Origin: Luteibacter flocculans
Lineage (GTDB): Bacteria; Pseudomonadota; Gammaproteobacteria; Xanthomonadales; Rhodanobacteraceae
Direction of reading: 5' to 3'
Assembly (NCBI RefSeq): GCF_023612255.1
Contig: NZ_CP063231.1
Coordinates: 4,210,501 to 4,274,500 of the forward strand
Length of the DNA stretch: 64,000 bases
Positions 1 to 64,000 of the stretch are shown one piece after another. The position numbers were made by a program, and so were the translations under genes. Each line of letters starts with the position of its first letter. Position 1 is the first letter of the stretch. The notes under the pieces are model-generated. The model did not search any database. It saw only the letters and a program-made list of their open reading frames with translations, and had not been told where the DNA came from.

Positions 1-654
1 CAGGGGAGGCTGCGCATCGGCATTCTGCAAAGCCTGGCGCCTTATATACGCCTGCCGGAACTCCTGGAGAGCATGCGTTCGCGCTATCCGGGTATCGAGT
101 TCACCGTGCGCTCCCTGACCAGCAAGCAGGGCCCGGCGCTGGTCGCTTCCGGCGACATCGATCTGAGTTTTCACCCCGTCTATCCCGACGAGAAAACGCG
201 AGGCGTCGAGGTGACACCGTTCATCGAGGACGCGCTGGTCGTCGTGTGTGCCAAGTCGCATGCGCTTGCCGGACGAAGAGATCTACGCGTCGATCGGTTG
301 TCTGAGCAGCGCCTTGTCCATCTGTCTCCCGAGCGGACCTTACGCAAGGTCACCGATCGGATACTGGACGAGCATGGGCTGGTGAACGAGGTCGTCTACG
401 AGGTCAACGACGTGGAGACCATGCTTCAGTTCGTTTCGAGCGGTCTGGGAGTGGCCGTGGTGCCTTCGAAGCTGGCGTCCTATTCGACGCATCGGAATGC
501 CCTTAGATCGTTGCGCCTCGTCGCGCCGGGGACGACGCTTCCCAAGTGGCGCGTCGTGATCCTGACCCGCGAAACATCCCCAGGCAGTGAGACCGGATTG
601 CGGATGGCAAAGGATATCTTCCTCGCGGAAGTCCCCAAGTTCTTGCGCAAGTAG
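1..654 (+). CDS. LysR-family transcriptional regulator, 3' part only
   Basis: The reading frame is open from the first base of the window, so the N-terminal winged-helix domain lies outside. What remains (about 217 residues) is the periplasmic-binding-protein-like effector domain of a LysR regulator. It starts near the first beta strand (RIGILQSLAPY) and includes the family-typical GLGVAVVPSKLA segment about 70 residues before the stop. The effector cannot be predicted. The next gene on the same strand starts about 200 bp downstream, so a regulatory link to that phosphoesterase is possible but unproven. The gene is truncated by the window edge, not by a mutation. Confidence 0.9.
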   Translation, partial: QGRLRIGILQSLAPYIRLPELLESMRSRYPGIEFTVRSLTSKQGPALVASGDIDLSFHPVYPDEKTRGVEVTPFIEDALVVVCAKSHALAGRRDLRVDRLSEQRLVHLSPERTLRKVTDRILDEHGLVNEVVYEVNDVETMLQFVSSGLGVAVVPSKLASYSTHRNALRSLRLVAPGTTLPKWRVVILTRETSPGSETGLRMAKDIFLAEVPKFLRK

Positions 655-861
655 GTGTACTGCGCTGGCGGTGGGATGGCGTGCGACGTGTATCGGCATT
701 TCGCAGATCAGCCCACTTCGTTTACCCTGCGCAGTCTCAACAAGCGCGTAAACCGTGTCGTGGCTATGAAAGCGTTCGACGAGCATGGCGGCTCGCCCTT
801 GTCCTCGGTCGTGGAAATCGTCCCCTAGCCCGCGACCCTCGCTTTTCCTCGGATCGGTGGC

Positions 862-2544
862 ATGACGAACAAGCACGACGACGACACCTTCGATGCCGGC
901 AGGCGACGCCTGCTCGGCGGCATGGCAACCACCGGTGCGGTACTGGCACTGGGCGGCCTTTCCGAAGGCGCAACGGGCACGGAACATCCACCCCTACCCG
1001 CGCCCAAGGGCGAAGCGCTGGATGCACTTCTCGAAAAGCATATCCAGCACGTCGTTGTGGTGTATGCCGAGAACCGCAGCTTCAACAACCTGTTCGGCGA
1101 ATTCCCTGGCCTGCAGCAGCCATTGAGCGCGGTACCCGTGGAACGCTTGATCCAGCGCGATCGCGACGGCACGCCGTTCAAGACGCTGCCGCCGATCTGG
1201 GGAGGCATGGTGCCTCACGAGCAAGTGGTGGATCACAAAACCTACAAGATCGGCGAGAAGGACATCGTGGGTCTTCCGAATGCACCATGGGCGTTGCATA
1301 CGGGCGACGGCACGCCGCTGCCCCACGGTGTCGTTACACGCGATCTCGTCCATGCGTTCTACAACAACCAGCTGCAGATCAACGGCGGCAAGAACGACGG
1401 CTTCGTCGCCTGGGGCGACAATGGCGCGCTTACCATGGGCTACTACGCCAGCGCGCCGGTGCACCTGCGCCTATGGCGCCTCGCCGAACAGTTTACGCTT
1501 TGCGACAACTTCTTCATGGGCGCCTTTGGCGGCTCCTTTCTCAATCACCAGTACCTCGTGGCGGCGCAACCGCCTTTCTATCCGAATGCAGACAAGAGCC
1601 CCGCGCAGTTCAATATCGCGGTGACCGAGAGCGGCGAACCCACGGACCATCGCCTGAAGATGGCGGACGAGTCCCCGAAGAGTGCGATGGACGGCAAGCC
1701 GAAGTTCGCGCACCACAACACGCTCACGCCGGATTTCTGGGCAGTCAACACGATCGGGCCGCCCTACTCGCCCGGCTTCAATGTCGACAGGAAGAACCCG
1801 CTGCTGGCCGATGCGAGCAGCCCGAACACCCTGCCGCCGCAGGCGCACAAGCACATCGGCGATATGCTTTCCGCAAAGCAGGTCGATTGGGCATGGTACG
1901 GCGGCGGTTTCCAGGCTGCGCTCGATGGCAAGGGTGATGGCGACGACGGCAGCTTCCCGCAGACGCCCAACTTCCAGCCACACCATCAGCCGCTCAACTA
2001 TTTCGTTTCGCTGGCGCCCGGTAGCGAAGCACGCAAGCGTCATCTGCGCGACGGCGGCGTGGGTGAGACCGCGGCGACCAATCATTTCCTCGCCGACGTC
2101 GCGGCCGGGAAGCTGCCGCCGGTCACGTTCTATAAGCCGCAGGGCGATCTCAACATGCATGCCGGCTACTCCGACGTGGAGGCGGGCGATCGCCACATCG
2201 CGAACGTGGTGCATGCGCTGCGCACGAGCCCGCTGTGGAAGCACATGCTGGTGATCGTCACTTTCGATGAGAACGGTGGCTGGTGGGATCACGTGGCACC
2301 GCCGAAGGGCGATCGCTGGGGTCCGGGCACGCGCATCCCCGCGCTGGTGATCTCACCGTTTGCGAAGAAGGGTCACGTGGAGCACACGATCTACGACACG
2401 GGCTCCATCGCGCGCTTCATAACGCGACGATTCAAGCTGGAAAAACTGCCGGGTCTGAAAGTCCGCGAGGACGCCATGGTGGCGGCGGGCGGACCGGCGC
2501 CCGGCGATCTGACTGAAACGCTCGACTTCTCGGGCAGGGCCTGA
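862..2544 (+). CDS. Tat-exported phosphoesterase of the PLC/AcpA family
   Basis: A 560-residue protein of the phosphoesterase family (PF04185) that covers phospholipase C and AcpA-type acid phosphatases. Residues 14-16 are RRR followed by a hydrophobic stretch, a Tat-type signal. The metal/nucleophile region ENRSFNNLFG lies at residues 70-79, in the place of the AcpA metal-binding Glu-Asn. Further family blocks are NMHAGYSDVEAGDRH and TFDENGGWWDHVAPP toward the C-terminus. It probably hydrolyses phosphomonoesters or phospholipids in the periplasm or outside the cell; the substrate cannot be read from the sequence. A distant paralogue with a Sec signal lies at 60657-62693. The 207 bp upstream (655-861) show no gene. 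Confidence 0.88.
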   Translation: MTNKHDDDTFDAGRRRLLGGMATTGAVLALGGLSEGATGTEHPPLPAPKGEALDALLEKHIQHVVVVYAENRSFNNLFGEFPGLQQPLSAVPVERLIQRDRDGTPFKTLPPIWGGMVPHEQVVDHKTYKIGEKDIVGLPNAPWALHTGDGTPLPHGVVTRDLVHAFYNNQLQINGGKNDGFVAWGDNGALTMGYYASAPVHLRLWRLAEQFTLCDNFFMGAFGGSFLNHQYLVAAQPPFYPNADKSPAQFNIAVTESGEPTDHRLKMADESPKSAMDGKPKFAHHNTLTPDFWAVNTIGPPYSPGFNVDRKNPLLADASSPNTLPPQAHKHIGDMLSAKQVDWAWYGGGFQAALDGKGDGDDGSFPQTPNFQPHHQPLNYFVSLAPGSEARKRHLRDGGVGETAATNHFLADVAAGKLPPVTFYKPQGDLNMHAGYSDVEAGDRHIANVVHALRTSPLWKHMLVIVTFDENGGWWDHVAPPKGDRWGPGTRIPALVISPFAKKGHVEHTIYDTGSIARFITRRFKLEKLPGLKVREDAMVAAGGPAPGDLTETLDFSGRA

Positions 2545-2557
2545 CGCTGCTGCTACA

Positions 2558-3232
2558 CCGGCACCCTGCCCGCTGCCGCGGGATCGCCAGCAGGCTGGCT
2601 CCCACCCTGGACAGGCATCCCAACCGAGATCATGGCTCCGCCAGACGGATGGCTGCCGACGACGGTGGCCCGCTGCGTCCGGCACCCTGCCCGCTGCCGC
2701 GGGATCGCCAGCAGGCTGGCTCCCACCCTGGACAGGCATCCCAACCGAGATCATGGCTCCGCCAGACGGATGGCTGCCGACGACGGTGACCCGCTGTATC
2801 CGGCACCCTGCCCGCTGCCGCGGGATCGCCAGCAGGCTGGCTCCCATCCTGGACAGGCGTCCCAACCGAGATCATGGCTCCGCCTGGGCGGATGACTGCC
2901 GACGACGGTGACCCGCTGCGTCCGGCACCCTGCCCGCTGCCGCGGGATCGCCAGCAGGCTGGCTCCCACCCTGGGACAGGCATCCCAACCGAGATCATGG
3001 CTCCGCCTGACGGATGGCTGCCGACGACGGTGGCCCGCTGCATCCGGCACCCTGCCCGCTGCCGCGGGATCGCCAGCAGGCTGGCTCCCACCCTGGACAG
3101 GCATCCCAACCGAGATCATGGCTCCGCCTCGTCGGATGACTGCCGACGACGGTGGCCCGCTACACCGGCATCCGCCTGCCGCGGAGCCGGCCAGCCTCCC
3201 ATGCCGCGGTGGGAGCCAGCCTGCTGGCGATA
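2558..3232. repeat. Array of five ~121-bp tandem repeats with REP palindrome
   Basis: Five near-identical units start at 2558, 2679, 2800, 2922 and 3044 (periods 121, 121, 122, 122), followed by a diverged partial sixth from 3165. Each unit carries the palindrome GCCAGCAGGCTGGC (first copy 2586-2599) next to a CCGCGGG block. The array ends with an inverted copy of the REP core, GGGAGCCAGCCTGCTGGCGAT, at 3211-3231. The array fills the space between the convergent phosphoesterase and MFS genes. Short open frames across it repeat the same peptide with each unit and are not credible genes. It is probably a REP/BIME-type element; the transposase (RAYT) that would mobilise it is not in this window. 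Confidence 0.9.
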
Positions 3233-3242
3233 GAGGCTTGCC

Positions 3243-4793
3243 TCAGTGCGCTGGCGTGCCGCCCGAGGCGAAGGGCGGCTTTGCGAACCACACGGCCACC
3301 ATTGCCAGGCCGAACATCAAACCGAAGATCCAGAAGACGTCGTTCACGGCGAGCGTCGCGGCCTGCAGGTCCACGATGCGATTGAGCGCCGCGTTCAAGG
3401 TCGGTCCCTGCACGCCGAACGACTGGAAGCGCTCCACATATTCGCTCGTCGCGCGGCTGCCTTGGCTCACATTCTCCGCCAGCACGGCGTGGTGGTAGGT
3501 GGTGCGATGCGAATACAGCGTCGTACTGACCGCCGTTGCGATACTTCCCGCCAGTGTGCGGAAGAAGTTCGACAAACCCGACGCACTCGCGACCTGGTCG
3601 TCGGGCAGCCCGGACAAGATGATCTGGTTCACCGGAACGAAGAACAGCGCAACGCCCGCGCCCATGCATAACCGCGGCAGAGCGAGTTCACCGTAGGGCG
3701 CCAGCGTGCTCAAGGTCGACATGTAGAACGACGCGCCTGCAAAGATGGCGAAGCCGATCGTGTTCAACAGACGCAGGTCGAACTTGCTCTGGAATGCACC
3801 GACGAGCGGCGACAGCACAATGGCGAGCAAGCCGATCGGCGCGACGACAAAGCCCGCCCAGGTCGCGGTATAGCCGAGCACTTCCTGCACCCACATCGGC
3901 ATCACCACCGTGCCGCCGAAGAATGCAAACATGCCCAGCGACAGGCAGAGCACACCGATGAAAAAGTTGCGCCGACCCAACAGTCGCAATTCCACCACCG
4001 GGTTCTTGTGCATCAGCTCCCAGGCTATCAGGAAGGTGAGGCAGACCACCGCGACGATCGCCAGCACCACGATGGTGTTGGATGTGAACCAATCCTTGTC
4101 GTTGCCGTTGTCGAGCATGAACTGCAGGCATCCTACGCCGATGGCGAGTAGCCCCAGGCCCACCGCGTCGATCGGCATCTTTGCCGTCTTCGATTCACGG
4201 TCACGCAGCAAGACATACGTGATGATCAGTGCGAAGGCGCCGACGGGAATGTTGATGAAGAAGATCCACGACCAGTGATAGTTGTCGGTAATCCAGCCGC
4301 CGAGGATGGGACCGAACACGGGCGCCACCACAACGGTCATCGCCCATAGCGCGAGCGCAATGGGTCGCTTCGCTACGGGGTAGTTATTGAGCAGCAGGGT
4401 CTGCGACAGCGGCACCATCGGACCGGACACCGCACCTTGGCAGAGGCGGAAGACGATGAGCATCGTCATGCTCTGCGACAGTCCGCACAGCGCCGAAAAG
4501 ATCACGAACAACATCACCGAGACGGAGAACGTGCGCACCTCGCCGAAGCGTCGCGCGATCCATCCCGTCAGTGGCTGCATCACGGCGCTCGCCATGGAAT
4601 AGGCACTGATCGCCATGGTGCCTTCGTTGCTGCTCACGCCGAGGTTGCCGGCGATGGTACGCACCGAAACGTTGACGATGGAGATGTCCAGCACCTCCAT
4701 GAAGGTGGCCAGCGCTACACCGGCGGTAAGCAGCGCCAGCGCACCACCTTTCAGCGGCGGCTTGCCCTGCGCCGGCGCGTTTCCCTCCGCCAT
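3243..4793 (-). CDS. emrB: DHA2-family MFS drug exporter (EmrB/QacA type)
   Basis: A 516-residue inner-membrane transporter with about 14 hydrophobic segments, the topology of the DHA2 (14-TM) drug:H+ antiporters. The first helix carries the family signature DVLDISIVNVSV (catalytic-type acidic residue in TM1). Motif A follows as GWIARRFGEVRTF. It is the last gene of a three-gene leftward operon (outer-membrane factor, HlyD adaptor, permease), starting 3 bp after the adaptor stop codon. The set forms a complete tripartite EmrAB-TolC-like pump for hydrophobic toxicants. The exported substrate is not predictable. The gene ends right beside the 121-bp repeat array. Confidence 0.92.
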   Translation of the reverse strand: MAEGNAPAQGKPPLKGGALALLTAGVALATFMEVLDISIVNVSVRTIAGNLGVSSNEGTMAISAYSMASAVMQPLTGWIARRFGEVRTFSVSVMLFVIFSALCGLSQSMTMLIVFRLCQGAVSGPMVPLSQTLLLNNYPVAKRPIALALWAMTVVVAPVFGPILGGWITDNYHWSWIFFINIPVGAFALIITYVLLRDRESKTAKMPIDAVGLGLLAIGVGCLQFMLDNGNDKDWFTSNTIVVLAIVAVVCLTFLIAWELMHKNPVVELRLLGRRNFFIGVLCLSLGMFAFFGGTVVMPMWVQEVLGYTATWAGFVVAPIGLLAIVLSPLVGAFQSKFDLRLLNTIGFAIFAGASFYMSTLSTLAPYGELALPRLCMGAGVALFFVPVNQIILSGLPDDQVASASGLSNFFRTLAGSIATAVSTTLYSHRTTYHHAVLAENVSQGSRATSEYVERFQSFGVQGPTLNAALNRIVDLQAATLAVNDVFWIFGLMFGLAMVAVWFAKPPFASGGTPAH

Positions 4794-4796
4794 CGC

Positions 4797-6125
4797 TCAG
4801 CCGCCGCGACGTGAAGCGAGCGGCGGGGGCGTTACGTCCACCGTGTTGGCCCGGATGATCTCTTCCGCGCGCGCGTCGGCGCGATCCATCTCCTGCTCGT
4901 AGACGTTCGTGGTAGCGAGCGGCTTGTTGCGGGGCGTCTCGGCGAGCACGCGTCCATCGCGGTCATGGGTATCGACGTTCACGTCAGTCGAAAGGCCGAC
5001 GCGCAGGGGATGCTTGCGCAGCTCTTCCGGGTCGAGCGCGATGCGCACCGGCAACCGTTGCACGACCTTGATCCAGTTGCCGGTGGCGTTCTCGGCTGGC
5101 AACAGCGAGAACGCGCTGCCGGTACCGGCGTTCAAGCCGACGACCTTGCCGTGGTACTCCACATCCGAATACATGTCGGTGGTGATCTTCACCGGCTGGC
5201 CGATGCGGATGTGCTCCAACTGGGTTTCCTTGAAGTTCGCATCCACCCAGAGGTCGGACAGCGGCACCACCGTCAGCAGGTCCTGTCCCGGCTGGATCCG
5301 CTGACCGACCTGCACCTGCCGGCGCGCTGCATACCCTTCGATCGGCGAGACGATGGCGTTGCGGCCGTTGTTCACCCAAGCGTTGCGGAACTGCGCGCGC
5401 GCCTGGATCACAGCGGGGAAGTCGGCCACGCTGGTGCCATCCACTTGGGCGTGGGCTGCCGCGGCCTCGCGCTCAGCCGCCTGCAAGCCGGCAAGCGCCT
5501 GCTGCATTTGGCGTCGACCGGTATCCACCTCTTCCGCAGAGACGGCGCGTCGTTCCAGCAAGGGGTGGCGACGGTTGTACTCGTCCCGTGCCTGCTCATA
5601 CTGCGCACGGCGCTGGGGTATGGCGGCGTCCGCCTGGCTCGCCTGCTGCATGCGTGCCTGCGCCTCGCGCACCGCCTGCGCCAACTGACCTTCGGCATTC
5701 ATCAGCGCCACGCGCGCATCCACCGGATCGAGCCGGATGAGCACCTGGCCCTGATGCACACGTTCGGTTTCCTCCACCGCCACTTCCACGACGGTGCCGG
5801 CGACGCGCGACGAGATCGTCACCATGTCGCCCTTCACATAGGCGTCGTCGGTGGTCTCGCGCTGGGAGAACACGAAAATGTACAGCAACAGCCAGACCAA
5901 GCCGGCCAGCACAAAGACGGCACCGATGATGGAGAGGACGATGATCTTTCGGCGCTTCGCCTTGGGATCGTCTTTCTTTTTCTTGTCGTCCTTGTCTTCT
6001 TGATCGCTCTTTCCGTCCTGGTCGTGCTTGCTGCTGTCGGCGTCCTTCCGCTTCGTCCCGTCGCCGTGCTCGTCGGCGCGCTGCGATCGTTCCTTCGTTT
6101 CGTCCTGTTCGTTGTCGGCGGTCAT
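4797..6125 (-). CDS. emrA: HlyD-family periplasmic adaptor (EmrA type) with charged N-terminal tail
   Basis: A 442-residue membrane-fusion protein linking the EmrB-like permease to the outer-membrane factor. One transmembrane segment lies at about residues 64-88 (IIVLSIIGAVFVLAGLVWLL), followed by the first lipoyl half (YVKGDMVTISSRVAGTVVEV), an alpha-helical hairpin rich in A/Q/R, and the second lipoyl half with the beta-barrel. The cytoplasmic N-terminus is unusual: about 60 residues almost wholly of D, E, K, R, Q and S, much longer than the short tail normal for EmrA. It overlaps the upstream outer-membrane factor gene by 4 bp, so translation is probably coupled. Confidence 0.9.
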   Translation of the reverse strand: MTADNEQDETKERSQRADEHGDGTKRKDADSSKHDQDGKSDQEDKDDKKKKDDPKAKRRKIIVLSIIGAVFVLAGLVWLLLYIFVFSQRETTDDAYVKGDMVTISSRVAGTVVEVAVEETERVHQGQVLIRLDPVDARVALMNAEGQLAQAVREAQARMQQASQADAAIPQRRAQYEQARDEYNRRHPLLERRAVSAEEVDTGRRQMQQALAGLQAAEREAAAAHAQVDGTSVADFPAVIQARAQFRNAWVNNGRNAIVSPIEGYAARRQVQVGQRIQPGQDLLTVVPLSDLWVDANFKETQLEHIRIGQPVKITTDMYSDVEYHGKVVGLNAGTGSAFSLLPAENATGNWIKVVQRLPVRIALDPEELRKHPLRVGLSTDVNVDTHDRDGRVLAETPRNKPLATTNVYEQEMDRADARAEEIIRANTVDVTPPPLASRRGG

Positions 6126-7639
6126 CGGGTGGCATCCTCGCCGGCCTTGGCGGCCGGTAGATCGGGCAGGTCGTCGGCGTGGTAACCGCCGCCGAGCGCA
6201 TGGATGAGGGAAAGGTTCGCGGAAAGCATCTGGCTGGCGAGTTGCAGCCGCGCGTCGCGTTGCTGGTCGAGCTGCATGTCGGCATCGAGCCAGGTGCGGT
6301 CGTCGATGAGGCCCTTGGAGCGGCGATCGGCGGCCTTGGCCTTCTGGGCCGCCGTGGCGTCGTATTGGCGATCCACCTGCACACGTTGATCGTCGAGCAT
6401 CTGCAAGGTGGCGACGCCTTGCGCGATCTCGCCCGCCGCCTGTACGACCGCCGCGTCGTATTGCGCTACCGTCGAATCGAGCTGGGCTTGAGCGCCCTCG
6501 TACTGCGCACGCAGACGCCCGCCGCTGAAGATGGGCAACTGCACGGATGCACCGACATTGCCGAGCGTGAGGTCGGTGCGCGTACCCGAGCCGAGGTCCG
6601 GATACGTGCGCAGGAACGCGCCAAGCGCCGTGAGGCTCACGTCGGGGTAATACGCCTTGCGTGCCTGGTCGATGTTCTTCGCCGAGGCTTCGATCTGCCA
6701 GCGCGCCGCGGCAATGTCCGGGCGCCTTGCCAACAATCCCAGGCGAGCGTCGGACGGCAGGTGGGTGTCCGCCGCGGGCAGCGGCGATGGTTTCAATGTG
6801 CCGAGGTCGTCAGGCGACACGCCCGCCAGTGCCGCGAGCTGGGCCAGGTCGAGACGCGCCGCACCATCGAGTTGCGCCACCGAACGGCGGAGTTGCGCCA
6901 GCCGCGCGTCCGCTTGATCGAGCGCCGTCGGATCGTCCAGACCACTGTGCACGCGCAGCGCCACCAGCTCGCGGTATTCTTCGGCGTTACGCGCGGCGTG
7001 GCGTGCCACATCGAGGCGGGCCTGCTGCGCCTGCCAGTCGAAATAGGTATTGACGACGTTGTATTGCAGCGAGGCGGCGGCAGACGCCCGTTCGGCTTCG
7101 GCGGCACGCGCCTGGCCGACTGCGGCGGCGACGGCGTCCTTCTGCTTGCCCCACAAGTCCAGATCCCACGTCGCCAGGGCGCCGGCAACGCCGCTGTTGC
7201 TCCAGCTGTTCCCAGGATTCAACTGAAAACCCTGCGCATTACCGGGCGCACCGGGCACTTCGCCGCGCACGTCCACATCGCTGTAACCGTGCCCGCCGTT
7301 GACGAGGCCACGCACTTGCGGGTTCAACTCCGCTTTCGCGGTGTCCACGGCGCGCAAGGCCGCGCGATAGCGTGCCTCTGCCTGTTCCATGTTCGGCGAA
7401 CCGCGCATGGCGCGCGCCACGATGCCGTCGAGCTGCTCGTCGTGGAAGCGGCGCCACCACTCGGGTGCCGGCCAGCCGGCCTTGCCCGTCGGCAGGCCGG
7501 CAAGCGGTACCTCGTCGCGCGGCACGAAGGCCGGTGGACGTACCGGGGGTGCGCAGCCGAACAGCACGAGCAGCGCCGCGACAACAGCGACACGCGGGCC
7601 ACGAAAGTGTCGGCCCGGCGGGTGGGGAAGGAACGCCAT
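6122..7639 (-). CDS. Outer-membrane efflux lipoprotein (NodT/OprM family)
   Basis: A 505-residue outer-membrane factor, first gene of the leftward pump operon. The N-terminus has a signal peptide ending in a lipobox-like LFGC, so the protein is probably lipidated. Two homologous halves of the TolC fold are visible, with typical segments such as ATWDLDLWGKQKD and the second-half strand ASVQLPIFSGGRL. It should form the outer-membrane exit duct for the EmrAB-like pump encoded immediately downstream, whose adaptor overlaps its stop codon by 4 bp. The operon promoter should lie in the 149 bp shared with divergent uppP (7640-7788). Confidence 0.9.
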   Translation of the reverse strand: MAFLPHPPGRHFRGPRVAVVAALLVLFGCAPPVRPPAFVPRDEVPLAGLPTGKAGWPAPEWWRRFHDEQLDGIVARAMRGSPNMEQAEARYRAALRAVDTAKAELNPQVRGLVNGGHGYSDVDVRGEVPGAPGNAQGFQLNPGNSWSNSGVAGALATWDLDLWGKQKDAVAAAVGQARAAEAERASAAASLQYNVVNTYFDWQAQQARLDVARHAARNAEEYRELVALRVHSGLDDPTALDQADARLAQLRRSVAQLDGAARLDLAQLAALAGVSPDDLGTLKPSPLPAADTHLPSDARLGLLARRPDIAAARWQIEASAKNIDQARKAYYPDVSLTALGAFLRTYPDLGSGTRTDLTLGNVGASVQLPIFSGGRLRAQYEGAQAQLDSTVAQYDAAVVQAAGEIAQGVATLQMLDDQRVQVDRQYDATAAQKAKAADRRSKGLIDDRTWLDADMQLDQQRDARLQLASQMLSANLSLIHALGGGYHADDLPDLPAAKAGEDATR

Positions 7640-7788
7640 GGCAAGTCCGTAAGGAAAGTTCTTGCGATCGGACGGCTACACGGTGCCGCCCGCGATTGCG
7701 TCGGCGAACATATCAGCGCCCTGCGTGGGCGGGATGTGATGGTGCATGGCAAGCTATGCCGTCGTCCCTCCATGGAAGTCCCCACCCC

Positions 7789-8583
7789 GTGAACGATCTG
7801 CTCAGCGCCATTCTTCTCGGCATTGTCGAGGGAATCACCGAGTTCCTGCCCGTCTCCAGTACCGGCCATCTCCTTATTGCCGAACGCTGGCTAGGGGCGC
7901 GGTCCGACCTCTTCAACGTGGCGATCCAGGCCGGTGCGATTCTTGCCGTCACCTTCATCTACTGGCGCACGCTGTGGAGCCTCGTGATCAACTGGCGCCG
8001 GCCGGAGACGCGCGACTACGTGGCGAAGCTGTTCGTAGCCTTCCTCATCACCGCGGCACTCGGCCTCGTCGTGACCAAGATGGGCTTCAAGCTGCCTGAA
8101 ACGGTGACGCCGATCGCCTGGGCGCTGATTGCCGGCGGCATCTGGATGATCCTGGCAGAGAAGGTGGCGGAGAAGCGTCCGGAACGCGCAGCCATCACCT
8201 GGAGGGTCGCGATCCTGGTCGGTCTGGCGCAGATCGTGGCCGGTGTGTTTCCGGGCACGTCTCGCTCGGCGGCCACCATCTTCATTGCGATGCTCGCCGG
8301 CACCAACAATCGCGCCGCCGCGACCGAGTTCGCCTTCCTCGTCGGTATTCCCACGATGTACGCCGCCACGGGCTACGAATTGCTCAAGACCTTCCAGCAT
8401 GGCGGCGCCGCGGGCGAGGACTGGACCGGTCTCGGCGTGGCTTTTGCGGTATCCACCGTTGTGGCCTTCGCCGCCGTGAAGTGGCTGCTGGGTTACATCC
8501 GCTCGCACCGGTTCACCGCGTTCGCCATCTACCGGATCGTGCTCGGTATCGCCCTCCTCCTGCTCCTGCCGGCGGGCGGCTAA
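7789..8583 (+). CDS. uppP: Undecaprenyl-diphosphatase UppP/BacA
   Basis: An integral membrane phosphatase that recycles undecaprenyl pyrophosphate to the monophosphate carrier used for peptidoglycan and O-antigen synthesis; extra dosage gives bacitracin resistance in other bacteria. The GTG at 7789 gives 264 residues, the normal family length, and places the conserved EGITEFLPVSSTGHLL near the N-terminus. The second signature FPGTSRSAATIF is in the middle. Longer in-frame starts would add unrelated sequence. The next gene begins 3 bp after the stop, which suggests co-transcription with the membrane regulator. Confidence 0.95.
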   Translation: MNDLLSAILLGIVEGITEFLPVSSTGHLLIAERWLGARSDLFNVAIQAGAILAVTFIYWRTLWSLVINWRRPETRDYVAKLFVAFLITAALGLVVTKMGFKLPETVTPIAWALIAGGIWMILAEKVAEKRPERAAITWRVAILVGLAQIVAGVFPGTSRSAATIFIAMLAGTNNRAAATEFAFLVGIPTMYAATGYELLKTFQHGGAAGEDWTGLGVAFAVSTVVAFAAVKWLLGYIRSHRFTAFAIYRIVLGIALLLLLPAGG

Positions 8584-8586
8584 CGC

Positions 8587-10158
8587 ATGACGGGCGCCTC
8601 CCGTTACCGATTGCTCGACCTCACCATCGACCTGGCGCGCCAGCAGGTCGAACGCGAGGGCACGCGGCTCGAGGTAACGGGACTGAGTTTCCGCTTGCTT
8701 GCCTGCCTGCTGGCACATGGCGATCGCGTGGTCGGGTTCGACGAACTGATCGCCGAGGTGTGGGCACCCGCCGTCGTGAACGAGGAAACGGTGACCCAGC
8801 GCGTGCGCTTGCTGCGCCAGGCGCTGGATGACGACGCGCGACAGCCGCGCTACGTCCGTACGGTGCGCAGTCGCGGCTATCAGCTCGGCGCGATGCCCGT
8901 GCCGGTAGGCGATACGGCGCCAGCACGTCGTGCCTTTTGGCCCGCCTTGGCGGCTGTGGGCGTGCTCGCCGCCACCGCGGTCGGGGTCGGCTTTCTCGCG
9001 CGCGAACAGGCGCCTGCCGTCAGCGCACAGCGCGAGGTTCTCGATCGTGCCCACTGGTATGGCGCCATGGGTCAGCGCGAGAACAACGAGCGAGCGCTCG
9101 CCCTGTACGACCGCGCGTTGCAGGACGCACCCGCCGACGTCGAGGCGTTGTCCGGCGCAAGCCGAACGCGGGCCGCACGCACGTGCCTCTACAACGCCGG
9201 ACCCGACGAGGCGCGCGAGGCGTTACGCCTGGCAACGCGTGCGGTGTCCGCGCGGCCGGACCATGCCGCCGCATGGTCGGCGTTGGGCTATGCGCGCGAT
9301 TGCCTCGGCGATATCCAGGGTGCCCTCGCGGGATACGAACGCGCGGTGCGTCTTGATCCCGCTGACGACAACAGCCGGGCATCGGCGGCGTATCTGTATC
9401 AAGAGCAAGGTCGCCTGGCCGATGCGCTGCACGCCAACCTGGACATGCATGGCGACCCCTCGAGGGTGCGCTTCCGCGAGGTGCAGATCGCGCGCGAGTA
9501 CGACCTGCTCGGATTTACGAACGCCGCGGAGGCGGCCTATCGCCACGTGTTCGATCTCGCGCCCGACAATGTCTTCGGCAACGTCGGCTGGCCGGCATTC
9601 CTGTTTGCACACGGCCGCTTCGACGAAGCACGCAACTCACTTGCGGAGGCGCGCAAGCGTGGCACGACTCGCGCCGAACTGGCGCAACTCGAAGGCGAGC
9701 TCGCGCTGCACCGTGGCGATCGCGCAGCCGCAACGAAGGCATTTGCCGAAGCACGGTCGCTGCAACCCTCGGCCACGCTGCCCGCGACGCTGGCCGTGCT
9801 TTACGGTGGCGACACCGTGGATCCCGCCTGGCTACGCGAACGCATCGCAGCCACGCGAGCCGCATTGGCGACCGATCCCTGGCCAGCCAGTCGCCTGGAA
9901 CTCGCGCTACTGCTGCAGGCGAGTGGCGATCGCGCGGGTGCCATCGCCGCGATCGCCGATGCCGTGGACAAGGGCTGGCGCGATGCCGCCTATCTCCGGG
10001 CCTCACCGTTGTTCGCGCCGCTCGCTGAGGAGCCCACGTTCGCCTCCGTGTTGGCGACCATCGCGCGGCGGGTCACTGCGGAACGCGAGCGTGTCGAGGC
10101 GGCACCGTGGTGCCCCACGGTTTCTCGAGCGGAGCCCCTGCCTTGTAGGACCCGCTAA
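8587..10158 (+). CDS. CadC-like membrane regulator: winged helix, one TM, TPR-like sensor
   Basis: A 523-residue one-component regulator. Residues 1-100 form an OmpR/PhoB-type winged-helix domain (segments LEVTGLSFRLLACLLAHGD and VRTVRSRGYQL). A single hydrophobic segment follows at about 118-141. The remaining ~380 residues are alanine-rich helical repeats resembling tetratricopeptides (for example ALALYDRALQDAPADVEALS and AAWSALGYARDCLGDIQGAL). This is the ToxR/CadC plan: cytoplasmic DNA binding, periplasmic sensor. It starts 3 bp after uppP and is probably co-transcribed with it, which raises the possibility that it reports on envelope state. Neither target nor signal is known. Confidence 0.85.
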   Translation: MTGASRYRLLDLTIDLARQQVEREGTRLEVTGLSFRLLACLLAHGDRVVGFDELIAEVWAPAVVNEETVTQRVRLLRQALDDDARQPRYVRTVRSRGYQLGAMPVPVGDTAPARRAFWPALAAVGVLAATAVGVGFLAREQAPAVSAQREVLDRAHWYGAMGQRENNERALALYDRALQDAPADVEALSGASRTRAARTCLYNAGPDEAREALRLATRAVSARPDHAAAWSALGYARDCLGDIQGALAGYERAVRLDPADDNSRASAAYLYQEQGRLADALHANLDMHGDPSRVRFREVQIAREYDLLGFTNAAEAAYRHVFDLAPDNVFGNVGWPAFLFAHGRFDEARNSLAEARKRGTTRAELAQLEGELALHRGDRAAATKAFAEARSLQPSATLPATLAVLYGGDTVDPAWLRERIAATRAALATDPWPASRLELALLLQASGDRAGAIAAIADAVDKGWRDAAYLRASPLFAPLAEEPTFASVLATIARRVTAERERVEAAPWCPTVSRAEPLPCRTR

Positions 10159-10166
10159 AGCGGCGA

Positions 10167-10380
10167 TGGGAGCTTACTGGTGGGAGCCAGCTTACTGGTG
10201 GGAGCCAGCCTGCTGGCGATGGGTACTTGCCTCACGGCTACACCGCTTCGTTGGCTTATCGCCAGCAGGCTGGCTCCCACCTCTCCTAAATGGGCCCCAC
10301 CCATTCCTAAATGGGCCCCACCTCTTCTAAATGGGCCCCACCTCTCCTTATGGCTCCCAGCTCTTCTTATGGCCCCCAAC
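10167..10380. repeat. REP inverted pair with flanking short tandem repeats
   Basis: The 21-bp core GGGAGCCAGCCTGCTGGCGAT (10200-10220) and its exact reverse complement (10258-10278) are separated by 37 bp, a BIME-like arrangement matching the core in the array near 2.6-3.2 kb. On the left side, an 18-bp unit containing CTTACTGGTGGGAGC is repeated from 10168. On the right, CTAAATGGGCCCCACC is repeated with starts at 10286, 10307 and 10327 (period 20-21), then decays into two variants up to 10380. No gene is present between the regulator stop (10158) and the hydrolase stop (10388). Confidence 0.88.
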
Positions 10381-10387
10381 GTTTGGA

Positions 10388-11527
10388 CTACCGTCGCGGC
10401 AATGCCTTGAGCACCACGTCGCGGAAAATCGCCTGCGATTGCGGATGGGCGTAGCTCTGGTTGTACGCCTGGCTCGTAATCACCGCGACGAGGCCGCGTT
10501 CGGGCAAGACGAACACATAGTTGCCGCCGTTGCCGCTCATGGCCCACACCTTCGTCTCCACGCCGTGGACGGGAAAGCGGAACTGCCACCACAGGTAGCC
10601 GTAGTCGGCATCGTCCCTTGCCTGCGCGTGCGGCGTCAGCATCGCCGTGACCCAGGCGGCGGGGAGCACCTGCCTGCCGTGCCATCGCCCGCCGTCGACC
10701 GCGAGTTGACCGAGCTTCGCGAGATCGCGCGACCGGTAGCGCGTACCGCCACCGCCCATGCCGATGCCTTCGCTCGACACGTTCCATTTCACCTGGGTAA
10801 TGCCCAGGGGCGCCTCGAGCGCCTCGTGCGCAAAAGCGGCCAACGGTTGTTTCGTGGCGCGCTCCAAGACAGCTCCCGCAACGAAGGCCCCCGCAGTGCA
10901 GTAGGCGAACGTGCGGCCATAGGGCGCATCCTTCGGGCGGGTGACCCATGGCGCGTAACCGCGAATGGGCAGGTTGAGCGCAAAGTCCAGCCAGCGCTCC
11001 GTGACGTACATGCGTTCCTCGTTGCCGGAGGAAAACGCGTTGTCGTCATCGCATTCCCAGGTCGAACTCATAGTCAGCAGGTCTTCGAGCGTAATCGTGG
11101 CGAGCCGGGCATCCGGGTGGGCGATGCGGATGTCGGGAAAGAAGGCGTACACGGGCGCCTTCACGTCACGGATCGCACCGCGCTCGATGGCGGCACCGAC
11201 GAGCATGGCCGTGAGGCTCTTGCTGGCGGAGCGGACGTCGTTCAGCAGCTCCGGCGTGCCACCGTTGAAGTAATGCTCGTAGACGAGCCGGCCGTGGTCG
11301 GCGACCACCACGCTGGTGATCTTCTTGTAGGTGCCATCGGCGACCCGGTCTTCGAGACCGGCCAGCGTGGATGCGTCCCAGCCGAGGGTCGCGGCATCGG
11401 CCACCGGCCAACCGTCACTCGCCTGCCGGGGTGGCTGGTACGAGGCGGCCGTTACAGGCCATGCCATCGTTACGGCAAGGCAAAGAATGGCGAGACGCTG
11501 ACAAACAGGGAAAGCGATGGAAAGCAT
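10388..11527 (-). CDS. Exported serine hydrolase of the beta-lactamase (class C/DD-peptidase) fold
   Basis: A 379-residue protein with a Sec signal peptide (about residues 1-27) when started at the ATG at 11527; a longer frame upstream would bury the signal. The catalytic SxxK motif is S100-A-S-K103. A Tyr motif is present as YCT (in FAYCTAGAFVAGAV), and the third motif appears as SGNGG in place of K/HTG. The overall pattern is that of the PF00144 family, which includes esterases, DD-peptidases and class C beta-lactamases. True beta-lactamase activity is not supported, since the YxN Asn is absent. It is transcribed toward the REP cluster. Confidence 0.85.
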   Translation of the reverse strand: MLSIAFPVCQRLAILCLAVTMAWPVTAASYQPPRQASDGWPVADAATLGWDASTLAGLEDRVADGTYKKITSVVVADHGRLVYEHYFNGGTPELLNDVRSASKSLTAMLVGAAIERGAIRDVKAPVYAFFPDIRIAHPDARLATITLEDLLTMSSTWECDDDNAFSSGNEERMYVTERWLDFALNLPIRGYAPWVTRPKDAPYGRTFAYCTAGAFVAGAVLERATKQPLAAFAHEALEAPLGITQVKWNVSSEGIGMGGGGTRYRSRDLAKLGQLAVDGGRWHGRQVLPAAWVTAMLTPHAQARDDADYGYLWWQFRFPVHGVETKVWAMSGNGGNYVFVLPERGLVAVITSQAYNQSYAHPQSQAIFRDVVLKALPRR

Positions 11528-11644
11528 GACGGGGCTCCGGTCGTGGGAGCCCCGAGTGCAGCGCTTCGTCAGATGAAACGCCTGAAGAACGGATGAAGTT
11601 TCATGAAGGCGCACCACAGCCGGCCATACAGGCCGGCATGCGCC

Positions 11645-12631
11645 TCAGGCGACCGCGGCGATCTCTTCGATCTGCCGCGTCTTGCGCAGGCGGGCAAGCT
11701 CGGCCTGCTGCTGTTCCACCAGCTTGCACTTGGGCTCGCTGGTGCGCTGGAACAGTTCGCTGGTCCACTCGATGAAGGCCTGCACACGCGCCGAGAGGTG
11801 ACGCTTCTGCGGGTAGACGATCCACAGGTTGGAGCCGGTGGAGATCGTGTCGGTCATGATGATCTCCAGAAGGCCTTTCTCCAGCGCCGTGGCCGCCAGG
11901 CAGTGCGGGGCCTGGATGATGCCCAGGCCGGCAATGGCTGCCTGAATTACCGACTCGCCGTCGTTGATCAGCATGTGCGCGTCCACGTCGACCGACACGC
12001 GGCCGCTGGGCGAATCGAACTGCCACTGGTACGGCTTGCCGGTGCTCGGGTGGACGAAGTTCACCGTGCGATGGCTTTTCAGGTCTTCGATCGATTTCGG
12101 CATGCCGTTCCGGGCGAGGTACGACGGCGCGGCGCACAGCACGTTGCTGAAGTGCCCGATCTTGCGCGCGATGAGGCTGGAATCGGCCAGTTCGCCCATG
12201 CGGATGGCGCAATCGAAACCTTCCTCGTTCAAGTCGAACGGGAAATCGCACATCGTGAGTTCAAGACGGATGTCCGGGTACTTGCGTTCGAATTCCGCCA
12301 GGTTGGGAATGATCGCCGCTCGCCCAACCGCCGACGAGGCGGCCACCCTGAGCTTGCCGGCCGGCTTGGTCTTGGCATAGCCCAAAGCCTCCGTCGCCTC
12401 GGTCAGATCCGCAAGGATCTCCTTGCAACGCGCATAGAACGCGGAGCCATCGTCGGTCAATCGCAGAGAACGCGTCGATCGGAAGAACAGCCTCGCACCG
12501 AGGCTTTCTTCCAGCCGAGAGATGGCGCGGCTGACACCCGAGGGGGTCATCTGAAGGTGTTGCGCGGCGGACGAGAAGCTCTTGGCTTCCACCACGCGTA
12601 CGAAAACGCTGATCGCGGAAAAGTCTTCCAT
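11645..12631 (-). CDS. LysR-family regulator divergent from the RND pump
   Basis: A 328-residue LysR regulator. The ATG at 12631 gives the canonical start, MEDFSAISVFVRVVEAKSF, running straight into the helix-turn-helix (SSAAQHLQMTPSGVSRAISRLE). The effector-binding domain follows from about residue 90. The N-terminal pattern resembles the CrgA/AphB-like branch of the family. It is transcribed away from the RND operon, sharing a 193-bp intergenic region. By the usual LysR arrangement it probably controls that operon and itself; the inducer is unknown. Its C-terminal tail is unusually charged and Gln-rich (KLVEQQQAELARLRKTRQ). Confidence 0.9.
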   Translation of the reverse strand: MEDFSAISVFVRVVEAKSFSSAAQHLQMTPSGVSRAISRLEESLGARLFFRSTRSLRLTDDGSAFYARCKEILADLTEATEALGYAKTKPAGKLRVAASSAVGRAAIIPNLAEFERKYPDIRLELTMCDFPFDLNEEGFDCAIRMGELADSSLIARKIGHFSNVLCAAPSYLARNGMPKSIEDLKSHRTVNFVHPSTGKPYQWQFDSPSGRVSVDVDAHMLINDGESVIQAAIAGLGIIQAPHCLAATALEKGLLEIIMTDTISTGSNLWIVYPQKRHLSARVQAFIEWTSELFQRTSEPKCKLVEQQQAELARLRKTRQIEEIAAVA

Positions 12632-12746
12632 CGCTGGCTCCGAGCATCGTATTCGTGACTGGGGGTCACAGGCGGGGTGATTGTAGACCCATTTTTCGCT
12701 TGACGAGCAAGACCTAGATTTCGCCACCTGCGATGGACCGAGTTGA

Positions 12747-12764
12747 CCTCAACCTTTGTTGAGG
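12747..12764. promoter_or_regulatory. Inverted repeat, candidate LysR operator
   Basis: CCTCAA (12747-12752) and TTGAGG (12759-12764) form a perfect 6-bp inverted repeat around 6 bp. It lies in the divergent LysR/RND intergenic region, 60 bp before the adaptor start codon. Size and location fit a LysR binding site, but there is no direct evidence. Confidence 0.4.
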
Positions 12765-12824
12765 CGACACGCTGAGCGGCCATCGACCCCCTTTCCCATC
12801 CTCATCGCAAGCTCAGGACGTCCC

Positions 12825-14030
12825 ATGAAGAAGAAACTTCTGTTCGGTTCGACCGCCCTGGCGGTCGCCATCGCCTCGGCGATCTGGCTCAGCGCCGGTA
12901 GTTCGCCCAGCCACGCGGCCGAACCCGCCGCGGCGGCGCCCGCGCCGGAAGTGACCGTCGCCCAGGTGCTGCTGCGCCCGGTCTCGGACGCCAGCACCTT
13001 CACCGGCCGCATCCAGGCGGTGGACACGATCCAGATCCGCCCGCGGGTCAGCGGCTACATCGACTCGGTGCATTTCCGCGAAGGCGCCGCCGTGAAGAAG
13101 GGCGACCTGCTCTTCACCATCGACCCCCGTCCGTACAAGGCGGAAACCGATCGTCTGGCCGCCAACCTCGCCCAGGCCCGCGCCGAAGCGAAGAATGCCG
13201 AAGCCAATGCCGCCCGCGGTGCCAAGCTCGTCGAGCAGCACGCCGTCTCGCGTGAGGAAGCCGATCGCCTCGATACGGCCGCCGCCAGCGCGAAGGCCCA
13301 GGTCGCTTCGGTGCAGGCCGCTCTCGACAACGCCCGGCTCAATCTCTCGTTCACCGAAGTGCGCGCGCCGGTAGACGGCAAGGTGAGCAACGCTCAGATC
13401 ACGGCGGGCAACCTCGTGACGCCGAGCGACACGCTGACCAGCGTCGTGACGGTCGATCCGATGTACGTGTACTTCGACGTCGACGAGCAGACCTTCCTGA
13501 AACTCGACCGCCTGCGCCGCCAGAACGGCCGCGCGCCGGAAGTGGAAATGGGCCTGGCCGACGAAGACGGCTACCCGCACGTGGGCAAGATCGACTTCAT
13601 CGACAACCAGGTGCGTGCCGGCGCCGGCACGATCCGCCTCCGCGCCGTGTTCCCGAACGGCGACGGCGCCTATACGCCCGGTCTCTTCGCCCGTGTGGAA
13701 CTGCGCAGCGGCAACAGCCAACCGCGTGCGCTGATCGACGACAAGGCCGTGGGCACCGATCTCGGCAACAAGTTCGTCTACGTGCTCGGCAAGGACAAGA
13801 AGGTGGAGTACCGCCGCGTGTCTACCGGCCCGCTGGTGGGCGGATTGCGCGTGGTGGATTCGGGCCTGAGCGCCGACGACGTGGTCGTGGTGAACGGCTT
13901 GCAGCACGTGCGCCCCGGTGTGGAAGTGAACGCCAAGCGCGTGGCGATGGCGTCGTTGGTACCGGATAGCGCGCGCAACGTCGCGTCGCGTCCGGCCGGC
14001 GTCGACAGCGTGGCGCAGAACCAGGACTGA
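12825..14030 (+). CDS. RND efflux periplasmic adaptor (MexE-like)
   Basis: A 401-residue membrane-fusion protein. The ATG at 12825 follows AGGACG and starts a signal peptide (MKKKLLFGSTALAVAIASA). No lipobox Cys is seen, so it is probably a soluble or loosely anchored periplasmic protein. The first lipoyl half reads IRPRVSGYIDSVHFREGAAV with LLFTIDPRPYKAE after it, a pattern close to MexE of the MexEF-OprN pump. The helical hairpin covers about residues 110-175. It connects the permease and outer-membrane channel encoded downstream (spacing 6 bp, then 1 bp). The divergent LysR gene probably regulates it. Confidence 0.93.
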   Translation: MKKKLLFGSTALAVAIASAIWLSAGSSPSHAAEPAAAAPAPEVTVAQVLLRPVSDASTFTGRIQAVDTIQIRPRVSGYIDSVHFREGAAVKKGDLLFTIDPRPYKAETDRLAANLAQARAEAKNAEANAARGAKLVEQHAVSREEADRLDTAAASAKAQVASVQAALDNARLNLSFTEVRAPVDGKVSNAQITAGNLVTPSDTLTSVVTVDPMYVYFDVDEQTFLKLDRLRRQNGRAPEVEMGLADEDGYPHVGKIDFIDNQVRAGAGTIRLRAVFPNGDGAYTPGLFARVELRSGNSQPRALIDDKAVGTDLGNKFVYVLGKDKKVEYRRVSTGPLVGGLRVVDSGLSADDVVVVNGLQHVRPGVEVNAKRVAMASLVPDSARNVASRPAGVDSVAQNQD

Positions 14031-14036
14031 TCCACC

Positions 14037-17000
14037 ATGAAAATCGCTCAATTCTTCGTCGACCGCCCGATCCTGGCGGGCGTGCTGTCGGTGCTGTTTC
14101 TGATCGCGGGCGGCATCGCCGTGTTCAAGCTGCCGATCAGCGAATACCCCGAGGTCGTTCCGCCCACCGTGGTCGTACGCGCCTCCTATCCGGGCGCCAA
14201 CCCCAAGGTGATCGCCGAAACCGTCGCTACACCGCTCGAAGAGCAGATCAACGGCGTGGAAGGCATGCTCTACACCTCCTCGCAGGCGACCAGCGACGGC
14301 GCCATGACGCTGACCGTCACGTTCGCGCTCGGTACCGATCTGGACAACGCGCAGGTGCAGGTGCAGAACCGCGTCTCGCAGGCCTTGCCGCGCCTGCCGG
14401 AAGAAGTGCAGCGCCTGGGTGTGACGACGAACAAGAGTTCGCCCGACCTGACCATGGTCGTGCATCTCACGTCGCCCGATCACCGCTACGACATGCTCTA
14501 CCTGTCGAACTACGCACGCACGCGCATCAAGGACCAGCTGGCCCGACTCGATGGCGTGGGTGACGTGCAGTTGTTCGGCGCAGGCGAGTACAGCATGCGC
14601 ATCTGGATGAACCCGGAAAAGCTGGCGATCCGCAATCTCACCACGGGCGATGTGATCAAGGCGATTCGCGAGCAGAACATCGAAGTGGCGGCCGGTTCGC
14701 TCAATGCGCCTCCCGGCCCGAACACCAGCGCCTTCCAGGTGAACATCAACACGCGCGGTCGCCTCGTCAGCGAGGACGACTTCCTCAACATCATCGTGCG
14801 CAGCGATCCCACCGGTTCGGTGACGCACCTGCGTGACGTGGCACGCGTGGAGCTGGGCTCGAACAACTACGCGCTGCGCAGCCTGCTCAACAACCGCGAA
14901 GCGGTGGCGATCCCCATCTTCCAGCGCCCGGGCTCCAACGCCATCGCCATTTCGGATGAAGTGCGCAAGGAAATGGCGGAGCTCAAGAAGGACTTCCCGC
15001 AGGGCGTGGACTATTCGATCGTCTACGATCCCACCGTGTTTGTGCGTGGCTCGATCGACGCGGTGGTCCATACGCTGTTCGAAGCCATCGTGCTCGTCGT
15101 GCTGGTGGTGATCCTGTTCCTGCAGACGTGGCGCGCCTCGATCATTCCGCTGGTGGCCGTGCCCGTGTCGCTCATCGGTACGTTCGCGGTGATGTACCTC
15201 GCGGGCTTCTCGCTCAACGCGCTGTCGTTGTTCGGTCTGGTGCTGGCGATCGGCATCGTGGTCGATGATGCGATCGTGGTCGTGGAGAACGTGGAGCGAC
15301 ACATCGAGCACGGTCTCGATCCGAAGATGGCCACGCGTCAGGCGATGACCGAAGTCACCGGCCCGATCGTCGCTACGGCGCTCGTGCTCTGCGCCGTGTT
15401 CGTTCCCGCAGCTTTCATCAGCGGCCTCACCGGTCAGTTCTATCGCCAGTTCGCGCTGACCATCGCCATCTCGACGGTGATCTCCGCGTTCAACTCGCTC
15501 ACTCTGAGTCCGGCGCTCTCGGCCATTCTGCTGAAGGGTCGCGACGAGCCGAAGGACAGGCTCACCGTGTGGATGGACCGCAGCCTCGGCTGGCTGTTCC
15601 GTCCGTTCAACCGCGCGTTCGAGCGCAGCGCCGATAGCTATGTCGGCGGCGTGAAGAAGATCCTGCGCTTCTCGGCGGTGGTGCTGGTGCTGTACGCGGG
15701 TCTGGTGGGCCTGGCCTTCCTCGGCTTTGCCAAGGTGCCGACCGGCTTCGTGCCTTCGCAGGACAAGCAGTACCTCGTCTCGTTCGCGCAGTTGCCGGAC
15801 GCGGCGTCGCTCGATCGCACCGAGAGCGTCATCCGCCGCATGGGTGACATCGCGCTGGCACAGCCCGGCGTGGAAAGCGCGGTGCAGTTCCCGGGCCTGT
15901 CGATCAACGGTTTCACCAACAGCACCAATGCAGGCATCGTCTTCGTAACGCTCAAGCCATTCGAGGAACGCCGCAGCGCGGATGTTTCGGCGGATGCCAT
16001 CGCGGCAGCGCTGAATGCGAAGTTCGCTTCGATCCAGGATGCGTACATCGCGATCTTCCCGCCCCCGCCGGTGAACGGCCTCGGCACGATCGGCGGCTTC
16101 CGCATGCAGATCGAGGATCGTGGCGGTCTCGGCTTCGAGGAACTGTTCAAGCAGACCCAGGGCATCATTGCGGCCAGCCAGAAGACGCCGGAACTCGCGC
16201 ATCTGTTCACCAGCTACCAGGTGAGCGTGCCGCAGTTCGATGCCGACGTGGATCGCGAGAAAGCGAAGTCGGAAGGCATCGACCTCGGTGACGTGTTCCA
16301 GACCATGCAGGCGTTCCTCGGTTCGCTCTACGTCAACGACTTCAACCGCTTCGGCCGCACCTATCAGGTGAACGTGTCGGCCGAGCCGTCGTTCCGTCAT
16401 GAGCCGAGCGACATCGTGGGCCTGAAGACGCGTAATGCCGCGGGCGATCTGGTGCCGCTGGGTTCGTTCCTGACGGTGCGCCAGACCAACGGTCCGGATC
16501 GTGTGCAGCACTACAACGGCTACCCCACCGCCGAGATCAACGGCGGCCCGGCCCCGGGCTTCAGCACGGGCCAGGCGCAGGACGCGATGGAAGCGCTGGT
16601 GAAGGCCAATCTGCCGAACGGCATGAGCTTCGAGTGGACCGAGCTGACCTATCAGCAGATCCTCGCCGGTAACACGGCGGTGCTGGTGTTCCCGCTGTCG
16701 GTGCTGCTGGTGTTCCTGGTACTGGCGTCGCTGTACGAGAGCCTGAGCCTGCCGCTGGCGGTGATCCTGATCGTACCGATGGTGCTGCTGTCCGCGATCT
16801 TCGGTGTGTTCATTACCGGAGGTGACAACAACATCTTTACCCAGATCGGTTTGATCGTGCTGGTGGGCCTGGCCTGCAAGAACGCCATCCTGATCGTGGA
16901 GTTCGCCCGCGAAGCCGAGATCGGTGGCATGAACCGCGTTGACGCCGTGCTCGAAGCGGCTCGCCTGCGACTGCGCCCCATCCTGATGACGTCGTTCGCG

Positions 17001-17228
17001 TTCATCATGGGCGTGGTTCCGCTGGTGACCTCGCACGGTGCCGGCGCAGAGATGCGTCATGCCATGGGTGTCGCCGTGTTCTCCGGCATGCTCGGTGTGA
17101 CCTTCTTCGGCCTCATCTTCACCCCGCTGTTCTACGTGCTGATCCGCGCCTGGAACGAGCGCTCGGAGGCGCGCCGCCAGGCACGCCGCGAGCGTCGTCT
17201 CCTTGCCCATGCAGCCCGGGAGTCGTGA
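14037..17228 (+). CDS. RND multidrug efflux permease (MexF-like)
   Basis: A 1063-residue proton-driven inner-membrane pump, the usual length of HAE1-family RND permeases. The N-terminus (IAQFFVDRPILAGVLSVLF) and the block ISEYPEVVPPTVVVRASYPG are typical. The TM4 proton-relay aspartates are present in GIVVDDAIVVVENVE. Two large periplasmic loops are visible between TM1-2 and TM7-8. Whole blocks such as SPDLTMVVHLTSPDHRYDM and RPGSNAIAISDEVRKEMAEL point to the MexF branch rather than AcrB/MexB. MexF relatives export chloramphenicol, quinolones and trimethoprim; the substrates here are unknown. Confidence 0.95.
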   Translation: MKIAQFFVDRPILAGVLSVLFLIAGGIAVFKLPISEYPEVVPPTVVVRASYPGANPKVIAETVATPLEEQINGVEGMLYTSSQATSDGAMTLTVTFALGTDLDNAQVQVQNRVSQALPRLPEEVQRLGVTTNKSSPDLTMVVHLTSPDHRYDMLYLSNYARTRIKDQLARLDGVGDVQLFGAGEYSMRIWMNPEKLAIRNLTTGDVIKAIREQNIEVAAGSLNAPPGPNTSAFQVNINTRGRLVSEDDFLNIIVRSDPTGSVTHLRDVARVELGSNNYALRSLLNNREAVAIPIFQRPGSNAIAISDEVRKEMAELKKDFPQGVDYSIVYDPTVFVRGSIDAVVHTLFEAIVLVVLVVILFLQTWRASIIPLVAVPVSLIGTFAVMYLAGFSLNALSLFGLVLAIGIVVDDAIVVVENVERHIEHGLDPKMATRQAMTEVTGPIVATALVLCAVFVPAAFISGLTGQFYRQFALTIAISTVISAFNSLTLSPALSAILLKGRDEPKDRLTVWMDRSLGWLFRPFNRAFERSADSYVGGVKKILRFSAVVLVLYAGLVGLAFLGFAKVPTGFVPSQDKQYLVSFAQLPDAASLDRTESVIRRMGDIALAQPGVESAVQFPGLSINGFTNSTNAGIVFVTLKPFEERRSADVSADAIAAALNAKFASIQDAYIAIFPPPPVNGLGTIGGFRMQIEDRGGLGFEELFKQTQGIIAASQKTPELAHLFTSYQVSVPQFDADVDREKAKSEGIDLGDVFQTMQAFLGSLYVNDFNRFGRTYQVNVSAEPSFRHEPSDIVGLKTRNAAGDLVPLGSFLTVRQTNGPDRVQHYNGYPTAEINGGPAPGFSTGQAQDAMEALVKANLPNGMSFEWTELTYQQILAGNTAVLVFPLSVLLVFLVLASLYESLSLPLAVILIVPMVLLSAIFGVFITGGDNNIFTQIGLIVLVGLACKNAILIVEFAREAEIGGMNRVDAVLEAARLRLRPILMTSFAFIMGVVPLVTSHGAGAEMRHAMGVAVFSGMLGVTFFGLIFTPLFYVLIRAWNERSEARRQARRERRLLAHAARES

Positions 17229-17229
17229 C

Positions 17230-18663
17230 ATGAAAAGCATTCTTCGTTCCACTGCCTTGTTCACGGCACTCGTGCTCGCGGGTTGCGCGAGCGTGGGGCC
17301 CGACTATCAGGCACCGAAGGAAACGCCGGTGACGCTGATCGGCGTCGACGCCGCTCACCAGGACAGCGCGAGCTTCCAGGCACAGTGGTGGAAGCAGTTC
17401 GGCGATCCCACGCTCGATGCGTTGATCGTTCGCGCGGCAAAGAACGCACCCGATCTGAAGATTGCGGTGGCGCGCCTGGCGCAGGCGCGTGCCGCGCTGG
17501 GTACGGCGAAGTCGCAGCAGATTCCCGACATCGAAACCGGCGTGTCGTACCAGCGCAGCCGCCAGCAGCAGCCCGGCTTCAGTGATCAACGGCAGACGGT
17601 GACCGCGTACCAGGCCGGTTTCGACGCGTCGTGGGAACTGGACCTGTTCGGCGGCATCCGACGCTCGGTGGAAGCCGCGCGTGCCGACGCCGCTGCGGGT
17701 GAAGCCTCGCTGCGCGATGCGCAAGTCACGTTGTTTGCCGAAGTGGCACGCAACTACTTCGACCTGCGCGGTACGCAACTGCGCATCGACGTGGCGAAGC
17801 GTGACATCGCCAACCAGCGGGATTCGTTGAAGGTCATCGCCGCACGCGTCGACGTCGGTACCGGCGCGGAGCAGGATCTCGCCAGCGCCAAGGCACGGCT
17901 GGCCGCGGTCGAAGCACAGCTGCCCGTGTTGGAGACGCAGGCCAGCGCCGACCAGTTCCGCCTAGCGGTGTTGCTCGGCCAGCGCCCCGGCGAATTGGAC
18001 ATCGACCTGTCCCCGGCCTCGTTCAAGCCGATCGACGCGGCACTCGCCATCGGCGGCGCGGATGAAGTGCTGCAACGTCGTCCGGACATCCGCATCGCCG
18101 AACGCGAACTGGCCGCTGCCAATGCGCGCATCGGCGTGGCGAAGGCGGATTACTTCCCGCATATCTCACTCGGTGGCTTCATCGGTTTTCTTGCCGGACG
18201 CAGTAATAACTTTGGGGGTCCCGATTCGCGCGCGTGGTCGATCGCACCCAGCATTTCGTGGTCCGGTTTGAACGTACAACGCGTACGTTCGGGCGTGAAG
18301 GGCGCGGAAGCACGCGCCGACGAGGCCCGTGCAATCTACGACCGCACGGTGCTCACCGCGCTCGAAGATGTCGACAATTCGCTCGTGGCGTTCAATCGCC
18401 AGCGCGATCGCGTGGAGAAGCTGCTCGTCCAAGCAACGGAGAGTCGCCGCGCGGCGGCGCTTGCCAAGCTTCGCTACGACGCAGGCCGCACGGATTACCT
18501 CGAATTGCTCGATGCCGAACGCACCCAGCTCGCGGCCGAAGACCAGCTTGCCGAAGCGGAAGCCGGCATCAACCTGCGTGCCGTGCAGTTGTACAAGGCG
18601 CTCGGCGGCGGCTGGCAGGCCTGCGGTGACGAAGCCTGCAACGAGGTGGCGAAGGTGCCATGA
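17230..18663 (+). CDS. RND outer-membrane factor lipoprotein (OprN/OprM type)
   Basis: A 477-residue outer-membrane channel. The ATG at 17230, preceded by CGGGAG and 1 bp after the permease stop, begins a signal peptide ending in the lipobox LAGC (MKSILRSTALFTALVLAGCA). The TolC-like helical repeats follow, including SWELDLFGGIRRSVEAARAD and APSISWSGLNVQRVRSGVKG. It completes the tripartite MexEF-OprN-like pump with the two genes upstream and overlaps the next gene by 4 bp. It is a separate family member from the outer-membrane factors at 6122-7639 and 54529-55887. Confidence 0.94.
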   Translation: MKSILRSTALFTALVLAGCASVGPDYQAPKETPVTLIGVDAAHQDSASFQAQWWKQFGDPTLDALIVRAAKNAPDLKIAVARLAQARAALGTAKSQQIPDIETGVSYQRSRQQQPGFSDQRQTVTAYQAGFDASWELDLFGGIRRSVEAARADAAAGEASLRDAQVTLFAEVARNYFDLRGTQLRIDVAKRDIANQRDSLKVIAARVDVGTGAEQDLASAKARLAAVEAQLPVLETQASADQFRLAVLLGQRPGELDIDLSPASFKPIDAALAIGGADEVLQRRPDIRIAERELAAANARIGVAKADYFPHISLGGFIGFLAGRSNNFGGPDSRAWSIAPSISWSGLNVQRVRSGVKGAEARADEARAIYDRTVLTALEDVDNSLVAFNRQRDRVEKLLVQATESRRAAALAKLRYDAGRTDYLELLDAERTQLAAEDQLAEAEAGINLRAVQLYKALGGGWQACGDEACNEVAKVP

Positions 18664-19433
18664 GCACGGCGAAGGTTCACCGCCTGCCGGTGCAGGCGAA
18701 GCGAAACCGTGCGGTCGCGTTGGAACCGCCGCTCACCCAGCGCGTAGCGCTGGTGAGCGGCGCCAATCGCGGTATCGGTCTCGAGGTGTCGCGCCAGCTC
18801 GCCTCTCTCGGCGTCACGGTATTCATGGGCATGCGTGAGCCTGGCAAGGGCGAAAAGGCGGCGCGTTCCATTCGCCAAGCCGGTGGGGACGCGCACGCGC
18901 TGCGGCTCGACGTCACGAAGCAAGACGACATCGATCGCGCCATCGCACATATCGCCGAGCATTCCGGCCGCCTCGACATCCTCGTGAACAATGCCGGCGG
19001 ATACTTCGACGCCGAGGGACATCCCTCGGTACTCGATCTCGATGCCATTCGCGGCGCCATGGAAGTGAACCTCATCGGTGCGTGGAGCCTCACTTCTGCC
19101 GCCCTCCCGTTGATGAAGCGGCATGGGTACGGCCGCGTGGTGAACATCTCCAGCGAATGCGCCGTGCGCGCGATGTGCGGCGAGAACAGCCCCGCCTACC
19201 GCGTATCGAAAGCGGCGTTGAACGCGTACACCCAGGTGCTCGCGCGCGAACTCAACGGCAGCGGCATCCTGGTCAACGCGGTCTGCCCTGGCTGGACGGC
19301 AACGGCACTCGGTGGGAGCGGTGGCAGGCCGGCAGCGGAAAGTGCGGAGGGCATCGTATGGGCTGCATTACTCGCGGAGCGCGAAGCATCGACGGGCGGG
19401 TTCTTTCGCGACCGCATGAAGATCGCCTGGTAG
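18660..19433 (+). CDS. SDR-family NAD(P)-dependent oxidoreductase at the end of the RND operon
   Basis: A 257-residue short-chain dehydrogenase/reductase. The cofactor motif SGANRGIG is at residues 33-40, NNAG at 110-113, the catalytic Ser at 164-165 and the Tyr-Lys pair YRVSK at 180-184. All parts of the classical active site are present. It overlaps the outer-membrane factor gene by 4 bp, so it is probably co-expressed with the pump. A role in reducing a toxic carbonyl compound that the pump also handles is plausible but not shown. About 20 extra basic residues precede the usual SDR start. Confidence 0.92.
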   Translation: MSTAKVHRLPVQAKRNRAVALEPPLTQRVALVSGANRGIGLEVSRQLASLGVTVFMGMREPGKGEKAARSIRQAGGDAHALRLDVTKQDDIDRAIAHIAEHSGRLDILVNNAGGYFDAEGHPSVLDLDAIRGAMEVNLIGAWSLTSAALPLMKRHGYGRVVNISSECAVRAMCGENSPAYRVSKAALNAYTQVLARELNGSGILVNAVCPGWTATALGGSGGRPAAESAEGIVWAALLAEREASTGGFFRDRMKIAW

Positions 19434-19491
19434 GGACATCGATCAATACGACGGCGCTTCGTTGCCGGAGTGTGACCGCGGTCGCAACCCG

Positions 19492-19524
19492 TAGTCCTAC
19501 GGTGAGCGTTTAGGACGAGTCCTA
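19492..19524. promoter_or_regulatory. Three GTCCTA/TAGGAC half-sites upstream of secreted protein
   Basis: GTCCTA occurs at 19494-19499, TAGGAC at 19511-19516 and GTCCTA at 19519-19524. The last two form a perfect palindrome around a 2-bp centre. The group lies 63-93 bp before the start of the 19587 gene and looks like a binding site for a dimeric regulator. The regulator is unknown. Confidence 0.45.
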
Positions 19525-19586
19525 TGTATGGCGCGGCGGCGGGAGGCGTAAGTTCTCGCTCCCCTTTCCATACCGCGAGGACCGCC

Positions 19587-20162
19587 ATGAAATCCATCCT
19601 TATATGCGCTGTCGCACTGGCGTCGTTTTTCTGCACGCCTGTCATGGCGGAGGATGCCTTCGAAGGCTTCGACCACTTACCGGCACAGGAGATCCACCGG
19701 GACACACCGCTGGTGCTCGATCACTTCAGCGTGAGTCTCCCGTTCGGCGGTTTGGGTGTCATCCGAGAGACCGACGTGGACGATGGCCTGGAGTCGGGCA
19801 TGGTGTTGTCGGCACCCGCCGAATGGAATCTGGCCACCTTTGAGTTGACCTTCAATAAGCCATGGGAGCGTGTGACCTTTACGCTCGTTCTGCCACCGAA
19901 CCAGGAGGAGCGCATCCGTACCCTTGTGATGCTCTACGGCGCTGACCCGGCAAGTCCCGCCACGAACGTCACGCTTTTCTGGCATGGTCCCGAACGCCGC
20001 CGGGTGCGCGTCGAGATGGTCCGCCTATCGGATAGCGAACCGTTCCAAAGAGTACTTCTCCACCTCATGCGCGGAGCATATGTCGACAACATTCACGTGG
20101 AGGGACGAGGCTCCGACTTGACCATGCCGATGCCGACACCGATGCACGTTCCCCACATGTGA
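19587..20162 (+). CDS. Secreted protein of unknown function with Met/His/Pro-rich tail
   Basis: A 191-residue protein not assigned to a family. The ATG at 19587, preceded by GCGAGG, begins a clear Sec signal peptide with cleavage after about residue 21 (MKSILICAVALASFFCTPVMA). The mature part is acidic and alternates hydrophobic and polar residues (WNLATFELTFNKPWERVTFTLVLP), which suggests a beta-sandwich domain. The extreme C-terminus reads LTMPMPTPMHVPHM, a Met/His/Pro-rich tail that could bind a metal such as copper; this is a guess. The gene stands alone between the RND operon and a shared terminator hairpin, and is preceded by a three-half-site regulatory motif. Confidence 0.75.
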   Translation: MKSILICAVALASFFCTPVMAEDAFEGFDHLPAQEIHRDTPLVLDHFSVSLPFGGLGVIRETDVDDGLESGMVLSAPAEWNLATFELTFNKPWERVTFTLVLPPNQEERIRTLVMLYGADPASPATNVTLFWHGPERRRVRVEMVRLSDSEPFQRVLLHLMRGAYVDNIHVEGRGSDLTMPMPTPMHVPHM

Positions 20163-20167
20163 CATCG

Positions 20168-20203
20168 AAGCCACCGGCGAGCTGTAGGGTTTGCCGGTGG
20201 CTT
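20168..20203. terminator. Hairpin between convergent genes
   Basis: AAGCCACCGGC (20168-20178) and GCCGGTGGCTT (20193-20203) form a perfect 11-bp stem with a 14-base loop. It sits between the stop codons of the secreted protein (20162, plus strand) and the AI-2E transporter (20218, minus strand). This is the place for a bidirectional terminator, although no long T-run follows on either strand. Confidence 0.7.
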
Positions 20204-20217
20204 GTGCTCGAATAGTC

Positions 20218-21381
20218 TCAACGCGACACGATGTGCGCGAACCACTGCCAACCGCGCAACTTCAAGGTAATCAGTTTCGCGCAGGTGAGCATCGGGACAG
20301 CAAGCAAGGCGCCGGGAATCCCCCACAGCCAGCCCCAGATCAGCAGCCAGAGAAGGATCGCCACGGGGCTGAGCCGCGAGCGTCGGCCTTGCAACATCGG
20401 CGTGATCAGATTGCCTTCCACGGCCGTGATGCCTGCGAACGTCGCAGCGGGGAGCAACGCGGTGCCGAGTTCCTGGAAATGCAGCACACCCACGATCGCA
20501 AGCACCGTGGTCGTGGTGATGGCACCGACGTACGGAATGAAGTTGGCGACGGTGGCGACCGTGCCCCATAGCAACGGGTCCGGTACGTCGTACAGGTAGA
20601 GCATGCCCGCGGTGATGAGGCCCAACGTGACGTTGATGGCTGCGGTAAGCAGCAGATAGCTCGACACTTCCGTCTGAATACTGCGAACGATGCTTACGGT
20701 GTGTCGCTTGTACGAGAAGGTGGGCGATATTTCGACGGCTCGGCGCAGGATCTCGTCGCCGTAGACGAGAAAGAAGAACACCAGCAGTGCCACGGTAAGC
20801 ACGCTGGCAAGCACCTTGGGCGCACCCGCCACGATGTCCCACATCGTAAAGGCGAGCGTACTGGCCGTTTGCGGTGCGTTACGCGGGGCCGCACCGCCGA
20901 CCAGGTTCTGCGTTGCCCGACTCGCGGCCTCGATCTGCTGCGTCATCGGCTTGATCTTGGGCGCGAACGTACGCATCGCTGCGGGCGCGTCGTGAAACCA
21001 GTTGAGGGCGGGGGTCGACAGCGTGACGATGGCAGAAACCAGCCCGACCCCGAGCAACACCATTACGGTGACGGCTGCCAGCCAACGCGGAATACGCACG
21101 CGCGCGGCAGCGGCCACGATGGGATTGAGCGCCAGACCAATGAACCCGGCGAGCACCAGCGGCACCAGAAGCGATTTGCCGATGGCGACGGTATAGACCA
21201 GGGCCAGCAGGATGATGCCGGTCAGGGAGACACGGATCGATCGAAGATGGCGCGAGATGCGACGCGTACTGCGGCTGCTGCCCGGCTTGCGGCGCAATCG
21301 CTTCGGAAGTGTGGATACCGCCACACCGGGTGCCGCCGCTGAGGGCAGCGGCGTGGGGAGCGAGCTTGGCATGTCGCTCAT
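20218..21381 (-). CDS. AI-2E/PerM family transporter
   Basis: A 387-residue integral membrane protein of the AI-2E family exporter group (PF01594), with about eight hydrophobic segments. Family-typical segments include YDVPDPLLWGTVATVANFIPYVGA and LLLWLLIWGWLWGIPGALLAVP near the C-terminus. The first 50 residues are a basic Ser/Arg/Pro-rich cytoplasmic tail. Members have been linked to autoinducer-2 export or to Na+/H+ exchange; which applies here cannot be told. It is the last gene of a leftward run of small membrane proteins, overlapping the preceding one by 4 bp. Confidence 0.88.
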   Translation of the reverse strand: MSDMPSSLPTPLPSAAAPGVAVSTLPKRLRRKPGSSRSTRRISRHLRSIRVSLTGIILLALVYTVAIGKSLLVPLVLAGFIGLALNPIVAAAARVRIPRWLAAVTVMVLLGVGLVSAIVTLSTPALNWFHDAPAAMRTFAPKIKPMTQQIEAASRATQNLVGGAAPRNAPQTASTLAFTMWDIVAGAPKVLASVLTVALLVFFFLVYGDEILRRAVEISPTFSYKRHTVSIVRSIQTEVSSYLLLTAAINVTLGLITAGMLYLYDVPDPLLWGTVATVANFIPYVGAITTTTVLAIVGVLHFQELGTALLPAATFAGITAVEGNLITPMLQGRRSRLSPVAILLWLLIWGWLWGIPGALLAVPMLTCAKLITLKLRGWQWFAHIVSR

Positions 21382-21695
21382 GACACGCTGTCGGCCGCAT
21401 CGGCCGCGTTGCCCGCCAGGTCACCGAAGAACGTGCCAGCGGCAATGGACGCAGCGCGCGCGACCAGGTCGGCGACACCGCCTGCAACGAGGCCACTCAC
21501 ACCAGGCACAGCCATCGGGTTCAGCTTGATGTTGCTGAGGAGAAATCCGGACCCGGCGGCTACGCCTAGTACGGTAAGGGGATGTTCGTAGCCTCGCGCG
21601 ATCAGTGCGGCTGCGGGGCGTACGGTTTCCTCGCGCGCGACGGCAACACGCAGCTGTGCCGCCCTGACCTTTGCCATGCTGCTGAAAATGCCCAT
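21378..21695 (-). CDS. Small membrane protein of unknown function
   Basis: A 105-residue protein I do not recognise. A basic N-terminal amphipathic part (about residues 1-37) is followed by a hydrophobic, Gly-rich region (LTVLGVAAGSGFLLSN and VSGLVAGGVADLVARAASIAAG). It overlaps the AI-2E transporter start by 4 bp and starts 3 bp after the holin-X family gene, so the three are very likely one operon. Confidence 0.7.
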   Translation of the reverse strand: MGIFSSMAKVRAAQLRVAVAREETVRPAAALIARGYEHPLTVLGVAAGSGFLLSNIKLNPMAVPGVSGLVAGGVADLVARAASIAAGTFFGDLAGNAADAADSVS

Positions 21696-21698
21696 CCC

Positions 21699-22181
21699 TC
21701 AGTCCCCCGCCTGTTCACTTTCCGCTTTGCCGCGCGTGGCCGCTTCACGTGCCAGCGTCGCAAGTTCGGAGCGCGTGGCAGGCAGCGTAAGCCAATGCAT
21801 CGCGCGGCGAAACGTGAGGATGGCGACGATCAACAGAACAAGTTGCAGGCCGGCGAGCGCGGTCAGCGCCCAGGCCCACGAGCCAAACCATTGCGCCAGA
21901 CCCCAGCCCGCCAGAGCGAGCAGGGTAAAGCCCAGCGCCACCGCGAACACGATGGCGGCCAGGCCCATGAACAGCATCATGACGATGCCGCTACGCGCCA
22001 GGCCCATCTCGGCGGTGAAGAGGCTCCACTGCGCCGCAAAGAGGTCTTTCAGTCCGGCGCCGAGGCTCCGGAGATCGTCAACCCATGAAGGCATGACCGG
22101 CTTAGCGGAACGGGGCGACGCCTCGTCATTTGGCGTCGCCCCGTCCATACCGTCTCGCCCCGAGGGACCGTCGTCCAGCAT
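21699..22181 (-). CDS. Holin-X/YqjE-type membrane protein
   Basis: A 160-residue protein with two long hydrophobic segments (about 66-95 and 103-125) after an acidic N-terminus. This matches the putative actinobacterial holin-X family (PF07332, phage-holin-family annotation) and the YqjE proteins that often lie beside DUF883 proteins. The name does not mean phage origin here: no phage genes are nearby, and the neighbours are the DUF883 and DUF1328 genes upstream and two membrane proteins downstream. It probably acts in the inner membrane under stress or stationary phase. The biochemical role is unknown. Confidence 0.75.
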   Translation of the reverse strand: MLDDGPSGRDGMDGATPNDEASPRSAKPVMPSWVDDLRSLGAGLKDLFAAQWSLFTAEMGLARSGIVMMLFMGLAAIVFAVALGFTLLALAGWGLAQWFGSWAWALTALAGLQLVLLIVAILTFRRAMHWLTLPATRSELATLAREAATRGKAESEQAGD

Positions 22182-22207
22182 TCGTCACGCCCCTGGGGAA
22201 GATGGAA

Positions 22208-22597
22208 TCAGTTGCGGAAAATGCGGCCGGCGAGCCAGCCCGCGGCGATCGCCAGTGCAATGGACTGGACCGGCTTCTCACGCACGTAATCGCGGGCGGT
22301 GTCGAGCCAGTCGTCGACCTTCTCTACCGCTTCGCCGTAGGCCTCTTTACCACGCAGCTTGGCTTCTTCGGCTTTTTCGGCAGCACGCGTGGCACCGTGT
22401 GCCGCTTTGTCCGTAGCGTTGTGGAGGGTGTGCTCCACCTTGTCGGCAGCACGCTCGACGGCGTCCTTGGTGCGACCGACGGCGTCGGAGGTGGCTTCCT
22501 TCACTCGCTCGGCGCGTGCGTCAATGCGCTCGGCGGCCGATACGGTGTTGGCGGCGGCGGTCGCAGCGTTGGCGACATGATCGACGGGCTTGTTCAT
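22208..22597 (-). CDS. DUF883 family protein (ElaB/YqjD-like)
   Basis: A 129-residue protein with a long Ala/Lys/Glu-rich amphipathic helix (about residues 10-100) and a C-terminal hydrophobic anchor ending in IALAIAAGWLAGRIFRN, the DUF883 signature. The ATG at 22597 follows GGAGA. E. coli YqjD and ElaB are inner-membrane, C-tail-anchored proteins that bind ribosomes in stationary phase. The same is plausible here by homology. It lies 26 bp upstream of the holin-X family gene and probably begins or continues the same leftward transcript. Confidence 0.85.
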   Translation of the reverse strand: MNKPVDHVANAATAAANTVSAAERIDARAERVKEATSDAVGRTKDAVERAADKVEHTLHNATDKAAHGATRAAEKAEEAKLRGKEAYGEAVEKVDDWLDTARDYVREKPVQSIALAIAAGWLAGRIFRN

Positions 22598-22665
22598 GGG
22601 GCAGTCTCCGGTGCTGTGGTCGAGCAACATAGGTCAGAAGAGGTGACGCCGGGGTTACGGCGGAA

Positions 22666-22824
22666 CTATACGCTGCGGCCCCGGAAGAACGAGATGATCG
22701 CCAGGATCAGGAAGATGACGAACAGGATCTTCGCAATGCCGGCTGCCGTACCCGCGATGCCACCGAAACCGAACACGGCGGCAATGATCGCAATGACGAG
22801 AAAAACGAGGGCATAGTGCAGCAT
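22666..22824 (-). CDS. DUF1328 (YtjA-like) small membrane protein
   Basis: A 52-residue protein, easily missed because of its size. It begins [20 protein letters not shown] and ends [12 protein letters not shown], the pattern of the DUF1328/YtjA family: two hydrophobic helices separated by a Gly-rich turn ([12 protein letters not shown]). The start at 22824 is preceded by GGAGATACCC. It lies 68 bp upstream of the DUF883 gene on the same strand. Members are often induced by osmotic or envelope stress; the function is unknown. Confidence 0.9.
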
Positions 22825-22938
22825 GTGGGTATCTCCGTGGAGTGGCGCGGCACCATTTAGTCCCGCGCCCCGCGCATGCCGCGTGAAGCCCAGCGCTCTC
22901 GCTCAATGGGCGTTCAGCCTCGCGCCTTCACTCGGTCG

Positions 22939-23577
22939 TCACGCGTTGACCTTCGGGTTCAACGAATAGGTGCCGGTGATCTTCGCTTCAGCGACCACGT
23001 GACCCTCGATCACGTCGCGCAGCTCTTGCAGTGAGAACCCGTTTTCCAGTGGAACGTGGTCCACGTCCAACGCGTACACGTGGAAGTGGTAGTGATGCGG
23101 AATGGTGTCGTTCCACGGCGGGCACGGACCGTCGTACCCGTGGTAATGACCTTCCATGTCGCGGTCGCCCTTGAACCAGCCGGTGTAGTCGTTGAGACCC
23201 TGCACCGATCCGGGCGGACCCACCGGCGCCTTCTTGCCGCGCGGCACGATGCCTTCGCCACAGGCGCCTTCGGCCAGCTCACGGCATTCCAGCGGAATGT
23301 TCGCCATCAGCCAGTGGACGAACTCCACGCGCGGCAGGTCGCGGCGAACCTCACGGCCTTCCACGTTCACATCGTCGGGCTTCGAGGGCACGTCGGTATC
23401 GATCACGGCGATCGCGAACGACTTGGCCGTGGCCGGCACTTCCGTCCACGCGAGGTGTGGCGTGATGTTGCCGGCGGGCCGGATGCGGTCGCCGCTGGCC
23501 GGCTCGGCCACTTCCATGAAAGCGTAAGCCGCGGGGATCGGCTTACCGTGTTCGATGCTGTCGCTCTTGAGTCGCAT
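22939..23577 (-). CDS. YbhB/YbcL-type PEBP (Raf kinase inhibitor-like) protein
   Basis: A 212-residue protein of the phosphatidylethanolamine-binding family. The ligand-pocket signature is present as DGPCPPWNDTIPHHYHFHVYALD (abbreviated: Asp, Pro-Pro and the HxH near residue 155-170), with VIDTDVPSKPDDV in the first half. No signal peptide is seen, so it is cytoplasmic like YbhB. The start at 23577 has GGAGA in front. The cellular role of bacterial members is not settled. It follows the sorbosone dehydrogenase-like gene by 16 bp on the same strand and is probably co-transcribed. Confidence 0.9.
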   Translation of the reverse strand: MRLKSDSIEHGKPIPAAYAFMEVAEPASGDRIRPAGNITPHLAWTEVPATAKSFAIAVIDTDVPSKPDDVNVEGREVRRDLPRVEFVHWLMANIPLECRELAEGACGEGIVPRGKKAPVGPPGSVQGLNDYTGWFKGDRDMEGHYHGYDGPCPPWNDTIPHHYHFHVYALDVDHVPLENGFSLQELRDVIEGHVVAEAKITGTYSLNPKVNA

Positions 23578-23593
23578 GGGGCTTTCTCCGTTC

Positions 23594-24685
23594 TCAGTTC
23601 TTGTAGGTCACGCGATAGATGGCACCGTTGTCGTCGTCACTGATGAGCAGGCTGCCATCCGGCAGGGGCTGCACGTCGGCCGGACGACCCGAGACCTTCT
23701 CGCCCTTGAGGAAACCCTCGACGAGCGGTTCATAACTGGCCACCTTGTTGCCGTTGAAGCGCACGCTCATCACCCGGTAACCCGACTTCGCCGTACGGTT
23801 CCAGGAGCCGTGCTCGGCGATGATGGCGGCACCACGATAGGCCGCAGGGAACTGCTTCCCATCGTAGAAGCGCATGCCGAGCGCGGCCACGTGCGCTCCC
23901 AACTTCAACACGGGCGGTGTAAAGCTTTTGCAATCCTTGCCCTTGCCGAACTCGGGATCGGGCGTGTCGCCTTGATGGCAATACGGATAACCGAAGTGTT
24001 CGCCTGTCTTGGTGACGTGATTCAGTTCATCGCTGGGGAGGTCGTCGCCAAGCATGTCGCGGCCGTTGTCGGTAAACCAGAGCGACTTGTCGCTCGGGCG
24101 CCAGTCGAAGCCCACGGTATTGCGGATGCCCTTGGCGACGGTTTCCGCGCCTGTGCCATCGGGATTCATGCGCCATAACTGCGCAAAGCCCTCGTCGCCG
24201 CGATCGCAGATGTTGCACGGCGCACCGACGGGAACGTACAGCTTGTCGTCCGGGCCAAACGCGATGAACTTCCAGCCATGGGCGGTCTCGGTATGCAGCT
24301 TATCGGTCACCAGCTCGGGTTTCGGCGGCGTATCCAGGTGGTTTTCCAGATCGCGCAGCACATAGATGCGATTGACCGCCGACACGTAGAGGTCACCGTT
24401 GTGGAACGCCACGCCGACCGGCAGTTGAAGGCCGCTGGCGACGGTGCGGATCTTTTCCACGCGGCCATCGGCGGCGTAGCTCACCGCATAGACCTTGCCC
24501 GCGTCGCGCGAGCCGACGAACACCGTGTTCTTCGTGCCGAGCGCCATCTCGCGTGCGTCGGGCACCTGGTCCGTCCACACCGCTATGTGGAATCCCGCTG
24601 GCAAGGTCAGCGATGCCATGGGCGGCGGAGTGGCGAATGCGGGGGCCGCTGACAAGGCGAGACTGAAAGCAAGGGCGCTGCGCAT
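23594..24685 (-). CDS. Exported glucose/sorbosone dehydrogenase-like beta-propeller protein
   Basis: A 363-residue protein with a Sec signal peptide (MRSALAFSLALSAAPAFA) and a six-bladed beta-propeller of the GSDH family (PF07995), which includes PQQ-dependent soluble glucose dehydrogenase and L-sorbosone dehydrogenase. Typical segments are KGIRNTVGFDWRPSDKSLW, FTDNGRDMLGDDLPSDELN and GEHFGYPYCHQGD. Two Cys pairs, including CNIC, are present. It presumably oxidises a sugar or aldehyde in the periplasm with PQQ; no PQQ synthesis genes are in the window. A GGGAG lies just before the start codon. Confidence 0.88.
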   Translation of the reverse strand: MRSALAFSLALSAAPAFATPPPMASLTLPAGFHIAVWTDQVPDAREMALGTKNTVFVGSRDAGKVYAVSYAADGRVEKIRTVASGLQLPVGVAFHNGDLYVSAVNRIYVLRDLENHLDTPPKPELVTDKLHTETAHGWKFIAFGPDDKLYVPVGAPCNICDRGDEGFAQLWRMNPDGTGAETVAKGIRNTVGFDWRPSDKSLWFTDNGRDMLGDDLPSDELNHVTKTGEHFGYPYCHQGDTPDPEFGKGKDCKSFTPPVLKLGAHVAALGMRFYDGKQFPAAYRGAAIIAEHGSWNRTAKSGYRVMSVRFNGNKVASYEPLVEGFLKGEKVSGRPADVQPLPDGSLLISDDDNGAIYRVTYKN

Positions 24686-24737
24686 GATGACTCCCGGTGC
24701 TGGAATGACCCGCCGTGCCGTCAGGACAACGAATGAC

Positions 24738-25739
24738 TCAGCGGACGATAGCGTCGAAACGAGCGGCGATGTAGTCGTCGGTGAAGCTGGTCATGCTGAA
24801 GTCGCGGATGAAGCCGCAGTGCCCGCCGTACATGGCGATGTCCAGTTCCACGTTCGGTGGCAGGCGCAACTGATCGAAGGCCGTCACGGGGATCACGGGG
24901 TCGTCCCGCGAGGTCAGGATGGTGGCGGGCAGGTGCAGGTCCATCAGCCGGTCGCCCGCGACGGAATAGCCGTCCAGATAGGCTTCCAGCGAATCGAAGT
25001 CGGTATGCCGCAGCACCAGCGAGCGGGTCAGGTCACGCATGTTCTGACGCAATTCTTCGAGTTCGAAGTAGGTCTGTTGCGGAAAAGCCTGCTGCTTCAG
25101 GCGCAAGGAACGGCGCCACTTCTGCATGAAGTACGCTTGGTAGAACCAGGGCGCATCACTCTCCAGCGAAAAGAGGCCTTCGGCCGGATCGATGATCGGG
25201 CACACCGCCAGCACGTAGTCGATGGGGACGCCGAGCTTTGGCGCCAGCATCGCCGCACGCAGGGCGAAGTTGCCTCCGAGCGAGAAGCCCGCCACGCCGA
25301 TCGCCCTGGCGGGAAACATCCGTGCGATCTCGCCGAGCGCTGCCACCACCTCGTCGATACGGCAGGAATGGAACAACGCCTCGTTCAGCCCGTGGCTGTC
25401 GCCGTGATCGCGAAAGTTCAGACGAAAGACGTCCCAGCCGTCCTCGAGCAGGCGACTGCCGGTCTGCAGGACATAGGTGGAATCGACGCTGCCTTCCCAG
25501 CCGTGGAACAGGATGGCGAGACCACGTGACTCGCTGCGGGTGCGCTGCGCCGTGAAGCGGCCGCTGAGGCGATCGCCTCGCCCGACATCCACCAGCACTT
25601 CCTGCGCATGTTCCTGCACCCGACGCGCACGGCGCGGCAGCAGCTGGCGGCGAATGCCGCTGGACGAAAGCATGGTCTGGATATGACCGCTGCGCAGCGG
25701 CCATGGCGGACGAAAATCGGCCCCCGTCGGCAGGCTCAT
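24738..25739 (-). CDS. YheT-family alpha/beta hydrolase
   Basis: A 333-residue protein of the YheT/ABHD1-3 hydrolase group. The nucleophile elbow is GFSLGG, the acid probably lies in SRDDPVIPV and the catalytic His in MYGGHCGF. HGWEGS near residue 95 is the oxyanion-region motif. Eukaryotic relatives cleave phospholipids or medium-chain acyl esters; the bacterial substrate is unknown. Its start overlaps the stop of the upstream PlsC-like acyltransferase by 4 bp, which supports a lipid-related role. Confidence 0.88.
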   Translation of the reverse strand: MSLPTGADFRPPWPLRSGHIQTMLSSSGIRRQLLPRRARRVQEHAQEVLVDVGRGDRLSGRFTAQRTRSESRGLAILFHGWEGSVDSTYVLQTGSRLLEDGWDVFRLNFRDHGDSHGLNEALFHSCRIDEVVAALGEIARMFPARAIGVAGFSLGGNFALRAAMLAPKLGVPIDYVLAVCPIIDPAEGLFSLESDAPWFYQAYFMQKWRRSLRLKQQAFPQQTYFELEELRQNMRDLTRSLVLRHTDFDSLEAYLDGYSVAGDRLMDLHLPATILTSRDDPVIPVTAFDQLRLPPNVELDIAMYGGHCGFIRDFSMTSFTDDYIAARFDAIVR

Positions 25740-26536
25740 GCCGGGGAGTCGGTATCCAGGGCCTGCGCGATGCGTTCGCGCGAAGCCTCCGCCATGCGGC
25801 GACGTCCGTCCGGGGAGACCGGCACGGGTTCGAGGAAATGCACTTCGACGTCGAGCGGCGCCTCACCGAGCAGGCGCAAGAAATTGCCCATGAAGCTCTC
25901 ACCCTGGCGGAACCCGGCGTCGATCACACGCCGACCGTTGCGCGCAAAGCGCAGCGCCACGGGCTGCACCGGCACGTCGGCATCGAGCGCCGCCTGGAAG
26001 ATGCGGGCGTGGAATACGCGCAGAACACCGTCATGACCCGTACCGCCCTCGGGGAACACCGCCACGGAGCGGCCCTCACGCAGGCGCTCGACCATGGCGG
26101 CCATTACCGAGGCCAGCGAATGGTTGTTGCCGCGACGGTGAAAGATCGTGCCGCCACGCGCGGCCATCCAACCCACCAGCGGCCAGCGTGCGATCTCCGC
26201 CTTGGCGACGAAACACGCGGCACGCTGCGAATGGAGGAGTTCGATGTCCAGCCAGGAGGTGTGGTTCGCCACGAACAGCACCGGGTCGGGCAGTGCCTTC
26301 CCAAAGCGGCGGCTGCGGAAGCCAAAGACCCGCAACAGCAGGGTCGACCACATGCGAATAGTGCGGTGGGCGAGCGGCTCGCGGCCGTTCTTCATCACGC
26401 CACCGGCCCAGCTCAGGATGAACGCGCAGACCAGAATGCCGAACAGCACGTGGAGCAAAAGCAGGGGTATCCGCCACACATAGCGCAGCGGACGCAGGCG
26501 GTCGCGTGGGGTCGGGTTGGTGGTGGCGGCTTCCAT
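25736..26536 (-). CDS. 1-acyl-glycerol-3-phosphate acyltransferase (PlsC family)
   Basis: A 266-residue acyltransferase from the ATG at 26536 (a GTG 9 bp upstream is possible). A membrane anchor lies at about residues 20-43. The catalytic HxxxxD motif is HTSWLD in VANHTSWLDIELL, and the substrate-binding block is FPEGGTGHDG. It should transfer an acyl chain to lysophosphatidic acid or a related lipid at the inner membrane. The downstream YheT-like hydrolase overlaps its stop by 4 bp. Whether this is the housekeeping PlsC or an accessory copy cannot be told. Confidence 0.88.
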   Translation of the reverse strand: MEAATTNPTPRDRLRPLRYVWRIPLLLLHVLFGILVCAFILSWAGGVMKNGREPLAHRTIRMWSTLLLRVFGFRSRRFGKALPDPVLFVANHTSWLDIELLHSQRAACFVAKAEIARWPLVGWMAARGGTIFHRRGNNHSLASVMAAMVERLREGRSVAVFPEGGTGHDGVLRVFHARIFQAALDADVPVQPVALRFARNGRRVIDAGFRQGESFMGNFLRLLGEAPLDVEVHFLEPVPVSPDGRRRMAEASRERIAQALDTDSPA

Positions 26537-26629
26537 CGAGCGCACAAGATTAACGATGGGCGTGTCCTGCCGCTAGGGGAACCTGACTTTATTCTTATGT
26601 CACGTGGGCTTGGGCCGTCGTACCAACGC

Positions 26630-27109
26630 TCATGTACGGACATTTCCCAGCGGCAAGGCTGTCGATGCCTTGACCGTGCGCAGCACGAAGCTGGTGTTGA
26701 CGTCCGCCACACCGGAGGCATTGAGCAGGCGATCGAGCAGGAAACGGGAGAACCCGTCGAGGTCCGCGACATACACCTGCAGCAGATAATCCATGTCGCC
26801 GGTCAGGGCATGGCAGGCCACCACCTCTTCCCAGGCCGCCACCCGCTCGGTGAACGTCTCGATGGCCTCGGCCTCGTGCCGGGAGAGCTGCACACGAACG
26901 AAGGCCTGCAGACCCAGCCCGATCGACCGCGGTTCCAGTCGTGCCCCATAGCCTGCGATCACCCCATCGGCTTCGAGCTTCTGCACGCGCCGCAGGCAAG
27001 CGGACGGTGAGAGGTTCACCTCCGCCGCCAGTTCGGCATTGCTGGCGCGGCCGTTCGTCTGGAGCGCGGCGAGAATGCGCAGGTCTGTGCGGTCGAGGGC
27101 GGCTTGCAC
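26630..27109 (-). CDS. Lrp/AsnC-family regulator divergent from phhA
   Basis: A 159-residue regulator. The N-terminal helix-turn-helix is LRILAALQTNGRASNAELAAEVNLS followed by PSACLRRVQKLE. The RAM effector domain covers about residues 65-145, including the GDMDYLLQV block typical of Lrp proteins. It is transcribed away from phenylalanine hydroxylase with 130 bp between, and two palindromes lie in that gap. By family practice it probably senses an aromatic amino acid and regulates phhA; the effector is inferred, not shown. Confidence 0.9.
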   Translation of the reverse strand: MQAALDRTDLRILAALQTNGRASNAELAAEVNLSPSACLRRVQKLEADGVIAGYGARLEPRSIGLGLQAFVRVQLSRHEAEAIETFTERVAAWEEVVACHALTGDMDYLLQVYVADLDGFSRFLLDRLLNASGVADVNTSFVLRTVKASTALPLGNVRT

Positions 27110-27119
27110 GTTTGTTTCT

Positions 27120-27181
27120 CTATTTGTTGAATAGGCGCCGCATTATTGCGCTTATGGCGGCGTGCCTTGCAACTTTGCAAG
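27120..27181. promoter_or_regulatory. Two inverted repeats between the Lrp-type gene and phhA
   Basis: CTATT-TGTTG-AATAG at 27120-27134 is a perfect 15-bp AT-rich dyad of the size bound by Lrp/AsnC proteins, only 10 bp before the regulator start. CTTGCAA-CT-TTGCAAG at 27166-27181 is a second perfect dyad, 58 bp before the phhA start. They are candidate operators for mutual control of the divergent genes. Confidence 0.5.
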
Positions 27182-27239
27182 CCTATTGCGCCGAATCACG
27201 GCTAATCTGTGGTTCTTGTCACCCCACCAGGAGCCTCGC

Positions 27240-28127
27240 ATGGACACTCCCCGTCGCGTCGAACACCAGCAAACCGACCGCGGTTACGTGCCCGTCTATG
27301 CGACCGGCACTGTGGAACAGCCGTGGGCCAGCTATTCGAAGACGGACCACGAGGTGTGGGACACCCTGTATCGGCGCCAGCGGGAACTGCTGCCCTCGTA
27401 CGCCTGTCAGGAATTCCTCGATGGCGTGGAGCGCTTCGGCCTCGGCGATGGTGGGATCCCGCGCTTCGATGATCTGAACAAGGTGCTGGGCAAGGCCACC
27501 GGTTGGGAGCTGGTGGCCGTGGAAGGGCTGCTTCCCGACGAGGTGTTCTTCGATCACCTCGCCAACCGCCGCTTTCCGGTCAGCTGGTGGATCCGCAAGC
27601 CCGACCAGCTCGACTACCTGGCCGAGCCCGATCTGTTCCACGACCTGTTCGGCCACGTGCCGCTCCTGCTCAACCCGGTCTTTGCCGATTACATGCAGGC
27701 ATACGGCAAGGGTGGCATGAAGGCCCATGCGATCGGGCCCGAGGCGCTGATGAACCTCACGCGCCTGTACTGGTACACGGTGGAATTCGGCCTGATCCGC
27801 ACGGAACGGGGCCTGCGTATCTACGGCGCCGGCATCGTGAGTTCCAAGGGCGAGTCCATCTACTCCATCGATTCCGCCGCCCCCAACCGTCTGGGTTTCG
27901 ACCTGGAGCGGGTGATGAACACCCGGTACCGGATCGACACGTTCCAGCAGACCTACTTCGTGATCGACAACTTCGAGCAACTGTTCGACGCCACGGGGCC
28001 GGACTTCACGCCGATCTACGCGAAGCTCGCCCAGGGCGAGGCCGTCGCCGCGGGCGATGTGCTCCCGACGGACACGATTTACCAGCGGGGCACCCGGGAA
28101 GGCTTCGTTTCCGGCGGAGACAACTGA
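27240..28127 (+). CDS. phhA: Phenylalanine-4-hydroxylase
   Basis: A 295-residue iron- and pterin-dependent enzyme that converts phenylalanine to tyrosine, a single-domain bacterial form. The iron ligands are H134 and H139 (HDLFGH) and E182 (in YTVEFGLI). The pterin/substrate-site blocks PNRLGFDLERVM and GAGIVSSKGESIY are also present. The ATG at 27240 is preceded by AGGAG at good spacing; an upstream in-frame ATG would add unrelated residues. The pterin recycling gene phhB is not adjacent. Control by the divergent Lrp/AsnC-type gene is likely. Confidence 0.96.
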   Translation: MDTPRRVEHQQTDRGYVPVYATGTVEQPWASYSKTDHEVWDTLYRRQRELLPSYACQEFLDGVERFGLGDGGIPRFDDLNKVLGKATGWELVAVEGLLPDEVFFDHLANRRFPVSWWIRKPDQLDYLAEPDLFHDLFGHVPLLLNPVFADYMQAYGKGGMKAHAIGPEALMNLTRLYWYTVEFGLIRTERGLRIYGAGIVSSKGESIYSIDSAAPNRLGFDLERVMNTRYRIDTFQQTYFVIDNFEQLFDATGPDFTPIYAKLAQGEAVAAGDVLPTDTIYQRGTREGFVSGGDN

Positions 28128-28161
28128 AACTCAACGGCGGCCTAACGAATGACCGCCTACG

Positions 28162-28446
28162 ATGACTCCACTTCCGATCAAACAGGGTGGGTCCATCGTG
28201 GTCGTCTTCGATATTCCGTTCGAGTCCGTCGGTCCGGGGCTGTGGCTTCTTCAGAAGAACGAGTTCGAGGTCGGCGAGTTCTGCTCGCGCGACGACGCCC
28301 TTGAGTGCGCCATCAACGAAGCACGCCGTATCGAGGCCGCCAACGCGGCGTCCGACATCGTGCTGAACATCGAAGGCAACGACGGCGTATGGCGCGCTTT
28401 CGACACGTCGATCAAGCCGTACGCATCGCGCGTCCAGCACGCCTGA
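28162..28446 (+). CDS. Small conserved-looking protein of unknown function
   Basis: A 94-residue cytoplasmic protein that I cannot assign. The region IPFESVGPGLWLLQKNEFEV and the acidic end NIEGNDGVWRAFDTSI suggest a compact alpha/beta fold. The start is uncertain: a GTG at 28198, with GGTGGG in front, would give 82 residues. It lies 34 bp after phhA and is followed by a strong hairpin, so it may share the phhA transcript. Confidence 0.6.
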   Translation: MTPLPIKQGGSIVVVFDIPFESVGPGLWLLQKNEFEVGEFCSRDDALECAINEARRIEAANAASDIVLNIEGNDGVWRAFDTSIKPYASRVQHA

Positions 28447-28469
28447 GTCGCAAACACAGCGTTGCCCCC

Positions 28470-28501
28470 AGCGGGCGGGTCGGGAAACCGGCCCGCCCGC
28501 T
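28470..28501 (+). terminator. Terminator after the phhA-linked small gene
   Basis: A 14-bp stem (28470-28483 with 28488-28501, one G-T pair) closes on a GAAA tetraloop and is followed by TTTCCGTT. It lies 24 bp after the small gene's stop. The shape fits a rho-independent terminator with a short T-run. Confidence 0.75.
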
Positions 28502-28850
28502 TTCCGTTCGTAGGGGTTCCAAGCTCGTCGTGCCGGGTCGCTGAGGGCGGCAAGGCCACCGCCTTGCGCCACGCTGGCAGCTTCAGGGAGCGCGCCGCTA
28601 CCCACTCGAGGCACGGCCACACACTCACCGCGAACCGCTGCGGCGATGGAGCCGGAGGGCCATGGGCAAATGTCGGACAAAATAAAACCCCGGCAGCCAG
28701 GGGAGGAGCTGCCGGGGTCGCGTCGGGTCCAGGCTATCAGGGGAAATAGCGGGACCCGGGACAACCGATCAATACATCGCGTCGGTTGCCAACAGGTCGC
28801 CTCTCGGCGATCGAATACTTAGATAAGGGCGGAGCCGTGAAGTTCCCGTA
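28502..28850. other. Intergenic region with no gene seen
   Basis: About 350 bp between the plus-strand terminator and the stop codon of the minus-strand SGNH esterase. Apart from the minus-strand terminator at 28676-28717 I see no gene, repeat or RNA fold that I recognise. Confidence 0.6.
28676..28717 (-). terminator. Rho-independent terminator of the SGNH esterase gene
   Basis: CCCCGGCAGC (28688-28697) and GCTGCCGGGG (28708-28717) form a perfect 10-bp stem. Read on the minus strand, the stem is followed directly by TTTTATTTTG (to 28678), a good T-tract. It lies about 135 bp past the esterase stop codon. Confidence 0.88.
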
Positions 28851-29558
28851 TCACCTCAGGGGAGCATTTGGTTCCCGTTTAACTTCGGCCGCCGCCGCAT
28901 GCTCGGCAAGCCACGGACCCACCTGCGCCACCCACAACGCATAGCCTGACGCATTCATGTGCAGCCCGTCCTCGCGGAACAGGCCGGGCTTGGGTTGGCC
29001 CTGCGCATCGAGCATCGCCGGGGCGACGTCGAGGAACGCAACGTTCTTCTGTGTCATCGACCAGGTGCGGATGAGCTGGTTGGCCTTGCGGATGTTCGGT
29101 AGCAGGGCGAGCCGGGCAATGCTCGGCTTGATCGAGATGAAGGCGATCGGTACCTGGGGCTGGTCCTGGCGAACCTTGGCGACGAAGGCGGCGAAGTCGT
29201 CGCGGACCTGTTCGGGCGTGTCGCCGTTCTGCAGGTCGTTGTCACCGGCATACATCACGATCGCCACGGGATGGTACGGCGTCACGATCCGGTCGGCGAA
29301 CGCCGTGCTGTCGTCCAGGTCCGAGCCGCCGAAACCGCGGTTGATCACGCGATAGCCGGGAAAATCCTGCGCAAGCGTGGACCACATGCGAATCGACGAG
29401 CTGCCGATGAACAGCACCGCGTTGGCAGGTGGCGGATTGCTGCGGTCCGAGGCCTCGAAGGCCTGGATATCGTGTTCCCACTGGCTGTGGTCAGGGCCTT
29501 TCGCGTGCGCGGCGAAAGAAATAACGAGCAAGGTGAGGAGGATCGTCAGCTTCTTCAT
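28851..29558 (-). CDS. Exported SGNH/GDSL-type esterase
   Basis: A 235-residue hydrolase with a Sec signal peptide (MKKLTILLTLLVISFAAHA) from the ATG at 29558. Block I is FIGSSSIRMW, a Ser-rich variant of GDS with the first Ser as likely nucleophile. The Gly block is NRGFGGSDLDD, the Asn block is MYAGDNDL, and the catalytic His lies in DGLHMNASGYALW. All four SGNH residues are therefore present. It is likely a periplasmic esterase or deacetylase acting on a carbohydrate ester or lipid; the substrate is unknown. Confidence 0.9.
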   Translation of the reverse strand: MKKLTILLTLLVISFAAHAKGPDHSQWEHDIQAFEASDRSNPPPANAVLFIGSSSIRMWSTLAQDFPGYRVINRGFGGSDLDDSTAFADRIVTPYHPVAIVMYAGDNDLQNGDTPEQVRDDFAAFVAKVRQDQPQVPIAFISIKPSIARLALLPNIRKANQLIRTWSMTQKNVAFLDVAPAMLDAQGQPKPGLFREDGLHMNASGYALWVAQVGPWLAEHAAAAEVKREPNAPLR

Positions 29559-29576
29559 CCGGCGCACCGTAACCGC

Positions 29577-30281
29577 TTACGTCGGCGGGGGCAAACCGCC
29601 CTGGCGTTCCACAGGTGTGACCTTGAGCACCGCTTCGATGCGCTTGCCGTTCCAGCGATAGATGAAATGTTCGGCCTGAACGCACGGCGCCACCACGTCC
29701 GGATAGAACGCCGCAATGCACTCGCCGCCGGCATGACGTGCGCTGTCGTAGACGATGCCGTTGGAGCCTTGCTCGCGCAGACTCCGCGCCAGTTTCACGC
29801 TGGCCACGTAGGAGTCGGGATCGTGCTCGTCGACCCACCCTCCGCGGATGTCGTGGAAGCGACCCGTGATCGCGGTCTTGTAGCAACGGACCTGTACGTC
29901 CATCGGCGGCTCGTGAGTCGCGGCGAGAAAGGCTTCGCGATGGAACACCGTTTCCTCGATCGCCGTGGGAATGCTGTGCGCCGCGTAGAACACACCCCAG
30001 TGTCCATCGCTGAAACGGCTGCCTTCCGGCGGGATATGGGTAAACGCGGCCATGATCGGCGTGGTGCCGTGCCCGGACACGCGCCGCTCGGGCGGCACGA
30101 GGCGCAAGGCGCCCATTTCTTCGCGCAATCGGGGGTTGGTCAGCGACTCGATCTCCATCACCGCATCGATGTCCGCAGGGTCCGCGATGCGATCGAACAG
30201 GCCCACAGGCGGGAACCGGCTCGGCACGATCCGATAGGCATGGCTCCAGCGGATGCGGCGAAGCGGCGGCGTCGCGCTCAT
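29577..30281 (-). CDS. RES-domain toxin
   Basis: A 234-residue RES-domain protein, the toxin half of a RES/Xre module. The start at 30281 overlaps the antitoxin stop by 4 bp. The signature residues are Arg in AYRIVPSRF (R17), Glu in HSIPTAIEETVFHR and Ser in NGIVYDSARHAGGECIA. Characterised RES toxins (MbcT, Res) degrade or phosphorolyse NAD+, and ParT ADP-ribosylates PRPP synthetase, so activity on NAD+ is likely. It lacks any signal peptide and should act in the cytoplasm. The frame is intact, so the module is probably functional. Confidence 0.9.
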   Translation of the reverse strand: MSATPPLRRIRWSHAYRIVPSRFPPVGLFDRIADPADIDAVMEIESLTNPRLREEMGALRLVPPERRVSGHGTTPIMAAFTHIPPEGSRFSDGHWGVFYAAHSIPTAIEETVFHREAFLAATHEPPMDVQVRCYKTAITGRFHDIRGGWVDEHDPDSYVASVKLARSLREQGSNGIVYDSARHAGGECIAAFYPDVVAPCVQAEHFIYRWNGKRIEAVLKVTPVERQGGLPPPT

Positions 30282-30679
30282 CCGTTCCAGCCGCGCTGGG
30301 CATCCAGGTACTGCCGGACCACGTAAAGGTCGGCCACGTTGCCTGAAAGCATCCGATCCAGCGCCGAACGCCCGCCGAACAGCGGCGCATCGTTGGGCCG
30401 GCGCACCCAGGCGTCGGCCTGGGTGGGATCGGGGAAGAGGATCTGCAAATCTTTCCAGATGCCGAGCAGGTAGCTGATGCGTTCGATCACATCGCGCGAG
30501 GGCGTGCCGTCCTGCTGTTTCTTCCACTTGAAGTAGGTGGATTCGGGCGGCTCGCCGAGCAGCGTACGTTGCTCGGCGGCGCGGAGCTTCCAGCGGTCCG
30601 CCAGTGAGAAAAAGGCGCGGAGGGCGGGGCCGCCCAGGTCGGTGGCCGGCGGCGGTGCGGCTTGGATGACATGGTGCAT
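30278..30679 (-). CDS. Xre/MbcA/ParS-type antitoxin (DUF2384)
   Basis: A 133-residue antitoxin upstream of the RES toxin. The N-terminal half has an Xre-like helix-turn-helix (LRAAEQRTLLGEPPESTYFKW). The C-terminal DUF2384 domain ends in FGGRSALDRMLSGNVADL and YLDAQRGW, the segment that in MbcA/Xre plugs the toxin active site. It should bind the operon promoter and neutralise the toxin. The operator candidate lies 14-50 bp upstream of its start codon. Confidence 0.9.
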   Translation of the reverse strand: MHHVIQAAPPPATDLGGPALRAFFSLADRWKLRAAEQRTLLGEPPESTYFKWKKQQDGTPSRDVIERISYLLGIWKDLQILFPDPTQADAWVRRPNDAPLFGGRSALDRMLSGNVADLYVVRQYLDAQRGWNG

Positions 30680-30692
30680 CGTGGCTTCACCT

Positions 30693-30729
30693 GTGGAGTT
30701 GTGATGCAGTGTACTCCACTTGTGGAGTA
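30693..30729. promoter_or_regulatory. Palindromic operator of the RES/Xre module
   Basis: TACTCCAC (30712-30719) and GTGGAGTA (30722-30729) form a perfect inverted repeat around TT. A third copy of the half-site GTGGAGT is at 30693-30699. The cluster is just upstream of the antitoxin start, as expected for autorepression by the Xre antitoxin. Confidence 0.7.
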
Positions 30730-30759
30730 AATGCTGTAGGCACCACCTCGCCGGCCGGC

Positions 30760-32493
30760 TTATTTCCGGGACGCGATCCAGGCGTCCACATGCTGCTCCA
30801 GCACCGGCAGCGGCACGGAGCCCAGCGCCAGCACCGTGTCGTGGAACGCGCGCAGGTCGAACTTCTCGCCCAATTGCTTCTCGGCGCGCTCGCGCAGCTC
30901 GCGAATCTTCAGGTAACCCAGCTCGTAGGACAGCGCCTGTCCCGGCCAGCTGATGTAGCGGTCCACCTCATTCGCGATTTCACGATCGCTCAGCGCCGTG
31001 TTCTGGGTGAGATAGTCGATCGCCTGCTGGCGGGTCCAGCCGAGATGATGGATGCCGGTATCCACCACCAGGCGACACGCACGCCACATCTGATAGGTCA
31101 GGTAACCGAAGTGTTCGTAGGGCGTGTGGTAGATGCCCATCTCCTCACCCAGGTATTCCGAGTACAGCGCCCAGCCTTCGCCATAGGCGGAGATGTAGCC
31201 GTCGCGGCGGAACGGCGGCAGGCCCTGCTGCTCGGCCGAGAGGGCCAGTTGCAAGGCGTGGCCGGGCATCGATTCGTGCAAGGTCAGCGCCGGCATGTTG
31301 AACAGTGGCCGGGACGGCAGATCGTAGGTGTTGACCAGATAGACGTCCGCACCGCCGCGACCGGAGGTGTAGTACGGCGCGATATCGGCCGGCACGGGCT
31401 CGATGGCAAACCGTTGCCGCGGCAGCAGGCCGAAGTATTGACCGAGCTTCGCATCGACCTGCTTGGCGACCCAGGCGGTACGCATCAGCAGCTCGTCGGG
31501 CGTCTTCGCGTAGAACTGCGGATCGGTGCGCAAAAAGGTGAGGAACGCCGGGAAGTCACCCTTGAAGTCCGTTTGCTTCATGGTCTCGAGCATCGCGCGG
31601 TGGATGCGGTCCACCTCGCGGAGGCCGATGGCGTGGATCTCGTCGGGCGTCAGGTCGAGCGTGGTGTATTCGCGGATCTGCTGCCGGTAGTACGCCTTGC
31701 CGTCGGGGAGCGACTCGGCGGCCAGCGTCGTTCGCGCCTTCGGCAGGTATTCGTTGCGGAAGAACGTCAGCAACTTGCCGTACGCGGGAATGACGCCCTT
31801 GGCGATGGCGTCACGGGCCTCCTTGCGCAGCGCGTCGGCGTCTGCTGCCGGCAGCGTCTTCGGCATGGCCTTGAAAGGCTTGTACAGCGCGCTGTCTTCG
31901 GGGTTCTTCAGCTCCGCGACGGCAGCGATCGAGGCGTCGCGACCGTCCAGCACGGCGCGCGGCACGGTGAAGCCGCGCGCGAGGCCCAGGCGCATGTTCG
32001 CGATCTCCTGGTCCATGTAGGTCGGGATCTGGCGCAGACGCTCGATGTAATGCCGATAGTCGTCACGCGTGCGCAGATCGTCGCCGTGCAGCACATAGCC
32101 GATGTCGGACCAGAACGCCGAGTCGCTGTTGAACGGCATCTGCCACTGCGCGAAGCGCTGCGACGCGGCGAGATTGCCGATCTGCTCGCGGTACACCGCG
32201 TAGTCGACCTTCACCTCCGGGCTGAGCGACGCCGTGTCGATGCGGTCGAGCTGGGCCAGCACGTCGTTCCAGTAGGCCAGACGCTTCGCCTGACTCGCCG
32301 CATCCACGGTGTCGAGCCGTCCGTCGCCAGGCTGCGCCTCGCCCGAGGTGAGTATCCCCGACTGGCCGTTACGCCACTGCCATTCCTTTGAATAGATGGC
32401 CTTGAAAGCATCGTCGGCCGTGGTGGCCGCCTGGGCGGTGCCGGCGAGAAGGCCAGCGAGGGCAAGAACTCGGATCCAGGGGGACATGCGCAT
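30760..32493 (-). CDS. Exported DUF885 protein, zinc-peptidase-like
   Basis: A protein of about 577 residues of the DUF885 family. A Sec signal peptide follows the chosen ATG at 32493 ([22 protein letters not shown]; the ATG at 32487 is equally possible). The family motif HESMPGH (a HExxxGH-type metal site) lies in [17 protein letters not shown], with [15 protein letters not shown] about 35 residues later supplying the third ligand. Distantly related to gluzincin peptidases, it is probably a periplasmic peptidase of unknown specificity. It is transcribed alone. Confidence 0.88.
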
Positions 32494-32564
32494 TCCGTCG
32501 GGTCGGGTCGGGGAAACCCCGATCATCGCATCCTCAGCGGAGGGTCTGCAGGCTTTGCGCGGTG

Positions 32565-33266
32565 TTACATGCCGTCGTAGTGACGGCGCATCGTGTCCAG
32601 GTACGCGTCCAGGTTGCGTCCGGGCAGATCGGCAAAGGTCTCGCCGGCATCGCGGCAGTCGGCGATGCGGTCGGGGCGGAAGTTACGGAAGGCGTGGCGA
32701 TGGCGACACCAGGTGCCGAGCGTCCACGCGCCGCCCCAGAAGGAAAGGCATAGCGGCTCGACTTCGCGCGTGGTACTGCGCCCTTCCGCGTCGCGATAGT
32801 CGAGGCACAGCACGCGGCGCGCCAGTACGGCCTCGTGCAGGCGGTCGAGCATCATCGCGACGTGATTCTGGAACGGATCGCGCCAGATCGGCGCGAAGAT
32901 GCGCGACTGCGCCGACTTCTCGCGCAGGTCGGGCGGCAGCACCGCCTCGATCTTGATCAGCGCCGCCTGCGCCTCGCGCGCCAGCCGCTCGCCGGCAAAC
33001 GCGCGAACGAAGCGCGTGCCGGCGACCAGGGCTTCGAGTTCGTCGGCGGAGAACATCAGCGGCGGGATGTCCGAGCCCTTGCGCAGGAGATAGCCCACGC
33101 CGGCCTCGCCTTCGATGGGCACGCCGGATAGCTGGAGGTCGGCGATGTCGCGGTAAACGGTGCGCAGCGACACCTCGAGCGTGCCCGCGAGCTGTCGCGC
33201 GGGCAGCGCCGTTCGCCGCCCGCGCAGCGCGTTGATGATGAGGAAGAGACGGTCGGCGCGGCGCAT
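32565..33266 (-). CDS. WYL-domain transcriptional regulator (YafY-like)
   Basis: A 233-residue regulator with an N-terminal HTH_11 domain (LFLIINALRGRRTALPARQLA, TVYRDIADLQ) and a C-terminal WYL domain. The WYL region reads LCLDYRDAEGRSTTREVEPL with LSFWGGAWTLGTWC. WYL proteins sense small molecules or nucleic acids and often repress an adjacent gene. The next gene on the same strand upstream is the GST-like gene, about 70 bp away, so a functional link is possible. The effector is unknown. Confidence 0.9.
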   Translation of the reverse strand: MRRADRLFLIINALRGRRTALPARQLAGTLEVSLRTVYRDIADLQLSGVPIEGEAGVGYLLRKGSDIPPLMFSADELEALVAGTRFVRAFAGERLAREAQAALIKIEAVLPPDLREKSAQSRIFAPIWRDPFQNHVAMMLDRLHEAVLARRVLCLDYRDAEGRSTTREVEPLCLSFWGGAWTLGTWCRHRHAFRNFRPDRIADCRDAGETFADLPGRNLDAYLDTMRRHYDGM

Positions 33267-33335
33267 CGATGCATCATCGCTTTCCGCGCGGTGCGCGGGA
33301 AGCGATGAAGGTCACGGCCACGCATGTCGGCCGAC

Positions 33336-33974
33336 TCAGGCGGCCGCCAGGGTCTGCGCCCGAGCGAGCGCCGCGTCCTGCACCACGGCACGGACGATGG
33401 CGGGGCGCACCATCAGCCGTGCCACGTAGGCCTCGAAAGCATCCCGACGCGGCACCACCCCGAACTTCATGGTCCAGTCCAGCGCGCTGGCCCAGAGAAT
33501 GTCGGCAGCGGTGAATCGCTCGCCCAACAACCAGGGGCCGGGCGACAACTGCGCTTCGAGGGTGTCCATCACCGTGTCGAAGTCGCCATAGGGGCAGGTC
33601 GAGACCGGCGCCGGCTCATGCTTCATGCGTCGATCCATCACCGCCGGTTCGAAACACGATCCGTAGAACGCGAGCCAGCGCAGGTAGGGACCACGCAGCG
33701 GATCGTCCAGCCCAGGTGCCAGGCCGGCGGACGGATAGAGGTCGGCGAGATAGGTAAAGATCGCCGGCCGCTCGGTCACCAGCCCGCCGAGATGTTCGAT
33801 CGCAGGCACCTTCCCCAGCGGGTTGATCTTCAGGTACGCCGGCCGACGCTGCTCGCCCTGGGTCAGGTCCATCACGTGCATGTCGTACTGCGCGCCCAGT
33901 TCTTCCAGCAGCATCAGAGCGGCGCCGGAACGACTATTGGGTGCGTGGTGGAAGGTGATCCGATTCGGGTTCAT
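33336..33974 (-). CDS. Glutathione S-transferase family protein
   Basis: A 212-residue cytosolic GST. The thioredoxin-like domain (residues 1-80) includes [20 protein letters not shown] with the probable catalytic Ser-Arg-Ser and the cis-Pro block [12 protein letters not shown]. The helical domain has [20 protein letters not shown], the N-capping/hydrophobic staple motif. The start at 33974 overlaps a short upstream frame by 4 bp. It probably conjugates or isomerises electrophiles; the substrate is unknown. Confidence 0.9.
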
Positions 33975-34177
33975 GCGGTGGTCCTTCTGAAGGTGGAGAT
34001 CAAGCCGGTGGGTGTTCCTGTCGTCGCGCCAGCCTTGCGGCGATCGCCGCTGCGCGCCCTGCGGCCGCCGCTGCGCGGCGCTGCGTCGGGTGCAAAGCGG
34101 TATTGGCCGTCCATGAGGAGGCCGCGCCGACCCAGCGGCGCATAGAGCTCGGCGAGCCGGTCCAGGAAACGATTCAT
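33971..34177 (-). CDS. Possible 68-residue protein upstream of the GST gene
   Basis: An unrecognised short frame starting [20 protein letters not shown]. In favour: a strong GGGGAGGG 10 bp before the ATG and a 4-bp ATGA overlap with the GST start, typical of translational coupling. Against: the second half is a Arg/Ala/Gly/Ser-rich stretch of the kind that high-GC DNA gives by chance. The first 25 residues could be an amphipathic helix. Confidence 0.45.
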
Positions 34178-34312
34178 GGCATTGCCCTCCCCTTGCGCTG
34201 CGGTGAAAAGAAGTCTGCGCCGGGGCTACTGACACCGTGCTGTCAGCAGTCCCTCTGGCGCCGTTCACGCATCACCCGGACAATGCACGCTTTCGCGCCA
34301 GGGCCCGTAGCG

Positions 34313-35338
34313 ATGACGAAACCGATTTCCCTGATCCAGTTCCTGATCGAAGAGAAGCGCGCGGGGCACATCAACGCCCAGCTCAGCCTCCTGATCGAGG
34401 TGGTGGCCCGCGCCTGCAAGCGCATCTCCGTCGCCACCGGCAAGGGCGCGCTCGGCGGGGTCCTCGGCAATGCCGGCTCGGACAACGTGCAGGGCGAAGC
34501 GCAGAAGAAGCTGGACGTCATCTCCAACGAGATCCTGCTGGAAGCCAACGCCTGGGGCGGCCACCTCGCAGCCTGCGCCTCCGAGGAAATGGAAGACCCG
34601 CAGCCGATTCCGGACGCCTACCCCAAGGGCAACCACTTGCTGCTGTTCGATCCGCTCGACGGCTCCTCGAACATCGACGTGAACGTGTCGGTCGGCACCA
34701 TCTTCTCGGTGCTGCGCTGCCCTGACGGCGTCACCGAGCCAAAGGTCACCGACTTCCTCCAGCCCGGCACCGAGCAGGTCGCCGCGGGCTACGTTGTCTA
34801 CGGACCGAGCACCCTGCTCGTGCTGACCTTCGGCCACGGCGTGCACGAGTTCACGCTGGACCGCGAGCACGGCAGCTTCGTGCTTACCCGCCGCAACATC
34901 GTCATCCCTGCGGACACCGGCGAGTTCGCCATCAACATGTCCAACCAGCGTCATTGGGAAGCCCCGATGCAGCGCTACATCGGCGAGCTGCTGGCGGGCA
35001 CCGACGGTCCGCGCGGGCGCGACTTCAACATGCGTTGGGTGGCATCGATGGTCGCCGATGTGCATCGCATCATCACGCGCGGCGGCATCTTCATCTATCC
35101 GCTGGACGCGAAGATCACCGCCAAGGGTGCCACCGGCAAGCTGCGCCTCATGTACGAGGCCAACCCCATGGCCTTCATCGTGGAACAGGCCGGCGGTGCG
35201 GCCACCACGGGCCGCGAACGGATCATGGCGCTTCAGCCCACGGCGCTGCACCAGCGCGTGCCGGTATTCCTCGGCTCGAAGAATGAGGTCGAGATCGTCA
35301 CGCGCTACCACCGCGAAGCCGACGAGACCCGCTACTGA
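34313..35338 (+). CDS. fbp: Fructose-1,6-bisphosphatase, class I
   Basis: A 341-residue enzyme of gluconeogenesis that hydrolyses fructose 1,6-bisphosphate to fructose 6-phosphate. The metal and substrate signature [20 protein letters not shown] is at about residues 117-136, and metal-ligand Glu residues lie in CASEEMEDP. Near the C-terminus, [16 protein letters not shown] corresponds to the sugar-binding and lithium-phosphatase-type motif. The length is normal for class I. The start at 34313 ([15 protein letters not shown]) is preferred; an ATG at 34283 would add ten residues. A hairpin follows the stop. Confidence 0.96.
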
Positions 35339-35342
35339 CGCC

Positions 35343-35364
35343 ACCGGGCGGTTCGCCGCCCGGT
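35343..35364 (+). terminator. Terminator after fbp
   Basis: ACCGGGCGG (35343-35351) and CCGCCCGGT (35356-35364) pair perfectly around a TTCG tetraloop, followed by TTTCC. It begins 5 bp after the fbp stop codon, a compact rho-independent terminator. Confidence 0.8.
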
Positions 35365-35438
35365 TTCCGCCGCCTGCCGGTCACGCCAGCGCCGCGGCCG
35401 TGCCCGATGATCCGCCTGCCTCCACCCGGTCCCCCTCC

Positions 35439-36359
35439 ATGCTTCCTCGTCGCGTCCGCCCCTGGCTACCGTCGCTCTGTGCGCTCCTGCTCGCCGGTTG
35501 TTTTGGCAGCAAGCCGGACGTCCGACCGGATACCGCCCTGCCCGTTCTCGCCGCCAAGCCGCGTATCGGGCTGGCGCTGGGCGGGGGCGCGGCCAAGGGC
35601 TTCGCGCATATCGGCGTCATCAAGATGCTGGAGGCCAGCGGCATCCATCCGGACGTCGTCTCCGGCACCAGCGCGGGCAGCGTCGTCGGCGCGCTGTACG
35701 CGAGCGGCATGGACGCGTTCCGCTTGCAGGAACAGGCGTTCGCACTGGACGAGAGCAGCATCCGCGACGTGCGCTTCTTCTCCGGTGGGCTGGTCGAAGG
35801 TCGCCGCTTGCAGGACTACGTCAACGAACTCGTCCGGCAGGCGCCGATCGAGAAGATGCACATTCCGTTCGCCGCCGTCGCCACCGAACTGGAAACCGGC
35901 GAGCGTGCCGTCTTCGTCCGCGGTAACACAGGTCAGGCCGTCCGCGCGTCGAGCAGCATCCCCGGCGTGTTCGAGCCGGTGGAGATCGGCGGCAAGCATT
36001 TCGTCGACGGTGGCGTCGTGAGCCCCGTGCCGGTCGACGCCGCGCGCCAGCTCGGCGCCGACATCGTCATCGCCGTGGACATCTCTGCACGGCCCGATGG
36101 CAGCAACCCCGACAGCATGGTCGGCATCGTGGGCCAGTCGATCACGATCATGGGCCGCAAGCTCGCCGAGCAGGAACTGGCGCGAGCCGACGTGGTGATC
36201 CGGCCGAAGGTCGGGCAGATCGGCCCCACCGACTTCGATCAGAAGAACGTGGCAATCCTCGAAGGCGAACGCGCCGCGTTGGCAGCGATCCCTGCGATCA
36301 AGGCGAAGATCGCCGCGAAAACGGCGGCGATGGGCGCCCCGCCCGTCGCCGCGCACTGA
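35439..36359 (+). CDS. Patatin-like phospholipase lipoprotein (RssA/NTE type)
   Basis: A 306-residue patatin-fold lipid hydrolase. The start at 35439 gives a signal peptide with lipobox LLAGC (Cys21), so it is probably a lipoprotein facing the periplasm. The oxyanion loop GGGAAKG is at 48-54, the nucleophile elbow GTSAG at 76-80 (Ser78), and the catalytic Asp lies in FVDGGVVSPVPV. The catalytic dyad is complete. It probably acts as a phospholipase A or lysophospholipase. It is tail-to-tail with the TetR gene, with no bases between the stops. Confidence 0.9.
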   Translation: MLPRRVRPWLPSLCALLLAGCFGSKPDVRPDTALPVLAAKPRIGLALGGGAAKGFAHIGVIKMLEASGIHPDVVSGTSAGSVVGALYASGMDAFRLQEQAFALDESSIRDVRFFSGGLVEGRRLQDYVNELVRQAPIEKMHIPFAAVATELETGERAVFVRGNTGQAVRASSSIPGVFEPVEIGGKHFVDGGVVSPVPVDAARQLGADIVIAVDISARPDGSNPDSMVGIVGQSITIMGRKLAEQELARADVVIRPKVGQIGPTDFDQKNVAILEGERAALAAIPAIKAKIAAKTAAMGAPPVAAH

Positions 36360-36944
36360 TCAGCTGGCGTCCACCAGCGCCAGCGCAGCCTGCTTGCCCA
36401 GCGTCAGGATCTCGTCCGAGAGCGTCGGGTCGACCACGGCACGCGACAGCGAGAGCGAACCCACCAGCGATGCGAAGAGCGTCATGGCAAGGCTGCGACG
36501 ACGCTTGCCCCGCACGCCGGCAGGCAGCGTCGAGGCGATCAGTTCGACCATGCTCTCGTAGCCATCGGTAAAGACCTGCCGCGTCCCCGCCGGCCGGCGC
36601 GCCATTTCCGCGGCGAGCGCGGCGGCCACACAGCCCGCCCCGGGGTGGTCGCGATGTTCGGGCGACAGATAGGCGTTGATCAGCGCGCGATGGCCTTCGC
36701 TACGCGAGGCGGCCACCTTGGTCGCCAGTCGTTCCTTTGCAGCGGACGTCGCCATGGACACGCTCTCGCGGACGAGATCTTCCTTGGAGTCGAAGTGGTT
36801 GTAGAACCCGCCCTGGGTGAGGCCCACTTCGCCCATGAGACTGACCACGCCGACGGCATCGATACCGTCGGCACGGAAACGTTGCGATGCCGCCTCCACG
36901 ATCTTCTGGCGGGTCTGTTCCTTATGGCCTTTTTCGTACCGCAT
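36360..36944 (-). CDS. TetR-family regulator
   Basis: A 194-residue TetR repressor from the ATG at 36944 (MRYEKGHKEQTRQKIVEAA). The helix-turn-helix GVVSLMGEVGLTQGGFYNHF followed by SKEDLV is a standard TetR DNA-binding domain. The ligand domain contains GAGCVAAALAAEMAR, the NemR/YcdC-type block with a Cys that may sense electrophiles. It lies 86 bp downstream of the cytochrome/molybdoenzyme operon on the same strand and may be its regulator; that is inference. Confidence 0.9.
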   Translation of the reverse strand: MRYEKGHKEQTRQKIVEAASQRFRADGIDAVGVVSLMGEVGLTQGGFYNHFDSKEDLVRESVSMATSAAKERLATKVAASRSEGHRALINAYLSPEHRDHPGAGCVAAALAAEMARRPAGTRQVFTDGYESMVELIASTLPAGVRGKRRRSLAMTLFASLVGSLSLSRAVVDPTLSDEILTLGKQAALALVDAS

Positions 36945-37030
36945 GCTGCTCGCTCCGCAGGGCATCGCGGGGCCCTGCCTGGAGCGATTGTAGCCAATCC
37001 TTGCGGATTGAAATGTCGGGCGTCATGGCG

Positions 37031-38335
37031 TCATAACTGACGCCGCTTCGCCACGTCCTCCGCGGTGACCGTGCCCTGCTTGCCGCCGAAGTGGCCGATC
37101 ACGTAGTTCGCCAGCGCGGCGACCTCGGGATCGCTGTACGCATGGCCGAAGGCCGGCATGTACACGTCGGTGTCGCCGATGCGCATCTTCACGCCCTGCA
37201 GAATCGCCTGGGTGACGTTCGCACCGGAGGGATCGTTGACGCCGCGCGTGCCGGCCAGCCCGGCGTACGGCGTCTGTTGACCCGCGCCATTCCACTGGTG
37301 GCAACTAGCGCAAGCGCCTTCGAACAGACGCAGGCCGTCGGCGTCGCGCGTGGCATCGTCGCCGCCGGGCGTCATGGCGTTCGAGGCGAGCATCGCCTTG
37401 GGCGACGGATCGACGGTGATCGGATCCTTGCCTTCGCGCGCGGGCACCGTGCGCAGCCAGGTCACGAGGGCCGCCGTGTCTTCGGGTTTCAGGAACTGCA
37501 GGCTGTGCGCTACCGCTTCGCCCATGGGACCGGACGCCGAGGCATGACCGTCAGCGTGGCCGGTACGCAGGTACTGGATCAGCGCCTCGTCAGTCCACTT
37601 GCCGATGCCGTGATTCGGGTCGGATGTGATGTTGTAGGCGCGCCAGCCTTGCAGTTCTGCTCCCGCGAGAGATTCGCCGTGCTTCAGGCCGAACCCGAGG
37701 TTGCGCGGCGTATGGCATTCCGCGCAGTGACCGAGCGGCCCGGCAATATACGCACCGACATTCCACTCGGGCGACCGCGAGGCGTCCGCTTGGAAGCGCT
37801 GGCTGCGGAAGAAGGCCGCATTCCAGAAACCCATGGCCCAGCGCTGGTTGAACGGGAAACCGAGCTGGTTCGGCGTTTCGGGCTGACGCACCTTGGGCAG
37901 GCTGAAGAGATAGGCCTTGATCGCGAGGACGTCGGCGCGGCTCAGCTGGGTGTAGGCGGTATAGGGGAATGCAGGATAAAGGTGCTGGCCGTCCTTCCGC
38001 ACGCCTTCGCGCACGGCGCGCACGAAGTCGTCGTCGGTCCAGCGACCGATGCCGGTCTCGTCGTCGGCCGTGATGTTCGACGAATAGATCGTGCCGAACG
38101 GCAGCTTGAAGGCGACGCCACCGGCAAACGGTTTGCCTGTCTCGGGCACCGTGTGGCAGGCGATGCAATCCGCGGCGCGGGTGAGGTATTCACCGCGTGC
38201 CACCGGATCTGCGTTGGCCGGTGCGCCGGCCAGCACGGGGGCGCTGCCATCCGCGTGATCGGTGCGATTGAGGAAGAAGTACGCGGCCACGCCCACCGCG
38301 AGCAGCACGACAACGATGATGAGAAAGCGCTTCAT
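37031..38335 (-). CDS. Membrane-anchored tri-heme cytochrome c, electron acceptor of molybdoenzyme
   Basis: A 434-residue protein with an N-terminal membrane anchor (residues 4-22, LIIVVVLLAVGVAAYFFL) and three c-type heme sites: CIACH (57-61), CAECH near 210 and CASCH near 340. This is the layout of the cytochrome subunits of membrane-bound alcohol, aldehyde and gluconate dehydrogenases. The gene overlaps the Mo-subunit gene by 4 bp, so it very likely takes electrons from that enzyme and passes them to ubiquinone or an oxidase. It is the third and last gene of the operon. Confidence 0.93.
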   Translation of the reverse strand: MKRFLIIVVVLLAVGVAAYFFLNRTDHADGSAPVLAGAPANADPVARGEYLTRAADCIACHTVPETGKPFAGGVAFKLPFGTIYSSNITADDETGIGRWTDDDFVRAVREGVRKDGQHLYPAFPYTAYTQLSRADVLAIKAYLFSLPKVRQPETPNQLGFPFNQRWAMGFWNAAFFRSQRFQADASRSPEWNVGAYIAGPLGHCAECHTPRNLGFGLKHGESLAGAELQGWRAYNITSDPNHGIGKWTDEALIQYLRTGHADGHASASGPMGEAVAHSLQFLKPEDTAALVTWLRTVPAREGKDPITVDPSPKAMLASNAMTPGGDDATRDADGLRLFEGACASCHQWNGAGQQTPYAGLAGTRGVNDPSGANVTQAILQGVKMRIGDTDVYMPAFGHAYSDPEVAALANYVIGHFGGKQGTVTAEDVAKRRQL

Positions 38336-40605
38336 GCCACGTCCTCCTTGTGCTCGCCCGTGGATGCGACGCGCTTCAATGCATCCGGCGACGCCGCAAG
38401 CTGCGTGCGCGAGATCGGCAGCTCACGCAGACGCACGCCGGTGGCCGCAAAGATGGCATTCGCGAGCGCGGGCGCCGCGATGGCCGTGCCGACTTCACCG
38501 ATACCGCCGGGCGCTTCGTCGTTCTCGACCGAATACACCTCGATCTCGGGTACCTCGTTGATACGCAGATTCCGGTAGTCGTGGAAGTTGCTCTGCTCGA
38601 TGACGCCGTTCTTCAGGGTGATGCCGCTGTACATCGCTGCACTCAGACCGAACAGCAGCCCGCCCTGCATCTGCGCCTGCACCGAACTGGGATTGACGGT
38701 GATGCCGTTATCCACGGCGACCACGGCCTTGCGCAGGCGTACCGTGCCTTGCGGCGTGACTTCCGCTTCCACGATCGCGCAGACATGGCTGCCGAACGGC
38801 GAACCGACGGCGATGCCGCGACCCACGCGTGCCGGCAACGGCTGGCTGCCCCAACCGATTTTCTCCGCTGCGAGATCGAGTACGCCGAGCGCACGCGAGC
38901 CGGGCTTCATCAGCGAGCGGCGATACGCGAGCGGGTCCTTGCCGGCAACGTGGGCCAGTTCGTCGATGAAGCTTTCGACGATGAACAGGTTGTGCGTCGG
39001 ACCGACGCCACGCCACCAGCCCACGACGAGGCCGGGCGGCATTTCGTGGCGGACCCACTCAACCAGCACGTTGTCCATGTCGTAGGGCAGATCGGCGGCG
39101 GACTCGATCGCGTCGCTGTCCATGCCGTCCTTGCCCATGGCACCGGGCATCCAACGGCCGAGGACCGTGCCGCTGGTGATGCGATGCTTCCACGAGGTGG
39201 GCTTGCCATCGGCCCCGAGCGTGGCGGAGATGCGATCGAAGTAGAGGGGGCGCACGCGATCGTGGCGAATGTCTTCTTCGCGGCTCCAGATCACCTTCAA
39301 CGGATAGGTCACCTGCTTGGCGAAGGCGACGGCCTGTTCGACCTGGTCGGTTTCCAGCCGGCGACCGAAGCCGCCGCCGAGATACTGGTTGTTGACCGTC
39401 ACCGCCTCCGCCGGAATGCCGCAGATGCGTGCGGCTTCCTTCACCACGCGGGTCGGCACCTGGGTGCCGGTCCAGATCTCGCAGTGGCCCGGTGTGACGT
39501 GCACCGTGGCGTTCAACGGTTCCATCGTCGCGTGGGCAAGCATGGGCGAGACGAACGAGGCCTCCACGAGCTTGCCGCCAGCTGCCGCCTCACCCTTGGG
39601 CTTACGGCCGACGATCGCAGGGCCCTTCTCCGAGCTTTCCCGCAGCCCCGCCACGAGGGTCTCCGTGTCCAGGTGCGCGTTGACGCCCGGCGTCCACTCG
39701 ATGACGAGCGATTCGAGACCGCGCTGCGCCGCCCAGTAGTGCTCACCCACCACGGCGACCGCGTCGCCCAGTTTCAAGACGTCGATCACGCCCGGGATCG
39801 CGCGTGCCTGCGTCTCATCCACACGACCGAGCGTGCCGGCGAGTTCGGGGCTGGTCTTCACCGCCGCGATCTTCATGCCGGGCACCTTCACGTCGATACC
39901 GAACTGCGTACCGCCGTTGACCTTGTCCGCGGAATCGACGCGACGCAGCGGCTTGCCGATGAGCGTGAAGTCCTTGCGCTGTTTCAAGGTCACGTTGGCC
40001 GGCTGGGGCAACTTGCCTGCCGCATCCGCCACGGCACCGAAACCCAGGGTGCGGCCCGAGGGCACGTGCGTGATGACGCCACGCGCCACGGAGCAACTGG
40101 CGGGATCGACATGCCATTGCGCCGCGGCAGCCGCCACGAGCATCTCGCGCGCCACTGCACCGGCTTCCCGCAACACCTGCCACTGGCCGCGCGTACTGGT
40201 GGAGCCGCCCGTGACCTGGCCGCCACCCAACAGCGGAAGGCCATAGAGCGCGTCGTTCGGCGGGGAGTGTTCCACCTTGACCTGATCGAGCCCGACCCCG
40301 AGTTCTTCCGCCAGCATCATCGCGATGCCGGTGTAGATCGCCTGGCCCATCTCGGCCGAAGGCATCACGAGGCGGACGCTGCCGTCCGCTCCGACACGAA
40401 CGAAGGCGTTGGGGGCGAACGGTGGATTTCCGTCCGCCACCGCTGCGGCCGCATCGTCGGGCTGGCGGCGCGCGCTCATCTGCGCGAGAGCCGGACCAGC
40501 GCCTGCGCTCCAAAGAAACGCGACGGCAAGACCGCCGCCCGCCAGCCGCAGGGCCTGGCGACGGCCGGCGTCGATGCTTTCATCCATCGGGTGGCGGGCG
40601 CTCAT
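38332..40605 (-). CDS. Molybdopterin-binding large subunit, IorB/aldehyde-dehydrogenase type
   Basis: A 757-residue large subunit of the xanthine-oxidase family. Near the N-terminus, [12 protein letters not shown] before a hydrophobic run is a Tat signal, so the holoenzyme is exported folded with its cofactor. Mo-pterin blocks are visible: [23 protein letters not shown] and the C-terminal GGIGEVGTA with the active-site Glu. With the small 2Fe-2S subunit and the cytochrome (4-bp overlaps on both sides) it forms a periplasmic IorAB-like dehydrogenase without FAD. The substrate could be an aldehyde or an N-heterocycle. Confidence 0.93.
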
Positions 40606-41096
40606 GTCGTGCTCCCGTCGACAACGACCTGCAAGCCGTGGACCTCGCCCGTGGCGGCCTGCTTGATGGCTTCGCGAATGCGCACGTACGTGCCGCAACG
40701 ACAGATGTTGCCGGCCATGGCGGCGTCGATGTCGTGATCGGAAGGGTTCGGGGTGCGCGCCAGCAGCGCGGTCGCCGACATGATCTGCCCGGACTGGCAG
40801 TAGCCGCACTGCACGACGTCCAGCGCCAACCAGGCCTGTTGCACCTTGGCGCCTTCCGCCGTGCTGCCGATGCCTTCGATGGTCGTGATGGCGCGATCGC
40901 CTACCGCCGAAACCGGCAACTGGCAGGAGCGCACCGGCTGACCGTCCAGGTGCACGGTGCATGCGCCGCACTGGGCGATGCCGCAGCCGAACTTCGTACC
41001 GGTGAGGCCCACCACGTCGCGGAGAACCCACAACAAGGGCATGTCCGGTGGCACATCGGCCTGGCGGTCTTCGCCGTTGACGCGCAACGTGACCAT
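40602..41096 (-). CDS. Two-[2Fe-2S] small subunit of the IorAB-like enzyme
   Basis: A 164-residue iron-sulfur subunit, first gene of the operon. The plant-type cluster is bound by Cys in [17 protein letters not shown] plus a Cys in VRSCQLP. The second cluster is bound by CGYCQSGQ and the CRC in [11 protein letters not shown]. The start at 41096 has AAGGAG in front. It has no signal of its own and is probably carried across the membrane by the Tat signal of the large subunit. It passes electrons from the Mo site to the cytochrome. Confidence 0.94.
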
Positions 41097-41257
41097 GGCG
41101 AACTCCTTCTTGGCTGCGAGGACCGACATGGCCCGCTGGCTGGTGCCGTGCAGCTTACGATGAATTCGTCGAAGGACGGTTTACGGAAATTCGTGCTTTT
41201 GGATAAAACCACCGCCGCATGGTCATAAGTCGCCCATCATCCCATCCATGGATTCAC

Positions 41258-42247
41258 TCAGCGCAGGGGATGCGCCTGCACACCCTCGTTGGTGATCTTC
41301 ACCGGGAGAATTCGACCGTCCTTGTCGAAGGCCATCCGATCGATGGCGGTCTGGCGGTCGTTCGCCTTCGTGTCGCCCAGCGGCCGACGGTGATAGACGA
41401 TGTACCAGGTATCGTCCTTGGCGACGTGGAAGACCGAATGGTGACCGGCGCCCGTCGCGATCTTCGGATCCTGCTGGAGCACCTTGCCGATGCGCTTGAA
41501 CGGGCCGGTGGGCGAATCGCCGATCGCATAGGCCACCGAGTAGTTCGGACCGCCCCAACCGCCCTCCGACCACATGAAGTAGTACTTGCCGTTGCGTTTG
41601 AACATCAGCGGCCCTTCGACGTACTCGGGCGCGGGCGTGATTTCCTTGAAGACGGTGCCGTCGGCGAGCGGCTCAAGGCCGGTGAAGTCGGGCTTGAGCT
41701 TGACGATGTTCGCGTGCTTCCAGCCGCCGTAGATCATGTAGTACGTGCCGTCGTCGTCGCGGAACACGAACTGATCGATGGGCTGGGCGCCGTTATGGAA
41801 GGCGCCGACAAGCGGCTTGCCGAGCAGGTCGCGGAACGGGCCGTCGGGTTTGTCTGCCACGGCCACGCCGATACCGCCCAGCTCGTGATCGTTCTGGATG
41901 TCGTTGGCGGCGAAGAAAAAGTAGTACTTGCCGTCCTTCTCGATCACGGCCGGAGCCCAGAGCGCTTTCTTTGCCCAGGGTATGTCCTTGATGTCGAGCA
42001 CATCGGCGTGCTTCGTCCAATGCACGAGATCGGGCGACGAGAATGCGTCGAATTGGCGCTGAGCGGCATATTCGAGCGAGGTGGTGGGATAGATCCAGTA
42101 CGTATCGTTGAAGATCGCGGCTTCCGGGTCGGCATACCAGCCGGGGAACACCGGATTGCCCGAGTAGCCCGGCGGCGGTGCGGCGGCGGCTCCCATCGAC
42201 GTCAGCGCCACCAGCAACGTGGCAGCCAGTACCTTGCGAAAGCCCAT
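41258..42247 (-). CDS. Exported glycoside hydrolase family 43 protein
   Basis: A 329-residue five-bladed beta-propeller enzyme with a Sec signal peptide (MGFRKVLAATLLVALTSMGAAAA). Catalytic-type residues are Asp in GWYADPEAAIF (base), Asp in VFRDDDGTYY (pKa modulator) and Glu in EYVEGPLMFKRNG (acid). GH43 enzymes are mostly arabinofuranosidases and xylosidases, so plant cell-wall hemicellulose is the probable substrate. It lies downstream of the TonB-dependent receptor, with a paired motif in the 76-bp gap. Confidence 0.88.
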   Translation of the reverse strand: MGFRKVLAATLLVALTSMGAAAAPPPGYSGNPVFPGWYADPEAAIFNDTYWIYPTTSLEYAAQRQFDAFSSPDLVHWTKHADVLDIKDIPWAKKALWAPAVIEKDGKYYFFFAANDIQNDHELGGIGVAVADKPDGPFRDLLGKPLVGAFHNGAQPIDQFVFRDDDGTYYMIYGGWKHANIVKLKPDFTGLEPLADGTVFKEITPAPEYVEGPLMFKRNGKYYFMWSEGGWGGPNYSVAYAIGDSPTGPFKRIGKVLQQDPKIATGAGHHSVFHVAKDDTWYIVYHRRPLGDTKANDRQTAIDRMAFDKDGRILPVKITNEGVQAHPLR

Positions 42248-42265
42248 CGCGCACCCCTCGTGGTA

Positions 42266-42303
42266 TTCGAACGTCCGATCCTAGCGGGTTCGGACGTCCG
42301 GAT
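42266..42303. promoter_or_regulatory. Direct repeat of a near-palindrome before the GH43 gene
   Basis: TTCGAACGTCCGAT (42266-42279) and TTCGGACGTCCGGAT (42289-42303) are copies of the same near-palindromic site, 23 bp apart (about two helical turns). They lie 19-56 bp before the GH43 start codon. This looks like a tandem operator for a dimeric repressor; no repressor gene is adjacent. Confidence 0.55.
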
Positions 42304-42323
42304 GCCAATCGCGTGGTGACGAC

Positions 42324-44420
42324 TCAGAACCGATAGCTTGCGGTGCCGACGATGCTGCGGCGCGGTCCATAGAAGCAATCGCCACGTGCGAGGCAGCTCG
42401 CTGCGTACACCTGATCGGTAAGGTTCGCCGCATTCACCGAGAAACGCCATGGTCCGCTCGTATACGCCACCATCGCGTCGAACAGTGTCTTGGCCGGTAC
42501 ATGCAGGCGACCGGTTTCGTCGCTGTTCTTGCCGATGTAGCGCGCACCGAGGCCGAAGCTGAAGCCGTCGCTGTCCGCATCGTTGACGTGATACACGCCC
42601 CATACCGAGCCCTGGTTCTTCGGCAATCCAGCCACGATGCTGCCATCGTCAGGACGCGCCCGGGTCCAGGTGTACGTACCGATCAGATCCACGTGCGACG
42701 CGATGCGTGTGGATGCTTCCAACTCCACGCCGTGCGTCTTTGCCCTGCCCGACTGAATCTGGTTCAGCGGATTCGCGGGATCGGGTGCCAGGCGATTTTC
42801 CTCGCGCAGATCGTAGTAAGTAGCCGTGATCAACGTGGGCGACCCCACCGGCTGATACTTCACACCGGCTTCGTATTGCTTGCCTCGCAGTGGCTCGTAA
42901 GGGCGGTTGTAGAAGTCCAGGCTATCCAGCGGTTGGAACGATTCGGTATAGCTGACGTAGGGCACCAGACCGTTGTCGAAGCGATACATCACGCCGAAGC
43001 GCGAGGTGGTCGCGTTGTCCACGGAGCGCGTGTCGCCCGTGGTCAGCGTGGCGCGGTCGTGACGCAGGCCGAGCGTCGCGATCCAGTGCTCGCCCCAGTG
43101 AATCTGATCCTGGAGATAGACGCCGGTCTGACGACTGCGACTGGACGCCACCGGGAAGACATCGGGCGCAACAAAACCGTTGCCGTAGACGGGCGCGTAG
43201 AGATCGAACGGCGTGGCGTCGTAACCGTTGCCCTGGCGGCTGTCGGTATGCGAGTAGCCCACATCGAGGCCGATCAGTACGCGATGCTGCATACCGGCAA
43301 CGTCGACGTCGGCTTCGGCATGCGTGTCCGTGACGAAGCGCTTGTGCCGGTTGATCGAGACGTAACTGTAACGCGCGACGGTCCGCTGCTCGGGATCGAG
43401 GAACGGGTAGGAAGGGTCCGAATAGACGTTCGGATACAGCGTGCGGTAATCGACGTTGTCGTGCGAGTAGCGCATGTTCTGGACGAATTTCCACGTATCG
43501 TTGAAGCGATGCTCGAACAACGAGGTCACGGCACGCTGGTTCGTGTCGTACCGATCGAAGTCGGGCTCGCTCACGAAGCGCCGCGTATCGATGCGGCCAT
43601 TGGGGTTCGGCAGTAGCGTGCCCGCATGCGGCAGGAAATTCAGCGACGTACCGTTGTGGTCGAACTGCAGGTTCGCCAACAACGCCCAGCGCGTATCGCT
43701 GTCCGGCATCCAGGTGATCGACGGCGCAATGGCCTTGCGATCGTCCGGCACGTGATCGATCTGCGAGTTCGCGTCGCGATACACGCCGATCAACCGGTAG
43801 GCCCAATGCCCGGCTTTATCGAGCGGCCCGGTGAAATCGAAAGCGACCTGCTTGCGCGCGTTGTTGCCCCATTGCGCTTCCACCTCGTGCGCCGCGGTGA
43901 ACTGCGGCAGCTTCGAGGACAGGGCGATCAATCCGCCCGTGGTTCCCTGGCCGTACAGTACCGACGACGGACCGCGAACGATTTCGAGGCGGTCCAGGAA
44001 ATACGGCTCGGTGCGCGCATACGAGTTCCCGAAGTACTGGCGCAAGCCATCGAGGTACTGTGTGAACGAGGTACCGCGGAGAAACGCGTCATCGCCGCGG
44101 CTGTCCACGCCGTACGCATCGGCGCGCACGCCGGCCGAATAGCGCAACGCGTCCTGCACCGTGAGCACGCCCTGGTCGCGCATCTGCGCGCTGGAAACCA
44201 CGGAGATCGCCTGCGGCGTCTCGATGATCGGCGTGTCGGTCTTGGTCGCGGCCGAACCTTCGGTGCTCACATAGCCGGTGACCGGTGTGGTGCCCGTCAC
44301 GGACACCGGCGCGAGCTGCACGGCCTTGTCGTTCGATGGCGTGCTGTCCTGGGCGGATGCCGCCAGCGGAAGGAATGCGCCCGCGATCATCAAGGGCAGC
44401 GACTTCTTCAGCAAAATCAT
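42324..44420 (-). CDS. TonB-dependent siderophore-type outer-membrane receptor
   Basis: A 698-residue receptor. The start at 44420 gives a Sec signal peptide (MILLKKSLPLMIAGAFLPLAASA). The plug domain runs to about residue 200 and includes ETPQAISVVSSAQMRDQGV and LYGQGTTGGLIALSSK. The barrel ends with the aromatic residue ASYRF-stop used for outer-membrane assembly. Plug features match the FpvA/FhuE-like ferric-siderophore receptor group, and a Fur-box-like dyad lies upstream. No FecI/FecR pair or siderophore genes are adjacent, so it probably takes up a xenosiderophore. Confidence 0.93.
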   Translation of the reverse strand: MILLKKSLPLMIAGAFLPLAASAQDSTPSNDKAVQLAPVSVTGTTPVTGYVSTEGSAATKTDTPIIETPQAISVVSSAQMRDQGVLTVQDALRYSAGVRADAYGVDSRGDDAFLRGTSFTQYLDGLRQYFGNSYARTEPYFLDRLEIVRGPSSVLYGQGTTGGLIALSSKLPQFTAAHEVEAQWGNNARKQVAFDFTGPLDKAGHWAYRLIGVYRDANSQIDHVPDDRKAIAPSITWMPDSDTRWALLANLQFDHNGTSLNFLPHAGTLLPNPNGRIDTRRFVSEPDFDRYDTNQRAVTSLFEHRFNDTWKFVQNMRYSHDNVDYRTLYPNVYSDPSYPFLDPEQRTVARYSYVSINRHKRFVTDTHAEADVDVAGMQHRVLIGLDVGYSHTDSRQGNGYDATPFDLYAPVYGNGFVAPDVFPVASSRSRQTGVYLQDQIHWGEHWIATLGLRHDRATLTTGDTRSVDNATTSRFGVMYRFDNGLVPYVSYTESFQPLDSLDFYNRPYEPLRGKQYEAGVKYQPVGSPTLITATYYDLREENRLAPDPANPLNQIQSGRAKTHGVELEASTRIASHVDLIGTYTWTRARPDDGSIVAGLPKNQGSVWGVYHVNDADSDGFSFGLGARYIGKNSDETGRLHVPAKTLFDAMVAYTSGPWRFSVNAANLTDQVYAASCLARGDCFYGPRRSIVGTASYRF

Positions 44421-44473
44421 GGTGTTCCCCAGCGGAGGGGCGTGAAAGCAGGCCACGCCCGTCAAATCAATGC

Positions 44474-44492
44474 GAATGAATCTCATTCATAT
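44474..44492 (-). promoter_or_regulatory. Fur box-like dyad upstream of the TonB-dependent receptor
   Basis: GAATGAATCTCATTCATAT contains the inverted repeat ATGAAT-CTC-ATTCAT (44476-44490), with 6-bp arms, close to the Fur consensus. It lies about 55-70 bp before the receptor start, where Fur binding would block transcription when iron is sufficient. Confidence 0.75.
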
Positions 44493-44533
44493 TGACGGAA
44501 TCCACTGGTTGTCGCAAGAACGCGCTGCGGTTT

Positions 44534-45196
44534 TCAGGCCGCGATAAGCAGATCCTCGAAGAACGCGCCGATAGGCTGGTCGGGATGCGCGATCTGGATT
44601 TCCAGGATCCAGAGACCGGGTACAGGCACCGCATCGAACTTCCCGAGCGTGCCCGCCTTGTGCACGGCGTGCGGGTAGTCGCCGACCCGATGGCCCTTCG
44701 TTTCGTGGTTCAGGCGCCAGCCCATGGCCCGGGCCTCCGCATCCGCGAAGGCATAGAGGTCCGTGCCCATGACGCCGTCGCGCCAACGCGCCGCCGTGCG
44801 TTCGAACAATTCGCGAGCGGCGTTCGCGCACGCGTGCATGGTGGGGTCGTCGCCCACCACGAAGGTGTCGCCGACGTCGCCTTCGTGGCCGTCGAACACC
44901 GGGCCCAGGTCGATGAAGAAGAGGTCCGCCTCGCGGAGGACGGTCCCGGGTTCGGAACGCTGGCGGAAGGTCTTCAATGTATTGGCGCCGAAGCGCACGA
45001 TGCTCGGATGCCAGATACGCTGCATGCCCGCGGCCTTGAGGCGTTGCTTCGCCAAGTCGCGTGCCGCCGGTTCGTCCATCCCCACCTCGATACGCGATGC
45101 GATGTCGCGCAGCGCGGCCCACGACCGCTCACGGGCGGCGAGCATACGTTCCGGGGAATATGCGGCGCCGACGTGTTCGGCAGTAGCGACGGGCAT
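44534..45196 (-). CDS. M24-family metallopeptidase (Xaa-Pro dipeptidase-like)
   Basis: A 220-residue pita-bread-fold protein. The five metal ligands of M24 enzymes appear in order: Asp in FFIDLGPVFDGHEG, Asp in GDVGDTFVVGD, His in ETKGHRVGDYPH, and Glu in LWILEIQIAHP with a further Glu near the C-terminus. The length is that of a catalytic domain alone, without the N-terminal domain of PepP/PepQ. It may cleave Xaa-Pro peptides or, like creatinase, another amide. A 14-bp hairpin lies directly before its start codon, leaving almost no room for a ribosome-binding site. Confidence 0.82.
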   Translation of the reverse strand: MPVATAEHVGAAYSPERMLAARERSWAALRDIASRIEVGMDEPAARDLAKQRLKAAGMQRIWHPSIVRFGANTLKTFRQRSEPGTVLREADLFFIDLGPVFDGHEGDVGDTFVVGDDPTMHACANAARELFERTAARWRDGVMGTDLYAFADAEARAMGWRLNHETKGHRVGDYPHAVHKAGTLGKFDAVPVPGLWILEIQIAHPDQPIGAFFEDLLIAA

Positions 45197-45206
45197 CGAT
45201 GCGGTC

Positions 45207-45246
45207 CTGCGTAGCGGCAGAGCATTATGGCCCTGCCGCTACGCAG
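45207..45246. terminator. Strong hairpin between the ACP and M24 peptidase genes
   Basis: CTGCGTAGCGGCAG (45207-45220) and CTGCCGCTACGCAG (45233-45246) form a perfect 14-bp stem around a 12-base loop. It lies 114 bp past the ACP stop and only 10 bp before the peptidase start. It may end ACP transcription, although no T-run follows, or it may affect translation of the peptidase. Confidence 0.6.
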
Positions 45247-45359
45247 CGTCGATGTCGATCATCGCCTGAGCAGCTTGCATGCCGCTTTCCAGCACGGTTT
45301 TCACACACGCAATGACGGAGCCGATACGTATAGGCACCCACCCTCTGCCCATCTGTCCG

Positions 45360-45596
45360 CTACTTTTTGATTTTAGTTTCGACGTAAGAGACAAGGTCGT
45401 CGACGGTGTTCAATTTGGTGAGGTCCTCGTCATCCAGCTCGATATCGAATTCCTCGTCGATGGCCATAATGAGCTCCACTGTATCGAGACTATCGATCCC
45501 CAAAGTCTTTGCGGTGCTTTCCGCCTTGACATCTCCTTCCTGCAGCCCTAGTTGATCGCTCAATATCTTGTATATTTTGGCGCGAACGTTATCCAT
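45360..45596 (-). CDS. Stand-alone acyl carrier protein
   Basis: A 78-residue acidic acyl carrier protein. The phosphopantetheine site is Ser36 in GIDSLDTVELIM. The rest follows the FAS-type ACP fold (DQLGLQEGDVK, DEEFDIELDDEDL). The start at 45596 follows GGGAGGGAAG. It is not in a fab cluster (no fabD, fabG or fabF beside it), which suggests a dedicated carrier for an envelope glycolipid or a secondary acyl group. Its codon use is visibly richer in A and T than its neighbours (many ATT, TTG, AAA codons), which may mean horizontal origin or just the ACP amino-acid bias. Confidence 0.92.
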   Translation of the reverse strand: MDNVRAKIYKILSDQLGLQEGDVKAESTAKTLGIDSLDTVELIMAIDEEFDIELDDEDLTKLNTVDDLVSYVETKIKK

Positions 45597-45781
45597 GTCG
45601 TCTTCCCTCCCACTGTCGTCTCGACCGAGCACACCCTTGAGCTCTGGTTGCGGCATGCACAGAATGCCCCAGCTACAGCGCTGATAAACGCCATCGGATG
45701 GGATTTTTCGCTGTGTCGTATCGGCACGTTGTGGCGCCACGCACGGTTAACTAACGCGATGGCGAAGCCGAGCCGAAGAGA

Positions 45782-46837
45782 TCAGCGCACGTCGAGCAGC
45801 GAACGAATATCCCGCAGCGCCTTGTAGCGCCGCACGAGATTCAGTGGCTTGCGCTTGAGCGTGCCGAAATCGCCGCGATGAAACGCATCTACCGCGTCGA
45901 GCACGCGTTCGCTCGAACGCCCATCGCGATACGGATGAATGTCGTCGCCATGAGCGCGGATCGCCGCCATCAGTTCGGGCGGATGAGACAGCGCGCGGTC
46001 GATGGCAGCGTCCACGTCTGCGGGTGACGCCACGTCAAGCATGAAAGGCTGCGGCACGCGATTGGCGACCGTGACCACCGGCTTGCCCATCACCGCGAAC
46101 TCATGCACCACGGACGACGTATCGCAGACCAGCACGTCCGCCGCACGCTCCATCTCGATCAGGTGTTCGGAGGTAAGAAAGCGCGCATTCGGTCCTTCGA
46201 GTCCACGGTAGGCGGCGAACAGATCGTCGGAGCACTTGGGATGCAGTGTGAGCAGCCATTGCCGATCGCCGCGCGCGATCATTGAGCGCAGCGGCTCCAC
46301 CATGGCCGGCGCGCTGCTCAGTCGATGGCTGAACGTGGAGGCGTACATGACGACGGGCCGCCCATCGCGCGGCAGGTCGATCGTCGATGCCGCCGATGGC
46401 GCGAACAGCGGATCCAGTTTGGGCCAACCCGTCTCGCGCACGGCGAAGTAGCCATGCTCGCGCGCCAGCGCCTCGAAGGGCAGCGTCGTGGACGGCCCCT
46501 GCGTCACGTAAAGGTCGAAGAAACCGCGAATGGCGAAGTGACCCCGGTCCGGCTCCCGCTTCTGCGCATTGAACCCGTGGAACACCTGCACCTTGGTACC
46601 CGGAAGCGCCGGAGAGACCCAGTTGGCGGCGCAGTACACGGCTTCCGGTCGCATGGCACGCGCCTCGCGCAGGCTGCGTACGCGACGCTCGTCGGGCGTG
46701 AGCTGCGCTGCCATCGCTGCCGGCACGACCCAGGCCACGTCGATGCCCCGCGCGCGCGCCGCCGCGGCCAGCGGACGCAGGATAGGCAACGCATACGACT
46801 CGGTGGCAAACATCAGGCACGCGCTCAAGGCCGGCAC
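45782..46837 (-). CDS. CDP-glycerol glycerophosphotransferase-like glycosyltransferase
   Basis: A 351-residue protein of the TagB/TagF family (PF04464). Family blocks include KVQVFHGFNAQKREPDRG, VVMYASTFSHRLSS, LLTLHPKCSD and VLVCDTSSVVHEFAVMGKPVV. The last one is the nucleotide/phosphate-binding region with Asp-Thr-Ser-Ser. In Gram-negative bacteria such proteins add glycerol-phosphate or a sugar phosphate to LPS or capsule, often without any wall teichoic acid. The ACP gene lies downstream on the same strand and a family 2 glycosyltransferase is divergent, so this is probably a small surface-glycan locus. Confidence 0.82.
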   Translation of the reverse strand: MPALSACLMFATESYALPILRPLAAAARARGIDVAWVVPAAMAAQLTPDERRVRSLREARAMRPEAVYCAANWVSPALPGTKVQVFHGFNAQKREPDRGHFAIRGFFDLYVTQGPSTTLPFEALAREHGYFAVRETGWPKLDPLFAPSAASTIDLPRDGRPVVMYASTFSHRLSSAPAMVEPLRSMIARGDRQWLLTLHPKCSDDLFAAYRGLEGPNARFLTSEHLIEMERAADVLVCDTSSVVHEFAVMGKPVVTVANRVPQPFMLDVASPADVDAAIDRALSHPPELMAAIRAHGDDIHPYRDGRSSERVLDAVDAFHRGDFGTLKRKPLNLVRRYKALRDIRSLLDVR

Positions 46838-46902
46838 TCCGCGCTGGACGACATGGCATTATGACGGCTGCCTACCCGACCCCGCACCTGGTGACGCCCC
46901 CG

Positions 46903-47670
46903 ATGACCGCACGGCCCCTTTCCCTTTGCGTGATCACCCAGAACGAGGCCGATCGCATTCGGGACTGCCTGGCATCCGCTGCACCGTTCTGCGACGACAT
47001 GGTCGTGGTCGACGGCGGGTCCACCGACGACACCGTGGCCATCGCGCGCGCGGCGGGGGCGCGCGTGATCGAACGCTCCTTCGATGGCTTCCGCAGCCAG
47101 AAGGCCTTCGCGGTGGCGCAGGCAAAGAACGACTGGGTGCTCTGCCTGGACGCCGACGAACGCGTTGGCCCGGAACTCCGCGCAGCCATCGAGAAGGCCT
47201 GCGACAGCGGGTTCGACGCCGCGGGGTACCGGTTCTATCGCCGCAACGATTTCTTCGGCCATTTCATGCGCCACGGCAACGCGGGCGCGGACAAGGTGCT
47301 GCGCCTGTTCGACCGCCGCCGCGGCGGTTGGCGCGGGCCCCGCGAGATCCACGAGTCCGTGACGGTGGATGGCGAGGTGCGCATGCTGCCTGGCTTTCTC
47401 GACCACTATCCCTATCGATCGCTGTCTGAGCTGATGGCCAAGCAGGAACGCTACGCGCACATGATGGCGACCGAAGAATTCGCTGCGGGCAAGCGAGCCA
47501 CCATGATGCAGATCGTCGTGAGCCCGGCATGGCGGTTCTTTCGCGGCTACGTGCTGCGCGCGGGCTTTCTCGATGGCTGGCGCGGCATCGTGTATGCCTT
47601 GCTGCGCGTGGAGTACGTACGCCGCAAGTACGTGAAGCTCTGGCTGCTCCAGCACGGCCAGAAGCCGTAG
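46903..47670 (+). CDS. Family 2 glycosyltransferase (WaaE/KdtX-like)
   Basis: A 256-residue GT-A glycosyltransferase. The nucleotide-sugar-binding start LSLCVITQNEADRIRDCL and the VVVDGGSTDDTV block place it with WaaE/KdtX-type LPS core beta-glucosyltransferases. The DxD-like site is CLDADERVGP, and GPREIHESVTVDGEV is a typical acceptor-side block. The start at 46903 is the usual family start; an in-frame ATG at 46861 would add 14 residues. It is divergent from the CDP-glycerol-type transferase and ends 4 bp from the stop of the convergent nitronate monooxygenase-like gene. Confidence 0.9.
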   Translation: MTARPLSLCVITQNEADRIRDCLASAAPFCDDMVVVDGGSTDDTVAIARAAGARVIERSFDGFRSQKAFAVAQAKNDWVLCLDADERVGPELRAAIEKACDSGFDAAGYRFYRRNDFFGHFMRHGNAGADKVLRLFDRRRGGWRGPREIHESVTVDGEVRMLPGFLDHYPYRSLSELMAKQERYAHMMATEEFAAGKRATMMQIVVSPAWRFFRGYVLRAGFLDGWRGIVYALLRVEYVRRKYVKLWLLQHGQKP

Positions 47671-47674
47671 CGCC

Positions 47675-48748
47675 TTACAGCCGCAGCAGCCTTGCTGCGT
47701 GTTCCACGATGTCCCGCACGATAGCGTCCGCGGCGCTCTCGCGTGCCAGCGCGGCCGCCTGCCCCGCCCATAGCGGCTGAAAGTCACCGATGCCGCGCGC
47801 TTCGGTCGACGTACGAAGCGGCGCAAGCGGCCCTCCTGCCAGCGGGAATGGCAGCACGTCGGCGGACAACGGGCCCAGCTCACGCATGATCCTGTTCACC
47901 ACGCCACGCGCTGGACGCCCGGTCAGCACATTGGTGATCGCCGTATTGTCGTCGCGCGCCATGCGCACCGCCTGCCGGTGGACCGGCACGCTGGTAGCTT
48001 CGTCGGCCAGCAGGAACGCACTGCCGATCTGCACGGCGGAGGCACCGAGACACAGGGCCGCCGCCATACCCCGACCGTCGGCGATGCCGCCCGCGGCAAC
48101 GACCGGCACGTGCAGGGCATCGACCAATTGCGGCACCAGCGCGAGCGTGCCCGGTTGCGTGGACATGTCATCGGTCAGGAAATTGCCGCGGTGCCCGCCC
48201 GCTTCGTAGCCCTGCGCAATGACCGCGTCGCAACCCCGCTCGGCGAGCCAGCGGCCCTCGGCCACGGTGGTGGCCGAAGACAACACGACCGCCCCAGTCG
48301 CTTTCACCCGCGCCAGCAAGCGCTCGTCAGGCAAGCCGAAATGGAAACTCACGACTTCGGGGCGCAGCGCTTCGACCATGGCGCACAGGCTCGCGTCGAA
48401 CGGCGCCCTGCCCCCGGCCGGCGGTAAGCCATGCGGATCGACACCGAACTCGTCGAAGTACGGCGCCAGTCGCGTCAGCCAGCGCGCCTCGGCCTCCGGC
48501 ATCGCAGGTTGGGGATGGTGCGCGAAGAAATTGAGGTTGAGCGGACCGTCCACGGCTGCACGGAAGGCGGCCACCTCCGTGGTCGCCTTCTCCACGCCGA
48601 TCGACGAACACGGAATGGCACCGAGTCCACCGGCCCGCGCGACGGCAATCGCCAGCGCGGACAGACCCGAACCGGCCATCGGCGCGAGCAGGAGCGGGTG
48701 TTCGATCGACAGAAGATCGAGCAGTCGACGGTCGGTCCAGGCGGGCAT
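47675..48748 (-). CDS. NMO-like FMN oxidoreductase (2-nitropropane dioxygenase family)
   Basis: A 357-residue TIM-barrel flavoprotein. The start at 48748 begins MPAWTDRRLLDLLSIEHPLL and then LAPMAGSGLSALAIAV, the usual family N-terminus. FMN-phosphate contacts are in VVAAGGIADGRGM and LGASAVQIGSAFL, and the catalytic-His region is DAVIAQGYEAGGHRG. It probably oxidises alkyl nitronates or acts as an NADH:quinone-type reductase. It lies 76 bp downstream of the PaoABC-type operon on the same strand and may be on the same transcript. Confidence 0.9.
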   Translation of the reverse strand: MPAWTDRRLLDLLSIEHPLLLAPMAGSGLSALAIAVARAGGLGAIPCSSIGVEKATTEVAAFRAAVDGPLNLNFFAHHPQPAMPEAEARWLTRLAPYFDEFGVDPHGLPPAGGRAPFDASLCAMVEALRPEVVSFHFGLPDERLLARVKATGAVVLSSATTVAEGRWLAERGCDAVIAQGYEAGGHRGNFLTDDMSTQPGTLALVPQLVDALHVPVVAAGGIADGRGMAAALCLGASAVQIGSAFLLADEATSVPVHRQAVRMARDDNTAITNVLTGRPARGVVNRIMRELGPLSADVLPFPLAGGPLAPLRTSTEARGIGDFQPLWAGQAAALARESAADAIVRDIVEHAARLLRL

Positions 48749-48824
48749 AAGGTCATCGGAAGCAGCCAGTACCGCGCAAGGATAGCGCCGGACGTGTTGC
48801 CCGAGCGTTGCGCCAGCGCGGCGA

Positions 48825-51026
48825 CTAACCGGCGACGGGTGGCAAGCGCCCGATGATCTTGTCCAACGTGATCGGGTAATCCCGCACGCGCACACCCGTC
48901 GCGTTGTAGACCGCGTTCGCTACCGCAGCCGCGACGCCGCAGATGCCCAGTTCGCCCACGCCCTTGGCCTTCATCGGCGAGGAGATGGGATCGGTCTCGT
49001 CGAGGAACACCACCTCCTGGTGCGGGATGTCGGCATGCACCGGCACCTCGTAGCCCGCCAGGTCGTGGTTGACGAAGAAGCCGAGGCGCTTGTCCACCAC
49101 CAGTTCTTCCATCAGGGCCGCGCCAGCTCCCATCGTCATCGCGCCGATGACCTGGCTGCGTGCCGATTTCGGATTCAGGATACGGCCCGCCGCGCATACG
49201 GCAAGCATGCGCTGGATACGGATTTCCGCCGTGGCCGCGTCGACGCGAACCTCGACGAAATGCGCACCGAACGTAGACTGCTGATAGCGCTTGTCGAGAT
49301 CGCCGTATTCCATCGCGTCCTCGGCGACGACGTCGCCGTTTGCCGCGGCTTGGGCGAGTGGCACGCGCCGTCCATCCACGACAACCTGCCCGTCTTCGAA
49401 ACTCGCCTTCGCCGGATCCAGGCCCAACGTCGTCGCGATGGCCTCGCGAAGTTTCATGCAGGCAGCATAGACACCCGCGGTGGAACTGTTGCCACCCCAC
49501 TGCCCGCCGGACCCGGCCGAGACCGGGAACGAGGAATCACCCAGGCGTACATCCACGCCGCTCAGCGGCAAGCCGAGCATTTCCGCGGCGGTCTGTCCGA
49601 TGATCGTGTAGCTGCCGGTGCCGATATCGGTCATATCGGTCTCGACGACCAGGCGTCCGCTACGTTCGAGACGTACGCGCGCACCCGACTTGGTCACGAG
49701 GTTGTTGCGGAACGCAGCCGCCATGCCCATGCCCACCAACCAGCGGCCATCGCGCGTGCCGCCCGGACGCTGCGGTCGACGATCCCAGCCGAATCGGCTC
49801 GCGCCCGTACGCAGGCACTCCACCAGCCGGCGTTGCGAGAACGGCCGCGTCGGTTTTTCGGGGTCTACCTGCGTGTCGTTGCGAACGCGAAACTCGACCG
49901 GGTCCATGCCGAGCTTTTCGGCCATCTCGTCGATCGCGATTTCCAGCGCCATCATGCCCGACGCTTCGCCGGGCGCACGCATCGCGTTGCCTTCCGGCAG
50001 GTCCAGCGTGGCAAGTCGCATCGCCGTCATGCGATGGGCACCGGCATACAGCAGCCGTGTCTGCTCCACTGCCGTTTCGGGATCGCCCTCAGGCAGGTTG
50101 CCCGACCAGCTCTCGTGCGCGATCGCCTCGATCTTTCCGTCCTTCGACGCGCCCATGCGAAGACGCTGGATCGTGGCCGGTCGATGCGTGGTGTTGTTGG
50201 CAATGAGTGGTCGTTGTAGGGCCACCGCCACCGGCCTCCCTGCGGCGCGCGCGCCGAGCGCGGCAAGCAGGGCGTCGGCACGCAGGAAGAGCTTTCCGCC
50301 GAAGCCGCCACCGATATACGGGGACACCAGGCGAACGTTCTCCTTCGGAATCCCCAGCGTCTTCGCCACGTCGCCGCGGCTCCAGTCGATCATTTGATTG
50401 GAGGTCCACAGCGTGACCTTGTCGCCGTCCCACGCCGCGATAGTGGCGTGGGGCTCCATCATCGCGTGGGAGTGATCGGGCGTCGTATAGGTCTGGTCCA
50501 GCGTCACCGCCGATGCAGCAAAGGCTGCGTCGAAATTGCCCACGGCGGTATCGGGCTTGCCGCCATCTGGCTTCTTTGCCGTGGCTTTTGCCGCGGCAAG
50601 ATCGAACTGGCCCTTGCTGCGCGTGTAATCCACACGTACGAGCTGCGCCGCGGCGCGCGCCTGTTCAAAGGTTTCAGCGACCACGACGGCCACGGCCTGA
50701 TGGTAGTGCTCGACGTCCGGACCGCCGAGAAGACGCGCGGTGTTGAATTTGCCCTTGCCGAGCTTGCCGGCATTCTGAGCCGTTACCACGGTAAGCACCC
50801 CAGGTGCACGCTTGGCGCGCGTCGTGTCGATCGCGGTAATGCGCCCCTTGGCGATGGCCGATCCGACGACGTAGCCGTACGCGTGATCGGGTACCGCATC
50901 GTGCCGTTCGTAGGCGTAGTGGGCCGTACCCGTGGTCTTCAATGGGCCGTCGATGCGGTCCGTGGGCTGGCCCACGACCTTGAGGCGGTCGATGGGATTG
51001 GTCGTGGCGGGCGTGTCGAATTTCAT
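48825..51026 (-). CDS. paoC: PaoC/YagR-type molybdenum cofactor-binding subunit
   Basis: A 733-residue large subunit of a periplasmic aldehyde oxidoreductase of the xanthine-oxidase family. Recognisable blocks are [31 protein letters not shown] and the C-terminal [20 protein letters not shown], in which the Glu of GVGEL is the active-site base. It has no signal peptide and depends on the Tat signal of the small subunit. It overlaps the FAD-subunit gene by 4 bp. E. coli PaoABC detoxifies aromatic aldehydes; a similar role is likely. No paoD-type cofactor chaperone gene is seen beside it. Confidence 0.93.
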
Positions 51027-51982
51027 GCGGCGCGCCCCTTTGCCTCGACCAACGCAGCGGCGAGGGTGCGCTCCGCCAGCGTGATCTTGTATGCGTTCTG
51101 CTCGGTAGGCTGCGCTCCATCGAACAGATGCTTCGCCACAGCCGCGGCGCCCTCCGGCAATGCCGCGTCAGCCGCCTCCATCCGCCACGGCTTGTGTGCC
51201 ACGCCACCCATTGCCACGCAGCCTTTGCCATCCTTCTGCACGATCAACGCCACCGATACGAGCGCGAAGGCATAGGACGCGCGATCGCGCACCTTGTGAT
51301 AAAGCTGCGCTCCGCCCACAGGCCGAGGCAGTGTGACCGCTGTGATCAATTCGCCCGGCGCCAGCGCGTGCTCGATGTGCGGTGTGCTCCCCGGCAAGGT
51401 ATGGAATTGCGCAATCGGGATGCGGCGCGTTCCGCCATCGGGCTTTACGGTTTCCACGGTCGCATCGAGTGCGCGCATGGCGACGGCCATGTCGCTCGGA
51501 TGCGTCGCGATGCAGGCCTCGCTTGCACCGACCACGGCGTGTTGCCGGCTGTAGCCACCGATGGCACCGCAACCGCTACCCGGCAAGCGCTTGTTGCAAG
51601 GCTGGTTGATGTCGTAGAAATACGGGCAACGCGTGCGTTGGAGCAGGTTGCCGGCCGTGGTCGCCTTGTTGCGCAGCTGACCCGATGCGCCAGACAGCAA
51701 GGCGCGGGACAATAACGGGTAGTCGCGACGCACGCGCGCATCCGCGGCCAGATCGGTGTTGCGGACCAGTGCCCCCACGCGCAGTCCACCCTCGTCGGTC
51801 GGCTCGATCCTGTCGAGATCGAGGCCATTGACGTCGATGAGATGTGACGGTTCCTCGACGCCTGTCTTCATGAGGTCGAGCAGGTTGGTGCCACCCGCAA
51901 TGAAGCGAGCGCCCGGCGTGCATGCCGCTGCCGATGCCGCGGCCTTCGGCGAATCGGCGCGCTCGTAGCTGAAAGGCTTCAT
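51023..51982 (-). CDS. paoB: PaoB/YagS-type FAD subunit with 4Fe-4S insert
   Basis: A 319-residue FAD-binding subunit. The FAD site is [11 protein letters not shown] near residue 30, and [16 protein letters not shown] follows about 80 residues later. The segment [15 protein letters not shown] with GSGCGAIGG has the spaced cysteines that bind the extra [4Fe-4S] cluster peculiar to the PaoB/4-hydroxybenzoyl-CoA reductase group. It links the 2Fe-2S subunit to the Mo subunit. Both neighbours overlap by 4 bp, so the three subunits should be made in equal amounts. Confidence 0.93.
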
Positions 51983-52620
51983 GCGACACCCCCTGCGACA
52001 TCGGCGATGGCATCGTGGATGTTGGAATACGCGCCGCAGCGGCAGATATTGCCGCTCATGCGCTCGCGCACTTCCATGCGGCTTACCCGTGCCTTCGCGG
52101 ACAGGTCTTCCGTTACGTGGCTGGGAATATCGCGTTGGATTTCGTCGAGCACCGCCACCGCTGAGCAGATCTGCCCCGGCGTGCAGTAGCCACACTGGTA
52201 GCCATCGTGCTTTACGAAGGCCGCCTGCATGGGATGCAGCTTGTCCGGTGTGCCGAGGCCTTCGATGGTGGTTACCTTGGCATCCAGGTGCATGACGGCG
52301 AGCGTCAGGCAGCTGTTGATGCGACGCCCATCCACGATCACTGTGCATGCCCCGCACTGACCGTGATCACAGCCTTTCTTTGTGCCGGTCAGGTGCAGGT
52401 GCTCACGCAGCGCATCGAGCAGCGTGGTACGCGTATCGAGCGACAGTTCCTGCGCCTTGCCGTTGACCTCAAGCGCCACCTTGGCTTCCACCGGCTGTCG
52501 CGGCGTCTCGACAGCGGCCTGCGCGGCGACGAGCCGCGGCACCGCCATGGCCGTCATCGACATGGCGCCCATCTTGAGGACGTCACGTCGGGTGAATTTC
52601 CATTCGTTGGATGAATTCAT
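51979..52620 (-). CDS. paoA: PaoA/YagT-type 2Fe-2S subunit with Tat signal
   Basis: A 213-residue small subunit with an N-terminal Tat signal ([19 protein letters not shown]), which carries the whole complex to the periplasm. The first [2Fe-2S] cluster site is [17 protein letters not shown] plus the Cys of INSCL; the second is CGYCTPGQ plus [11 protein letters not shown]. The start at 52620 follows GGAGG. It is the first gene of the PaoABC-type operon, 95 bp after argS on the same strand. In the other molybdoenzyme of this window the Tat signal is on the large subunit instead. Confidence 0.94.
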
Positions 52621-52715
52621 GATCGGCCTCCGGAGCGGCCAACCATCGCGGGAGCCCCGTGAAGCGCCAGCGAAGACCTTGCGAATCACCCGTTGGGGCG
52701 AGCGGATGCCCACGC

Positions 52716-54452
52716 CTACATGCGCTTGGGTATCGCTATGCCAAGGAGGTACAGCGCTCGCGACAGCACGTGTCGCGCGAGCATGCACAGCGTCAACCGC
52801 GAGGCTCGTACCTTCGCGTCATCGCTCCCCAGGACGGGGCATTCGCCGTAGAAGCGGCTGAAGGCCTGGGCGAGCGCGAAGGCCATTTCGGCGAGTTCGT
52901 TCGGTGCGTAATTCGCGGCCGCCGACCCAGCCACCTCGGGCAGTCGTGCGCAAAGCAGTACCAACGAGCGCTCGGCGGGTTCGACGACAAACACGGGTCC
53001 GGGCGATATCCCCTGCGCGTCGGCCTTCTCCAGAATCGAACCGATCCGGACGCAGGCATATTGCACATACGGACCGGTACGCCCCTCGAACGAAACCATC
53101 CGCTCCGGATCGAACACGTAGCCCGAAGTGCGGTAGGTCGAAAGATCGGCAAACTTCACCGCACCGACGCCGATGGCTTCGGCGGCGTCCTCGCCAGTAT
53201 CGTCACCGCGCCGTTCCCGGGCACGTTCGACTGCATCGGCCAGCAGCTCGCCGAGACGGGCCACGCCGCCATCGCGTGTCTTGTACGGTTTGCCGTCAGG
53301 ACCATTGACGGTACCGAAACCGACGTGCACCAGTGCCATGCCGTCCGCATAACCTGCCTTCCTGGCAGCACGGAAGACCTGCTCGAAGTGCAGCGACTGG
53401 CGTTGGTCCACGACGTAGACAATGCGCTGCGGCGCAAGGCGCCGTTGCCGATCGAGGATCGTGGCGAGATCGGTCGTCGCATACAGCGCCGCACCATCCG
53501 ACTTCGCGAGCAGCAGGGGCGGCACGGGTGCGTCGTCGCCCGGCTCGGCAACCTCCACCACAAGCGCTCCTTCGCTGGGCTTGGCGATCCCGCGCGCCAG
53601 CAGGTCGTCGATCATCGGCGGAATCAACGGCTGCGCGAGGCTTTCGCCATGGAGTTCGTCGAAATGTGCATCGAGCAAGGCGAAATCGCGACGCTGGGCA
53701 TCCAACGACACCCGCCGGATGACTTCCCACAACGCCACCGACGCGGTATCGCCCGCCTGCAACCGCGCCGTGGCCGCCCGTGCCAGCGCCATGCGCTCCG
53801 CATCGGCCTTGCAGGCAGCAGCCACCCGCGGGTAGATCGATTGCAACTGGTCCATGTCGAACGGTGGCGCATCGCGCCACGCGCCGGGTACCGCAAGCTC
53901 AGGCCAGAGCAGCGGCAGCTCGGAAATCAGCATGCCCATCTGCAAGCCCCAATCGCCGAGGTGCACGTCGGAGATCACGTCGTGACCGAGCGCCACCAGG
54001 ATGCGCCGAAGGCTCTCGCCGATCACGAGCGAACGCAGATGGCCGACATGCAGCGGCTTGGCGACGTTCGGACCACCGAAGTCGATGACGATGCGTTCGC
54101 GTGGCTGGGCGACGAGTCCCGCACCGGCATCCGCCAGTTGTCGCTGCGCGGCTTCGGCAAGCAGGCGCGCCGAAAGCCGGAGGTTGATGAACCCTGGTCC
54201 GGCGATGTCCACGCTGGCGAAGGCCGGTTGACGCCGCAGTCGTGCGGCAACCTCTTCTGCCAGCTCGCGCGGCGGTCGCTTCAATGAGGCCGCCAACGGC
54301 ATGATCGCGTTGCATTGCAGGTCGGCCAGGTCCGGGCGCTGAGCGGGTACGGCGCGCACGCCATGGGTATCCAGACCGGCGTCGGCAAAAGCGCTCACGA
54401 GCCATTGCTCGACCTGGGATATCAGCGTGGTGGGCCCGTTGGGCATCGTCAT
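52716..54452 (-). CDS. argS: Arginyl-tRNA synthetase
   Basis: A 578-residue class I synthetase that charges tRNA-Arg. The N-terminal Arg-specific domain (residues 1-110) is followed by the HIGH-type motif HVGH in VAKPLHVGHLRSLVIG, the Rossmann fold and the helical DALR domain at the C-terminus. The KMSKS-equivalent region is DGKPYKTRDGGVARLG, as in other ArgRS. Length is normal. The ATG at 54452 has AAGGA in front; a second ATG two codons later is possible. No second copy is visible in the window. Confidence 0.95.
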   Translation of the reverse strand: MTMPNGPTTLISQVEQWLVSAFADAGLDTHGVRAVPAQRPDLADLQCNAIMPLAASLKRPPRELAEEVAARLRRQPAFASVDIAGPGFINLRLSARLLAEAAQRQLADAGAGLVAQPRERIVIDFGGPNVAKPLHVGHLRSLVIGESLRRILVALGHDVISDVHLGDWGLQMGMLISELPLLWPELAVPGAWRDAPPFDMDQLQSIYPRVAAACKADAERMALARAATARLQAGDTASVALWEVIRRVSLDAQRRDFALLDAHFDELHGESLAQPLIPPMIDDLLARGIAKPSEGALVVEVAEPGDDAPVPPLLLAKSDGAALYATTDLATILDRQRRLAPQRIVYVVDQRQSLHFEQVFRAARKAGYADGMALVHVGFGTVNGPDGKPYKTRDGGVARLGELLADAVERARERRGDDTGEDAAEAIGVGAVKFADLSTYRTSGYVFDPERMVSFEGRTGPYVQYACVRIGSILEKADAQGISPGPVFVVEPAERSLVLLCARLPEVAGSAAANYAPNELAEMAFALAQAFSRFYGECPVLGSDDAKVRASRLTLCMLARHVLSRALYLLGIAIPKRM

Positions 54453-54528
54453 CCTTGTCCTTCATTCGCACCGTCGGTGCGCATCGATCCACGTTACGGG
54501 TTGGCACGAGACAAGGCAATTGGCGCGC

Positions 54529-55887
54529 CTATTCGAGCAGGCGGTTGATCTCCTGCACGTCCTGCAGCGACGCGGCCCCCACCGTGCGCTTGAGCAGCAG
54601 CTTGTTGAGGATGAACTGGTGGCGCAGCGCGGTGTACTGGCTGCGGATTTCCGCCAGCGTGCGGATCGCGACGACCACGTTGGTGAGGCTCTGCGTACCG
54701 ATGTCGTAGCCCGCGCGCATCGATGCCAGCGCCTTCCTCGCGGCATCGACCGCCTTGCGAGCGTCGTTGACCTGTTCGATGCCGGCTACCACGAGGTTGA
54801 AATAGTTGAAGGCATCGCGCGCCGTCTGCCGGCGAACCGTTTCCAGTTCGCCCTGGTCCGCGTCACGTTGATGGATAGCCTGGCGAACCTGCGATTGTGT
54901 CAGGCCGCCGCTGAACAAGGGCACGGCCAGCACGAGGCCGACGGTCGTGCTCCCGGGTCCGTAGCTCGCGCTACCCGGCACCCGATTCGACCACGCGCCC
55001 GCCTTGTCGTAACCCACGGCGAGATTGAGGGTGGGCAAGTGACCGGCCCGTGCGGCGGTGAGCGAATGCTCGTCCGCACTGACCAGACGGCTCGCGGCCA
55101 GCACGGAAGGGTTCTGATGCATCGCCTGATCCACCCACGCGTTGGCGTCCCCCGGCGACGGCAGTTCCATCGGGAGGTCTTCGCGCAGCACCTTGAGCGT
55201 GCCCGGTTCCTTTCCCGTCAGTTGCTGCAGTGCTCGGCGCGCGTCCTTCAATGCGTTTTCCGCATCCACACGGGACGACTTGATGTACAGGTAGTACGCC
55301 TGCGACTGGGTCAAATCGGCCTCGGGAGCAAGGCCCTGCTGGAACAAGGTAGTCGCCTGGTCGTACTGCTGCTTGTATGCGTCTTCATACGACCGGAACA
55401 CTTCGACCTGGTCCTGAGCGACGAGCACGTTGAAGTACGCGCTGGTGGTACGGACATAGAGGTTCTGCAATTCGCCTTCGTACGTGGCGTCCTGCGCCTC
55501 GGCCGTGAGTTTGGCCTGCCGTTCGCGCGCGAACTTGGACAGGTCGAGCACCGTCTGGTCGAGCGTCAGGGTGAGATCGCGCTGGCGACTGTGCCCCGGA
55601 CCGTTGGTCGTCGATGACGAGGTGCCGTCGTTGACCACACCCGTATTGCCCGGATGGAACTGCTGCAGGCTCAGCCCGGCCGACAACTGCGGAAGCAGCG
55701 ATGCACGCGCCTGCGGCACGCCTTCGGCCACCACCAGACGCTGCGCATCGGCGGTGGCGAGCACCGGATCGTTCGCTACCGCGAGGCGATAGATGTCCAT
55801 GAGGTCTTCTGCGGTGGCGATGCCCGGGACGCATGCGATTGCTGCGAACCACCATGCCAGACGAACCGCTAACTTCCCCTTTTGCAT
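54529..55887 (-). CDS. TolC-family outer-membrane channel
   Basis: A 452-residue outer-membrane efflux protein with a Sec signal (MQKGKLAVRLAWWFAAIACV) and no lipobox, so it is TolC-like rather than OprM-like. The start ATAEDLMDIYRLAVANDPVL is characteristic of TolC of type I secretion and multidrug export. Helical barrel blocks include VGLVLAVPLFSGGLTQSQVR and RAGYDIGTQSLTNVV. It has no pump genes beside it, so it probably serves several inner-membrane systems. It lies 76 bp before argS on the same strand. Confidence 0.93.
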   Translation of the reverse strand: MQKGKLAVRLAWWFAAIACVPGIATAEDLMDIYRLAVANDPVLATADAQRLVVAEGVPQARASLLPQLSAGLSLQQFHPGNTGVVNDGTSSSTTNGPGHSRQRDLTLTLDQTVLDLSKFARERQAKLTAEAQDATYEGELQNLYVRTTSAYFNVLVAQDQVEVFRSYEDAYKQQYDQATTLFQQGLAPEADLTQSQAYYLYIKSSRVDAENALKDARRALQQLTGKEPGTLKVLREDLPMELPSPGDANAWVDQAMHQNPSVLAASRLVSADEHSLTAARAGHLPTLNLAVGYDKAGAWSNRVPGSASYGPGSTTVGLVLAVPLFSGGLTQSQVRQAIHQRDADQGELETVRRQTARDAFNYFNLVVAGIEQVNDARKAVDAARKALASMRAGYDIGTQSLTNVVVAIRTLAEIRSQYTALRHQFILNKLLLKRTVGAASLQDVQEINRLLE

Positions 55888-56062
55888 GTCCGCCCCTGCG
55901 TACGGTGATGATGATGCAGGGCGGATCAGCAAGAAGCATGCCGTGTCAGCGGCTCCATGGAGACGCCTGTTTTGCGGCGCCTGGGCTCAGCGGCGCGGCG
56001 ACCCGATGTTCGCGGACGGAGGCCATGGCCTGTCCGCGGACGGTCGGGCCGGACACCCGCGG

Positions 56063-56392
56063 TCACGCCTTGGGAAGGCGATCGATCGCGTAGTAGAGGA
56101 GATTTCCCAGCCCCGTGGCGGCGAGCAGGATGGCGATCACCCCCGGTGTCACGTTGTCCACGCCCATCCATTGGATGATCCCGAAGCCGCCGCCGAGGAT
56201 CGCCAGCACGCAGCCCCAGTGCAATGAAGCGTTACGTCGGCGCATGGTCTCGCCTTCGAGCAGCGACCGCACCATGTCCTCCGAGCCGCGCGATTCCACG
56301 ATCTTTCGGCGCGCATAGGCATCGACGACGACTTTCAGGCTATAGGCAATGCAGATGAAAAGACTGATTGGAACGAGGACTTCGGGATGCAT
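56063..56392 (-). CDS. DUF6249-like small membrane protein
   Basis: A 109-residue protein with three hydrophobic segments (about 3-22, 58-76 and 84-104). The start at 56392 (MHPEVLVPISLFICIAYSLK) follows GGAGTTCCGTC. The middle is a charged loop (RRKIVESRGSEDMVRSLLEGE). I recognise the general plan from the DUF6249 group of small membrane proteins but not a function. It is divergent from the ECF sigma factor gene, so it may belong to the same regulon. Confidence 0.75.
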   Translation of the reverse strand: MHPEVLVPISLFICIAYSLKVVVDAYARRKIVESRGSEDMVRSLLEGETMRRRNASLHWGCVLAILGGGFGIIQWMGVDNVTPGVIAILLAATGLGNLLYYAIDRLPKA

Positions 56393-56493
56393 GACGGAAC
56401 TCCGGTGGTTTGAGCATGGAGATACGCTGCCGGGCGAACCGGTTGCAGAACGTCGTTGCAACCGTTTCTTACCCGCCCGTATCTTCAGGAGAC

Positions 56494-57090
56494 ATGGCCA
56501 CTCCGCTCGACTCCCTCGATGCGCTTGAAGCGGACCGGGCACTCGTCTCTGCCGTGCTCGCCCGCGAGCCGTGGGCGTTCAACCAACTCGTGCGCCAGTA
56601 CCAGGGACTGGTCTGGCACGTGGTGGACCGCATGGTGCGCCATCCGGATGACACCCGGGAACTGTGCCAGGACGTGTTTCTTCGCGTCCATCGCTCCGTC
56701 CACCAGTACCGTGGCGAGAGTGCGTTGAAATCATGGATCGCACAGGTGGCGTACTCGGTGGCGCTGCGTCATCTGGAACGGAAACGCATCCCGATCATGG
56801 AAGAGGTGGGCGACGACGATGCGAGCCCAATGGCCGAGCGCGTGGCGGACGGATTCGACCTGGAGGCCGCGATGGTGAACGAAGAATCTGCCCGCCATCT
56901 CCATGCCGCCATGGCGGCGTTGCCACCGCTGCAGCGCACGTTGCTCACGCTGTACCATCTCGAAGAGATGCCGATCGGCGACATGGCCCTCGTGACGGGC
57001 CTTGCCGAAGGCACTATCAAGAGCCATCTTTTCCGCAGCCGCAAGCGTTTGCGTGCCATCCTCGAAACGCGCATGGGAGTGCCGGCATGA
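56494..57090 (+). CDS. ECF-type RNA polymerase sigma factor
   Basis: A 198-residue sigma-70 family factor with only regions 2 and 4. Region 2 is FNQLVRQYQGLVWHVVDRMV through ELCQDVFLRVHRSVHQY. Region 4 is LPPLQRTLLTLYHLEEMPIG with GLAEGTIKSHLFRSRKRL, the -35-binding helix-turn-helix. The ATG at 56494 follows CAGGAGAC. The next gene overlaps its stop by 4 bp and encodes a membrane protein, the place where the anti-sigma factor usually is. The signal is unknown. Confidence 0.93.
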   Translation: MATPLDSLDALEADRALVSAVLAREPWAFNQLVRQYQGLVWHVVDRMVRHPDDTRELCQDVFLRVHRSVHQYRGESALKSWIAQVAYSVALRHLERKRIPIMEEVGDDDASPMAERVADGFDLEAAMVNEESARHLHAAMAALPPLQRTLLTLYHLEEMPIGDMALVTGLAEGTIKSHLFRSRKRLRAILETRMGVPA

Positions 57091-57503
57091 ACCGCCACGA
57101 GCCACCGATCGACGAGACTGAATGGGCCGCGCAGGAACGTGGCCTGCGTGCCGCACGCACCGGCACGCATCACGCCATGGATCCCAGCAGCGAGAGTTAC
57201 CGCGCGCTTGCCGATGCCCTGGCGTCTGCACCCATCGCCGAGCCACCTGCAGGCTTTGCTGCCAGCGTGGCGGCGCGCATCGCGCACGACGATGCGCGCT
57301 TCGAACGGGGCCTCTCGCGTGTTCTCGCAGGTCTGTTCATCACCGCACTCGTCGTGGTCGCCTCGATCTACGGCGGGGAATGCCTCGATCTGCTGGCAGG
57401 TCGCTGGGGTAGCGGCGCGACCGGTCTGGTCATGGCCGGCCTGAGTTGCCTTGCGCTTACCTGGACCATGGCACGCCTGTGGGAGCGCACTCGTCCCGGT
57501 TGA
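57087..57503 (+). CDS. Probable membrane anti-sigma factor partner
   Basis: A 138-residue protein that starts inside the sigma factor stop codon (ATGA overlap). The N-terminal 75 residues are soluble and charged (DETEWAAQERGLRAARTG, PPAGFAASVAARIAHDD). Two hydrophobic segments follow at about 80-100 and 112-130. No zinc-binding HxxxCxxC motif is present. Position and topology suggest an anti-sigma factor holding the ECF factor at the membrane; there is no sequence motif that proves it. Confidence 0.7.
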   Translation: MNRHEPPIDETEWAAQERGLRAARTGTHHAMDPSSESYRALADALASAPIAEPPAGFAASVAARIAHDDARFERGLSRVLAGLFITALVVVASIYGGECLDLLAGRWGSGATGLVMAGLSCLALTWTMARLWERTRPG

Positions 57504-57687
57504 GGGTGCACCTAGTGGCGTCGCAGAGGATGGCCCTCTATTTCCGTCATCGAAAGACAGTAGCCGATTTCGACAAGACGACGACACCAGGCATCGGTGG
57601 TATGTCTCCTCTGCCGTGCTGCAGTCAGCAGCGCCGGCTGTGAGACTATGAAGTACGTCACCGACGTACGCGACCCGAGGCCCTGCC

Positions 57688-58185
57688 ATGACCGATTCCA
57701 AGCCTGTCCTTGTCGAAACCACCGGCACCGAGGGCTACCAGGTGCGCATTGCCGCGCAAGGACCGAGCTTCTTTGCCGATGAACCCATCGACCTCGGTGG
57801 ATCGGCAAGCGGACCCACGCCGTATGAATTGCTGAGTGGCGCCCTGGGTGCATGCACCGCGATGACCATGCAGATGTATGCACGCAGAAAGAAGTTGCCT
57901 GTGTCGGGAATCCACGTCGCCGTTTCGCATAGCCGGGATGCAAGCACAGGGCGCGACCGCTTCGATCGACAGGTCTATGTGGAGGGCACACTCGATGCGG
58001 ACCAATGGGAGCGCTTGATGGACATCGCCGATCGCTGCCCCGTGGGCAAGACCCTCGCTGCCGGCGCCGAGATCACCACGCAACGCGTGGCGTCGCTGCC
58101 GGGGCATGCACACGAACCACCGCGGGATCGCATCCATGAACCCGCCATGGCGAAGGTGTGCGACGAATTCGATCAGACAGGCTGA
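57688..58185 (+). CDS. OsmC/Ohr-family peroxidase-like protein
   Basis: A 165-residue protein of the OsmC family. The two redox cysteines are C56 (in GALGACTAMTMQMY) and C117 (in ADRCPVGKTL), matching the peroxidatic and resolving pair. It should reduce organic hydroperoxides in the cytoplasm. The ordering of the motifs resembles the YhfA-like OsmC branch. About 25 extra residues at the C-terminus are His/Pro-rich. It is transcribed alone, with 184 bp upstream free of genes. Confidence 0.9.
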   Translation: MTDSKPVLVETTGTEGYQVRIAAQGPSFFADEPIDLGGSASGPTPYELLSGALGACTAMTMQMYARRKKLPVSGIHVAVSHSRDASTGRDRFDRQVYVEGTLDADQWERLMDIADRCPVGKTLAAGAEITTQRVASLPGHAHEPPRDRIHEPAMAKVCDEFDQTG

Positions 58186-58244
58186 TCGTTACATCGCTGC
58201 CGACAGCCGAACACCCAAGCTGGAGACCACGCGTGGAACCACGA

Positions 58245-59009
58245 ATGCGATATGTCCTGATGGCCGCCGCGTTGGCTGCGGCTGCGTCGACGACGACACA
58301 GGCACAGAGCGACCCCAAAGCCACTGAGCAATGGCAGCCGGTGCCGAAGGTCGTCACGCCGGGACACACCGACGATGCACCGCCGTCGGACGCGACCGTC
58401 CTATTTGACGGCCGCAATCTCGACCCATGGGAATCGTCGAAGGATCACTCCCCCGCGCGATGGAACGTGCATGACGGCGTTGTGACCGTGAACAAGACCG
58501 CGGGCAACATCCAGACGAAGGAACACTTCCGGAACTACCAGCTCCATCTGGAGTGGCGCGTGCCGAAGAACATTACCGGCGAAGGCCAGGAACGCGGCAA
58601 CAGCGGCGTGTTCCTCGTCTCTACCGGCCCTGGGGATGAAGGTTACGAGATCCAGATCATGGACTCATGGAAGAACGACACCTACGTCAACGGGCAAGCG
58701 GCCAGCGTGTACAAACAGGCCGCCCCCTTGGTGAACGCCATGCGTCCGCCTGGCGAATGGCAGACCTACGACATCCTCTGGACCGCACCCGTTTTCTCGA
58801 CCGACGGCAAGCTCATCTCACCCGCCTACGTGACGCTCCTGCACAACGGCATCGTCGTCCAGAATCACACGCAACTCGCCGGTGAAACGCTACATGTCGG
58901 CAAGCCCTCGTATGCGCCGTACGCAGACGCACCCATCAAGCTACAAGCGCACGGCGATCGGTCTCCACCGATCAGCTTTCGCAATATCTGGGTGAGGCGG
59001 TTGGATTGA
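58245..59009 (+). CDS. Exported DUF1080 (3-keto-disaccharide hydrolase family) protein
   Basis: A 254-residue protein with a Sec signal peptide (MRYVLMAAALAAAASTTTQA) and a DUF1080/PF06439 jelly-roll domain. Typical blocks are TVLFDGRNLDPWESSKD, QTKEHFRNYQLHLEWRVP, GNSGVFLVSTGPGDEGYEIQ and ISFRNIWVRRL at the end. Members bind or cleave carbohydrates such as 3-keto-glycosides. The start at 58245 is chosen for the signal peptide; a GTG at 58233 is possible. A 14-bp stem hairpin follows the stop. Confidence 0.88.
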   Translation: MRYVLMAAALAAAASTTTQAQSDPKATEQWQPVPKVVTPGHTDDAPPSDATVLFDGRNLDPWESSKDHSPARWNVHDGVVTVNKTAGNIQTKEHFRNYQLHLEWRVPKNITGEGQERGNSGVFLVSTGPGDEGYEIQIMDSWKNDTYVNGQAASVYKQAAPLVNAMRPPGEWQTYDILWTAPVFSTDGKLISPAYVTLLHNGIVVQNHTQLAGETLHVGKPSYAPYADAPIKLQAHGDRSPPISFRNIWVRRLD

Positions 59010-59018
59010 AGGGGACGC

Positions 59019-59053
59019 ATGCACTCCCTCGAACATAGGTCGAGGGAGTGCAT
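59019..59053. terminator. Bidirectional hairpin after the DUF1080 gene
   Basis: ATGCACTCCCTCGA (59019-59032) and TCGAGGGAGTGCAT (59040-59053) form a perfect 14-bp stem with a 7-base loop. It lies between the convergent DUF1080 stop (59009) and the YVTN fragment stop (59061). The position suits a terminator, but no T-run follows. Confidence 0.72.
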
Positions 59054-59060
59054 CAGTAGC

Positions 59061-59519
59061 TCAAGGCTGAACCGCGATAGCCGTCGGGCCGCGACCGGTA
59101 GGAACCGTCGCGATGACAGTGTTGTTCAGCAGGTTCATTACCGAAACCGTACCGTCGCCTATACTGGCGACATATCCGCGAGTGCCATGACGCGCAATCG
59201 CGATGGCGCTGGGTCCAGAACCCGTCGACACGGTCGTGATCGTCCGGCGAGTAAACGGATTGACGACCGAAACCGAATTGGCATCGACGTTTGTCACGTA
59301 GAGCGGCACACCGATGGGACCAACCGCTGCTCCCGTCGGTCCACTGCCTGCTGGCAGTGTGGATACCACTGCATTTGTTGACGTGTCGATCACAGACGCC
59401 TGGTTGGTGTCATAGTTGGCGACGTAGAGACGTGCGCCCAACGGGCCCATGGCGACAGCGTACGGCATCCCGTCGACGGGTATGTTGGCGGCCAGGGTAT
59501 TCGTCGTTGTGTCGATCAT
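59061..59519 (-). pseudogene. YVTN beta-propeller protein remnant, 5' truncated
   Basis: About 152 residues made of 42-residue beta-propeller repeats of the YVTN type (LYVANYDTNQASVIDTST, LYVTNVDANSVSVVNPFT, VASIGDGTVSVMNLLNNTV). Only about three and a half blades remain, whereas such proteins normally have seven and a signal peptide. Reading upstream from the first Met there are only six codons before an in-frame stop (59538-59540). No continuation of the repeats appears in other frames before the next gene. It is probably the 3' remnant of a deleted gene. Confidence 0.7.
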
Positions 59520-59590
59520 CCGATGGTTGGGAGCCTTCTACCCATCCGTTCCGGTGCATCTGATGCCCGCACTGCCTCCGGGAACAGCCG

Positions 59591-60034
59591 CTACGGAAAG
59601 GCGACCTTGTCGGGCGCTTTCTGGCAGTACGTATATGCCATGTCACGTAGCTTCTTCTCGCCGTCTGACCACGGCGGCATGTCACCGTCCAGATGAGTCT
59701 TGGCCCGCGCGATCAGGTCATGCTCAGCGGTGGTGCAATCGCTATATCGCGGCACCACCGCCAGGCCGAGCACAGCGTTGTATAGCAACTTCGTCGTTCC
59801 CTTGCGGAGTTCGGCGGGGTCGTTGCTGTCAAGGGCGCTCAGCGCGATGCGAATGCGGCCCAGGTTTTCCTGCCGTTGGTTCGTCATCGACATGGTTCCC
59901 AAGGTTCCACCGGACCAGCGCATGCCGAGCAAGATCCCCGCCATGAACAGGGTCATCGCCAGTAGCGCCCACCCGACGTGGACAAGCCAGCGCCTCGGCT
60001 TAGGCGGAGACGGGTTGCGTATGGGCGTGGTCAT
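59591..60034 (-). CDS. Membrane-anchored protein of unknown function
   Basis: A 147-residue protein with a Pro/Arg-rich cytoplasmic start and one transmembrane helix at about 16-38 (WLVHVGWALLAMTLFMAGIL). The rest (about 105 residues) is predicted outside the membrane, is helical, and has two cysteines (SDCTTAEHD and TYCQKAPDK) that could form a disulfide. I do not recognise the family. It is transcribed leftward toward the YVTN remnant. Confidence 0.65.
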   Translation of the reverse strand: MTTPIRNPSPPKPRRWLVHVGWALLAMTLFMAGILLGMRWSGGTLGTMSMTNQRQENLGRIRIALSALDSNDPAELRKGTTKLLYNAVLGLAVVPRYSDCTTAEHDLIARAKTHLDGDMPPWSDGEKKLRDMAYTYCQKAPDKVAFP

Positions 60035-60112
60035 GCGTGTCTTCCCTGTGCGAATCGCACGGCATGGTACCAGCGTTGGCCAGGGCGACCACGCACGATG
60101 CCCGTTCCTGCA

Positions 60113-60583
60113 TCAATCCTCCGGACTGGTGCAAGCCGCGTAGCGATCCCCTTCTACCTTCGTGATCTCGCCACGGCCTTCGAGCGTGACGCTACCGGTG
60201 TAGTGCTTCGCGCTGTCGAAGTCTACGTGCGCTGAAGCTGCCGGTGCCGCCTTGCAGGTGAGCTTCCAGGCCAGAGAGGTGGTGCGGCGTTGCTGGTCTG
60301 TGGCGGTGCACTTGCCCTCCGCGGGTGTCCATGCGGCGAAGGTGGTCCAGGGATCGGCCCCTTCGTCCACGCAATGCCATTGCACTTCCGGTGCGCCTGG
60401 CTTGCCATGGATCACATGTCGCACCTGGATCTTCCATAGTCCGGGCATGGCGCCGAAGTCACCGGCATCGGCGTGAACAGGCAGCGCGACCGTCGAGGCG
60501 GCGGCACATAGAACGGTCACGACCAGCGAGCTAGGGCTCATGGCCCTGGCCCGCCATGTGGCCGCTAAGAACTTCATCATCAT
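60113..60583 (-). CDS. Exported DUF3617 family protein
   Basis: A 156-residue periplasmic protein. A Sec signal peptide lies at about residues 15-39 (the ATG at 60541 is an alternative start). The DUF3617 pattern is present: GLWKIQVRHVIHG near the start of the mature protein, WHCVDEGADPW with a Cys, and KLTCKAAPAASAHVDF with CTSPED at the C-terminus. The function of the family is unknown. It follows the large phosphoesterase on the same strand, beyond a terminator hairpin, so it may have its own promoter. Confidence 0.82.
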   Translation of the reverse strand: MMMKFLAATWRARAMSPSSLVVTVLCAAASTVALPVHADAGDFGAMPGLWKIQVRHVIHGKPGAPEVQWHCVDEGADPWTTFAAWTPAEGKCTATDQQRRTTSLAWKLTCKAAPAASAHVDFDSAKHYTGSVTLEGRGEITKVEGDRYAACTSPED

Positions 60584-60606
60584 CCGACTCCTTGCAAATG
60601 CGAAAA

Positions 60607-60630
60607 CCCTGCCCGCTTTCGCGGGCAGGG
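60607..60630 (-). terminator. Terminator of the large phosphoesterase gene
   Basis: CCCTGCCCGC (60607-60616) and GCGGGCAGGG (60621-60630) pair perfectly around a TTTC tetraloop. Read on the minus strand, the stem is followed by TTTTCGCATTT, a short T-rich tract. It starts 27 bp past the phosphoesterase stop codon. Confidence 0.85.
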
Positions 60631-60656
60631 CCGGTATCGAGGCTTACCTTGAGCGA

Positions 60657-62693
60657 TCAGTCATCGATCGCAGTGGTCTCGCTGACATCGTTCCGGTTGA
60701 AGTTGAACATGTCCATGAGGTTGCCGATGGCCGGCGCATTCACCGGTACGTACGGGTTCCCCCGGAACGACACGGGATTGGGCAGGTTGTCGCGACTGCG
60801 GGGTGAGATGCGGTCCTTGAGCATCCAATTGGCTTCGACGAATTTGTCGAACGAGACATGATCGTAATAGGTGTGCACGACCTTGCCGCCCGTGGAGTAC
60901 TTCGACACCACCAGCATCGGGATGCGCGTGCCGTCGCCGAAGAAGTCGATCGGTTGGATGTAGCCCGAGTCGTAGTAGCCGCCACCTTCATCGAAGGTCA
61001 CCATGATCACGGTGTCGTCCCATACCTTCGGGTTGGCCTTTGCCATTTCGACAATCTTGCGCACATAGCCTTCGAACAGATCCAGCTTCGAGGAGGCCGG
61101 GTGGCCGTCGAGAATGCCGTCCGGCTTGGCGATGGAAACGGCCGGCAGTGTGTCGTTCTGGATGTCGTTGTACAGGTCGTTGAGATCCTGGTTCTTCGCG
61201 CGCAGTTCCGGGTTGGTCATGATCTGCGTGGAGTACAGGAACGGGTTGCAGATGTTGCAGAACGTACCGCCCTCGCCGTCTTCCTTGCCGCCTGCGTAAC
61301 CTTCACCGTAGTACTTCCACGACACATGGTGCTTCTCCAGCAGCAGTGCCAGGTTGTCCTGCATAGTGGGCGGGATCGTGAACTGATCGGCGCCCAACGG
61401 CGCTGGCGTGCCGTCGCCCAGATAGCCCGGGTTGTAGTTGTTCACGAGGTAGTAGGCGTGCGGTTTGCAGTCCGATCCCTTGAACGTCTCATACGGCAGA
61501 GAGTGCAGATAGTTCCTGATCTCCTTCACGCCGGGCTGGCTCTCGTCGGAGCAATTCACGTACGAACCGCCGGAGTATCCGTCCTGCTTCCACCAGTTGT
61601 CCGTACCGAACTGCGTATCCGGATTCTCGATCTGGTTTTCTGGAGGGGTAGCCGGCTGGCCGTTGGCGTCGGCGTAGTAGATCAAGTTGCCGTAGCCCAG
61701 CATGATGTGGTTAGCACCCGTGCCGCCCATCACCGACTGGTGAAAGTTGTCGCTCAACGCATACGTCTGCGCCAGCTCCTTGAAGTAAGGCGCATCGCCC
61801 TGCGCCATGTTGAGGAACTGCATGGCGGTGGCACCTTCGCCGGTGCTCTGGTCGGTGAAGTTCGCCGGGAGCGGATCGCCGTTGGTGCCCGCGCCAATCG
61901 TGGTTTCCACCCATGGAAACAGGTCATTGCGGCAGCCGCTGGGGTTGGCCGGCGTGGCGGCTTTGGTATCGCAGTCGAGCTGCTGCCACATCTGGAAGAA
62001 GCGATGCACAGGGCTGTTGGCGTAAGCGTCGTAACTGATGGACGCGTGCATATCGACCGGCGCATTGGGCAGCTTGGCCGGGAACCGCGTATCGACCACG
62101 TGCTTGGGCAAGCCCGTGCCGCCGCTCGCGAGCATGTCGTAGGTGCCATCGGGTAATGCCGGTTCGATCGCCTGTGCCTGCGCTGCAGAAGCAAAAGGTG
62201 CTGCGGTGGGCGCACCACCGGTATTCATCTGCGGGAGCGTCTTGTACTTGCCGACTTTTCGCGGCGACATGTCGAACGGGCCGGTGCTCGTAGCTACGTA
62301 CTGCGCGGCGCGTTCCACGTTCGGACCGGGTGTGCCATCGGCATTGACGATACCCTTCGACAGCAGGTTGTCCACTGACTGTCCCTTCGGCGGCGTGTAA
62401 GTGGCATACACGTGATCGAATGTTCGGTTCTCGCCAATCAGCAGAATCACGTGCTTGATCGGGGTGACGGTGCGGTCGCTGTTGTCCTCACTGCGGGGCG
62501 GCTTGTGCAGCGTGACGACACCGCCGGGAAGACCGCCCGGGTTCTTGAACGGTGCCACGGGTACATTCTGGCGAAACGGCGCATCGTGATCGGGTGGCGT
62601 GGTGTCCTGGGCGCTGACGACGCCGGCGAGGCCGGCGGAAAGCGTGCCCATCAACAGCGGCAGAAGCCGCGTGTGGCGCAGCCATGTAACCAT
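60657..62693 (-). CDS. Sec-exported phosphoesterase of the PLC/AcpA family
   Basis: A 678-residue member of PF04185, with a Sec signal peptide ending near residue 28 (LSAGLAGVVSAQ). The metal-site block GENRTFDHVY is at 87-96, and VTFDEGGGYYDSGYIQPI lies near residue 545. Compared with the paralogue at 862-2544 it carries about 110 extra residues and lacks a Tat signal, so the two should reach the periplasm by different routes. Both probably hydrolyse phosphate esters. It has its own terminator at 60607-60630. Confidence 0.9.
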   Translation of the reverse strand: MVTWLRHTRLLPLLMGTLSAGLAGVVSAQDTTPPDHDAPFRQNVPVAPFKNPGGLPGGVVTLHKPPRSEDNSDRTVTPIKHVILLIGENRTFDHVYATYTPPKGQSVDNLLSKGIVNADGTPGPNVERAAQYVATSTGPFDMSPRKVGKYKTLPQMNTGGAPTAAPFASAAQAQAIEPALPDGTYDMLASGGTGLPKHVVDTRFPAKLPNAPVDMHASISYDAYANSPVHRFFQMWQQLDCDTKAATPANPSGCRNDLFPWVETTIGAGTNGDPLPANFTDQSTGEGATAMQFLNMAQGDAPYFKELAQTYALSDNFHQSVMGGTGANHIMLGYGNLIYYADANGQPATPPENQIENPDTQFGTDNWWKQDGYSGGSYVNCSDESQPGVKEIRNYLHSLPYETFKGSDCKPHAYYLVNNYNPGYLGDGTPAPLGADQFTIPPTMQDNLALLLEKHHVSWKYYGEGYAGGKEDGEGGTFCNICNPFLYSTQIMTNPELRAKNQDLNDLYNDIQNDTLPAVSIAKPDGILDGHPASSKLDLFEGYVRKIVEMAKANPKVWDDTVIMVTFDEGGGYYDSGYIQPIDFFGDGTRIPMLVVSKYSTGGKVVHTYYDHVSFDKFVEANWMLKDRISPRSRDNLPNPVSFRGNPYVPVNAPAIGNLMDMFNFNRNDVSETTAIDD

Positions 62694-62898
62694 GGTGAAC
62701 TCTCCCTACGTGAAGTCTTCCCCCTGATTGGTGTCGAACGCGGTGGTGGGTGACCTGTCGACGGCGGTGAGCATCGGCTTCGGATATGACCGATCGTTGG
62801 CATGCGCGCGACAATGAGTGAGGTCGTGATGGCAATCACGTGTCAACGCAAGATGTTGCGAACAATCGCTGTTATTGCGGCAAGAACTTCGCAGCGCT

Positions 62899-64000
62899 TC
62901 ACACCACTTCGTAAGGACGCATCATCTCGTTGTCCTCGTGCTCTAGGTAATGGCAATGCCAGACGTACTTGCCTGGTTCGCCGTCGAAGCTCGCGATGAT
63001 GCGGGTGATCATGCCGGGATCGCAGCGCACCGTGTCCTTCCAGCCGGCTTCGTGGGCGGGCGGTGGTATCGCTGGCCCGGTGAATTTCAGTTCCTTGCGG
63101 GCGTTCCACGCGTAAAGGTCGAAGGGACGGCGCTCCAGTATCTGAAAGCGCACGAGATGCAGATGGATGGGATGCGCATCGCCCGTCACGTTGACGAACG
63201 TCCAGGTTTCGACCGTGCCCTTCTTGGGCTTTTCGCTGATGGGATCGCTCCACATCTTTCCATCGAGCAGCATCGTGATCGGATTGCCGCCTGCGTCGTC
63301 CTGCTCGCCCAAGCCGAGCACACGATCCTGCACTGCCGTGGAAGGATCGATGCGCCGGACCGGCCGCAGGGTAGTTGGCACCACCGAGGTATCGCGGCGT
63401 CCCTTGCCGCGAACGCGGAACTCCACGATGCCATCGGCCTGATGGCGTAGTTGTACCGACTGGCCCGCATACGCGCTGAAATCGACGATCACCTCGGCAC
63501 GTTCGGCGGGATAGAGTGCGATCGCCTCGCGATCGACGGGCGCTGCCAGCAGACCCTGATCACTGCCGATCTGTTGAAACGGTTTGCCATGCGACAACGA
63601 GAGATTGAAGAAGCTGGTGTTGGCGACGTTGATCAACCGGAAGCGGTAACGGCGTGGTTCCACGTCGAGATAGGGATACAGCTTGCCGTTGCATAGCAAC
63701 GCATCGCCGTGGCACTCGGACACCCAGGGCGCCTCGGGGTCGTCCGACACCGGGTAGTAGAGCTCACCGCTCTTCGCGAGCAGACGATCGTAGAGCACCA
63801 GCGGTATGTCGAATTCACCCGACGGCAAACCCAGCGCTCGCTCGTCGTCGTCGTGCACAAGGAAACTGCCGAACAATCCCGCGTAGATGTTCAGTCGCGT
63901 AATGCCCATGGCGTGATCGTGGTACCACAGGGTGGTGGCATCCTGGTTCCCTGGATAAAGAGCGGTCGACGATTTTCCCGGCACGTACCAGTCTTCGGGC
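62899..64000 (-). CDS. Multicopper oxidase, 5' end outside the window
   Basis: The last 367 residues of a multicopper oxidase; the frame stays open to the end of the window. The trinuclear copper ligands are visible as WYHDHAMGITRLN, HPIHLHLVRFQ and the type 1/type 3 block YVWHCHYLEHEDNEMMRP, which ends with Met as axial ligand. The arrangement resembles CotA/bilirubin oxidase and copper-resistance laccases. It likely oxidises phenols or Cu(I) in the periplasm or outside the cell. The N-terminal signal and the first HxH motif are not in view. Confidence 0.92.
   Translation of the reverse strand, partial: PEDWYVPGKSSTALYPGNQDATTLWYHDHAMGITRLNIYAGLFGSFLVHDDDERALGLPSGEFDIPLVLYDRLLAKSGELYYPVSDDPEAPWVSECHGDALLCNGKLYPYLDVEPRRYRFRLINVANTSFFNLSLSHGKPFQQIGSDQGLLAAPVDREAIALYPAERAEVIVDFSAYAGQSVQLRHQADGIVEFRVRGKGRRDTSVVPTTLRPVRRIDPSTAVQDRVLGLGEQDDAGGNPITMLLDGKMWSDPISEKPKKGTVETWTFVNVTGDAHPIHLHLVRFQILERRPFDLYAWNARKELKFTGPAIPPPAHEAGWKDTVRCDPGMITRIIASFDGEPGKYVWHCHYLEHEDNEMMRPYEVV

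Follow-up and report, generated by a model that had tools for sequence, protein, structure and literature searches.

A five-unit tandem REP array between convergent genes of Luteibacter flocculans, probably duplicated in place within a RAYT-REP system

The gap between two convergent genes of Luteibacter flocculans is filled by five direct repeats of about 121 bp. We consider it probable (roughly 0.8) that these repeats are tandem REPs of the genome's own RAYT-REP system, which were duplicated in place and have persisted past both stop codons. The array, located in a stretch of 64,000 nucleotides that was analysed as a whole (the window; coordinates in Table 1), most likely arose in this lineage through local tandem duplication.

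The array had been described in an earlier note as five copies of about 121 bp with a REP palindrome, and two repeat-finding methods agree with this description. Tandem Repeats Finder reports window 2558–3170 as a tandem repeat with a period of 121, 5.0 copies, 94% matches and a score of 1091. The second method defines a direct repeat family with starts at 2558, 2679, 2800, 2922 and 3044, which are spaced by 121, 121, 122 and 122 bp. The self-identity of the array stretch at a lag of 121 is 0.61, whereas 200 mononucleotide shuffles reach at most 0.38. The five units (121–123 bp, window 2558–3166) each contain one REP palindrome, ATCGCCAGCAGGCTGGCTCCCACC, on the minus strand. They read GTGGGAG-CCAGCcTGCTGG-CGA, with the GT(A/G)G tetranucleotide of REPs at one end, except that unit 3 has ATGG. 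Each REP of the array has a second hairpin, CCCGC-TGCC-GCGGG, on its tail side, and the identical string is found inside the REPINs of relatives. A scan for REPs of all classes revealed no inner inverted REP in the array units. With one REP per unit, the array lacks the two inverted REPs with outward-facing heads that define a REPIN, and has instead the form of a tandem REP array, in which even head-to-tail units include flanking DNA (Bertels and Rainey 2011).

Any two units differ at 3 to 9 positions, with 0 to 3 of these differences within the first 87 alignment columns and the remainder at the right end. The previous description of the units as nearly identical over their full length is thus accurate for the first two thirds, while the last third is looser. 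As the divergence between units is uneven, the age of the duplication is uncertain. Tandem duplication as the source of the array, which had also been proposed, is supported. Two other types of repeat were considered and ruled out: a coding array, as the period of 121 cannot be divided by three and the ORFs spanning the array are mechanical, and a CRISPR-like array, as the spacers are copies of each other.

The gap is bounded by the stop codon ending at 2544 on the left and by that ending at 3243, on the minus strand, on the right. The array starts 13 bp past the left stop codon and its closing inverted REP ends 11 bp short of the right one. The flanking genes encode an acid phosphatase and an EmrB-type efflux protein, and the array fills the space between them. 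The gene positions bear out the convergent arrangement stated in the earlier note. The REP core said to be common to the array and a site at 10.2 kb is also real, the latter site being an ordinary REPIN. Short tandem repeats of 18 bp (10171–10209, made of REP head sequence) and 20 bp (10276–10348) adjoin this REPIN, as if the ends of REPs were the places where small duplications begin.

Table 1. Features of the array, its flanking genes and a second REP site, in window coordinates.
Feature	Position	Strand	Length	Details
Acid phosphatase (phosphoesterase family), left flank	862..2544	+		NCBIfam TIGR03397, 757 bits (cut-off 362.75); Pfam PF04185
Unit 1	2558..2678		121 bp	REP 2583-2606, - strand
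Unit 2	2679..2799		121 bp	REP 2704-2727, - strand
Unit 3	2800..2921		122 bp	REP 2825-2846, - strand; last base of 22-nt core altered
Unit 4	2922..3043		122 bp	REP 2947-2970, - strand
Unit 5	3044..3166		about 123 bp	REP 3069-3092, - strand
Degenerate start of sixth unit, broken REP	about 3159..3200			3159-3173 matches 2552-2566 at 93%
Inverted REP closing the array, head side	3208..3231	+	24 nt	inverted copy
DHA2-family (EmrB-type) efflux permease, right flank	3243..4793	-		NCBIfam TIGR00711, 492.7 bits (cut-off 230.2)
REPIN of the same REP class, another convergent gap	10198..10280			two REPs, heads outward

The genome consists of one contig of 4.30 Mb. With up to two mismatches allowed, the REP core matches it at 354 places, against 0 for the reversed control; the exact 22-nt core is present in 232 copies. 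REPs are expected in many copies outside genes, and all three REP sites of a 67.5-kb stretch (the window plus L139, with crude gene calls) are intergenic. One RAYT gene was found, at C1:543296–543568, with a Pfam Y1_Tnp match and a match to the NCBIfam equivalog NF047646, "REP-associated tyrosine transposase" (138.8 bits, cut-off 80). Five REPs of exactly the array's class come after this gene, three of which are spaced by 118–119 bp. A search for a RAYT, suggested in the earlier note, has thus led to a cognate RAYT flanked by its own REP, and a role of the RAYT in the formation of the array is suggested by this association only. The note had also reasoned that an absence of further copies would argue against an active element. 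Further copies of the REP are abundant, whereas no further copy of the unit's spacer was seen. Among the genomic matches to the array that were listed, there is no second long one except for a match of 68% at L138, with a spacer that by eye is unlike that of the window array. On these matches, the unit spacer is peculiar to the locus of the array.

One family of REPIN spacers in this genome (G000) comprises 108 counted elements. Among the 100 of these that were listed, the arms belong to at least four REP classes, often with two classes in one element, and include the class found beside the RAYT in G015 and G021. Mixed REPINs of G000:C1 have, for example, CCAGCCTGCTGG as the left arm and CCACC, CCGCC or CCGCT stems on the right arm, and both arms of the REPIN at G000:C1 919491–919573 belong to the class of G015 and G021. 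The RAYT tree and the permease tree conflict as to which genomes are closest to this one (G002 and G006 versus G005 and G015), so the RAYT may have a history other than that of its host.

To compare the gap between species, we used 17 loci in other genomes with a close ortholog of the permease, 15 of which have the phosphatase adjoining. The gap in these 15 relatives, taken from the end of one protein match to the end of the other, is 25–174 bp long, compared to 705 bp here. The five-unit array is present in none of them (0/15, one genome per species). An equal unit number in all relatives, which would have spoken against a variable element in the earlier note, is therefore not observed between species. 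Inspection by eye of the 15 gaps revealed neither the array spacer nor a single-unit ancestor, and one near-match to the array's REP core is found in the gap of L015. By eye, every gap except those of L023, L025 and L026 contains REP-like palindromes (12 of 15), and almost all of these belong to other classes. The exact 22-nt core occurs in 2 of the 23 genomes of the genus, namely this one and G019 (258 copies), while a Y1 transposase match is present in 22 of the 23, with REPs beside these genes that vary by species. The only RAYT found in G019 (locus L153) adjoins another REP class, GTAGGAGCCGCTATAGCGGC, despite the abundance of the array's core in that genome; G019 may have lost or switched the RAYT for its abundant REP class.

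Similar arrays are found elsewhere in the genome. In the window and 20 stretches chosen for holding REP clusters, at least eight direct arrays, each with a minimum of three REPs, were counted, including that of the window. Their unit lengths range from 41 to 122 bp and their copy numbers from 3 to 12. The repeats are spaced by 121–122 bp in the window, 120–122 bp in L138, 118–119 bp in L122, 95–96 bp in L130, 52–54 bp in L137, 52 bp in L133, 47 bp in L127 and 41–43 bp in L121. The spacers are specific to each locus, which fits each array having grown in place. Arrays of entire REPINs are also present, as in L120, L124 and L134. Exact direct REP pairs with 70–100 bp between the REPs number 26 and those with 12–42 bp number 19, counts that take in pairs inside REPIN arrays as well as pairs in which an intervening copy is passed over. 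The earlier note's statement that long tandem arrays of REPs are less common overstates the case here, given these arrays and others described in Pseudomonas fluorescens SBW25. Repeats of other types lie close to REPs as well. At L136, a 17-bp repeat with 9.5 copies that contains GGTGGGA (1137–1300) and a degenerate 16-bp repeat that contains TCCCACC (1341–1530) are located on opposite sides of the same REPIN, and at L122 about 35 copies of a CCCAGC-like hexamer (1230–1428) lie between two opposite-strand REPs.

We suggest that the array started from a piece of a REPIN, consisting of one REP and the tail-side hairpin, in the convergent gap. Replication slippage or unequal recombination would then have multiplied a 121-bp segment with the REP and neighbouring DNA into five head-to-tail copies, which may have been partly homogenised. 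RAYT nicking at REPs may have started the duplication, by analogy with TnpAREP, which according to a passage of PMC8266576 cuts next to REPs and leaves a 3'-OH able to prime replication. The array would have persisted because it is located past both stop codons and interrupts nothing. In E. coli, a tandem cluster is reported to have lost five of its six REPINs (PMC8049555).

It is also conceivable, though unlikely, that each unit was added through RAYT-driven copying rather than through ordinary recombination or slippage. The 3'-OH left by TnpAREP beside REPs is a possible primer for such copying (PMC8266576), which would also be in line with the inverted REP seen on the head side of every clean direct array (below). 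However, tandem repeats without a full REP adjoin REPs too, at 10276–10348 and at L136 1137–1300, so ordinary slippage may suffice, and inverted REPs are not confined to the head side, as L137 has an additional one of another class on the tail side and L143 in G013 has one on the tail side only. An assembly artefact is very improbable: misassembly is possible for such repeats, but the genome is a single contig, the units differ mutually, and similar arrays with other spacers exist at other loci.

We regard it as quite unlikely that the array is a selected regulatory element, either as a block to transcriptional read-through or as a gyrase or IHF site strengthened by the number of units. Such a role would agree with an array that fills a convergent gap and with the location of 18 of 24 REP entries from five genomes in convergent gaps. 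By analogy, it could also draw on E. coli, where BIMEs reportedly attenuate transcription and BIME-2 is said to be cleaved by gyrase. BIME-1 elements contain an IHF site between REPs; no match to WATCAANNNNTTR, which we take to be the IHF consensus, was detected at 0–1 mismatch in 2558–3232, and the array thus neither conforms to BIME-1 nor supports the IHF site proposed previously. No intrinsic terminator, promoter or, at 0–1 mismatch, IHF site was found in 2300–3500, no known RNA family in Rfam matches this region at E up to 1, and the folding energies of five stretches are not unusual relative to shuffles (z between −0.8 and +0.5). For the transcription block proposed in the earlier note, an intrinsic terminator is unsupported; a Rho-dependent or attenuation effect, like gyrase binding, would be hypothetical. 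In addition, the 15 relatives have the short gaps described above, three of them without a visible REP-like palindrome. The functions suggested for the array are unsupported, and it probably has no specific one.

Two patterns are less expected: an inverted REP on the head side of the direct arrays examined, and the frequent presence, in the matching gaps of relatives, of REPs of the relative's own class. In a scan for REPs of the array's class, 12 direct arrays (9 in this genome and 3 in G019) have an inverted REP on the head side in 10 cases (8 of 9 here, 2 of 3 in G019) and on the tail side in none. A scan for any class showed that the two arrays that lack it, L120 and L262, have inverted REPs from other classes inside them, L120 being a REPIN array with mixed arms. 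In the clean direct arrays (8 here and 2 in G019), the head-side inverted REP is present in 10 of 10, and a tail-side one as well in 1 of 10 (L137), figures for which L120 and L262 were excluded after their result was known and the three G019 arrays were picked, not blindly, from a listing that displayed strands. A generic scan of other fetched loci detected the tail-side inverted REP of L143, which belongs to another REP class, and the head-side polarity is thus not a general rule. We have met no account of such polarity in the REP and RAYT literature consulted on other points. At the array sites of L138 and L130, G019 has by eye a single head-to-head REP pair, which is likely the starting state before array expansion.

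The second pattern was explored with 22 REP sites of this genome and four relatives (G020, G021, G005 and G019), which gave 78 orthologous stretches. Both flanks aligned in 59 of these, and the gap contains a REP-like palindrome in 35 of the 59 (without matched control gaps): 11/16 in G020, 11/14 in G021, 8/16 in G005 and 5/13 in G019. The 30 palindromes in G020, G021 and G005 belong to other classes, as these genomes have no exact copy of the array's core. In the 67.5-kb comparison, REPs are present in the array gap of all five genomes and in the 10.2-kb gap of four. All three REP sites of this genome in that stretch are in convergent gaps, which represent 8 of its 50 gaps there, and REPs are held by 22 of 250 gap-genome pairs overall and 16 of 40 in convergent gaps. 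These counts leave out five REP sites in inserted or unalignable stretches (two in G020, one in G019, two in G021), use a G021 interval that was shortened by hand at the first gap, where the right-hand gene is absent, and include two G019 entries that are fused palindromes rather than spaced pairs. Given the preference of REPs for convergent gaps, repeated insertion accounts for much of the sharing of sites, and is part of the reason why relatives often have REPs of their own class at shared gaps. The sharing of sites is accordingly weaker as an argument for inheritance.

Starting from the acid phosphatase stop codon, this genome and G020 align without gaps over 48 nt, of which 43 are identical, as far as the REP, where the stem begins to differ. 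The string GCTACACCGGCA(C/T)CCTGCCCGCTGCCGCGGGATC, common to both gaps, was considered as a site-specific flank and rejected, since nearly the same string is found inside other G020 REPINs and thus represents REPIN spacer. The argument for a class change in place then depends on the equal distance from the stop codon, and is weaker. At L130, a "- +" pair is visible by eye at a similar position in each of G000, G019 and G021, with stems of two kinds. The G020 REPIN at this site has the opposite orientation by eye, which favours independent insertion there. At the right flank of L130 and in its orthologs L174, L194 and L234, several species have REPs that adjoin the right-hand gene's stop codon directly or overlap it; by eye, the TAG stop of G020 seems to come from the GTAG head.

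A tentative reading, which we think possible and would not yet favour, is that Luteibacter REP sites are inherited for longer than their REP sequences, that a class switch overwrites the arms in place, arm by arm, and that head-to-head pairs seed one-way tandem arrays. The G020 alignment, the stems at L130, the mixed-class arms, the palindromes in 35 of 59 gaps and the consistent head-side inverted REPs are all compatible with it. Successive amplification of altered master copies would give the class picture as well as overwriting in place. Class changes at orthologous RAYT genes have been termed orthoswitches in a section of PMC3686654.

The array itself is ordinary, and its value is that of a member of a set. 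A genome in which one RAYT was detected carries REPs of a single class by the hundred and no fewer than eight direct arrays that differ in their spacers, and related species have REPs of other classes in the corresponding gaps. This set lends itself to two questions, whether local REP amplification is caused by RAYT enzymes and how an entire REP population switches class. The array loci could serve as typing markers if the unit number varies within the species. The parts worth following are the array polarity, the class turnover at shared gaps and the palindrome differences among species.

Compared to known systems, the array is similar to E. coli BIME-2 in being an intergenic array of REPs; BIME-2 can gain and lose copies, and the array here may do so as well. 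In BIME-2, two REP types alternate in opposite orientations. Here, unlike BIME-2, the units have one REP each in a single orientation, with five minus-strand REPs following consecutively and no alternation. The REP is identical to GTGGGAGCCAGCCTGCTGGCGAT, the class PF15 of Nunvar et al. 2013 (PMC3686654), which is listed there for Pseudomonas sp. GM41; Luteibacter is apparently not one of the bacteria covered by that paper. Tandemly repeated REP and REPIN clusters, the latter with repeated flanking DNA, are described for Pseudomonas fluorescens SBW25 in part of PMC3116915. Regular tandem units, repeated flanks, clusters beside RAYT genes and several arrays per genome are common to that account and to the array and genome studied here. 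In the REP arrays of SBW25, either REPs of two groups take turns at distances of 112 and 72 bp or GI REPs follow at even spacing (PMC3116915), whereas those described here have one REP class, locus-specific spacers, units of 41 to 122 bp and one head-side inverted REP. The array is thus of a known kind, REP arrays with repeated flanks having already been described in P. fluorescens.
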